Part shown: piece after piece, positions 1-32,413 of the stretch | Layout of the letters: the number at the start of each line of letters is the position of its first letter | Position numbering within the stretch: position 1 is the stretch's first letter | Program-made: the position numbers and the translations under genes | Assembly: GCA_944336125.1 (NCBI GenBank) | Contig: CALVLA010000001.1 | Span: 1 to 32,413, forward strand | Direction of reading: 5' to 3' | Length of the DNA stretch: 32,413 bases | From: an uncultured Clostridia bacterium | Lineage (GTDB): Bacteria; Bacillota; Clostridia; Christensenellales; CAG-314 | Notes under the pieces: generated by a model | Told to the model about the DNA's origin: nothing | The model's database searches: none | The model's input: only the letters and a program-made list of their open reading frames with translations

Positions 1-28
1 CTGTTTCAAAGCATTTTTGACATACGAA

Positions 29-59
29 AAGGGCTTATCCGATAATGGGATAAGCCCTT
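29..59 (-). terminator. Intrinsic terminator of ppdK
   Basis: Arms 29-40 and 48-59 form a perfect 12-base-pair stem (core GGGCTTATCC) with a short loop. Read on the minus strand it is followed by a T-rich stretch. It lies about 48 bases past the ppdK stop and fits a Rho-independent terminator for that gene. Confidence 0.85.
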
Positions 60-106
60 AAAGCACAATAAATTGCCTTGCAATCACACAAAACCGTTAT
101 ATACGT

Positions 107-2731
107 TTACCTCGGACGTTTAATGTTGGCCTGAGCCGCAGCCAATCTTGCGAGAGGTACGCGGTAAGGCGAGCATGATACGTATGAGAGACCAACGTTG
201 TGGAAGAACTCAACCGAGCTAGGATCGCCGCCGTGTTCGCCGCAGATACCGAGCTTGATGTCAGGGCGAGTAGATTTTCCGCCTTCGATAGCGATTTTGA
301 TAAGTCTGCCAACGCCTGTCTGGTCGACTCTTGCAAACGGATCGCTTTCGAAAATCTTCTTGTCGTAGTAATCGTTGAGGAACTTGCCCGCGTCGTCACG
401 AGAGAAAGCGAAAGTCATTTGAGTAAGGTCGTTTGTACCGAAGCTAAAGAACTGTGCTTGTTCTGCGATTTTTTCTGCGGTAAGAGCAGCGCGAGGAACT
501 TCGATCATAGTACCGACGAGGTAATCGAGTTTAACGCCTTTTTCTTCCATAACCTGTTTAGCAGTCTGGTCGATAACTTTTTTAACGAATTCAAGCTCTT
601 TGACTTCGCCTACCAACGGAACCATGATTTCAGGAACAATGTTCCAACCTTTTTCTTTGTTTACGTTGATAGCAGCTTCGATGACGGCTCTTGTCTGCAT
701 TTCGGCAATTTCAGGATAAGTGATGGAAAGTCTGCAGCCGCGGTGACCAAGCATCGGGTTAAACTCATGGAGAGAAGCAACTGTCTCTTTGAGAGACTCG
801 AAGCTGATGTTCATTTCTTTAGCAAGAGCTTTAATTTCGTCTTCGGTATGAGGCAGGAACTCATGGAGAGGAGGATCAAGGAAACGAATAGTAACAGGTC
901 TTCCTTCCATTGCCTTGTAAATTTCTTCGAAGTCGCCCCTTTGCATAGGGAGAATTTTAGCCAAAGCTTTTTTTCTTTCTTCGACGGTTTTGGAAACAAT
1001 CATTTCCCTGACAGCCATGATTCTGTCAGCTTCGAAGAACATGTGTTCTGTACGGCAGAGACCGATACCTTCTGCACCGAACCTTACTGCAGCCGCAGCG
1101 TCGCGAGGAGTGTCGGCATTTGTACGTACGTGCAAAGCCCTGTATTTATCTGCCCAGCCCATAATGATACCGAAGTCGCCGCCTGTTGTAGCTTCAACGG
1201 TTTTGACCGCGCAGTCATAAACGTTACCTGTGCTGCCGTCCAACGAAAGAACGTCGCCTTCGTGGAAGACTTTTCCGCAAATGGAGAAAGTGTTGTTTTC
1301 TTCGTCGACGATAAGGTCGCCGCAGCCTGCTACGCAGCATGTACCCATGCCCCTTGCGACAACGGCAGCGTGTGAAGTCATACCGCCCCTGGCTGTCAAG
1401 ACGCCTTCCGAAGCGGCCATACCTTCGATGTCTTCAGGAGAAGTTTCAAGGCGGACAATCAAAACTTTTTCGCCTTTTTGAGCTGCGGCAACTGCTTTTT
1501 CGGCTGTAAGGTAAGCCTTACCGCAAGCAGCGCCAGGAGAAGCAGGCAAACCTTTGGTGATAGGTTTTGCAGCTTTAAGAGCAGCCGCGTCGAATTGAGG
1601 GTGAAGCAATGTGTCGAGCTGTTTAGGTTCGATTTTCATCAAAGCTTCCTGCTCTGTGATTTTGCCTTCTTTAACGAGGTCGATAGCGATTTTCAAAGCC
1701 GCTACGGCAGTTCTCTTGCCGTTACGAGTTTGAAGCATGTAAAGTTTGCCTTTTTCAATGGTAAACTCCATATCCTGCATATCTTTGTAGTGATTTTCGA
1801 GAATATGGCAAATTTCGTTGAATTGTTTGAAAACCTCAGGATTTTGTTTTTCGAGTTCGGCGATAGTCAAAGGAGTTCTGATACCTGCGACGACGTCTTC
1901 GCCCTGAGCGTTCATAAGGTATTCGCCGTAAAGTTTGTTTTCACCGGTAGAAGGGTTTCTGGTGAAAGCAACGCCTGTGCCGCAATCGTTACCCATGTTG
2001 CCGAATACCATCGACTGAACGTTAACTGCGGTACCCCAATCGGAAGGAATGTCGTTCATTCTTCTGTAATAGATGGCGCGAGGGTTATCCCAAGAACGGA
2101 AAACGGCGAGGATAGCGCCCATCAGCTGTTCTTTAGGGTCCTGAGGGAAGTCGGCGTTTTTAACCGATTTATAGTAATCTTTAAAGAGAACCACGAGTTT
2201 TTTCAAATCGTCGGCGTCGAGTTCGGTATCGAGTTTAACGCCTTTTTCTTCCTTCATTTTGTCGATAATTTTTTCGAAATTGCTTTTTTCGACTTCCATA
2301 ACGACGTCGGAATACATTTGAATAAATCTGCGGTAAGAGTCATAAGCAAAGCGAGGGTTACCGGTAAGGTTAGCGACAACTTCGACAACCTGATCGTTGA
2401 GACCGAGGTTAAGGATAGTATCCATCATACCAGGCATGGAAGCTCTTGCGCCGGAGCGGACGGAAACGAGGAGAGGATTTTTATCGTCGCCGAGTTTTTT
2501 ACCCGTCATATTTTCGATTTTAGCCAAAGCCTCAAAGATTTGAGCCTTAACATCGTCGGAAAGAGTTTTACCTTCGTTGTAATACTTTGTGCAAACTTCG
2601 GTAGTAATGGTAAAGCCCTGAGGAACAGGCAACCCGAGGTTGCTCATTTCCGCGAGGTTAGCGCCTTTACCGCCGAGCAGCTCTCTCATAGAGCCGTTGC
2701 CTTCGCTAAACATGTAAACGTACTTGCTCAT
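107..2731 (-). CDS. ppdK: Pyruvate, phosphate dikinase
   Basis: Cytosolic enzyme interconverting pyruvate + ATP + Pi and PEP + AMP + PPi; in anaerobes it usually works as a PPi-dependent glycolytic step. The 874 residues match the family's usual length. Order: N-terminal ATP-grasp nucleotide domain (about 1-360; GGKGANLAEM near the start), central swivelling PEP-utiliser domain with the phospho-histidine motif GGMTSHAAVVARGMG, and C-terminal TIM barrel with GTNDLTQ and the catalytic-cysteine motif GICGEHGGDP. The ATG at 2731 follows the Shine-Dalgarno AAAGGAG at good spacing. It is the last gene of the cluster but separated from recO by a terminator and about 140 bases, so it is probably its own unit. 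In Bacillus subtilis the equivalent place after recO is held by other genes. No defect seen. Confidence 0.97.
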   Translation of the reverse strand: MSKYVYMFSEGNGSMRELLGGKGANLAEMSNLGLPVPQGFTITTEVCTKYYNEGKTLSDDVKAQIFEALAKIENMTGKKLGDDKNPLLVSVRSGARASMPGMMDTILNLGLNDQVVEVVANLTGNPRFAYDSYRRFIQMYSDVVMEVEKSNFEKIIDKMKEEKGVKLDTELDADDLKKLVVLFKDYYKSVKNADFPQDPKEQLMGAILAVFRSWDNPRAIYYRRMNDIPSDWGTAVNVQSMVFGNMGNDCGTGVAFTRNPSTGENKLYGEYLMNAQGEDVVAGIRTPLTIAELEKQNPEVFKQFNEICHILENHYKDMQDMEFTIEKGKLYMLQTRNGKRTAVAALKIAIDLVKEGKITEQEALMKIEPKQLDTLLHPQFDAAALKAAKPITKGLPASPGAACGKAYLTAEKAVAAAQKGEKVLIVRLETSPEDIEGMAASEGVLTARGGMTSHAAVVARGMGTCCVAGCGDLIVDEENNTFSICGKVFHEGDVLSLDGSTGNVYDCAVKTVEATTGGDFGIIMGWADKYRALHVRTNADTPRDAAAAVRFGAEGIGLCRTEHMFFEADRIMAVREMIVSKTVEERKKALAKILPMQRGDFEEIYKAMEGRPVTIRFLDPPLHEFLPHTEDEIKALAKEMNISFESLKETVASLHEFNPMLGHRGCRLSITYPEIAEMQTRAVIEAAINVNKEKGWNIVPEIMVPLVGEVKELEFVKKVIDQTAKQVMEEKGVKLDYLVGTMIEVPRAALTAEKIAEQAQFFSFGTNDLTQMTFAFSRDDAGKFLNDYYDKKIFESDPFARVDQTGVGRLIKIAIEGGKSTRPDIKLGICGEHGGDPSSVEFFHNVGLSYVSCSPYRVPLARLAAAQANIKRPR

Positions 2732-2792
2732 AAAAATCTCCTTTTATGTTTGAAATAAAATTCAAGCTATAAAACATATTGCATATAGGATT

Positions 2793-2821
2793 ATTTTACT
2801 TTAAAAAAGCAAAAAAAGCAA
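2793..2821 (-). promoter_or_regulatory. Possible ppdK promoter
   Basis: On the minus strand TTGCTT (2816-2821) and TAAAAT (2793-2798) are separated by 17 bases, about 60 bases upstream of the ppdK start and downstream of the recO terminator. The -10 is close to consensus, the -35 is poor, so this is only a candidate. Confidence 0.35.
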
Positions 2822-2854
2822 TAGCAAAACAGGAAATTATAGGTTGAAAAAAGG

Positions 2855-2886
2855 CAAAAAAAGGCGGCGGAATCAAAGTTCCGCCG
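2855..2886 (-). terminator. Terminator overlapping the recO stop codon
   Basis: Arms 2865-2872 and 2879-2886 (core GGCGGAA/TTCCGCC) pair around a six-base loop that contains the recO TGA stop. On the minus strand the stem is followed by CC and a run of seven T. The terminator therefore starts inside the last recO codons and ends the yqfC-recO operon. Confidence 0.75.
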
Positions 2887-3598
2887 GAAGAGGCAAAGAT
2901 TTGAGATAGCCGAAAACACGCACGAAAACGTCTGACAAAAAATCGAGAGATTTTTTTAAAAGCACTTCGCCGCACGAGTAAGACGAAAGCCTTGTCAAGT
3001 CGGTTCCGTCAATTATGTAAAGGACTTTTCTGACGTTTTCTTCGAGAGGCAAACCTTGAGAACATTCTGAACAAACGGCGCCGCCCGACTCAACGTCGAA
3101 AAACCAATGCACAGCGTTTTTTCTGCCACACATTGAGCAGCTGTCAAAACGCAGTTTCATGCCAAAATTCTGAAAAGCCGTAAGCATAAATTTTATGAGG
3201 ACGGCAATTTTGTCATATTCCTCGGAGGAAAGAGCCATAAGAGTTTTTACCGCCGACACAAAAAGCATGGGGTTTGGCTGATTTTCCGAAATAATTTTGG
3301 ATATTATTTCAAGTACGACACAGCCGCAGTAAAAAGCGGTTATGTCTTTTCTGATTTCAAAAAAACCTTCTTTCTCAACGCAGTTTACTATGGTCGCAAG
3401 CTCCCCTTTTTTCACCAAAGTAAACTCGGCAAAACAAAAAGGCTCACCTGCAAACTTGAGTTTTGCGGTCGCCTTTTTGACGCCTTTAAGCACGCCGGAA
3501 ACTTTGCCCAGCGAAGGAGAAAACAAAGTTATGATTTTGTCGTTGTCTTTAAAATCCATTGCTTTGAGGACAACGGCGTCGGTTACTATTTCGTTCAT
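2873..3598 (-). CDS. recO: DNA repair protein RecO
   Basis: Recombination mediator of the RecFOR pathway: binds single-stranded DNA and SSB and helps load RecA at gaps. 241 residues, normal for the family. The N-terminal OB-fold (about 1-80) shows the typical start (TDAVVLKAMDFKDNDKIITLF). A zinc site is visible as C154-x2-C157 and C176-x2-C179, as in Gram-positive RecO. The start ATG overlaps the stop of the upstream yqzL-like gene as ATGA, and an AGAGGA element sits just before it, so translation is likely coupled. It is last in the yqfC-to-recO operon, the usual place in Firmicutes. Confidence 0.95.
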   Translation of the reverse strand: MNEIVTDAVVLKAMDFKDNDKIITLFSPSLGKVSGVLKGVKKATAKLKFAGEPFCFAEFTLVKKGELATIVNCVEKEGFFEIRKDITAFYCGCVVLEIISKIISENQPNPMLFVSAVKTLMALSSEEYDKIAVLIKFMLTAFQNFGMKLRFDSCSMCGRKNAVHWFFDVESGGAVCSECSQGLPLEENVRKVLYIIDGTDLTRLSSYSCGEVLLKKSLDFLSDVFVRVFGYLKSLPLPAEL

Positions 3599-3690
3599 TT
3601 CCTCTTGATTCTGTTGTAAAGGCAGTAGTAAGCGGGATTTCCCGTTTCCTGAAACAACTTCCAGACCAAATCGGCATCCTGATTTTTCAT
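3595..3690 (-). CDS. yqzL: YqzL-like micro-protein (31 aa)
   Basis: A 31-codon reading frame fills the gap between era and recO exactly where B. subtilis has yqzL. It begins MKNQDADLVWKLFQETG and ends in a basic tail; the pattern WKLFxxTGxxxxYxLY resembles the YqzL family (W-K-x-F-x-x-T-G-x-x-x-x-Y-L). A strong Shine-Dalgarno (GGAGGT) precedes the ATG and the TGA overlaps the recO ATG. Position, ribosome site, coupling and motif together support a real gene. Function is unknown in the family; 31 residues is shorter than the roughly 47 of B. subtilis. Confidence 0.8.
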   Translation of the reverse strand: MKNQDADLVWKLFQETGNPAYYCLYNRIKRK

Positions 3691-3740
3691 AAACTACCTC
3701 CGTAAAGATAGTATGAGTAGTCGGGAAGAAAAAATACTTT

Positions 3741-4643
3741 TTACAAATCTTTTTTGTTGTAGCCTATTTCCTTGACCATAAAGTCGCTGTTGCGCCAGTC
3801 CTCTTTGACTTTAATCCACAGCGAGAGATAAACTTTTTCGCCAAGCATTTTTTCAATGCCTTCCCTTGCGTAAATGCCTATCTGCTTAATCATTTTGCCG
3901 CCTTTGCCGAGGACGATAGGTTTGTGGCTGGCTTTTTCGACAATAATGTTTGCGTCGATGTCCCAGACTTTTGTGAGAGGGTTAAATTCCATTTTGTTTA
4001 TGGTAACGCCTATGCCGTGAGGAACTTCGTTGTCGCAAAGCAGCAGAATTTTTTCGCGTATGATTTCGCACACCAAAAAGCGTTGCGACTTGTCGGTAAC
4101 GTCATCGTCGTCGAAATACTTGACGTCGTCGCAAAGATACTTTTTAAGGCCTTCTTTAAGCAAGGTTATGTTTTTGTTTTTTCTTGAACTTACGCAGTAA
4201 ATTTCCTTGATGAAAGGCAAAGCGTTGAGTTTTTCAAGCTCTTTCATAAGCGTTTCGGGCTGACAGATGTCGGTTTTGGTGATAACGACTACAAGCGGAA
4301 TATTTTTTGAGCCGTACTTCGTAATAAGCTCGATTTCGCTGTCGTTAATACCTTTGTGACCGTCGGAAACGTAAACTATGCAGTCAACGTCTCTCACGCC
4401 GCTGTCAATGCTTTTTTCCATGTATCTGCCGAGAGCGGTTTTAGGTCTGATTACGCCGGGAGTATCGACAAAAACCATCTGGCAGTCTTTTTCCGTCCAG
4501 ATGCCCAAAACTTTGTTTCGGGTTGTCTGCGGTTTAGGACTGACTATGGAAACTTTTTGTTTGATAAGCGCGTTGAGTAAAGTTGATTTTCCGGCATTAG
4601 GTTTGCCTACAAGGGCGAGAAAGCCCGATTTGAAATTATCCAT
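3741..4643 (-). CDS. era: GTPase Era
   Basis: Essential GTPase that binds 16S rRNA near its 3' end and assists 30S maturation. 300 residues, standard length. G1 motif GKPNAGKS at 13-20, TT at 40-41 (G2), DTPG at 60-63 (G3), and the G4 motif reads TKTD at 122-125 instead of the usual NKxD, a conservative variant. The C-terminal KH domain has the loop GKGGKMIKQIG followed by the family ending around residue 270-290. Start ATG at 4643 is one base after the ybeY stop and preceded by AGAGG. Lies between ybeY and yqzL/recO. The dgkA and cdd genes that sit between ybeY and era in Bacillus are absent here. Confidence 0.97.
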   Translation of the reverse strand: MDNFKSGFLALVGKPNAGKSTLLNALIKQKVSIVSPKPQTTRNKVLGIWTEKDCQMVFVDTPGVIRPKTALGRYMEKSIDSGVRDVDCIVYVSDGHKGINDSEIELITKYGSKNIPLVVVITKTDICQPETLMKELEKLNALPFIKEIYCVSSRKNKNITLLKEGLKKYLCDDVKYFDDDDVTDKSQRFLVCEIIREKILLLCDNEVPHGIGVTINKMEFNPLTKVWDIDANIIVEKASHKPIVLGKGGKMIKQIGIYAREGIEKMLGEKVYLSLWIKVKEDWRNSDFMVKEIGYNKKDL

Positions 4644-4644
4644 A

Positions 4645-5121
4645 TTACCTCTCTATCGAGCAAGCCGACAAAATTTCGTTTGCCGTTTTGCTCATTTCTT
4701 CCTCGTCGGCAGGCTCGATGTGGTCAAAACCGAACAAATGGAGCAAACCGTGTAAAAACAAAAACGCCACTTCTCTTTTGAGCGAATGTCCGTATTCTTC
4801 CGCCTGACTTTTGGCAACGTCGAGACAAATGAAAATGTCCCCGATGTTCAAGAGTCCCGTTTTAAAATCCGTTTCGTAAGGATAAAGGCTTACGTCTATA
4901 ACGCCGTGCCCAACGTTGTCTATTGTCGGAAAACTCAAAACGTCGGTTGCCCTGTCGACTTCGCGGTAGGTTTTGTTCAGCTCGTGAATTTCATCGGCGT
5001 TTACGAAGGTAACGCAAACGCTTAGTTTTTCGGGCTGTCCCAAAAAGCCAGACGCAAACTGTCCGAGATTTTTAATTACTTTTGAAAAATTTTTAGGCGG
5101 ATTGTTCAAAAATACTTTCAT
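4645..5121 (-). CDS. ybeY: rRNA maturation endoribonuclease YbeY
   Basis: Zinc-dependent protein needed for 16S rRNA 3'-end maturation and ribosome quality control. 158 residues from the chosen ATG. The signature H124-G-x-L-H128-L-x-G-x-D-H134 supplies the three metal-binding histidines. The frame is open upstream to a TTG at 5163, but the ATG at 5121 overlaps the pgpH stop as ATGA and matches the family N-terminus (MKVFLNN), so it was chosen. Shine-Dalgarno is weak, consistent with coupling to pgpH. Neighbours pgpH and era are the standard ones. Confidence 0.95.
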   Translation of the reverse strand: MKVFLNNPPKNFSKVIKNLGQFASGFLGQPEKLSVCVTFVNADEIHELNKTYREVDRATDVLSFPTIDNVGHGVIDVSLYPYETDFKTGLLNIGDIFICLDVAKSQAEEYGHSLKREVAFLFLHGLLHLFGFDHIEPADEEEMSKTANEILSACSIER

Positions 5122-6533
5122 TTGTTTTTCTGCTGTCCGGGATAAGTAATCCTCTTGTGGCAAACGCCGAGATAAACGGTAACTATCGTCTGTTTGATGA
5201 CGTTAAGTTCCTGCATAGTTATGTCGCAGTTGTCAAACTGACCGTATTTGATGAGCCTTTCGTTGATGATGTTGCCGACGATTTGTTCCGCCTGTTCCCT
5301 CGTTTCCACGTTAAGCGCCCTGAGCGTAGCTTCGCTCGCGTCGCAAATCATAAGTATTGCCGAAATTTTGTTTGAAGGCGTAGGACCGTCGTATCTGAAA
5401 CCGGTGTCTTCCAAAGTGCCGTCGGTATATTTCTGAGCTTTGGAATAGAAAAACTGAATAGGCATGGTGCCGTGGTGTTCGGTGATAAAAGTAGTGAACA
5501 ACTGCGGCAAGTGATTTTCTTTTACCATAAGCACGCCGTTTGACACGTGCTTTTTAATAATTGCCGTTGAAAGTTCCGGAGTAATTTCGTCATGCGGATT
5601 GTGTCCGTCAAGCTGATTTTCGGTAAAATACTGCGGATTTTTCATTTTGCCAATGTCGTGATAAAATGCCGCCGCACGCGCGAGGTAGGTATTTGCCCCT
5701 ATCGCGCTGGCGCAAGCCTCTGTGTAGTTTGAAACAGAAAGGCAGTGGTTGAATGTTCCCGGGGCTTCCTTAAACAGCTTTTTGATGAGAGGAGCATCGG
5801 TCGAGGTAAGTTCGGCAAGACGGAAGTCGGTGACGAAATTAAACACACTGTCAAGTACTGGAACTACAAGCATAAACAACGCCACCGAAATGAAACCGCT
5901 GAGCAGACTGTAAACAACCGCGTTGAGATAATCCGCTTCTTCCGCCGACACGAAAAGAATTATGCAAGTCATTAAGCAGGTGAGAATAGCAAGTATAAAC
6001 GCAACGCCTATGTACCTGATGCGTTTTGTCTGTCTGCTGAGGGTATATGAAGCTAGAATAGTCGAGCATATACCGACGCAAAGAGTTACGTAATCGTTCG
6101 GAGCGAGCCCCGAAAAGAAGGTCTGCGAGCAGAACATAATAAGCACTACGATAAGCGAAGAAATAAATCCCGATTTTCTGCTTATCACAAGTCCGCAGAT
6201 GAGCGCGCAAAAAGCGTAAGGAACGGCAAAAGGAGAAAAGAACTTTTGAATTGCCATGTAAACCGCAAGGCTTAACGCCATAAGCACGCACATGGCGACA
6301 AGTTTTTTCTTATCCCTCAAAATTTCGACGTCGGCAAACACGAGGTAAATGCCGAACACCGCAACGAGAAGTGCAATAATGCCGAAAAATCCCGCAATCC
6401 TTCCCCATGACAAATCGTTGCCCATGATGTGGAACAGGTAGGATATGCCGCATATACATATGAACATACCTACAATGGAAAGGACGGTGGATAAAATCTC
6501 GTCTTTTTTTAATTTGTATTTATCGTTTATCAT
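5118..6533 (-). CDS. pgpH: PgpH-type membrane HD phosphohydrolase lacking the extracellular sensor domain
   Basis: Family members (YqfF, Listeria PgpH) are membrane phosphodiesterases that hydrolyse the second messenger c-di-AMP. From the ATG at 6533 the protein has 471 residues: about eight hydrophobic helices in residues 12-230, then a cytosolic HD domain with H263, H292-D293, HNPHDE and EHHGT motifs intact. Typical members exceed 700 residues because a large 7TMR-HDED domain follows the first helix; here helix 1 (about 13-34) is joined to the next by a loop of roughly ten residues. Start choice: GGAG lies six bases before the ATG at 6533, while the ATG at 6539 abuts it directly. The gene overlaps the end of phoH by 14 bases. 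Catalysis is probably kept, extracellular sensing lost. Confidence 0.9.
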   Translation of the reverse strand: MINDKYKLKKDEILSTVLSIVGMFICICGISYLFHIMGNDLSWGRIAGFFGIIALLVAVFGIYLVFADVEILRDKKKLVAMCVLMALSLAVYMAIQKFFSPFAVPYAFCALICGLVISRKSGFISSLIVVLIMFCSQTFFSGLAPNDYVTLCVGICSTILASYTLSRQTKRIRYIGVAFILAILTCLMTCIILFVSAEEADYLNAVVYSLLSGFISVALFMLVVPVLDSVFNFVTDFRLAELTSTDAPLIKKLFKEAPGTFNHCLSVSNYTEACASAIGANTYLARAAAFYHDIGKMKNPQYFTENQLDGHNPHDEITPELSTAIIKKHVSNGVLMVKENHLPQLFTTFITEHHGTMPIQFFYSKAQKYTDGTLEDTGFRYDGPTPSNKISAILMICDASEATLRALNVETREQAEQIVGNIINERLIKYGQFDNCDITMQELNVIKQTIVTVYLGVCHKRITYPGQQKNK

Positions 6534-7500
6534 TTTCATCTCCGTGTTTTTCGGATTTTTCGTAAGCTTCAACAATAAGCTGAACAAGCGGATGTCTGAC
6601 GACATCTTTTTGCGACATTTTTCTGACGGCTATGTTTTCCACCCCGTCGAGAACTTTCATCGCGTTTTTAAGGCCGCTTTTTTTGTCAGGAGGCAAGTCC
6701 ACCTGCGAAAGGTCGCCGTTAATTATCATTTTGCTTCCTTCGCCGAGACGCGTCAAAAACATTTTCATCTGCTCGCGTGTGGTGTTTTGCGCTTCGTCAA
6801 GAATGATGAAAGCGTTGTTCAAAGTACGTCCCCTCATGTAAGCCAGCGGAGCCACTTCTATCGCCCCTTTTTCAACCAGTTTTTGGTAAGTTTCAAGCCC
6901 GAACATTTCCTGCAAAGCGTCGTAAAGCGGACGAAGATAAGGGTTAACCTTTTCCTGCAAATCACCCGGGAGAAAACCGAGTTTTTCCCCTGCTTCGACG
7001 GCAGGACGCGTCAGAATAATTTTATCTACTTCCTTGTTTTTAAAAGAAGTTACCGCCATAGCAACGGCAAGATAAGTTTTACCCGTGCCGGCAGGACCTT
7101 CGCCGAAAGTTATGGTATTTTTCCTTATCGCGTCAACGTACCTTTTCTGACCTACTGTTTTGCTTTTTATGAGTTTTCCGCGTGTGGTAACAGCAACCAC
7201 GTCACCCTGCAAAGCGTCAAGTTTTTCAAGATTTCCGTCAATTGCGCATTCGCACACGTACATCACTTTAAGCAAATCTATTCTGTCGCCTCTCAAAGCA
7301 AGTTCGGCAAGTTTTTTTATTGCTTTTTCTGCGACGGCAACATTGTTTTCCTCACCCGAAATACAAATGCTCCCGCCTCTGCCTGAAATTTCGACGTCTG
7401 TTTTTTTTGCTATCATATTTGCGTTTTCGTCAAGATTTCCGAAAACAGCTGCAAGTACGTCTACGGTCTCAACGTCGACCGTTTTCACGATGTTGGACAA
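6520..7500 (-). CDS. phoH: PhoH-like ATPase (KH-PhoH)
   Basis: Cytosolic P-loop protein of the PhoH/PhoL family, linked to RNA metabolism and regularly next to ybeY. 326 residues, usual length. N-terminal KH-like region (about 1-105, with SGRGGSICISG), Walker A GPAGTGKT at 135-142, Walker B IILDEAQN around 231-238, and GDLSQVDLP further on. The start codon is TTG: a GGAGG lies five bases upstream inside the last codons of yqfD, and the yqfD stop is one base away, so this unusual start is well supported. The 3' end overlaps pgpH. Confidence 0.95.
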   Translation of the reverse strand: MSNIVKTVDVETVDVLAAVFGNLDENANMIAKKTDVEISGRGGSICISGEENNVAVAEKAIKKLAELALRGDRIDLLKVMYVCECAIDGNLEKLDALQGDVVAVTTRGKLIKSKTVGQKRYVDAIRKNTITFGEGPAGTGKTYLAVAMAVTSFKNKEVDKIILTRPAVEAGEKLGFLPGDLQEKVNPYLRPLYDALQEMFGLETYQKLVEKGAIEVAPLAYMRGRTLNNAFIILDEAQNTTREQMKMFLTRLGEGSKMIINGDLSQVDLPPDKKSGLKNAMKVLDGVENIAVRKMSQKDVVRHPLVQLIVEAYEKSEKHGDENDKR

Positions 7501-7501
7501 A

Positions 7502-8632
7502 TTACCCTCCGTTTTTGTAAAAATCTATGCGGACTTCGGCATAAACTTCCGCCCAGACGGTATACCTGCCGTCCTCTTCGAAAAAACCGAAATTTTTTCC
7601 GCTAATTTCAGCGTCGCCCGCGGCTTCCACCGCTTTTTTCAGCGCAACGCTTTTTAAATTTTCATAATTGTCGTCAAATGAAAGACTTACGCGTTTTTTT
7701 ACGCATTCGTATACGTCCACGTGAAGGATACTTATCGGCAGAGGAAAAAGTGTGGACACTTTTCTTTCAACCTCAAAGTTTTCAAACGATGTCGAAAAGT
7801 TTTCATCCTGCTTAAATCCGAAAAGCGAAAGGAAACAAAAGCTTTGCTTTTTTCCCGTCCTTTCGGTCACGTCGGCATACCCGTCGAAGGTTTCGTAACC
7901 CACCGAAGTAACTGTGGCATAAACCTCGCCCGCGGCGCACACAGGAGTTTGCGTACCGTCTGCGAAAGTCCTGACTCCCTCAATCAAAAGCTGACCTTTT
8001 TCCACCTTGTCACCGACAGACACTCGCGGAGTGCCGCTTATCACAAGCATACGCGAAATAACACCTGACATATTTGCGTAAATGCTTTGCGGCTTATTCA
8101 AATCGACGATGTCCTCGGGAACGTCCTTTTGATAAAGTTCCACAAAGACGGTACAGCCTTTAAGTGATATTATGGCGTATTTTATGTTTTGCAAACTGTT
8201 GCAAATGAGATTTTCGGCAAGGTCGAGGTCAAGTGATCTTTTGAGACTTCCCGCGCCTATACCGTGCTGCTTCAAAACGCTTTCGATTTGTTTGACATCG
8301 TCGGGTTCGCCTGAAATTTCAACACGCCATACAAAACCGTTCAAAAAAAACAATGCGCAAAAACAAACTATTACGCAAAGGAAAAGAGCAGGTCTTTTTT
8401 TAAGTCCGTCAAAAACCGAAAAAACGCCCTCTGTCCCCAATATAGTGACATTATAACACTCGGACGGGAAAAAGGCAAGAGCCTTGCTTTCATCCCCCCT
8501 GTTCACCTGAAAAACCACTACTTTTCTCGATTTTCGCACCACGTCAAAAAGATTTACCGATGCCGAAAGCCTGGCAAGTTGTCTGTCTATGTTAAGTCCC
8601 TCGACGCGAATTTTTACGGTATTGCCCTTCAT
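7502..8632 (-). CDS. yqfD: Sporulation protein YqfD
   Basis: Member of the YqfD family, made in the mother cell and needed for efficient spore formation in Bacillus and Clostridium. 376 residues: a soluble N-terminal part (about 1-90), one transmembrane helix (about 91-112, FLCVIVCFCALFFLNGFVW) and a long outside domain with the family patterns (IKYAIISLKGCTVFVEL, ISGTPRVSVGDKVEKGQLLI). The ATG overlaps the yqfC stop as ATGA and a G-rich ribosome site precedes it. Its presence is the main evidence that the organism, or a recent ancestor, sporulates. Confidence 0.92.
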   Translation of the reverse strand: MKGNTVKIRVEGLNIDRQLARLSASVNLFDVVRKSRKVVVFQVNRGDESKALAFFPSECYNVTILGTEGVFSVFDGLKKRPALFLCVIVCFCALFFLNGFVWRVEISGEPDDVKQIESVLKQHGIGAGSLKRSLDLDLAENLICNSLQNIKYAIISLKGCTVFVELYQKDVPEDIVDLNKPQSIYANMSGVISRMLVISGTPRVSVGDKVEKGQLLIEGVRTFADGTQTPVCAAGEVYATVTSVGYETFDGYADVTERTGKKQSFCFLSLFGFKQDENFSTSFENFEVERKVSTLFPLPISILHVDVYECVKKRVSLSFDDNYENLKSVALKKAVEAAGDAEISGKNFGFFEEDGRYTVWAEVYAEVRIDFYKNGG

Positions 8633-8886
8633 GTTTCGTCCACCCCCGAAATATTACCGCACACCACCGCAAAACCCTTGCTGAGAGTTTTGATTTTCAG
8701 GTTTTCTCCTTTTACCGAAAGCACGCGCTTGCCGTATCTGAATTTGACTTCGCTGTCGCCCACACCCAAAACACCGTCTTGACCTTCCACCAAAACGGCC
8801 CCGTTTTCGGTGACAGTGTATCGCCTTCCCTTCAAAAAACTTTCGGCGACACCTGCCGCCTCAAGAAATTCAGACCAAATTTTCAT
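8629..8886 (-). CDS. yqfC: Sporulation protein YqfC (YabP-like fold)
   Basis: 85 residues of the YqfC/YabP family, small beta-rich sporulation proteins that act with YqfD. The segments LVEGQDGVLGVGDSEVKFRYG and LSVKGENLKIKTLSKGFAVVCGNI fit the family's paired beta pattern. It is the first gene of the eight-gene run to recO; AGAGG precedes the ATG. Translational coupling to yqfD (4-base overlap) supports joint function. In Bacillus this pair is controlled by the mother-cell sigma factor E; I could not find a convincing matching promoter in the short upstream gap. Confidence 0.88.
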   Translation of the reverse strand: MKIWSEFLEAAGVAESFLKGRRYTVTENGAVLVEGQDGVLGVGDSEVKFRYGKRVLSVKGENLKIKTLSKGFAVVCGNISGVDET

Positions 8887-8945
8887 AAAAAACCTCTTTA
8901 AATCTTATGCGGCAAAACGGGTAATAAAACTTTAAAAAGGCAAAC

Positions 8946-8971
8946 AAAAAAACTCCCTTTCGGGAGTTTTT
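8946..8971 (-). terminator. Terminator of the oxidoreductase operon
   Basis: Arms 8948-8957 and 8962-8971 pair (core ACTCCC/GGGAGT) around a four-base loop that reads GAAA on the minus strand, with A/T runs on both sides. It lies just past the gamma-subunit stop. The flanking A and T tracts could let it work in both directions. Confidence 0.88.
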
Positions 8972-8985
8972 GTTTTTTTGTTGTG

Positions 8986-9522
8986 TTACTTAACGCTTTC
9001 GCAGCCAAGGTCAAACATTTTGAGGTTTATGTCGATAAGTTTCGGCTTAGCTTTAAAGGAGTAAGCTACTGCTTTTTTAGCGTTTTCCTTGGTGATGATG
9101 CCTGTTTTTTCCACGATAGCACCAAGCATAACGACGTTTGTACCCTTAGGGTTTCCGCCGTCGTGAGCGATTTGGAAAGTATCGACGTAAACGACGTTGA
9201 TATCTTTTCTGTCCACTTTTGTGTCGATAAGCGAGGAGTTGATGAACATATAACCGCCCGGAACGATAGCGTCCACGAATTTGGAAACGCTTGGTTTGTT
9301 CATTGCGACTACGATGTTAGGTTTGGTAATCATCGGGTTAGCTACTTCCTTGTCGCTTACTACGACGCTGCAGTTAGCAGTGCCGCCGCGCATTTCAGGG
9401 CCGTAAGAAGGCAGCCAGCTCACGAATTTTCCGTCATACATACCGGCATAAGCAACAACCTGACCGAGGCTCAAAACGCCTTGACCGCCGAAGCCGGCGC
9501 AAATCATTTCACAAGTATTCAT
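8986..9522 (-). CDS. 2-oxoacid:ferredoxin oxidoreductase, gamma subunit
   Basis: Gamma chain of a four-subunit enzyme that oxidatively decarboxylates a 2-oxoacid to an acyl-CoA and passes electrons to ferredoxin. 178 residues, family length. The N-terminus CAGFGGQGVLSLGQVVAYAG is the conserved nucleotide/CoA-binding glycine-rich stretch of the POR_N gamma family, followed by SWLPSYGPEMRGGTANC, also diagnostic. Ten bases separate it from the beta gene; it is last in the operon. Substrate (branched-chain 2-oxoacid or 2-oxoglutarate) cannot be fixed from this subunit. Confidence 0.93.
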   Translation of the reverse strand: MNTCEMICAGFGGQGVLSLGQVVAYAGMYDGKFVSWLPSYGPEMRGGTANCSVVVSDKEVANPMITKPNIVVAMNKPSVSKFVDAIVPGGYMFINSSLIDTKVDRKDINVVYVDTFQIAHDGGNPKGTNVVMLGAIVEKTGIITKENAKKAVAYSFKAKPKLIDINLKMFDLGCESVK

Positions 9523-9532
9523 AATTCACCTC

Positions 9533-10279
9533 TCAGCCCCTATCCTTGTAAACTCCCAGAGGGAAGTAAGGGATAACTTCGTTTTTAATGTGTTCCAAAG
9601 CCTTGACAGGAGTCATTTTCCAGTTTGTAGGGCAAGCGACGAGAACTTCGATCATAGAGAAGCCCTTGCCTTCGAGCTGATACTGGAAGGCTTTTTTGAT
9701 TGCTTTTTTTGCTTTGAGAACGTTAGCCGCGTCGTGAGTGGAAACACGCTCGATGTACTGAGGACCTTTGAGCTGTGAAAGCATTTCGCAAACGTGTACA
9801 GGGTAACCGTTGAGAACAGGGTCACGACCGTCCTGACAAGTTGTGGAATACTGACCAAGCAAAGTTGTAGGAGCCATCTGACCGCCTGTCATACCGAAGA
9901 TACCGTTGTTGATAAAAATAATGGTAATGTTTTCGTTGCGGGCAGCGGCGTGGATAGTTTCGGCAGCACCGATGCAGGCAAGGTCGCCGTCACCTTGGTA
10001 AGAGAAGACGACTTTGTCAGGGTGAACCCTTTTGATACCTGTAGCAACGGCAGGAGCCCTACCGTGAGCAGCTTCCGTCATATCGCAGTCGAAGTAGTCA
10101 TACGCAAAAACCGCGCAGCCTACAGGAGCGATACCGATGACGTTTTCTCTCGAAACGTTAAGTTCGCCGAGAACTTCCGCAATAAGTCTGTGAACAATGC
10201 CGTGGGTGCAGCCAGGGCAATAGTGAAAAGGCGCGTCCGTCAAGAGGGACGGTCTAGCGAAAACAACTTTTTCTTCCAT
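9533..10279 (-). CDS. 2-oxoacid:ferredoxin oxidoreductase, beta (TPP-binding) subunit
   Basis: Carries the thiamine diphosphate site of the complex. 248 residues. YCPGCTHGIVHRLI near the N-terminus and the TPP motif GDGDLACIGAAETIHAAARNxN with downstream NNGIFGMTGGQMAPTT are clear. The start ATG overlaps the alpha stop by one base (TAATG). No own iron-sulphur cluster motif is seen, as expected for KorB/VorA-type beta chains which rely on the separate ferredoxin subunit. Confidence 0.94.
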   Translation of the reverse strand: MEEKVVFARPSLLTDAPFHYCPGCTHGIVHRLIAEVLGELNVSRENVIGIAPVGCAVFAYDYFDCDMTEAAHGRAPAVATGIKRVHPDKVVFSYQGDGDLACIGAAETIHAAARNENITIIFINNGIFGMTGGQMAPTTLLGQYSTTCQDGRDPVLNGYPVHVCEMLSQLKGPQYIERVSTHDAANVLKAKKAIKKAFQYQLEGKGFSMIEVLVACPTNWKMTPVKALEHIKNEVIPYFPLGVYKDRG

Positions 10280-11340
10280 TAACGTTTACCTCCTTCCACG
10301 ACGGAAATCAATTCTTCTGTGTTGATGACGAAGCCACCTGTTCTGCCGTAAAACTCGACAGGTTTTCTGCCGTTGACAATAAGCCTTACGTCTTCCACCA
10401 TCTGACCTTTGCTGAGTTCGGCGACAAGGAATTTTTTAACGTTAGGCAAATCGGCGATAGCCGAAAGAGCCTTGTCAGGGTAAGGCGAAACGGTGATAGG
10501 ACGGAAAAGACCTACTTTTTTGCCTTGTTCTCTCAAAATGTTAACTGCGGATTTAGCTACGCGACTGACGATACCGTAAGCCACGATAACTGTTTCTGCA
10601 TCATCGCACATATAGTTTTCGTATTCTGTTTCGTTTTCTCTGATTTGTTCGTAAACGTCGAAAAGTCTGTCGGTAATAGCTTCAAGTCTTTCAGGATTCA
10701 TATCAAGGGTGTTGATAATGTTTCTTTCTCTGCCCTTGCAGCCTGTGAGAGCCCATTTCTTTTCAGGGAAAGTAGCAGGGTCTTTCATTTCAGGAAGAAC
10801 GACAGGTTCCATCATCTGACCGATTGTGCCGTCGCCGAGAATAAGTACCGGAATGCGGTATTTGTCAGCCATTTCGAAAGATTTGTAAGTAATGTCGACA
10901 GCTTCCTGAACGGTAGCAGGCGTATAAACAAACAACTTGTAGTCGCCGTGGCCGCCGCCTTTAACAGCTTGGAAGTAGTCTGCTTGTCCCGGATAGATAG
11001 TTCCGAGTCCGGGGCCGCCGCGGACCATGTTAATAACAACGCAAGGGAGCTGACCGCAAGCGATGTAGCTCAAACCTTCCTGTTTAAGGCTGATACCCGG
11101 GCTTGACGAAGAAGTCATAGCTCTTGCGCCTGCGCAAGAAGCGCCGTAAATCATGTTGATTGCGGAGACTTCGCTTTCGCTCTGAATAAATGAGCCGCCC
11201 ACTTCAGGGAGCCTTTTTGAAAGATATTCAGGAATTTCGTTTTGAGGCGTGATAGGATAACCTGCGAAGAAACGGCAGCCGCCTCTGACAGCCGCTTCGG
11301 CAATAGCTTCATTGCCCTTCATCAATACTCTTTCTTTCAT
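10279..11340 (-). CDS. vorB: 2-oxoacid:ferredoxin oxidoreductase, alpha subunit (VorB type)
   Basis: 353 residues from the chosen ATG. The N-terminal pyrimidine-binding domain shows MKGNEAIAEAAVRGGCRFFAGYPITPQNEI and SSSSPGISLKQEG; the transketolase C-terminal-like domain follows after about residue 235. The sequence pattern is that of proteins annotated VorB in Clostridia, suggesting 3-methyl-2-oxobutanoate (valine-derived) or a related 2-oxoacid; 2-oxoglutarate is the alternative. Two ATGs are possible: 11346 overlaps the ferredoxin stop as ATGA, but AGGAG abuts it directly; the ATG at 11340 has six-base spacing and is preferred. Confidence 0.92.
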   Translation of the reverse strand: MKERVLMKGNEAIAEAAVRGGCRFFAGYPITPQNEIPEYLSKRLPEVGGSFIQSESEVSAINMIYGASCAGARAMTSSSSPGISLKQEGLSYIACGQLPCVVINMVRGGPGLGTIYPGQADYFQAVKGGGHGDYKLFVYTPATVQEAVDITYKSFEMADKYRIPVLILGDGTIGQMMEPVVLPEMKDPATFPEKKWALTGCKGRERNIINTLDMNPERLEAITDRLFDVYEQIRENETEYENYMCDDAETVIVAYGIVSRVAKSAVNILREQGKKVGLFRPITVSPYPDKALSAIADLPNVKKFLVAELSKGQMVEDVRLIVNGRKPVEFYGRTGGFVINTEELISVVEGGKR

Positions 11341-11342
11341 AC

Positions 11343-11549
11343 TCATCTCCTGACCTCGATAACACAATCCGGACACATAGTCGCGCACATAGCGCAACCG
11401 ATGCACTTGTCCATTTCGGAAACTTCCGCAGGGTTGTAACCGATGGCGTTAACCTTGTCGCCGTTGATGTGCACGATTTGTTTCGGACAAGCGGTAACAC
11501 ACAAACCGCAGCCTTTGCATCTGTCCGTGTTAAAAATAACTCTTGCCAT
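11343..11549 (-). CDS. 2 x [4Fe-4S] ferredoxin subunit (delta) of the oxidoreductase
   Basis: 68 residues. Two cluster motifs are visible: C11-x2-C14-x2-C17-x3-C21-P and CIGCAMCATMCPDC, each a standard four-cysteine 4Fe-4S site. It passes electrons from the TPP site to external ferredoxin. The ATG at 11549 follows AGGAGG with five-base spacing; an in-frame start further upstream would overlap that site and was not used. First of four subunit genes and 16 bases after the NYN gene, so all five are probably cotranscribed. Confidence 0.93.
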   Translation of the reverse strand: MARVIFNTDRCKGCGLCVTACPKQIVHINGDKVNAIGYNPAEVSEMDKCIGCAMCATMCPDCVIEVRR

Positions 11550-11565
11550 TTTATCCTCCTGCAAA

Positions 11566-12240
11566 TCAATTAAATTCGTCTAAAAGTTGTTTAATTTTAT
11601 CAATCAATTCGGCGTCTTCCTTATCGTCGCCGGACGGTTGTTGATTTTTAAGCTGTCTTATTTGTCTCAAAACGTCCATATCGTCGTCAGACTCGTCAGA
11701 GACGTCGGCGTTTTCTGCGGCGATTTCCTTGACGGGCTTAGGCTTTTTAGGCTGAGGAAGTTTAGCTTCTTCGGCTCTTTTCAGTTTGATGGCGGTATTA
11801 GGGTCATCATAGCCGAAATTCAAAACGCAGTCGACAAACGCGAGACTGTCATCGTCGAGGTTATCGCAGCCGTAAATAAAGATGTTTTCCTTTTTGAGTT
11901 TTGAAAAAAGGTAAACAAGGTTGGTAGGATTGGCTACTATCGCCACGGCGTCAATGGTAGGATTGGTGAAAACCAGCTCGCACAAATCCACGAGAATACG
12001 GTGGTCAAAAACCTTTGTGCTTCCCCTTCTGTTTGGGTAAACGGGAGGAGCAATTTCAAAACCGTTGCTCACCGCGTCGCAGATAATTTCCCTGTGGCGC
12101 CTGTCGGTAACACCGTAAATTTTTGCGTAAGCTATTACGCCGTCCTGTTTCAGCTTTGAAACAATATTGTCAATATGTTCTTTAGTGAGAGGCATGTTGT
12201 CGATATCCACGAACAACGCGATGCGGTTCTGCCCTTCCAT
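11566..12240 (-). CDS. NYN (PIN-like) domain protein with altered active-site motif
   Basis: 224 residues. The N-terminal region (about 5-145) has the NYN fold pattern: IALFVDIDNMP (acidic D12, D14, N15) then strands ending IDAVAIVANPTNLVYLF. NYN proteins are usually RNA-processing nucleases of the LabA/DUF88 type. In typical members the second motif reads like SGDSDF; here it is ANPTNL, so the central acidic residues appear lost. Residues about 150-195 are a Pro/Lys then Asp/Glu-rich linker and the tail (about 200-224) is predicted helical. ATG at 12240 follows AGGAGGT at good spacing. First gene of the oxidoreductase operon; why is unclear. Confidence 0.8.
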   Translation of the reverse strand: MEGQNRIALFVDIDNMPLTKEHIDNIVSKLKQDGVIAYAKIYGVTDRRHREIICDAVSNGFEIAPPVYPNRRGSTKVFDHRILVDLCELVFTNPTIDAVAIVANPTNLVYLFSKLKKENIFIYGCDNLDDDSLAFVDCVLNFGYDDPNTAIKLKRAEEAKLPQPKKPKPVKEIAAENADVSDESDDDMDVLRQIRQLKNQQPSGDDKEDAELIDKIKQLLDEFN

Positions 12241-12273
12241 ACGCACCTCCTGACTGAAAATTTATTGTTTATA

Positions 12274-12302
12274 ATGATAAAACTTTTTAAAAAATCTGTC
12301 TA
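12274..12302 (-). promoter_or_regulatory. Promoter of the NYN-oxidoreductase operon
   Basis: On the minus strand TAGACA (12297-12302) and TATCAT (12274-12279), each five of six matches to the sigma-A consensus, are 17 bases apart. The start codon lies about 34 bases downstream of the -10. Confidence 0.6.
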
Positions 12303-12345
12303 TCGATTTTCAAAAAAAGCGAAAAACGACAAAAATTTAATTAAA

Positions 12346-13179
12346 TCAGCGAAAATTTCTTATGTAATTGAAAAGATATTGCTGAATATAACCCGCGTCC
12401 TCCCCGAAAAGCTCACAAAGATACTTGGATATATCGTTTCGGTTTTTAAGCCCCGTCTCAAAATAGTCGTGATAGGCTTTTTCAATCCAGGTATCCACGG
12501 GGAAGGAATCGCATTTTTTAAGTCCGAAAAGCAAAATGCAGTCGGCGACTTTCGGTCCGACGCCTTTAAGCGACATAATGGCTTTTCTTGCCGAAAGCGT
12601 GTCAAGCTTCACAAGACCTTCAAGGTCAAAACCTTCAATCAAAGTTTTGGCAGTGCTTAAAAGATAACTTGCTCTGTATCCCGCTCCCGCTTCCTTAAAA
12701 AAAGCCTCGTCCGCCGACGCCATCTGACGTGCGGTAGGAAAAGCGTAGTAATCGCCCTTGTTTTCCCCAAGCCCCCTGCAAATGTTTTCGATGATTTTTT
12801 TGATGCGTTTTATGTTGTTGTTTGCGGAAATTATAAAGGAAAACAGCGTTTCCTCGAGGTTTTGATTAAGCAGCCTTATGCCTCTGCCGAACTCGAAAGC
12901 GTTTTTCAAAAAAGGGATGTTTTGATACTTTTTTTCAAAAACCGAGTAGTCGCGTCCCAAATCGAAAAAGTTTTCAAAATAATCGACGTCACTTGTCACA
13001 ATTTCCGTTTTGTCGCCGTACTCGAAAATTTCGGCTTTTTTGTCGGTTGAGTAAACCAGATAACTGCCGTCCTCTCTCAAAAAGTATCTAAAAAACTGAC
13101 CGCATTCGAGAGTATCTTTTGCTTTGAAGTTTTCGGGATTTTCAATTACTATTTTGTTTTGAAGTTTAACGGTATTCAT
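12346..13179 (-). CDS. ogg: 8-oxoguanine DNA glycosylase/AP lyase (OGG1-like)
   Basis: Removes 8-oxoguanine from DNA and nicks the abasic site. 277 residues. The N-terminal domain has CGQFFRYF (OGG1 CGQxFRW-like), then SANNNIKRI, and a helix-hairpin-helix LKGVGPKVADC with catalytic K210 followed by PVD (D229), the HhH-GPD pair. Closest in pattern to eukaryotic-type OGG1 forms found in Clostridia rather than MutM. The ATG at 13179 lies five bases after the U-tract of the rpmA terminator and has no Shine-Dalgarno; an in-frame TTG at 13221 would start before that hairpin. How it is expressed is therefore open. Confidence 0.9.
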   Translation of the reverse strand: MNTVKLQNKIVIENPENFKAKDTLECGQFFRYFLREDGSYLVYSTDKKAEIFEYGDKTEIVTSDVDYFENFFDLGRDYSVFEKKYQNIPFLKNAFEFGRGIRLLNQNLEETLFSFIISANNNIKRIKKIIENICRGLGENKGDYYAFPTARQMASADEAFFKEAGAGYRASYLLSTAKTLIEGFDLEGLVKLDTLSARKAIMSLKGVGPKVADCILLFGLKKCDSFPVDTWIEKAYHDYFETGLKNRNDISKYLCELFGEDAGYIQQYLFNYIRNFR

Positions 13180-13183
13180 AAGT

Positions 13184-13215
13184 AAAAAAAATTGAGGGTT
13201 ATAAAAAACCCTCAA
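13184..13215 (-). terminator. Terminator of rplU-prp-rpmA
   Basis: Arms 13192-13200 and 13207-13215 (TTGAGGGTT/AACCCTCAA) form a nine-pair stem with a six-base loop; on the minus strand seven T follow at 13184-13190. It ends the ribosomal protein operon 30 bases past the rpmA stop. Confidence 0.92.
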
Positions 13216-13245
13216 AACCAATGTGTACTAATTAAACCGTAACCG

Positions 13246-13521
13246 TCAGTTAGGGTAAACGCTTACCTGTTTTTGCGTTTTGCCTTTATGTTCAAACTTA
13301 ACGACACCGTCAATTAGCGCGAAAAGAGTGTAGTCGCTACCTACGCCTACATTGTTACCCGCGTGAATTTTAGTACCGTTTTGTTTAACCAACACATTGC
13401 CGGCAAGGACGAACTGACCGTCAGCTCTTTTGGCGCCCAAGCGTTTGGATTCGCTGTCACGACCGTTTTTGGAGCTGCCGACGCCCTTTTTGTGCGCGAA
13501 CAGTTGAATATTGATAAACAT
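13246..13521 (-). CDS. rpmA: 50S ribosomal protein L27
   Basis: 91 residues. Sits at the peptidyl transferase centre of the 50S subunit. [23 protein letters not shown] is the conserved N-terminal region of mature L27. It is preceded by the extension MFINIQLF, which in Firmicutes is cut off by Prp just before the alanine of AHKKG. A GGAGGT site precedes the ATG; one base separates it from the prp stop. Last gene of rplU-prp-rpmA. Confidence 0.98.
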
Positions 13522-13522
13522 T

Positions 13523-13852
13523 TCAGATTACCTCCAAGTTAATGAAATCGGAAAAACCTTCTCTCAAATCAGACACGCCGCAAAGCATTGTGTCAAGGAT
13601 AACTTGCGCGTCGTGAGCCTTTTTTTCGTCAAGACCGTCGGGAAGCGCGAAAGAGAGTTTTCCCTCATTGTCGATACGCAAAAAATCCACTTTGATTTTT
13701 GCGACGGTAAGGAGCCCAAGCAAAGCCGTCTGAACGACGGAGCTTAAAGCCGCGCATACGATGTCCTCGCCTTGTTCGGCAAAACCCGTATGCCCCGCAC
13801 AATCGACTTTTACTATTTTACCTTCTTTTTTTGTGATTGTAATGTCAACCAT
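13523..13852 (-). CDS. prp: Ribosomal-processing cysteine protease Prp
   Basis: Cleaves the N-terminal extension of L27, an essential step in Firmicutes carrying this extension. 109 residues, family length. The catalytic pair is visible: H21 in GHTGF and C33 in [10 protein letters not shown]. Located between rplU and rpmA, two bases after the rplU stop, the standard place. The substrate extension is present in the neighbouring rpmA, so the pair is consistent. Confidence 0.95.
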
Positions 13853-13854
13853 AA

Positions 13855-14163
13855 TCAGCCAACGGAAATTTCCGTAACTTTCACTCTAGTGAACGGCTGT
13901 CTGTGACCTTGTTTTTTGCGGATGTTCTTTTTAGCTTTGTACTTAAAAACAACGATTTTGTCCGCTTTGCCGTGAGCTACTACTTCAGCTTTAACAGAAA
14001 CTTTGTCAGCTTTTTTGCCGGTCAAAATTTTGTCGCCGTCAGCACACATAATGCATTTAAGGTCAACGGCGGAACCGATTTCGGCTTTGTTGTACTCGAT
14101 TTCGAGGACATTGTCCTTTTCGACTTTGTACTGTTTGCCACCGTTTTCAACAATTGCGTACAT
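13855..14163 (-). CDS. rplU: 50S ribosomal protein L21
   Basis: 102 residues, full length. MYAIVENGGKQYKVEKDN at the start and KAKKNIRKKQGHRQPFTRVKV near the end are diagnostic for L21, which binds 23S rRNA. First gene of the operon; AGGAGGT precedes the ATG. Probably autoregulated through its leader. Confidence 0.98.
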   Translation of the reverse strand: MYAIVENGGKQYKVEKDNVLEIEYNKAEIGSAVDLKCIMCADGDKILTGKKADKVSVKAEVVAHGKADKIVVFKYKAKKNIRKKQGHRQPFTRVKVTEISVG

Positions 14164-14237
14164 GAATTTTTACCTCCTCTTCCCAGTCTCGCTATCGGGG
14201 TGGCGCAAGGCACTTAGTTACCCTTACTATGCGGCTC
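14164..14237 (-). ncRNA. Putative L21 leader in the rplU mRNA
   Basis: About 74 bases lie between the expected transcription start and the rplU ATG. The leader has GC-rich complementary segments (for example TTGCGCCACCCC and GCGAGACTGGG) just before the AGGAGGT ribosome site. Length, place and the GCGAGACTGGG...GAGGAGGT ending resemble the L21 leader motif found upstream of rplU in Firmicutes, where it is thought to bind the ribosomal protein. I assign this by position and remembered pattern, not by a covariance search. Confidence 0.5.
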
Positions 14238-14244
14238 GTAGATT

Positions 14245-14273
14245 AGGTTACCACAACGGTCAAGAAGTGTCAA
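14245..14273 (-). promoter_or_regulatory. Promoter of rplU-prp-rpmA
   Basis: On the minus strand a perfect TTGACA (14268-14273) and TAACCT (14245-14250) are 17 bases apart; transcription would start near 14237. Confidence 0.8.
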
Positions 14274-14340
14274 GAAAAGCGAGGGTATAAAAAACACAAA
14301 AAATGCAAAAAAATAATAAAAGAAAAAAACGGAGGCAAAT

Positions 14341-14796
14341 ATGGAAACAACACGGGAAACTGTATATGCGGCGGATAGCGAAAAGATATTAGGCGCGGTG
14401 ATGTCGAATGCCGAAATGGCAAAACACGCGGTAATCACTGTTTTGGGTTACGTCAACAGGGGAGATCTCAAAAGTTCGCTTAAAGACGAAATAATAAAAT
14501 ACGACGGATTTATCGAAAGAGCAAAAAGCCTTGCCGGCGAAAAATGTATGGAAATTCAAAAGCCGTCAAAGATAGGCAAATTTGCAGCGGAAAAGATGAT
14601 AAAACTGAAACTTCTTTTTGACCGAAGCAACTGCAAAATCGTGGAAATGCTTGTGAAAGGCACCACAAACGGAGTTATAGATATGGCAAAAGCGATAAAG
14701 ATTGCCGACAAAGCAGACGAACAGGCGATAACTCTTGCCAAGGAACTTTTGACCTACGAGGAAAACGAAGTAAACAAAATGCGCCATTTCATTTAA
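14341..14796 (+). CDS. Conserved helical protein of unknown function
   Basis: 151 residues, no signal peptide or membrane helix. The whole sequence reads as long amphipathic helices, probably a four-helix bundle resembling ferritin-like proteins. The C-terminal half (MLVKGTTNGVIDMAKAIK, then LAKELLTYEENEVNKM) resembles a family of about 150-residue proteins common in Clostridia; I know no assigned function. No iron-ligand ExxH motif is apparent. The ATG follows CGGAGG with good spacing. Divergent from rplU, with the promoter regions overlapping in the gap, and closed by a strong terminator, so it is a single-gene unit. Confidence 0.85.
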   Translation: METTRETVYAADSEKILGAVMSNAEMAKHAVITVLGYVNRGDLKSSLKDEIIKYDGFIERAKSLAGEKCMEIQKPSKIGKFAAEKMIKLKLLFDRSNCKIVEMLVKGTTNGVIDMAKAIKIADKADEQAITLAKELLTYEENEVNKMRHFI

Positions 14797-14824
14797 AAAA
14801 GCGTTGCATTTGCAACGCTTTTTT
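14795..14824. terminator. Bidirectional terminator
   Basis: Stem GCGTTGC/GCAACGC (14801-14807 and 14812-14818) is flanked by six A on the left and six T on the right. It ends the plus-strand helical protein gene and can serve the convergent ZIP transporter gene. Confidence 0.88.
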
Positions 14825-14860
14825 CTTTAAACCAAATGATGCACAAATGCGCAATTATAT

Positions 14861-15649
14861 TTATGCTCCAAGCGTGACGTCGAGTATCATCATAAGCACG
14901 AACCCGAACATAACGCCCCAAGTTGCGAGGTGCGGCTGATTTGACTGCTGTGCGTCGGGAATAAGGTCCTCCGCCACCACAAAAATCATCGCGCCTGCGG
15001 CAAACGCCAAAAGCCAAGGATAAACGGTTGCCACCGACGAAGCGAAAAAGTAACCGATAAGAGCCGCCACAGGTTCAACCGCGCCGCTGAGCGAACCCAG
15101 CCAAAAAGCTTTTGTTTTGCTTCCTATCTCGTTTTTCATAGGAAGCGAAACCGCAGCACCTTCGGGGAAGTTTTGAATACCCGCACCCAGCGCAAGGCCA
15201 AACGCCGAAAGGAAGGCGGCGTCTGTACCGATTACGGCTGCCGCGCCGAAAGCGAAGCCCACCGCAAGCCCCTCAGGAATGTTGTGAATGGTAACCGCCA
15301 AAAACAGCTTGGTGGATTTTTTCATACTGACTGTAGGACCTTCCTCCTCTTTGGTGCCGCCGTGCATATGAGGCACGACCTTGTCGATAAACACCAAAAA
15401 CAAACCGCCCACCAAAAATCCTACTGCCGCAGGAACAAAAGACAATTCGCCCCAGTCAGCGGAAGCGTCGATTGCGGGAATAAGAAGCGACCAGATACTT
15501 GCCGCAATCATAACGCCGGCGGCAAAACCCAAAAATACCGAATTGACCTTTTGCGAAATTTTTCTGAACAGAAAAACCGCGGCGGAACCCGCCGTAGTCA
15601 TAACGAACAAAAAACAAATGCCGATTATCATAATCGCCGTGTTGGACAT
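14861..15649 (-). CDS. ZIP-family metal transporter (GufA type)
   Basis: Membrane importer of divalent metals, usually zinc. 262 residues with about eight hydrophobic helices. The metal-site motif HNIPEG lies in TM4 and QNFPEG in TM5, the GufA-subfamily pattern. The cytosolic loop before TM4 holds a short His-containing segment (PHMHGGTKEEEGP). The ATG at 15649 was chosen because GAGGTG lies just upstream and the preceding open frame is AT-rich leader with a promoter and a hairpin. Monocistronic; see the leader hairpin for possible control. Confidence 0.92.
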   Translation of the reverse strand: MSNTAIMIIGICFLFVMTTAGSAAVFLFRKISQKVNSVFLGFAAGVMIAASIWSLLIPAIDASADWGELSFVPAAVGFLVGGLFLVFIDKVVPHMHGGTKEEEGPTVSMKKSTKLFLAVTIHNIPEGLAVGFAFGAAAVIGTDAAFLSAFGLALGAGIQNFPEGAAVSLPMKNEIGSKTKAFWLGSLSGAVEPVAALIGYFFASSVATVYPWLLAFAAGAMIFVVAEDLIPDAQQSNQPHLATWGVMFGFVLMMILDVTLGA

Positions 15650-15661
15650 AAAACACCTCAA

Positions 15662-15686
15662 ACAAAAACACGCGAAATCCGCGTGT
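15662..15686 (-). promoter_or_regulatory. Leader hairpin with T-tract before the ZIP gene
   Basis: ACACGCG/CGCGTGT (15680-15686 with 15668-15674) forms a seven-pair stem, followed on the minus strand by TTTTGTTT and then directly by the GAGGTG ribosome site. It lies between the promoter and the start codon, so it could be an attenuator, or a terminator for transcripts coming from the upstream gene. Confidence 0.6.
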
Positions 15687-15701
15687 AAAATTGTTAGTTT
15701 T

Positions 15702-15730
15702 ATTATAACGCCATATGCGTTTATATGCAA
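15702..15730 (-). promoter_or_regulatory. Promoter of the ZIP transporter gene
   Basis: On the minus strand TTGCAT (15725-15730) and a perfect TATAAT (15702-15707) are separated by 17 bases. Transcription would start near 15695, giving a leader of about 45 bases that contains the hairpin. Confidence 0.75.
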
Positions 15731-15756
15731 AAATTTTGAGACACTTTTTAAAAAAA

Positions 15757-16584
15757 TCACAAATTTTTCAAAAAAGAGTAGTCAAAAATAATTGCGTTTA
15801 CCGTAAGCGACTCGCAAAGATGAGGTGGGTCGTTTTTGTTGAACCCCTGCGGCCGCAGTTTCGAGCACTCAAGCGAACCGAACTTTGCCTTAAACTCGGA
15901 AGCGAATTGCCTGCATGTTTTTTCGATTTCGTCGGCGGAAAAGTTTTTTTGCGAAAGATAAATTCCCAAAAACATAATCGCGCCCTCAACCAGTCCGCAC
16001 TGCGCCCCGAAACGCCCTGCTCCGTCAAGCCCCACCGCGGCGTCGAAAACTTGCTTTGAAATTTCAATGTGAAAAAAGCTTCCCAAACACATCAAGGTAG
16101 TCTGCGCACAGTTTAGATTGTAGTCATAGTACATCTCGTGCACTTTGTTTCCTATCGTTTGAGCCACAAGACGAATGTCGCGTATTTCTTCAAGACGCTT
16201 TTTTAAATCCTCCGCATAAGTTTGCTGTGCGGTTTTAAGATAGGATTTTGCAAAAATCTTTATCAACGGGTTTTTTACGTAAATTTCCTCTTTCAGAGTG
16301 AAAGAACACCCTTTTTCCGTTTTTTCAAAAGTACCCGTCCACTTTCCTTTCAACTTGTCGTTTTCCAAATCAAACGAGTAAGTGCGATACAAATCCTTTT
16401 CCGTTATGAAAAAGGTGGTGGCGACGCCCTTTTTGTTTGTTTCGACAAAAGTGTTTTGGTCTAATACGTCAATTTTTTCAAGGTCGCTTCTCCATTTAAA
16501 CTGCGAGTTGTCGACAACGGTATCCCAAACGGTTTTTATGTCGTGTTCGAATTGCAGGGTAGTTTCTTGGAAAATAGGTTTCAT
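15757..16584 (-). CDS. SRPBCC domain fused to C_GCAxxG_C_C family domain
   Basis: 275 residues with two parts. Residues about 1-135 resemble an SRPBCC (polyketide cyclase/START-like) ligand-binding fold: a beta-rich run with KWTGTFEKTEKGCSFTLKEE and a closing amphipathic helix. Residues about 140-265 match the C_GCAxxG_C_C family: NCAQTTLMCLGSFF (C159), GAGRFGAQCGLVEGAIMFLG (C196), C240 and C257, the four spaced cysteines that give the family its name and may bind a metal or cluster. Function of either part here is unknown. ATG at 16584 follows GGGAG. A consensus promoter lies directly upstream, so it is its own unit. Confidence in the second domain is higher than in the first. Confidence 0.82.
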   Translation of the reverse strand: MKPIFQETTLQFEHDIKTVWDTVVDNSQFKWRSDLEKIDVLDQNTFVETNKKGVATTFFITEKDLYRTYSFDLENDKLKGKWTGTFEKTEKGCSFTLKEEIYVKNPLIKIFAKSYLKTAQQTYAEDLKKRLEEIRDIRLVAQTIGNKVHEMYYDYNLNCAQTTLMCLGSFFHIEISKQVFDAAVGLDGAGRFGAQCGLVEGAIMFLGIYLSQKNFSADEIEKTCRQFASEFKAKFGSLECSKLRPQGFNKNDPPHLCESLTVNAIIFDYSFLKNL

Positions 16585-16609
16585 TTGTTTTCTCCCGATT
16601 GTAAAGTAA

Positions 16610-16637
16610 ATTATAACCCTAATTAAAAAACTGTCAA
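16610..16637 (-). promoter_or_regulatory. Perfect-consensus promoter of the SRPBCC/C_GCAxxG fusion gene
   Basis: On the minus strand TTGACA (16632-16637) and TATAAT (16610-16615), both perfect, are 16 bases apart. The -35 box begins just after the U-tract of the antiporter terminator. Confidence 0.85.
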
Positions 16638-16640
16638 ACA

Positions 16641-16665
16641 CAAAAAAAGACCGCCGAAGCGGTCT
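16641..16665 (-). terminator. Terminator of the NhaC-type gene
   Basis: AGACCGC/GCGGTCT (16659-16665 with 16648-16654) with a UUCG loop on the minus strand, followed by a run of T. It starts three bases past the stop codon. Confidence 0.92.
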
Positions 16666-16668
16666 GTT

Positions 16669-18018
16669 TTAAACTTGTTGTTCCTGCGCGATTTGCTCGG
16701 TTTCTTCCTTTTTTCTTCCCTTGCTTCTGCCGCCGAAGAAGATAATGTAGCAAATAGCGGACAGTGCCATAACAAAAGGATAAACGAGATAAGGAATTAT
16801 GCTGACAGGAGAAATCTGCACGGCAACCCCCTCGAAGATGAAGCTTCCAGCGGCAAGCAGCTGTGCTCCGTAAGGAATGATACCTTGTGCCACCGAAGCG
16901 AATATGTCAAGAAGCGATGCCGACGTTCTCGGAGAAATGTCAAATTCAGTCGCAATATCTTTTGCGATAGGACCCGAAATAACGATCGCAACGGTGTTGT
17001 TTGCGGTGAAAAAGTCAACCAGAGTGACAAGCACCGCAATACCCGCCTGCGCGCCGCGTTTACCTTTGACGCACCTTCTGATAGCGTAAATAATGGCGTC
17101 AATACCGCCGTTTGCCTTGATTATTTCGACAACGCCTGCGACTACGAGAGAAATAAGTGAAATGTCGTACATGCTTGTCATACCGCTGCCGATACCTTTC
17201 AAAATGGTAAGGAAGGTAATCGAAGGGTCACCGAGGCAAAGTCCGATGATTATCGAACAGACGGTACCGCCTGCAAGCACGAGAAACACGTTAAGTCCCG
17301 CAATCGCGCTTACAAGCACGAAAAGATAAGGCACGATTTTCCAAAAGTTGTAAGACAAGTCACCCGAAATTTCCGCTTTCTGCCCCATTGTCAAAAGCAC
17401 AAACACAACTATTGACACAACTGCGGCAGGCAAAACGATAAAGAAGTTTTGTTTAAACTTATCTTTCATATTGCAGCCTTGAGTATTGACTGCGGCTATG
17501 GTAGTATCTGACACCATCGAAAGGTTGTCACCGAACATAGCGCCGCTGACTACCGCCGCAAGACACAGCGGAGCGGAAAACCCGGTAGCCACGGAAATTC
17601 CGTAGCCTATAGGAGCGAGTGCGGTGATGGTACCTACCGACGTACCCATGGAAGTCGAGATGAAGCAGCCTATGATAAAAAGACCCATCACGGCAAATTC
17701 AGGAGGAATTACCGACAGACCGAAGTTGACGGTACTCTCTACGCCGCCGATACTGCCGACTGCTCCTGTGAAAGCCCCCGCGCAGAGAAAAATCAAAATC
17801 ATTGTTATGATGTTCTTTTCGCCGATACCTTTGGCGAAAGTTTTGATTTTTTCACCGAACGAAACCTTTCTGTTTTGCAGCATTGCGACAACCAACGCAA
17901 TCAAAAAGCAAAGCAAAGTTGGCACCGCGTACATATCCTGAGCAATGATGCCGCCGCCCAAAAACAAAATCAGAAACACACCGATAGGCAACAAAGCCCA
18001 AACACTGCCTTTTTTCAT
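16669..18018 (-). CDS. nhaC: Na+/H+ antiporter, NhaC family
   Basis: Membrane antiporter; NhaC members exchange Na+ for H+ or related ion/solute pairs. 449 residues with 11-12 hydrophobic helices. FISTSMGTSVGTITALAPIG, AMFGDNLSMVSDTTIAAVNTQGC and FFTANNTVAIVISGPIAKDI are typical conserved stretches. A charged cytosolic tail (about 430-449) ends it. GAGGAG precedes the ATG. A weak candidate promoter (TTGTTT-17-TATATT, 18045-18073) lies upstream. Some family members carry amino acids, so the exact substrate is open. Confidence 0.9.
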   Translation of the reverse strand: MKKGSVWALLPIGVFLILFLGGGIIAQDMYAVPTLLCFLIALVVAMLQNRKVSFGEKIKTFAKGIGEKNIITMILIFLCAGAFTGAVGSIGGVESTVNFGLSVIPPEFAVMGLFIIGCFISTSMGTSVGTITALAPIGYGISVATGFSAPLCLAAVVSGAMFGDNLSMVSDTTIAAVNTQGCNMKDKFKQNFFIVLPAAVVSIVVFVLLTMGQKAEISGDLSYNFWKIVPYLFVLVSAIAGLNVFLVLAGGTVCSIIIGLCLGDPSITFLTILKGIGSGMTSMYDISLISLVVAGVVEIIKANGGIDAIIYAIRRCVKGKRGAQAGIAVLVTLVDFFTANNTVAIVISGPIAKDIATEFDISPRTSASLLDIFASVAQGIIPYGAQLLAAGSFIFEGVAVQISPVSIIPYLVYPFVMALSAICYIIFFGGRSKGRKKEETEQIAQEQQV

Positions 18019-18121
18019 AAGTTCTCCTCAACACATTTGTAATAAATATAAAACAATTTTAATAAAAAAACAAATTTAATCAACCCTTTTTGCTTTTTAA
18101 ACAAATTGCAAACAGCAAAAA

Positions 18122-19084
18122 TCAAGCAAGTGCCTCAAAAAGCGCGGTTCTGACTTCGTTTGTCCATTTTTCAGGTTCTTCCGCTATAGGCGAGTGCGCC
18201 GACTCCTCAAACCAAATCCATTTTTTGAAAGGAGCTTCGAGACTGTCAAACCATTTTTGGGCAAGAGCCGACGGAGTGTTGAAATCGTGTCGTCCCTGCG
18301 TGATAATTACCGGCATATCGAGGTTTTTGACGGAAAAATAATTTTGTCTGACTGCGTCGTCCCACAGTACTTTCGAAAGGTACAATCCGCCCTTGGCATA
18401 TTTAGGAATGTCCGAAAGCTTGTATTCGGGGGATTTTATCAAAGGGATGAGCAGCGACTTAATCATGCCTCCCCTGTTTTTGTAATTGCTTCCGCCGTAT
18501 TTCGAAAGACAGTCCCTCTGCGCCATCATGGCTTTTTCGTCAGGATACTTTCCGTCAACGGGTGCCTTTCCTTCAAGTTTTGAAAGGGCTTTTTTGTCAC
18601 CTCTTTTTTTTGCTTCCTCAAGACAAAAATCATAGGAAAGTTTTTCGTTTTGCGCTCCCTCGACAAACTGCCCCTGACCGACGTATGCGGCGATTTTTTC
18701 GGGATATTTGCTTACCAACGGAATCCCCACTATCGTACCCCAACTGTGACCGGCTACGATAATTTTTTCTGTGCAAAACTTTTCGCAAAGCAAATCCACC
18801 AAAGCCTTTGCGTCTTCGACGTAAGTGTCAAGCGTAAGCTTTTCGTCGGTTATGCCTTTGTAAAAACTCTTTCCGCTTCCTCTCTGGTCCCAGCACACGA
18901 GAGTAAAATCCTTTGCCAGCTCCGACTGATATTTCATGACCACGTGCCTGTCACAAACACCGGGGCCGCCGTGCAAAAACAAAATGACAGGCAGCCCCTC
19001 TTTTGCCGCGCGTACTCTTATGTTTTGTTTGCTGCCGTTTATGACAACGTTTTCTTCAAAATCAACGGGAAACTGTTTTTTCAT
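18122..19084 (-). CDS. Alpha/beta hydrolase (proline iminopeptidase-like)
   Basis: 320 residues, cytosolic, no signal peptide. The oxyanion-hole motif HGGPG is at 38-42, the nucleophile elbow GHSWG at 112-116 (Ser114), and the acid and base are probably in GRHDFNTP and ESAHSP near the C-terminus. HGGPG plus DQRGSG is typical of prolyl aminopeptidase/peptidase S33 relatives, so it may release an N-terminal amino acid from small peptides. The ATG overlaps the amidohydrolase stop as ATGA; the two gene products probably act on related amide substrates. Confidence 0.88.
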   Translation of the reverse strand: MKKQFPVDFEENVVINGSKQNIRVRAAKEGLPVILFLHGGPGVCDRHVVMKYQSELAKDFTLVCWDQRGSGKSFYKGITDEKLTLDTYVEDAKALVDLLCEKFCTEKIIVAGHSWGTIVGIPLVSKYPEKIAAYVGQGQFVEGAQNEKLSYDFCLEEAKKRGDKKALSKLEGKAPVDGKYPDEKAMMAQRDCLSKYGGSNYKNRGGMIKSLLIPLIKSPEYKLSDIPKYAKGGLYLSKVLWDDAVRQNYFSVKNLDMPVIITQGRHDFNTPSALAQKWFDSLEAPFKKWIWFEESAHSPIAEEPEKWTNEVRTALFEALA

Positions 19085-20388
19085 TTTTGCATTACCTCCG
19101 CAAGTTTTTCAAGCTGCTCCTCTACCGGTCTGATTCTTTTCGGGCGCGGATTTTTCAAAACCCTGCCCTGAGCTATCACGACAAAAGGATTTTTCAATGT
19201 TTTAAGGTCGGAAAGCGGATTGTCGTTTACTATCAGCAAATCCGCGCTTTTGCCCTCTTCGACGCTTCCCGTGATTTCGTCAATACCCAGTATTTCGGCG
19301 TTTGTCAAAGTGGCTTTTTTAATCGCCTGCGCACTTGACGCCCCTGTCTGCGCGCAATAGTACACAAGTTCGAGCCAAGTGTTGTATTGTGTGCAAAGCG
19401 GACATGACGAATCGGTTCCCAAACCCACTTTGACGCCTTCCCTTTCAAGCTGAGCCGCGCCGAGTGTCATTTGTTCCATCACGACTTTGGAGTTGTACAT
19501 ACAAAGCTCGTTAAGTTTGGTTACCTCATGCGAAAGCAAAGCGTTTGGCAAAGCAGGCGAATAGGTAAGAATCATGGCGCCGCTTCTGTTTTTAATTTCG
19601 GCAAGGCTTTCCTCGTCAAAGGTTGCTCCGTGCTCGATTGTATCAACTCCGTTTAAAGCGGCAATTCTGACGCCGTTTTTGCTTTGCACGTGAGCCGCCA
19701 CTTTTTTGTTGAGTCTGTGCGCCTCGTCGCAAACGGCTTTTACCTGCTCGGCTGTCATCTTGACTTCACCGGGTTCACCGCGTTTTTTAGCGTCCATAAC
19801 GCCGCCGGTAACGCAAATTTTAATTAAGTCAGCGCCCTCGTCAACGATGTTTCTTACAATTTTTTTAAGTTCTTCAGGCTCTTGTGCCGATATTGCAAAG
19901 GTACCGTCGCCGTGTCCGCCGGGAGCGGTGACGGCAGGTCCCGAAACCAAAAGCCTGAGCCCCCTTGCTCCGCCTTTGTTTTTTTGTATTTTCTTTTTAA
20001 GCGAAATGTCCGAATAGCACAAATCACCCACGCTTCTCACTGTGGTAACCCCCGACAAAAGCATTTGCTTTGCGGATTTTTCAACCATTTTGGACAAAAC
20101 AAAACGCCCGAGCTTTGTGTTTATGAAGGCAACCAGCCTTTTTTGTGCTTTGCCTCCCCCCAGTGCCTTGCTTGGCTTGCCGGTCCCGAAAAGGTGCACA
20201 TGCATATTTATCAAACCCGGCAAAACGTATTTTCCCGTGCAGTCGATGGCGTCAAAACCGATTTCGCGAGTACCGTGATCCGTTATTTTTTGAATTTTGC
20301 CGTCAGAAATGTAAAGGTCTTTTTTCTGCAAAATTCCGCAGCCGTTTTTAACGTCTATTACGTTGCAGTTTGAAAGTAAAGTTTTCAT
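19081..20388 (-). CDS. Amidohydrolase (imidazolonepropionase/prolidase-like, metal-dependent)
   Basis: 435 residues of the amidohydrolase superfamily. Metal ligands are recognisable: HVH at 63-65 after the strand LPGLINM, AHV about 230, EHG about 255 and GTDSS about 325; the ending SVEEGKSADLLIVNDNPLxDL is the typical return to the beta-sandwich domain. Members cleave cyclic or dipeptide amide bonds; the relation to Xaa-Pro dipeptidase-like amidohydrolases fits the coupled peptidase S33-like gene. First of two genes. Ribosome site is poor (GGCGGG) and is part of the inverted repeat that holds the promoter. Confidence 0.88.
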   Translation of the reverse strand: MKTLLSNCNVIDVKNGCGILQKKDLYISDGKIQKITDHGTREIGFDAIDCTGKYVLPGLINMHVHLFGTGKPSKALGGGKAQKRLVAFINTKLGRFVLSKMVEKSAKQMLLSGVTTVRSVGDLCYSDISLKKKIQKNKGGARGLRLLVSGPAVTAPGGHGDGTFAISAQEPEELKKIVRNIVDEGADLIKICVTGGVMDAKKRGEPGEVKMTAEQVKAVCDEAHRLNKKVAAHVQSKNGVRIAALNGVDTIEHGATFDEESLAEIKNRSGAMILTYSPALPNALLSHEVTKLNELCMYNSKVVMEQMTLGAAQLEREGVKVGLGTDSSCPLCTQYNTWLELVYYCAQTGASSAQAIKKATLTNAEILGIDEITGSVEEGKSADLLIVNDNPLSDLKTLKNPFVVIAQGRVLKNPRPKRIRPVEEQLEKLAEVMQK

Positions 20389-20395
20389 AAAAATA

Positions 20396-20448
20396 CCCGC
20401 CTTGTTGTTTTGATTTTAGCGCAACGAAAATCAAAAGTCAAAGGCGGG
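20396..20448. repeat. 53-base inverted repeat (hairpin) between two operons
   Basis: Outer arms CCCGCCTT (20396-20403) and AAGGCGGG (20441-20448) and inner arms TTTTGATTTT (20408-20417) and AAAATCAAAA (20427-20436) are each perfect complements, with small mismatched bulges between. On the minus strand ATTTTT follows the outer arm, so it can end the permease-thioredoxin transcript. Confidence 0.85.
20413..20441 (-). promoter_or_regulatory. Promoter of the amidohydrolase operon, inside the inverted repeat
   Basis: On the minus strand TTGACT (20436-20441) and TAAAAT (20413-20418), five of six matches each, have 17-base spacing. Both boxes lie within the arms of the 20396-20448 palindrome. Confidence 0.65.
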
Positions 20449-20468
20449 CAAAAACTTTAAATATTAAA

Positions 20469-20708
20469 TTAAATGTACTTTTCTATCAGTTTTTCGACTT
20501 GTTCCACCGAAAGCATTCTTCCCGACGACACAATTTTGCCGTCTATCATAATTGCAGGCGTAGACATAACGCCGAGTTTCACTATTTCGGAAGTATCGGC
20601 AATGTTTTTTACTTCCTCCTGAATGCCTTTGTTTTTGGCGGCAATTACTGCGTTTTCGTGATTTGCTTTAGACTTTTTGCAGCAGTATCCCAAAGTAACT
20701 ATTTTCAT
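20469..20708 (-). CDS. Small thioredoxin-fold protein with Cys-Cys site
   Basis: 79 residues, a minimal thioredoxin fold of the kind encoded next to COG0701 permeases. The strand-loop start MKIVTLGYCCKKSK places C9 and C10 where related proteins have CxxC; counted from C10 the site reads C-K-K-S, so the second active cysteine appears to be Ser13. The cis-proline loop MSTPAIMIDGKIVSSG is conserved. AGGAGG precedes the ATG and 16 bases separate it from the permease gene, so it is cotranscribed. A role in reducing or binding the permease's thiol-reactive substrate (such as an arsenical) is inference. Confidence 0.85.
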   Translation of the reverse strand: MKIVTLGYCCKKSKANHENAVIAAKNKGIQEEVKNIADTSEIVKLGVMSTPAIMIDGKIVSSGRMLSVEQVEKLIEKYI

Positions 20709-20724
20709 AAAAACCTCCTGAAAA

Positions 20725-21867
20725 TCAAATGAATAAAAATCCTACGGCGTTAAATACGTAACCGATGATTATAATGCCAGCAACTACGATTGCGATGAAG
20801 GAAAACAAAAGTTTAGGCTTAACCGCTTTGGAAAGCATAATCATCGAAGGGAGAGACAGCGCTGTTACGCCCATCATAAAGGAAAGTATCGTGCCTACGC
20901 CGACGCCTTTGAAAAACAATGCTTCGGCAACTGGAATTGTCCCGAAAATATCAGCATACATAGGAACCCCCACGCCGCTTGCGATAAGCACGCTGTACCA
21001 CTTGTCCTCGCCAAGTACCGCCTGAACCCATTCTGTCGGAATAAAGTTGTGGATTGTTGCGCCTATTCCCACGCCTATCAAAATATAAACCCAAACTTTT
21101 TTGAGGGTAGCAAGCATCTGGTCTTTCGCGTAACAAAGCCTTTCTCTCTTTGTCATTTCCTCAGCGTCCACGTCCGCCATGCTTCCTTCGAGTATAAAGT
21201 CCTGCACGTGTTTGCCAACGCCGGTTTTTTCAATGATAGTGCCTCCTATGACCGCAAGCACCAACCCAACGACAACGTACGTTATTGCGATAGGAAAACC
21301 GAAAACGCTGACAAGCAAAATAAACGCACCCAGGTCAACCAGCGGACTGGAAATGAGAAAGCTGAAGGTTACGCCGCTGGAAATTCCCGCGCGAGTAAAG
21401 CCCATAAACAGCGGAATAGACGAACAGCTGCAAAAAGGCGTAACCGTGCCAAGCAGCGCGCCCATGATGTTTGCGCCGATCCCTTTGTATTTTCCGAGTA
21501 TTTTTTTTGTCCTTTCAGGCGGAAAATAACTTTGTATGTATGAAATGACAAAAATCAGCGTGCAAAGCAGCACAATAATTTTTATCGTGTCATAAAGAAA
21601 AAATTGAAGCGCTCCGCCCCAGTGAGTAGCCAAAAACTCTTCGCCGAACAATGCGGCAAGCGCGAGTCCTACAAGCGCATTAAGCCACTTCATGCCCAAA
21701 ATCTGGTCTGAAACAAAACTGCCCAAAGCCTCGATACCATTAACTCCGTCGACAATTGCGGCAATACCCACAGCCAACGCTATGACGGCAACTACCATGA
21801 GAAAAATCCAGCGTTTTTTTAACTTTTTGCTTTTTTGGGATTTTTCCTCAATCAACTCTTTTTCCAT
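20725..21867 (-). CDS. COG0701 permease (ArsP/YraQ-like)
   Basis: 380 residues with about 9-10 hydrophobic helices and a cytosolic loop near residues 230-260. The conserved motif TPFCSCSSIPLFMGFTRAG followed by GVTFSFLISSPLVDLGAF is the core of the DUF318 permease family, which includes ArsP, an exporter of trivalent organoarsenicals that uses the paired cysteines. It sits behind an ArsR-type regulator and before a small thioredoxin-like gene, a common combination. Substrate is not proven; other thiol-reactive metalloids are possible. The ATG is preceded by a GGGGGAG site. A candidate operator overlaps its promoter region. Confidence 0.9.
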   Translation of the reverse strand: MEKELIEEKSQKSKKLKKRWIFLMVVAVIALAVGIAAIVDGVNGIEALGSFVSDQILGMKWLNALVGLALAALFGEEFLATHWGGALQFFLYDTIKIIVLLCTLIFVISYIQSYFPPERTKKILGKYKGIGANIMGALLGTVTPFCSCSSIPLFMGFTRAGISSGVTFSFLISSPLVDLGAFILLVSVFGFPIAITYVVVGLVLAVIGGTIIEKTGVGKHVQDFILEGSMADVDAEEMTKRERLCYAKDQMLATLKKVWVYILIGVGIGATIHNFIPTEWVQAVLGEDKWYSVLIASGVGVPMYADIFGTIPVAEALFFKGVGVGTILSFMMGVTALSLPSMIMLSKAVKPKLLFSFIAIVVAGIIIIGYVFNAVGFLFI

Positions 21868-21896
21868 AACTCCCCCGATGTTTAATATTTATATTT

Positions 21897-21913
21897 ATCA
21901 ATATGATTGACAA
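21897..21913 (-). promoter_or_regulatory. Candidate ArsR operator at the permease promoter
   Basis: TCAAT-ATG-ATTGA (21898-21910) is an inverted repeat that overlaps a TTGTCA -35-like box (21908-21913, minus strand). The 10-mer ATCAATATGA at 21897-21906 recurs in inverse orientation in the arsR promoter (22223-22232). Confidence 0.5.
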
Positions 21914-21935
21914 AAAAAATTGCCTCGCGGCAATT
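21911..21935 (-). terminator. Terminator of arsR
   Basis: AATTGCC/GGCAATT (21929-21935 with 21918-21924) with a GCGA loop on the minus strand, followed by a T run. It overlaps the arsR stop codon and separates arsR from the permease genes. Confidence 0.85.
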
Positions 21936-22215
21936 AATTTTCACGCCTGCATTTTGCTTTGTCGAAAAAACTCATCAACTCGCCAAGCATTTGACAGTTA
22001 ATGGAATAATGCGTCCACTTCCACTGTTTTTCGGCAATGACAATTCCGCTGTCGCACAAAATTTTCATATGATGCGAAAGCGTAGGTTGCGAAATGTTGA
22101 GGCGGTCAAGAATTTTGCAAGCGCAAAGCGAGCCGTCAAGCAGCATTTCAAAAATTTTGAGCCGAGTGTCATCCCCCAGCGCTTTGAGAATTTTAACGGT
22201 TTGCAAGTATTCCAT
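21934..22215 (-). CDS. ArsR/SmtB-family metalloregulator
   Basis: 93 residues, a winged-helix repressor. KALGDDTRLKIFEMLLDG starts the fold; C31-A-C33 in SLCACKIL corresponds to the ELCVCDL metalloid site of ArsR; the recognition helix is ISQPTLSHHMKIL (about 41-53). Further cysteines are C54, one near 73 and one near the C-terminus. Family members leave DNA when As(III), Sb(III) or a soft metal binds. Probably controls itself and the downstream permease operon through matching sites. Confidence 0.93.
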   Translation of the reverse strand: MEYLQTVKILKALGDDTRLKIFEMLLDGSLCACKILDRLNISQPTLSHHMKILCDSGIVIAEKQWKWTHYSINCQMLGELMSFFDKAKCRREN

Positions 22216-22224
22216 AAAAACCTC

Positions 22225-22244
22225 ATATTGATGTTTATCGATAT
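22225..22244 (-). promoter_or_regulatory. Candidate ArsR operator at the arsR start
   Basis: ATATTGAT-GTTT-ATCGATAT is a 20-base imperfect inverted repeat (seven of eight arm positions) placed immediately downstream of the arsR -10 box, over the expected transcription start; typical for autorepression. Confidence 0.55.
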
Positions 22245-22245
22245 T

Positions 22246-22274
22246 ATATTAACGCTTGCCAAACGTTATGTCAA
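22246..22274 (-). promoter_or_regulatory. Promoter of arsR
   Basis: On the minus strand a perfect TTGACA (22269-22274) and TAATAT (22246-22251) are 17 bases apart. The spacer itself contains a near-palindrome AACGTTTG-G-CAAGCGTT. Confidence 0.8.
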
Positions 22275-22280
22275 TAAAAA

Positions 22281-22308
22281 TTAACAAAAATTTTGTTTTA
22301 AACATAAT
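22281..22308 (+). promoter_or_regulatory. Candidate promoter of the Cys-rich protein gene
   Basis: TTAACA (22281-22286) and CATAAT (22303-22308), five of six matches each, are 16 bases apart and 47 bases before the start codon. Confidence 0.5.
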
Positions 22309-22354
22309 GCACACAGAGAGCAATCTCAAACAAAATTATTTTTGGGAGAAAAAA

Positions 22355-22729
22355 ATGTCTGAAATCATTGACACAAACCAAACTTGTCCTACAGTAGCTT
22401 ATCAACTCTCATCGGTATGCGTTCCGGTAACGGTCACTCCGTTTGCCAAAGCCGGCATAACAAACACAAAATGCTGCACCAAGCCGGTAGTAACCCCGGG
22501 TCAAAACACATGCAACGGCATTAAAAACGGTCAGTGTGTGTTTACGGTAAGCCAGGACATTTGCGTTGAAGTTCCTGTCGAATTCGGCGCAGTAGCAACG
22601 GTAGGCGACACTTACGTGGCATGCAACGGAGCAGGCGCAGACGACATTTGCCCAACCTGCGTTCTCAACGATGCAACTGTTGTTGAAGGCGTAGCGGCGA
22701 AAGAAGAAGAAATCAAAGAAATTTTGTAA
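22355..22729 (+). CDS. Cys-rich protein of unknown function (124 aa)
   Basis: No signal peptide, no membrane helix, no recognised domain. Ten cysteines spread through residues 11-102 (C11, C22, C40, C41, C53, C61, C70, C90, C99, C102), most after short beta-prone, Val/Thr-rich stretches such as SVCVPVTVTPF and ICVEVPVEFG. The last 20 residues are acidic and helical. The pattern suggests a disulphide- or metal-bound beta protein; spore coat/exosporium proteins of Clostridia have a similar look, but I cannot assign it. ATG at 22355 follows GGGAG. It stands alone between the divergent arsR and the convergent XRE gene and ends with a UUCG-loop terminator. Confidence 0.8.
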   Translation: MSEIIDTNQTCPTVAYQLSSVCVPVTVTPFAKAGITNTKCCTKPVVTPGQNTCNGIKNGQCVFTVSQDICVEVPVEFGAVATVGDTYVACNGAGADDICPTCVLNDATVVEGVAAKEEEIKEIL

Positions 22730-22778
22730 ATCCGACAAATAAAACTTTGACAACCCTAGTTTGTTGAAAAAAGGCAAT

Positions 22779-22802
22779 CAGGCTGCTTCGGCAGCCTGTT
22801 TA
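22779..22802 (+). terminator. Terminator of the Cys-rich protein gene
   Basis: CAGGCTGC/GCAGCCTG (22779-22786 with 22791-22798) with a TTCG loop, followed by a short TTTA. The A-rich left flank gives a T-rich stretch on the minus strand, so it may also serve the convergent XRE gene. Confidence 0.8.
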
Positions 22803-22803
22803 G

Positions 22804-23019
22804 TTACAGAAAATTTTTTTTTCTGCCTATCAAATAATCTATGTCCGTTTGAAAATAATCAGCTATCGCCCAAAGACTTGTCAAGCAAGGTTCTTTTTTT
22901 TTAAGAAGCCAAGCGCTGATAGTGTTTTGTTTGATGCCCGTGCGCTTTGCAAGTTCAGTTTGCGTGAGCCCCTCCTCCGCCATAAATTCTTTCAAACGTT
23001 CTGCAAACAAAATGTTCAT
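22804..23019 (-). CDS. XRE-family transcriptional regulator
   Basis: 71 residues, almost entirely one helix-turn-helix domain: LTQTELAKRTGIKQNTISAWLLKKKEPCLTSLWAIADYF, with IDYLIGRK at the end typical of small Cro/CI-type regulators. The ATG at 23019 follows GGAGG with seven-base spacing. It is divergent from the lipoprotein gene, whose promoter and an 18-base palindrome lie in the shared 93-base gap, so it probably regulates that gene and itself. Confidence 0.9.
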   Translation of the reverse strand: MNILFAERLKEFMAEEGLTQTELAKRTGIKQNTISAWLLKKKEPCLTSLWAIADYFQTDIDYLIGRKKNFL

Positions 23020-23042
23020 GTCAATGCCTCCGATAGAAGATA

Positions 23043-23071
23043 TTGACATTCTAGCCCCAAAGGAGTAGAAT
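23043..23071 (+). promoter_or_regulatory. Promoter of the repeat-lipoprotein gene
   Basis: TTGACA (23043-23048, perfect) and TAGAAT (23066-23071) with 17-base spacing; transcription would start near 23078. Confidence 0.8.
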
Positions 23072-23080
23072 TATTGAAAA

Positions 23081-23098
23081 TTAGCACCTTGGTGCTAA
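23081..23098. promoter_or_regulatory. 18-base palindrome, probable operator
   Basis: TTAGCACC-TT-GGTGCTAA has perfect eight-base arms. It lies just after the expected transcription start of the lipoprotein gene and 15 bases before its ATG, a classic repressor position; alternatively it forms a 5' stem-loop in the mRNA. Confidence 0.65.
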
Positions 23099-23112
23099 CC
23101 ACGGAGGAACAA

Positions 23113-24657
23113 ATGAAAATTTTACGAAAGCGGCTTTTTATGGTTTTTTTGTTGTTGCTGACGTTCAGCCTGACGTTTTTGCTTTTCGGTTGCGAAAATC
23201 CGCCGGGAAAAGACGAGGAAATTCCTGTGGAGGGCAAGTTTGAGCTTAACGGACATTCAATAGTCGACAACCTCATGGTGTTTGACGGCTACATTCAGTT
23301 TTACCCTGCCGGGAATTTCAAGGTCTATCTTGCCTACATAGATATTTACCACACGGAATATGGCACAAAAACATTTTTTGCTACAGGTCGCTACGCTTAT
23401 TTCGGCGAAGGTATCATAGGCGTGGTTTTTGACAACCAAAGCACTGACACCATCAAATACTTTGAATATTATCGTTCATACATCAATTGCGCTTGGGGAA
23501 AATTTGACCGCACCAGCGGCAAGGATTATGAAGACACAGATGACGGAAACGGAGACAACACCGGCGGCACAGATGACAGTCAAGGCGGCGACTCAGAGGA
23601 CACAATCACCTACACCGTCACGCTTGACTACCAAATCGAAGGCATGCCGCCATCCGCCCAACAGGTAAACTCAAACTCTGTTTTCAATTTGCCGACTCCT
23701 TCACAGCGCGAAGGCTACGAATTTGTTGGTTGGGCTTACGACTCCCCGTACAACGAGGTCATTGACTCCGCATCCGTCACAATCACCCAAAATACCAATC
23801 TCTTTGCGGTGTGGCAGGTCGTCACTTACACGGTGACCTACAACCTTGATGTAGGCTCACTGCCTGACAACGCTCCTTTGACTTTTGACATCAACTCCGT
23901 CGGCAACTTCGTGCTGCCCGTGCCGCATGACGAAACACTGTCGTTTTGCTACTGGGCTTCAGATGCGGAAGGCAAAAACAAGGTGGACAAAATCACCCAA
24001 CTCAAAAACTATCAACTGTTTGCCGTGTGGGAAAAAGCCGAGGACGCAATGACTTTTGTTTTTGATGTCGAAACAAACGGCTATCGTCTGACGGATTACA
24101 GCGGCAACGCCGCCAATGTCACAGTCCCCTCTACTTACAAAAACATGCCAGTCACAATCATCGGTGACGGCGCATTTATAGACTGCTCATCGCTTCAAAG
24201 CGTTGTCATTCCCGAAGGCGTGACAGCAATCTACGGCAGCGCATTTTCCGGTTGCTCATCCCTTCAAAGCGTTGTCATTCCCGAAGGCGTGACGGAAATC
24301 GACAACAGCGCATTTTACGGATGCTCGTCCCTTCAAAGCGTTGTCATCCCGGAAAGCGTGACAGCAATCTACGGCAGCGCATTTTCCGGTTGCCGGTCCC
24401 TTCAAAGCGTTGTCATTCCCGAAAGCGTGACAACCATCAGCAGAGACGCATTTTCCGGCTGCGACATTGACGAATTGTTTGTCCTCAGTGGCGAAATCGC
24501 AAATTCCATCGACGGTTATTTCGAGGGGATCGACAATGCGACGCTTTACGTCAAAGCCGACATCGCGCTGAGCAACGCTTACATCGACTTTGTCTATCAA
24601 AAAAACGACTCCGTCATCGTTGACGGTACTCGCTACGACGTTTATTCAAAAAAATGA
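23113..24657 (+). CDS. Surface lipoprotein with InlB-type repeats and BspA-type leucine-rich repeats
   Basis: 514 residues. Basic N-terminus, hydrophobic stretch and lipobox LLFGC give a type II signal with lipid-anchored C27. A unique domain (about 28-140) is followed by an Asp/Gly/Thr-rich linker (about 140-165), two Listeria-Bacteroides (InlB B-type) repeats starting YTVTLDY and YTVTYNL and ending in LFAVW, and a BspA-type LRR region (about 335-470) of 23-residue units with SLQSVVIPEGVT and AFxGC. Such proteins bind host or polymer surfaces; the ligand is unknown. GGAGG precedes the ATG at 23113. Four of the LRR units are nearly identical in DNA. Confidence 0.9.
   Translation: MKILRKRLFMVFLLLLTFSLTFLLFGCENPPGKDEEIPVEGKFELNGHSIVDNLMVFDGYIQFYPAGNFKVYLAYIDIYHTEYGTKTFFATGRYAYFGEGIIGVVFDNQSTDTIKYFEYYRSYINCAWGKFDRTSGKDYEDTDDGNGDNTGGTDDSQGGDSEDTITYTVTLDYQIEGMPPSAQQVNSNSVFNLPTPSQREGYEFVGWAYDSPYNEVIDSASVTITQNTNLFAVWQVVTYTVTYNLDVGSLPDNAPLTFDINSVGNFVLPVPHDETLSFCYWASDAEGKNKVDKITQLKNYQLFAVWEKAEDAMTFVFDVETNGYRLTDYSGNAANVTVPSTYKNMPVTIIGDGAFIDCSSLQSVVIPEGVTAIYGSAFSGCSSLQSVVIPEGVTEIDNSAFYGCSSLQSVVIPESVTAIYGSAFSGCRSLQSVVIPESVTTISRDAFSGCDIDELFVLSGEIANSIDGYFEGIDNATLYVKADIALSNAYIDFVYQKNDSVIVDGTRYDVYSKK
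24190..24465 (+). repeat. Four tandem 69-base repeats in the LRR region
   Basis: Units begin at 24190, 24259, 24328 and 24397, each with CTTCAAAGCGTTGTCAT near the start and GCATTTT near the end. The period of 69 bases equals one 23-residue LRR unit. Units one and three share long identical stretches, indicating recent duplication or gene conversion. Confidence 0.9.
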
Positions 24658-24669
24658 AAGGAGGGTTTC

Positions 24670-24954
24670 ATGAAACCGCAGGAAGTAACATCACCCAAAA
24701 ACAAAATCTCACAGGTTGAAGTCATCATCGAAAACGATGAATTCAGCATAGCGTCCTTTGAATGGAACGGCAGTGCAAATCGAATCGGCATCCGCTGGAA
24801 CGGTGACGAAAACTCTATAGGCTATCCTCAATCCCGCGGCAACGCGACTTGGTTTGTTTTGCCCAAGCAAGTTGCTTTGGCTTACGCGCTAACGACAAAA
24901 AACGCTCGCGCCGTTCAAGTTATTCAAGGCAGCAGCGACACAAAGTTTATTTGA
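24670..24954 (+). CDS. Small protein of unknown function (94 aa)
   Basis: No signal peptide or membrane helix. The middle, FSIASFEWNGSANRIGIRWNG followed by GYPQSRGNATWFVLPKQVA, has the look of a conserved small beta domain with tryptophans and an SRGxxTWFVLP motif; I do not know its function. AAAGGAGG precedes the ATG, 12 bases after the lipoprotein stop, and a shared terminator follows, so it is probably cotranscribed. A cytosolic protein paired with a surface lipoprotein gives no clear clue to role. Confidence 0.8.
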   Translation: MKPQEVTSPKNKISQVEVIIENDEFSIASFEWNGSANRIGIRWNGDENSIGYPQSRGNATWFVLPKQVALAYALTTKNARAVQVIQGSSDTKFI

Positions 24955-24955
24955 C

Positions 24956-24985
24956 AAAAAAGGAGCGCATTCGCGCTCCTTTTTT
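24956..24985. terminator. Bidirectional terminator between convergent units
   Basis: GGAGCGC/GCGCTCC (24962-24968 with 24973-24979) is flanked by six A and six T, so it works in both directions: for the plus-strand pair and for the convergent minus-strand lipoprotein gene. Confidence 0.92.
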
Positions 24986-25004
24986 GTGGTTTGTCAACAA
25001 AATT

Positions 25005-25748
25005 TTAATTTACCGCAACGTTTATTGTAATCGCCCTGTCATTGTCGGTGTCGATAAAAATCAATGTCGTTTCGCCTCTGCTGATTTTTGTTGCGTCAAT
25101 GCTGACGTAGGCACCTATTGCGTAAGCCCCGTTACTTCCCACGATTGGCTCAATACGTCTGATTGCATCAGACGGGATTACGTTTTGATTTGTCGAAATC
25201 ACTTTCGCGTAAAGCATAGTAGTGTATCCTTCGTCGTTTGCGCTGACCGAATTGAGAATCGGGTTGTCGCCGAAATCCACTTCCAGCGAGGTATTTACAA
25301 CAGAATCTGCCTCAAGCTGAGGGTTTTTATCGACCCATTTCAAGCCGTCGGCCGTTTCAGGTACGGAAACAACGTCAAACTCAGCGGTAACAACGACGTT
25401 TTCGCCAGGCATTGTAAAAGTGAATTTCCCCGATGCCGCCGTACATTCCGTATTGTTTGCAAAAACTTTTTTAACGGACAAAAAGTCCCAAGATTCTACA
25501 GTAACGGTTACGGTTTCGCCTGCTCCGACTTTTAAGTAATTGGAATGCAAGTCGTAATAATCGCCGAAAACATTATCTTCATCGCATGTGACAGAAAAAC
25601 TGGTAGGAGTGGCGTTTCCGCCGCCTGTTCCGCCGTCGCTGCTTCCGCCAGGGGTTTTGGGGTCATCGCCCTCGCAGCCGACAAATGCAAACGAGCAAAG
25701 TATTACCATACACAAAACGCACAGCACTTTAAACAATGATTTTTTCAT
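25005..25748 (-). CDS. Lipoprotein of unknown function
   Basis: 247 residues. Type II signal peptide with lipobox FVGC (C25), then a Gly/Ser/Thr-rich linker (about 28-50). The remainder looks like two beta domains: about 50-125 resembles a bacterial Ig-like/InlB-like module (VTVTVESWDF, FTFTMPGENVVVTAEF), a pattern found in surface proteins, and 130-247 is unassigned. ATG at 25748 was preferred to an upstream in-frame GTG because CGGAGGT sits six bases before it. Single-gene unit with its own promoter. Likely displayed on the outer face of the membrane. Confidence 0.85.
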   Translation of the reverse strand: MKKSLFKVLCVLCMVILCSFAFVGCEGDDPKTPGGSSDGGTGGGNATPTSFSVTCDEDNVFGDYYDLHSNYLKVGAGETVTVTVESWDFLSVKKVFANNTECTAASGKFTFTMPGENVVVTAEFDVVSVPETADGLKWVDKNPQLEADSVVNTSLEVDFGDNPILNSVSANDEGYTTMLYAKVISTNQNVIPSDAIRRIEPIVGSNGAYAIGAYVSIDATKISRGETTLIFIDTDNDRAITINVAVN

Positions 25749-25776
25749 ACCCACCTCCGTATAATAAAACGGTTTA

Positions 25777-25809
25777 TTTAATTATAATTAAACAATTGCG
25801 AAAAATCAA
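25777..25809 (-). promoter_or_regulatory. Promoter of the 25005-25748 lipoprotein gene
   Basis: On the minus strand TTGATT (25804-25809) and a perfect TATAAT (25781-25786) are 17 bases apart. A 16-base perfect palindrome TTTAATTATAATTAAA (25777-25792) covers the -10 box. Confidence 0.7.
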
Positions 25810-25873
25810 TATCGCGTTGTTTAACAGAATTAAAGACAATTATTCAGCACGTCTTAAAATTGCTTACTTATCC

Positions 25874-27217
25874 TTACTCGTCAATCTTTTTAAGCACAAC
25901 CAACGTCTCAACGTTGTCTGTCTGCGGAAACATATCGTACGGCGTACAATGCTTTATTTCATAAACTTTTGAAAGCGCTTTTATGTCGCGGGATAAAGTC
26001 GCGCTGTCGCAGCTGATGTAAACTATGTTTTGAGGTTTGGCCTGCAAAATTGCTTCTATAGTAGGCTGTCCCAGTCCTTTTCGCGGAGGATCCACCACCA
26101 AAGCTATTTTTTTGCCGCTGTTTTTTTCGCAAAGGTTTTTCAGTTCAACGTTTACGTCGCCGCATATGTTTATGAGATTTTTCAAGTTGTTGATTTTTTT
26201 AAGGTTGTCGGCGTCCTCCACCGCGGCTTTGACGATTTCGATGCCGAAAACCTGTTTTCCACTTTTGCACAAAACGCCGCTTAAAATTCCCACGCCCGAA
26301 AAAGCGTCAACGATTATGTCGCAGTCGCTTGTGTCCAAAAGACTTATGGCGTCGGCATAAATTTTGTCGCGGATAAAATCGTTGATTTGAAAAAAGCTGT
26401 CGGGCTGCAAACAAAATTTAACGCCAAGGCAATCACCTTGTATGTGTTTCAACCCACAAAGATGCAAGGTTTTGTTTCCCAAAATGACGTTGTCGTGTTT
26501 TTTGTTTATGTTGACAAAAAGTCCGTATCTGTCGAAATTTTCGTCGAGTTTTTGCTTCAATTTTTGCCACAACGTCAGTTCGTCGCCGTTTATCACAACC
26601 GTCAAAAGCAGCTGATTTTCCACATACCGTGCGACAACGTGTCTGACAAGTCCCGTCTTTTTAACTTCGTCATAAACCGCGATGTCGTTTTCATTGACAA
26701 AATCCACAACGCACTTCAAAACTTTGTCCGCCCACTCGTCCTGCAACGGGCAATGTGTCACAGGAACAAGTTTGTGCGAGCCTGACTGAAAAAAGCCGCA
26801 AACGGCTTTTGACCCGATTTTTCTCACGGGAATTTGCAGCTTGTTGCGGTATCCGAAAGACTTATCCGACGGCACGCACTCATTGACGTCAAAGTCCACA
26901 CCGCCTATTTTTTTAAGGTTTTTTTTGACTTTTTCCCTTTTAAAACTCACCTGTGCGCAGTAGTTCATATGTTGAAGCTGACATCCGCCGCACAAAGTAA
27001 AGTTTTTGCAAGCCGCCTGACATCTTCCGTTTACCGATTTTACGATTTTTTCGAGCTTAGCCTGAGCCACGTTTCCTTTTTTAAAAGTTACCGTTGCCTC
27101 GACTTCCTCTTTTGGTAAACAAAAGGGCACAAAGTAAGTCACGCCGTCTTTGTTTGCGACGCCCTCGCCGTTTGTGCCGATGTCGTTTATCAAAAGTTTG
27201 ATTTTTTCGTTTTTCAT
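25874..27217 (-). CDS. rlmD: 23S rRNA (uracil-5-)-methyltransferase, RlmD/TrmA family
   Basis: SAM-dependent RNA methyltransferase forming 5-methyluridine. 447 residues. N-terminal TRAM-type RNA-binding domain (about 1-55); iron-sulphur cluster cysteines C-x5-C-x2-C in CKNFTLCGGC plus one in THCPLQ; SAM motif DAFSGVGILSG; DPPRKGL; and catalytic cysteine in VYISCDSATLSRD. Whether the target is U1939, U747 or a tRNA cannot be told from sequence alone. Start overlaps the proA stop by four bases (ATGA), making it the last gene of the dnaE operon. No convincing terminator follows in the roughly 60 bases before the next promoter. Confidence 0.9.
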   Translation of the reverse strand: MKNEKIKLLINDIGTNGEGVANKDGVTYFVPFCLPKEEVEATVTFKKGNVAQAKLEKIVKSVNGRCQAACKNFTLCGGCQLQHMNYCAQVSFKREKVKKNLKKIGGVDFDVNECVPSDKSFGYRNKLQIPVRKIGSKAVCGFFQSGSHKLVPVTHCPLQDEWADKVLKCVVDFVNENDIAVYDEVKKTGLVRHVVARYVENQLLLTVVINGDELTLWQKLKQKLDENFDRYGLFVNINKKHDNVILGNKTLHLCGLKHIQGDCLGVKFCLQPDSFFQINDFIRDKIYADAISLLDTSDCDIIVDAFSGVGILSGVLCKSGKQVFGIEIVKAAVEDADNLKKINNLKNLINICGDVNVELKNLCEKNSGKKIALVVDPPRKGLGQPTIEAILQAKPQNIVYISCDSATLSRDIKALSKVYEIKHCTPYDMFPQTDNVETLVVLKKIDE

Positions 27218-28473
27218 TTGCGAATTTGTCCGTTTCCGAGAATTCTGTACTTCACCGTGTAAAGTTCTCTCAGCCCCATAGGTCCTCTTGCGTGAAGTTT
27301 TTGAGTGCTTATACCGATTTCCGCGCCCATACCGAACTCAAAACCGTCGGAAAACCTGATTGACGAATTTACGTAAACAGCGGCGCTGTCAACACACTTT
27401 AAAAACTTTTCCGCGGCATCGTTGTCTGTTGTGATAATAGCCTCGGAATGTTTTGTCGAGTGGTTTTCAATCCAGTCCAAAGCCTCGTCAATTCCACCCA
27501 CCACTTTTACCGACATTATGAGGTCGTTGTATTCCTTGTCCCAGTCCTCGTCTATTGCCTGTTTAATCCTTTTGTCCGCTTTTTGACTAAGCTCGTCACC
27601 TCTGACTTCGACTTTGTCCTCAGTCATTTTGTCAAGTAGCTTAGGCAAAAACTCATTTGCGATTTCACTGTCCACGAGGATTTTTTCCACCGAGTTACAA
27701 GCAGAAGGTTTTTGAATTTTTGCGTTTTCGATAATATTAACCGCCATATCGAAGTCGGCTGTTTTTTCAACATAAATGTGACAGTTGCCCGCCCCCGTCT
27801 GTATAACGGGAACCGTCGCGTTTTTGGTTACGGAGTTGATAAGTCCCGCGCTTCCGCGAGGTATGAGCAAATCGACGTAGGCGTTAAGCCTCATAAGACC
27901 GTTTGCGATTTCTCTGTCGGTGTTGTCGATTAGCTGCACGGCATTTTTGTCGATACCCGCTTTTTCCAAAGCTTCGGAAACATAACCCGAAAGCAAAAGA
28001 TTTGTGTTTATCGCTTCGCTGCCGCCCCTTAAAATACATACGTTTCCGCTTTTGATGCAAAGCCCCGCCGCGTCGACGGTAACGTTTGGACGCGACTCGT
28101 AAATAATTGCGATTACCCCGAGCGGAACGAGGATTTTTTCGATGACAAGCCCGTCCTCGCGTTTGTAAACGCTTTCGACCTTGTTGCAGTACTCGTCAAG
28201 CTCAACCAGCTGAAAAAGACCTTTCGTCATGTCATGAATACGCTTTTCGTTTAAGACAAGCCTGTCCACCATTGAGGATGAAAGTCCTTTTTCCTTTGCG
28301 TTTTTGACGTCAATTTCGTTAACGCGATAAATTTCGTTTTTGTTTTCCTCGATAATTTGCGCAAGAAAAATCAAAGCGTCGTTTCTTTGCTTAACCGAAG
28401 AGTTTGCTATTGACGTTACGGCTTTTTTTGCCTTTTTGCCGTAACCTGAAAGATAGCTGTTTACGTCAATCAT
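27214..28473 (-). CDS. proA: Gamma-glutamyl phosphate reductase
   Basis: Second step of proline synthesis: reduces gamma-glutamyl phosphate with NADPH to glutamate semialdehyde. 419 residues, full length, aldehyde-dehydrogenase fold. Catalytic cysteine lies in KPSACNSVEK; ESRPNVTVDAAGLCIKSGN and SIRFSDGFEFGMGAEIGISTQKLHARGPMGL are family signatures. Overlaps proB upstream and rlmD downstream by four bases each, so it is translationally coupled on both sides. proC is not in the window. Confidence 0.97.
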   Translation of the reverse strand: MIDVNSYLSGYGKKAKKAVTSIANSSVKQRNDALIFLAQIIEENKNEIYRVNEIDVKNAKEKGLSSSMVDRLVLNEKRIHDMTKGLFQLVELDEYCNKVESVYKREDGLVIEKILVPLGVIAIIYESRPNVTVDAAGLCIKSGNVCILRGGSEAINTNLLLSGYVSEALEKAGIDKNAVQLIDNTDREIANGLMRLNAYVDLLIPRGSAGLINSVTKNATVPVIQTGAGNCHIYVEKTADFDMAVNIIENAKIQKPSACNSVEKILVDSEIANEFLPKLLDKMTEDKVEVRGDELSQKADKRIKQAIDEDWDKEYNDLIMSVKVVGGIDEALDWIENHSTKHSEAIITTDNDAAEKFLKCVDSAAVYVNSSIRFSDGFEFGMGAEIGISTQKLHARGPMGLRELYTVKYRILGNGQIRK

Positions 28474-29267
28474 TTTTTAATCCCCTGAAAAAACGTGCCG
28501 ACATTTTTGCCTTCGAGAATATCGTAAATCACGTTGACATTGGTTGCGTTTGCCACAACAGCGTCAATACCGTTAAGCGCCGCTTCCGTGCATGCCGAAA
28601 TTTTGGTTACTATGCCGCCGGTGCCAAGCGTACTCGGCTTTGCCGATTTGTCGTAACTGAGTTCCTTTGTCGGGTCTGCCGCCGAAATAAGCTTTGCGTC
28701 GGGATTTGTTTTAGGGTCTTTGTCAAACACGCCGTCGATGTCGGACAAAAGAATAAGCAAATCGGCGTGAACAAGCCTTGCGACAAGTGACGAAAGGTGA
28801 TCGTTGTCGCCGAATTTAATTTCCTCTACCGAAATGGAGTCGTTTTCGTTGACGACGGGAATAACGTTGTATTTGAGCATTTCGTCAACGGCGTTTTGAA
28901 AGTTCTTTTTGCGTTCCTCGTTGTCAAAAACATCTTTTGTCAAAAGCAGCTGTCCCGCGTTGTAGCCATAATCGGCAAAGCACTTGTTGTAAATTTCCAT
29001 AAGAGCCGACTGACCCACGCAGGCCATAGCCTGTCTGCCGCTGACGTATGAAGGTTTTTGCGGAAGATGAAGCCTGCTGACGCCTGCGGCAATAGCGCCG
29101 GAGGAAACAAGCAAAACTTCCTTGCCCTGATTTTTAAGGTCACACAAATCGCGTGAAAGCCTGTCTATGCGGTGAAGATTGAGCTTCCCGCTTTCGTGCG
29201 TAAGCGATGAGGTGCCGATTTTAACTACGATACGGTGAACGTTTTGAAAATTTCTTGGCATTGTCAT
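28470..29267 (-). CDS. proB: Glutamate 5-kinase, short form without PUA domain
   Basis: First step of proline synthesis: ATP-dependent phosphorylation of glutamate. 265 residues cover the amino-acid kinase domain (VVKIGTSSLT at the start; SSGAIAAG; NENDSIS; GTGGIVTKISA). The C-terminal PUA domain present in the roughly 370-residue E. coli enzyme is absent; short forms occur in other bacteria. The ATG overlaps the mtrB stop as ATGA with a weak ribosome site, so its translation likely depends on mtrB translation. An ATG two codons later is the alternative start. Confidence 0.96.
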   Translation of the reverse strand: MTMPRNFQNVHRIVVKIGTSSLTHESGKLNLHRIDRLSRDLCDLKNQGKEVLLVSSGAIAAGVSRLHLPQKPSYVSGRQAMACVGQSALMEIYNKCFADYGYNAGQLLLTKDVFDNEERKKNFQNAVDEMLKYNVIPVVNENDSISVEEIKFGDNDHLSSLVARLVHADLLILLSDIDGVFDKDPKTNPDAKLISAADPTKELSYDKSAKPSTLGTGGIVTKISACTEAALNGIDAVVANATNVNVIYDILEGKNVGTFFQGIKK

Positions 29268-29488
29268 TTTTCTGCTTTAACCATACCGAATTTGGTATAG
29301 ACCTCCGCATTTCCCCTGACTTTCACGGCAGAAGTTTTTTCGGTAAACTGTACGATAAGCACTTCGCCCTTGTCCAGCATTTCGGTGTGGTGGCTTTTTG
29401 TTTCGTCACCGCGAGTAAGACCTATAATCTGCGTGCCGTTTTGCAGAGCTTTAATGCAGACATAATCGTTTTGCAAATTGTTGTCCAT
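29264..29488 (-). CDS. mtrB: Trp RNA-binding attenuation protein (TRAP)
   Basis: 74 residues that align without gaps to B. subtilis TRAP, an 11-subunit ring that binds tryptophan and then wraps RNA with repeated GAG/UAG triplets to stop trp gene expression. Identical stretches include IGLTRG (22-27), LDKGEV (38-43), QFTE (47-50) and KVRG (56-59). The loops that hold tryptophan (about 25-33 and 47-53) are conserved. Of the RNA-contact residues, E36, K56 and R58 are present but Lys37 is Met. AGAGGTG precedes the ATG; it starts three bases past dnaE and overlaps proB by four. No anti-TRAP, folE or trp gene is in view. Confidence 0.93.
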   Translation of the reverse strand: MDNNLQNDYVCIKALQNGTQIIGLTRGDETKSHHTEMLDKGEVLIVQFTEKTSAVKVRGNAEVYTKFGMVKAEK

Positions 29489-29491
29489 ATT

Positions 29492-32413
29492 TCACCTCTC
29501 GACGAGTTTGACGTTTGGTTCGCCAAGCAAATCGTAAAGCTCAAAGAAAAGAGCCTTGCAGTTTCTGACGGAAATTCCTGCGGAAAAAGGTTTGCCGCCG
29601 ATTACCGCGACAACTGGGATATCCCCCGCATAGCTTTCCAAAACCGAATAAACTTCGTCGTATTTGTTTTTATCCTCAAATTTTAAGTAAAGGGTAGTTT
29701 TCTTTTTAGGCTGCTGAACTTCTTGAAACACCAGTTCCGAAAGGCTGTCAACCTTAATCTTAGGCGGTCTGCCGTTTTCCACCACTAGAGTGCCTTTTAC
29801 CGTTACCATCGAGTCGTTCACCAGCTTGTCCCTCAGTTTTTCATAAAGTCTGGGAATAACCACCAGTTCCACCGAGCCGTAAAGGTCTTCGAGTTTTGCC
29901 GTAACCATAGTGGTGTTTGACTTTGTGATGCGTTTTTGAACGTCGTAAAGAATACCGCCCGCAGACACTTTTTTGTCGTTAAGCTCGGACAAGTCGTATG
30001 AGCCGTACTCTTCCTCATCCTCACTTTCGGCAACGTTGAGCATCCCCGTATTGAAGGAAAATCCCTTCATTTTGTCGGCATACGCGTCAAGCGGATGCCC
30101 CGTTACGTAAAGCCCCAAAACTTCTTTTTCCAAATCGAACTTGTGTTTCGAGTCGTACTCGTCGATTTTAGGAAGAGGAACTTTGACCGTTTTGTTTTCC
30201 CCTCCCATAAGGTCGAAGAGTGAAAACTGACCGCTTTCCTTGTGCTTTTTGTCGGCGGCTGCGATTTCCATCATTTTTTCGTATGTCGCCATAAGCTGAG
30301 AGCGGTAAGCGCCGAAAGAGTCGAACACCCCTGCTTTAATCATGCTTTCGACGGCGCGTTTGTTGAGCGTCGAGGACGGAAGCCTTGACAGCAAATCTTC
30401 GAGTCCCGTGTATTTTCCGTTTTTGTTTCTTTCGGCTACAATTGTCTGCAAAGCGCTTTCGCCGACGTTTTTAATAGCCATAAGGCCGAAACGTATGTCG
30501 TCGCCTTTAACGGAAAAGCCCACTTCGCTTTCGTTGATGTCAGGCGGAAGCACGTTGATGTTTCTGTCTTTGCAGTAACGGATGTATTTGGTAACTTCGT
30601 CTATGTTGTCGATACGGTTGTTAAGAACCGCCGCAAGAAACTCAATGGGGTAATATTTTTTGAGAAAAGCCGTTTGGTAAGCGACTACGGCATAGCACGC
30701 CGCGTGAGATTTATTGAAGGCGTATGACGCGAAACTTGCCATTTCGTTGAATATGCTTTCCGCAACGCTTTCGTCAATGCCCCTTGCCACCGCGCCTTCG
30801 ATGATAACCTTGCCGTTTTCGTCCTTTTGTCCGTGAATAAAGTACTCCTTGTGCTTTGTCATTTCGGAGGCTTTTTTCTTGGACATAACGCGCCTTATGA
30901 TGTCGGCCTGACCGAGGCTGTAACCTGCTATGTCCTGAACGATTTTCATAACCTGTTCCTGATAGACCATGCAGCCGTAAGTAACGTCAAGAGTTGATTT
31001 CAAAAGCGGATGTTTGTATTTTACCTTGTCGGGATTGTTTTTTCCGTCGATGTAGTCGTCGATAGACGCCATAGGACCGGGGCGGAAAAGCGAAATACCC
31101 GCGATGATGTCTTCGAGAGAGTTTGGCAAAAGCCTTGTCATGAGCTTTTTCATGCCGGGACTTTCAAGTTGGAACACCGCGTCAGTGTCCCCCGACGAAA
31201 TAAGCTCGAACACCTTAGGATCGTCGTAAGTTTCCCTGTCGAAGGAAATGTCGATACCTCTGTTTTGTTTGATAAGCTCGATTGCTTTTGCAATATCGGT
31301 GAGAGTCCTGAGTCCCAAAAAGTCCATTTTGAGCATACCCAGTTCTTCCACTTCGGTTTTGTCGTATTGAGTAGTGATGTCCTCGCCGTTTCGCTGGAGA
31401 GGTACGTGGTCTGAAATGTCGTAGCGGCAGATAACGACGCCGGCGGCATGCTTGGAGGTATTTTTAGGCATGCCTTCGAGTTGCATGGCGATGTCCACCA
31501 CACGCTGCATCTGCAAATCGCTTTGATAAATTTCTTTAAGTTCCGGGTCAGGTTCCGGATAGTCCTTTTTCGGAGGAACGAAACCAAACTCCATAGGAAT
31601 GTTGCAGGCAAGGTTTGAGGTCATGAGCTTTGTGACCCTGTCGCGCTCGCTGTAAGGCACGTTAAGCACCCTGCCCACGTCCTTGATGGCGTTTTTGGCT
31701 TTGAGCGTACCGAAAGTTATGATTTGCGAAACCTTGCTTCTGCCGTATTTGTTTGTTACGTATTCAATGATTTCCTCACGCCTGTCGTCACGGAAGTCTA
31801 TGTCGAAGTCAGGCATGCTTACCCTTTCAGGGTTCAAAAATCTTTCGAAAAGCAAATTGAAGCGAAGCGGGTCGATGTTGGTTATGCCAATCGCGTAGGC
31901 TATGATACTGCCCGCGCCGCTGCCCCTGCCGGGACCTACGTTTACGCCTATGCTTTTTGCGTAATTGATGAAGTCCCAAACGATAAGGTAATATTCGACG
32001 AAACCCATTTTGCTTATGACGCCGAGTTCGTACTCCGCCCTTTCGCGGATTTCGTCGGTAACAACGTCGTAACGCTTTTTAAGCCCCTCTTCCATGAGAC
32101 CTCTCAAAAAGTCGTAAGGCGTCTGCCCGTTGTCGGGAACGTAGTTAGGAATAAGGTTTTCGCGGCAAATCTGCACGTCACACATTTCCGCAATTTTGAG
32201 AGTGTTGTCCAAAGCCTCGGGAACAAAGGAAAAAAGGCTTTCCATTTCGTCGCCGTTTTTTAGATAAAACTCGTCGGTGGAAAACTTAAGTCTGTTTTTG
32301 TCGTCGAGAGTTTTTTGCATCTGGATGCACATAAGTACGTCCTGAGCCTCGGCGTCCTTTTTTTCGATGTAATGAACGTCGTTTGTCGCGACAAGCGGAA
32401 TATTGAGTTCCCT
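29492..32413 (-). CDS. dnaE: DNA polymerase III alpha subunit, C-terminal part (cut by window edge)
   Basis: The frame runs off the right edge of the window; about 973 C-terminal residues are present and the N-terminal part of the PHP domain is missing. The first residues visible (LNIPLVATNDVHY) are the end of the PHP region. The polymerase core has PDFDIDF with its catalytic aspartates and the downstream fingers; helix-hairpin-helix and an OB-fold segment (about residues 790-870 of the visible part) precede a short C-terminal domain. This is the DnaE1 type, not PolC, as no exonuclease insertion is seen. First visible gene of the dnaE-mtrB-proB-proA-rlmD run. Confidence 0.97.
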   Translation of the reverse strand, partial: RELNIPLVATNDVHYIEKKDAEAQDVLMCIQMQKTLDDKNRLKFSTDEFYLKNGDEMESLFSFVPEALDNTLKIAEMCDVQICRENLIPNYVPDNGQTPYDFLRGLMEEGLKKRYDVVTDEIRERAEYELGVISKMGFVEYYLIVWDFINYAKSIGVNVGPGRGSGAGSIIAYAIGITNIDPLRFNLLFERFLNPERVSMPDFDIDFRDDRREEIIEYVTNKYGRSKVSQIITFGTLKAKNAIKDVGRVLNVPYSERDRVTKLMTSNLACNIPMEFGFVPPKKDYPEPDPELKEIYQSDLQMQRVVDIAMQLEGMPKNTSKHAAGVVICRYDISDHVPLQRNGEDITTQYDKTEVEELGMLKMDFLGLRTLTDIAKAIELIKQNRGIDISFDRETYDDPKVFELISSGDTDAVFQLESPGMKKLMTRLLPNSLEDIIAGISLFRPGPMASIDDYIDGKNNPDKVKYKHPLLKSTLDVTYGCMVYQEQVMKIVQDIAGYSLGQADIIRRVMSKKKASEMTKHKEYFIHGQKDENGKVIIEGAVARGIDESVAESIFNEMASFASYAFNKSHAACYAVVAYQTAFLKKYYPIEFLAAVLNNRIDNIDEVTKYIRYCKDRNINVLPPDINESEVGFSVKGDDIRFGLMAIKNVGESALQTIVAERNKNGKYTGLEDLLSRLPSSTLNKRAVESMIKAGVFDSFGAYRSQLMATYEKMMEIAAADKKHKESGQFSLFDLMGGENKTVKVPLPKIDEYDSKHKFDLEKEVLGLYVTGHPLDAYADKMKGFSFNTGMLNVAESEDEEEYGSYDLSELNDKKVSAGGILYDVQKRITKSNTTMVTAKLEDLYGSVELVVIPRLYEKLRDKLVNDSMVTVKGTLVVENGRPPKIKVDSLSELVFQEVQQPKKKTTLYLKFEDKNKYDEVYSVLESYAGDIPVVAVIGGKPFSAGISVRNCKALFFELYDLLGEPNVKLVER

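Follow-up and report, generated by a model that had tools for sequence, protein, structure and literature searches.

The window, that is the whole stretch of 32,413 nucleotides analysed here, belongs to a draft genome (G000; 1,237,826 bases, 94.58% complete) that we compared with three congeners, G001, G002 and G003; where four congeners are counted below, G000 is one of them. Near its end the minus strand shows the gene order dnaE-mtrB-proB-proA-rlmD. The mtrB gene (29264..29488) starts with ATG and encodes a TRAP homologue of 74 aa, which covers positions 2-69 of the 69 in the Pfam TrpBP profile (PF02081; E 9.2e-35, 118.8 bits against a cut-off of 21.3) and matches solved TRAP structures in the PDB with E down to 7e-43. 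On its upstream side dnaE (DNA polymerase III alpha; Pfam DNA_pol3_alpha, 331 bits) occupies 29492..32413, with its 5' part lying past the window end in a frame that reaches about G000:C1:32989 (1165 aa at locus L015); 3 bases separate its end at 29492 from mtrB. On the other side proB (glutamate 5-kinase, 28470..29267; AA_kinase PF00696, 168.9 bits) starts at 29267 and overlaps mtrB by 4 bases, and is followed by proA (glutamate-5-semialdehyde dehydrogenase, 27214..28473; Aldedh PF00171, 76.5 bits), whose position is kept in the congeners, and by a gene for an rlmD-like RNA uracil methyltransferase (25874..27217; PF05958, 73.4 bits), whose position is kept in G001, G002 and G003. The ORF calls and the PF02081 match confirm an earlier note, which had described a full-length TRAP ORF set between dnaE and proB with just such a gap and overlap. 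Its statement that the window has no trp or folE genes also holds, as neither family occurs among the 31 proteins scanned with Pfam, namely TRAP and 30 of the 31 chosen ORFs of at least 90 aa (13903-14217 was left out). Rfam models at their gathering scores gave zero matches across the window. TRAP, the tryptophan RNA-binding attenuation protein, forms rings of 11 or 12 subunits that bind RNA in a Trp-dependent way. To our knowledge it is known mainly from Bacillus, where it is a textbook case of RNA-based control and where mtrB sits with folE. The window also encodes, on the plus strand at 23074-24657, a BspA-type leucine-rich repeat protein with a Listeria-Bacteroides repeat.

An alignment showed TRAP to be intact and similar in all four congeners. 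At the positions of K37, K56 and R58, which we take to be the RNA-contacting residues of TRAP, the window protein has K, K and R (in the motifs LDKGE and VKVRG). All four congeners retain the three residues; among the 33 aligned TRAP proteins, many have another residue in place of K37. At position 32, to which we presume a role in TRAP, the 3zte protein has F, as do 12 of the 33; the residue is S in G087 and the congeners, P in the six aligned proteins of genus g74 and in G043 and G054, and L in others. The lineages with S, P or L include ones with NAG-rich arrays and leader peptides (see below), and these changes offer a lead on a possibly altered RNA specificity.

The TRAP family was detected in 14 of 61 relatives and, across the order, in 41 of 396 genomes; within the family of G000 it is present in 4/4 congeners and in 0/33 others. 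For the comparison of neighbourhoods a set of 41 TRAP-positive genomes was used, from which G323 (22 bits inside a 742-codon frame) had been dropped and to which G003 had been added from the search of 61 relatives. In this set dnaE is the same-strand upstream neighbour of mtrB in 34 genomes (homology-edge distance up to 419 nt) and pfkA the same-strand downstream neighbour in 31 (up to 279 nt), pfkA being identified by the NCBIfam phosphofructokinase model in two genomes and by matches to that protein in the remaining ones. One or both of these genes flank mtrB in 41/41. A contig end truncates one side of mtrB in G042, G060 and G082, and there was no dnaE match near mtrB in G043, G072, G070, G176 and G332, where 1.5 kb or more of flank was covered. 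proB adjoins mtrB in all four congeners and is absent beside it in the other 37 genomes. The habitat of TRAP in this order is a conserved dnaE-pfkA setting, and proBA represents a swap at the level of the genus. The coupling to proline synthesis that had been read from the window is therefore not borne out, given that proB is a neighbour only in this genus while dnaE or pfkA flanks mtrB throughout. On the refuting condition that the earlier note had set for relatives, the location of mtrB proved to be non-random, but its conserved partners are dnaE and pfkA rather than proBA. For mtrB, dnaE and proBA would be no more than host genes.

In none of the four congeners does the dnaE leader or the mtrB region hold a triplet array above background (337-499 of 500 shuffled versions scored as well), so that the absence of triplet runs noted earlier for the window holds for these regions under a shuffle test. 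Across the whole G000 genome, four-triplet patterns with one mismatch allowed gave 16 hits versus 26 for the reversed control, and those without a mismatch gave 2 versus 3 and 1 versus 2. Of 15 places inspected among the G000 hits (three more hits overlap these), 13 lie in or antisense to frames of at least 80 aa; L040 (C2:159338) is situated between frames of this kind, and L046 was viewed off-register. A five-triplet pattern gave zero hits in the four congeners, and a sequence-profile model found nothing in G000, G002 and G003 and a match with E 0.5 in G001, in a search of 66 genomes and hence with stricter filters. These whole-genome pattern and model scans missed the array in G000 to which we now turn.

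trpE (PF04715) had no match in the G000 draft or in the other three congeners, and was matched in 14/14 control genomes. G000 has a solitary trpB-like gene (TIGR01415) at G000:C4:90568-91929 on the minus strand, scoring 612 bits against 590 in G001 and 617 in G002 (cut-off 518.85); in G003, which is TRAP-positive and 94% complete, no trpB-like gene was found. Within the family, a trpB-like gene above the cut-off is thus seen in 3/4 TRAP-positive congeners versus 0/11 TRAP-negative genomes examined, three of which have a weaker TrpB match. The closest named relative of the G000 protein, at 84% identity, is from Candidatus Heteroclostridium caecigallinarum (a chicken MAG; Clostridia incertae sedis), and the trpB-like leaders of G002 and that organism look identical.

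Read along the minus strand, the leader of the G000 gene begins with a -35 element TTGACA (C4:92133) and a -10 element TAAGAT (end C4:92105), followed by a 5' hairpin, ACAAACC-loop-GGTTTGT, which lies between the -10 element and an array of seven NAG triplets, CAGttTAGtttTAGttCAGaaTAGttAAGagGAG (C4:92069-92036; 0 of 5000 shuffles as good). An ATG at C4:92030 opens the leader-peptide frame MRKFSVFWRCF, closed by a stop codon, and its Shine-Dalgarno sequence AAGAGGAG is the last part of the array. 3' of the array, and overlapped by the leader frame, is a predicted terminator, GGCGATGC-TTTTGAC-GCACCGCC, with one mismatch and then TTTTTT; the trpB-like ATG is at C4:91929. The consensus terminator scan did not list this hairpin, which has a mismatch. 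The same layout is common to G001 and G002, with the leader peptides MKYSVYWRCFFGIAF and MERLCLFWRCSGVAFFVF, each ending in a stop codon, and in both of these the frame spans the entire hairpin. The G002 leader has nine triplets, equalled by 0 of 5000 shuffles, and that of G001 four in register, equalled by 9 of 5000. With four GAG/TAG among its seven triplets the G000 array is a weak one when measured against Bacillus, and short of an RNA target of about 9-11 (G/U)AG at a spacing of 2-3; arrays with 8-10 (G/U)AG exist in other families. As a background we scanned 4936 windows of 300 nt on both strands of eight stretches of congener DNA, about 125 kb in all with an overlap between two stretches, using an array score whose triplet weights were hand-set after viewing arrays of other families. 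All 17 windows scoring at least 14.1, just below the G001 score, lay in the three trpB-like leaders, and the next best of the 4936 scored 12.8. A T-box (RF00230) search of these three leaders (L155, L154, L161) gave no match at E up to 1. A TrpX-like transporter gene was considered as a target in the genus and rejected, being present in G001 and G003 only, with leaders that have no array. Of the possibilities raised by the earlier note, that of TRAP acting in trans on trp mRNA is the one supported, as in G000 the array precedes the trpB-like gene, on a contig other than that of mtrB, and recurs in G001 and G002.

Across the order, runs of five GAG/TAG at a spacing of 2-3 occurred in 3/14 TRAP-positive genomes, both runs of G037 being in or between coding frames, and in 11/54 further genomes, TRAP-positive and TRAP-negative alike (the latter including G011, G045 and G059), and a reversed-pattern control also matched several genomes. 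Long arrays precede trpE in G056 and G081, the trpB-like gene in G042 and G082, an NhaC-like gene in G042, a TrpX-like gene in G082 (NCBIfam 204.7 bits, below the cut-off of 390) and some genes without an obvious connection to tryptophan; arrays are also found before trpE in G040 and G054 and before TrpX-like genes in G037 and G332 (the latter by eye). The window itself has an Na+/H+ antiporter-family gene (PF03553; 16669-18018, minus strand), the family to be set beside the G042 gene with its upstream TRAP array, and no array-scan window in the contig stretch containing it scores above 12.6. Among the trpE leaders of five TRAP-positive genomes three have an array, that of G037 has a T-box motif and that of G057 neither; the trpE leaders of two TRAP-negative genomes have T-box motifs.

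The recurrent predicted target of TRAP in the order is the solitary trpB-like gene (TIGR01415). On the array score used for the congeners, its leader carries an array (shuffle P <= 0.05) in 21/27 TRAP-positive versus 0/8 TRAP-negative genomes, the smallest P among the latter being 0.075, in a count that ignores kinship and includes three congeners and seven genomes of genus g74. The six TRAP-positive exceptions are G373 (0.055) and G333 (0.070), both of which pass in a second run (0.030 and 0.043), G053, G195, and G156 and G180, which have T-box motifs. T-box motifs are likewise seen in 4/8 of the TRAP-negative trpB-like leaders (G052, G055, G038 and G045). In family f6, where the trpB-like gene is present in 40/46 genomes and 30 loci were analysed, the TRAP-negative G283 has one array (P 0.010). 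A leader of the g74 type, with an array at P 0.017, is found in G301, which has no TRAP match. The arrays of g74 are rich in AAG/CAG and are not significant in G195, G403, G404 and G406.

A short frame led by a Shine-Dalgarno sequence and holding one Trp codon follows the array in 12 leaders of g74, from 12 of the 13 g74 genomes with a match (the G341 gene is cut), and in G226 of family f6. Their peptides comprise eight of the MNSAYFTRW.. type, four that end in [YF][VI]FRW before the stop, and MFNNRRWRI with its stop. The other 17 leaders of f6 contain one Shine-Dalgarno-led Trp frame, MSWRTANGLLRAE in G216. In G172 and G236 the peptides MEILSKRWRHRMY and MYNGYSWRV, each followed by a stop codon, precede a conventional-looking trpB. 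One-Trp frames recur in 15 leaders of a second family, and in total there are 18 leaders with 13 distinct peptides from four genera and two families, characterized by a Shine-Dalgarno match of 5 of 6 and by a single Trp beside Arg; tandem Trp codons occur in none of the 18. As a control we took 80 other short Shine-Dalgarno-led frames from the same loci, leader peptides excluded and frames of the TRAP-negative G046 and G047 included; 24/80 hold Trp and 22/80 exactly one. The Trp excess in the leaders is real but moderate, because the 18 leaders amount to roughly six lineages. Codon changes within g74 preserve Asn and Ser, and such synonymous changes fit a coding function. One-Trp frames with RWR or DWR also precede the trpB-like gene in the TRAP-negative G046 (L172), G047 (L276) and G052 (L159), in the last after a T-box motif. 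The frame can therefore exist without TRAP, and the leader peptide may represent an older, independent regulator.

The g74 terminator hairpin has eight pairs, of which seven are standard in at least 11/12 sequences and one in 8/12; its consensus fold also shows a long-range helix that pairs with sequence past the terminator. We computed the probability of the terminator with parts of the leader masked in 17 leaders with hand-named hairpins, G236 being left out; an automatic hairpin search missed the terminator of G404 and returned weak hairpins in G113 and G403. With a ribosome footprint masked at the stop codon, terminator P falls to 0.17 or less in 16/17 leaders, the remaining one being G226 (0.96). 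With the leader masked from the Shine-Dalgarno sequence to UGG+12, P is at most 0.04 in 8/17 (the three congeners, the four leaders with a terminal FRW, and G405) and at least 0.92 in 9/17. In 10/17 leaders 19-22 nt separate the UGG from the hairpin downstream of it, and 9/10 of these leaders keep P at 0.92 or more under UGG masking, a modelled result that would speak against a simple sensor of tRNA charging in those nine. Masking the array raises terminator P in G000 (0.00 to 0.27), G002 (0.65 to 0.99), G325 (0.22 to 0.98), G113 (0.77 to 0.97) and G404 (0.58 to 0.84), lowers it in G373 (0.88 to 0.61) and G301 (0.90 to 0.83), and shifts it by at most 0.10 in the other ten, with no effect in G001. 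In the lowest-energy fold of G000 the 3' end of the array is paired with the 5' arm and loop of the terminator. The calculations fit a scheme in which TRAP would exclude ribosomes from the leader and ribosomes, where present, would prevent the terminator from closing; in the congeners a ribosome stalling on the Trp codon is predicted to lie directly over the hairpin. A classical antiterminator may add to the effect in G000 and G002.

We therefore consider it probable that TRAP acts in trans on the trpB-like gene, through an array placed over the Shine-Dalgarno sequence of a one-Trp frame and a predicted terminator. The sequences compared themselves show the TRAP protein and its synteny, the array with the peptide frame and the hairpin, and the association of array and TRAP across genomes. 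From these we infer the steps of RNA binding, tryptophan dependence, peptide translation, and termination and its sign. Under ample tryptophan, the array would be wrapped by Trp-bound TRAP, which would bar ribosomes from the leader peptide and, in G000 and G002, also break an alternative fold; in the ribosome-free leader the terminator would form and truncate the trpB-like mRNA. Under tryptophan shortage TRAP would release the array and the leader peptide would be translated, and a ribosome at the Trp codon or the stop codon would sit on the terminator, so that RNA polymerase could read through. A fuller version of this, which we put forward only tentatively and judge somewhat short of probable, is a two-signal attenuator. 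Here TRAP, responding to free tryptophan, would gate ribosome loading, and the single Trp codon at the base of the terminator would sense charged tRNA-Trp or the nascent chain; in several clostridial lineages the device would replace, before a stand-alone trpB-like gene, the T-box of TRAP-free relatives.

Three other explanations have to be set against the proposed action in trans. In classical TRAP attenuation the short frame would be incidental, and TRAP on the array would destroy an antiterminator that uses the 3' part of the array, allowing the terminator to form. The pairing of the array with the terminator in G000 and the rise of the terminator in five leaders on array masking are what this would predict, and in G056, G040, G082 and G037 the arrays are followed, by eye, by a hairpin and T-run without a one-Trp frame. 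However, array masking gives no such rise in G001 and most g74 leaders, and the recurrence of the frame in 18 leaders, with synonymous changes, and its presence in TRAP-negative genomes too, count against it; we regard this account as unlikely, though it is the one among the three to which we give most weight.

That TRAP is a vestige in a lineage lacking trpE, with the trpB-like leader run by the Trp peptide alone, is improbable. The unmatched trpE of the four congeners, the want of a canonical array in the G000 pattern scans, the one-Trp frames of TRAP-negative genomes and the case of G003, with TRAP and no trpB-like gene found, are all consistent with it, but the intact TRAP of all four congeners and the segregation of trpB-like arrays between TRAP-positive and TRAP-negative genomes argue against it. 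Regulation of its own operon or of proline synthesis, to which the earlier note had thought TRAP might have been recruited, we hold to be very improbable. The tight packing of dnaE, mtrB and proB in 4/4 congeners would suit it, yet none of the four has an array in the operon, its dnaE leader and mtrB region included, and outside the genus proB is not beside mtrB in any of the 37 TRAP-positive genomes.

The Bacillus trp leader has a 5' stem-loop. Eleven (G/U)AG repeats and a scheme of A/B antiterminator and C/D attenuator are described for Bacillus trp in parts of the source PMC3913778. The system proposed here resembles the action of B. subtilis TRAP (MtrB) on trpEDCFBA in its protein family, in triplets spaced by 2-3 nt before a predicted terminator and in the hairpin 5' of the array, but differs in its solitary trpB-like target, in the genus having no trpE match, in the placement of mtrB with dnaE, in its shorter NAG array and in the Shine-Dalgarno-led one-Trp frame between array and terminator. 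The leader peptide of anti-TRAP (rtpA/yczA) in B. subtilis has Trp codons. The feature shared with that system is a leader peptide within a TRAP circuit, the anti-TRAP one being reportedly the subject of Chen and Yanofsky in 2004 (a title listed in PMC4027176). There, however, the peptide and a T-box control the antagonist of TRAP, whereas here the frame lies in a putative TRAP target leader with its Shine-Dalgarno sequence inside the array, and the three congener leaders are without a T-box match. In E. coli trpL a short frame with tandem Trp codons precedes the terminator. Our leaders similarly have a short Trp-codon frame before a terminator, but with one Trp codon, a TRAP array over the Shine-Dalgarno sequence and, in the ten leaders mentioned above, a UGG well upstream of the hairpin. 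A literature search, thin on subscription journals, found nothing on TRAP with a leader peptide before trpB, nor on TRAP in this order.

TRAP is thus kept in clostridia without a detected trpE; its gene has a conserved dnaE-pfkA habitat, and its predicted regulon has a lone trpB-like gene at the centre. If the two-signal reading is true, free tryptophan, through TRAP, and the behaviour of the ribosome at a Trp codon would meet in one leader with no anti-TRAP relay, and one RNA would integrate both of the signals for which Bacillus needs TRAP, anti-TRAP and a T-box. The natural TRAP variants with S, P or L at position 32, some of them accompanied by NAG-rich arrays, could be used for tests of RNA specificity.

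Several arrays are of other kinds. Seven- and eight-triplet arrays at L104 (G080 C6) and L112 (G080 C42), one in a coding frame and one before an ABC transporter, have no evident link to tryptophan. At L090 (G156) an array in which 7/8 triplets are (G/U)AG overlaps the start of a gene for a PaaK-like ligase, next to an IorB-looking frame, and a TRAP link to aromatic amino acid catabolism is possible. Before a gene of G332 (L125) that looks TrpX-like by eye, a T-box-like motif with its T-run is followed or preceded in tandem by a GAG array that covers the start. In five trpB-like leaders (L145, L147, L148, L149 and L150, of G040, G082, G103, G138 and G056) there are two separated short GAG arrays, the second over the Shine-Dalgarno sequence of the gene, and in several of them a small hairpin (e.g. 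TGTTATT...AATAACA) was seen by eye between the two; such split arrays are perhaps a TRAP site with a looped-out hairpin.
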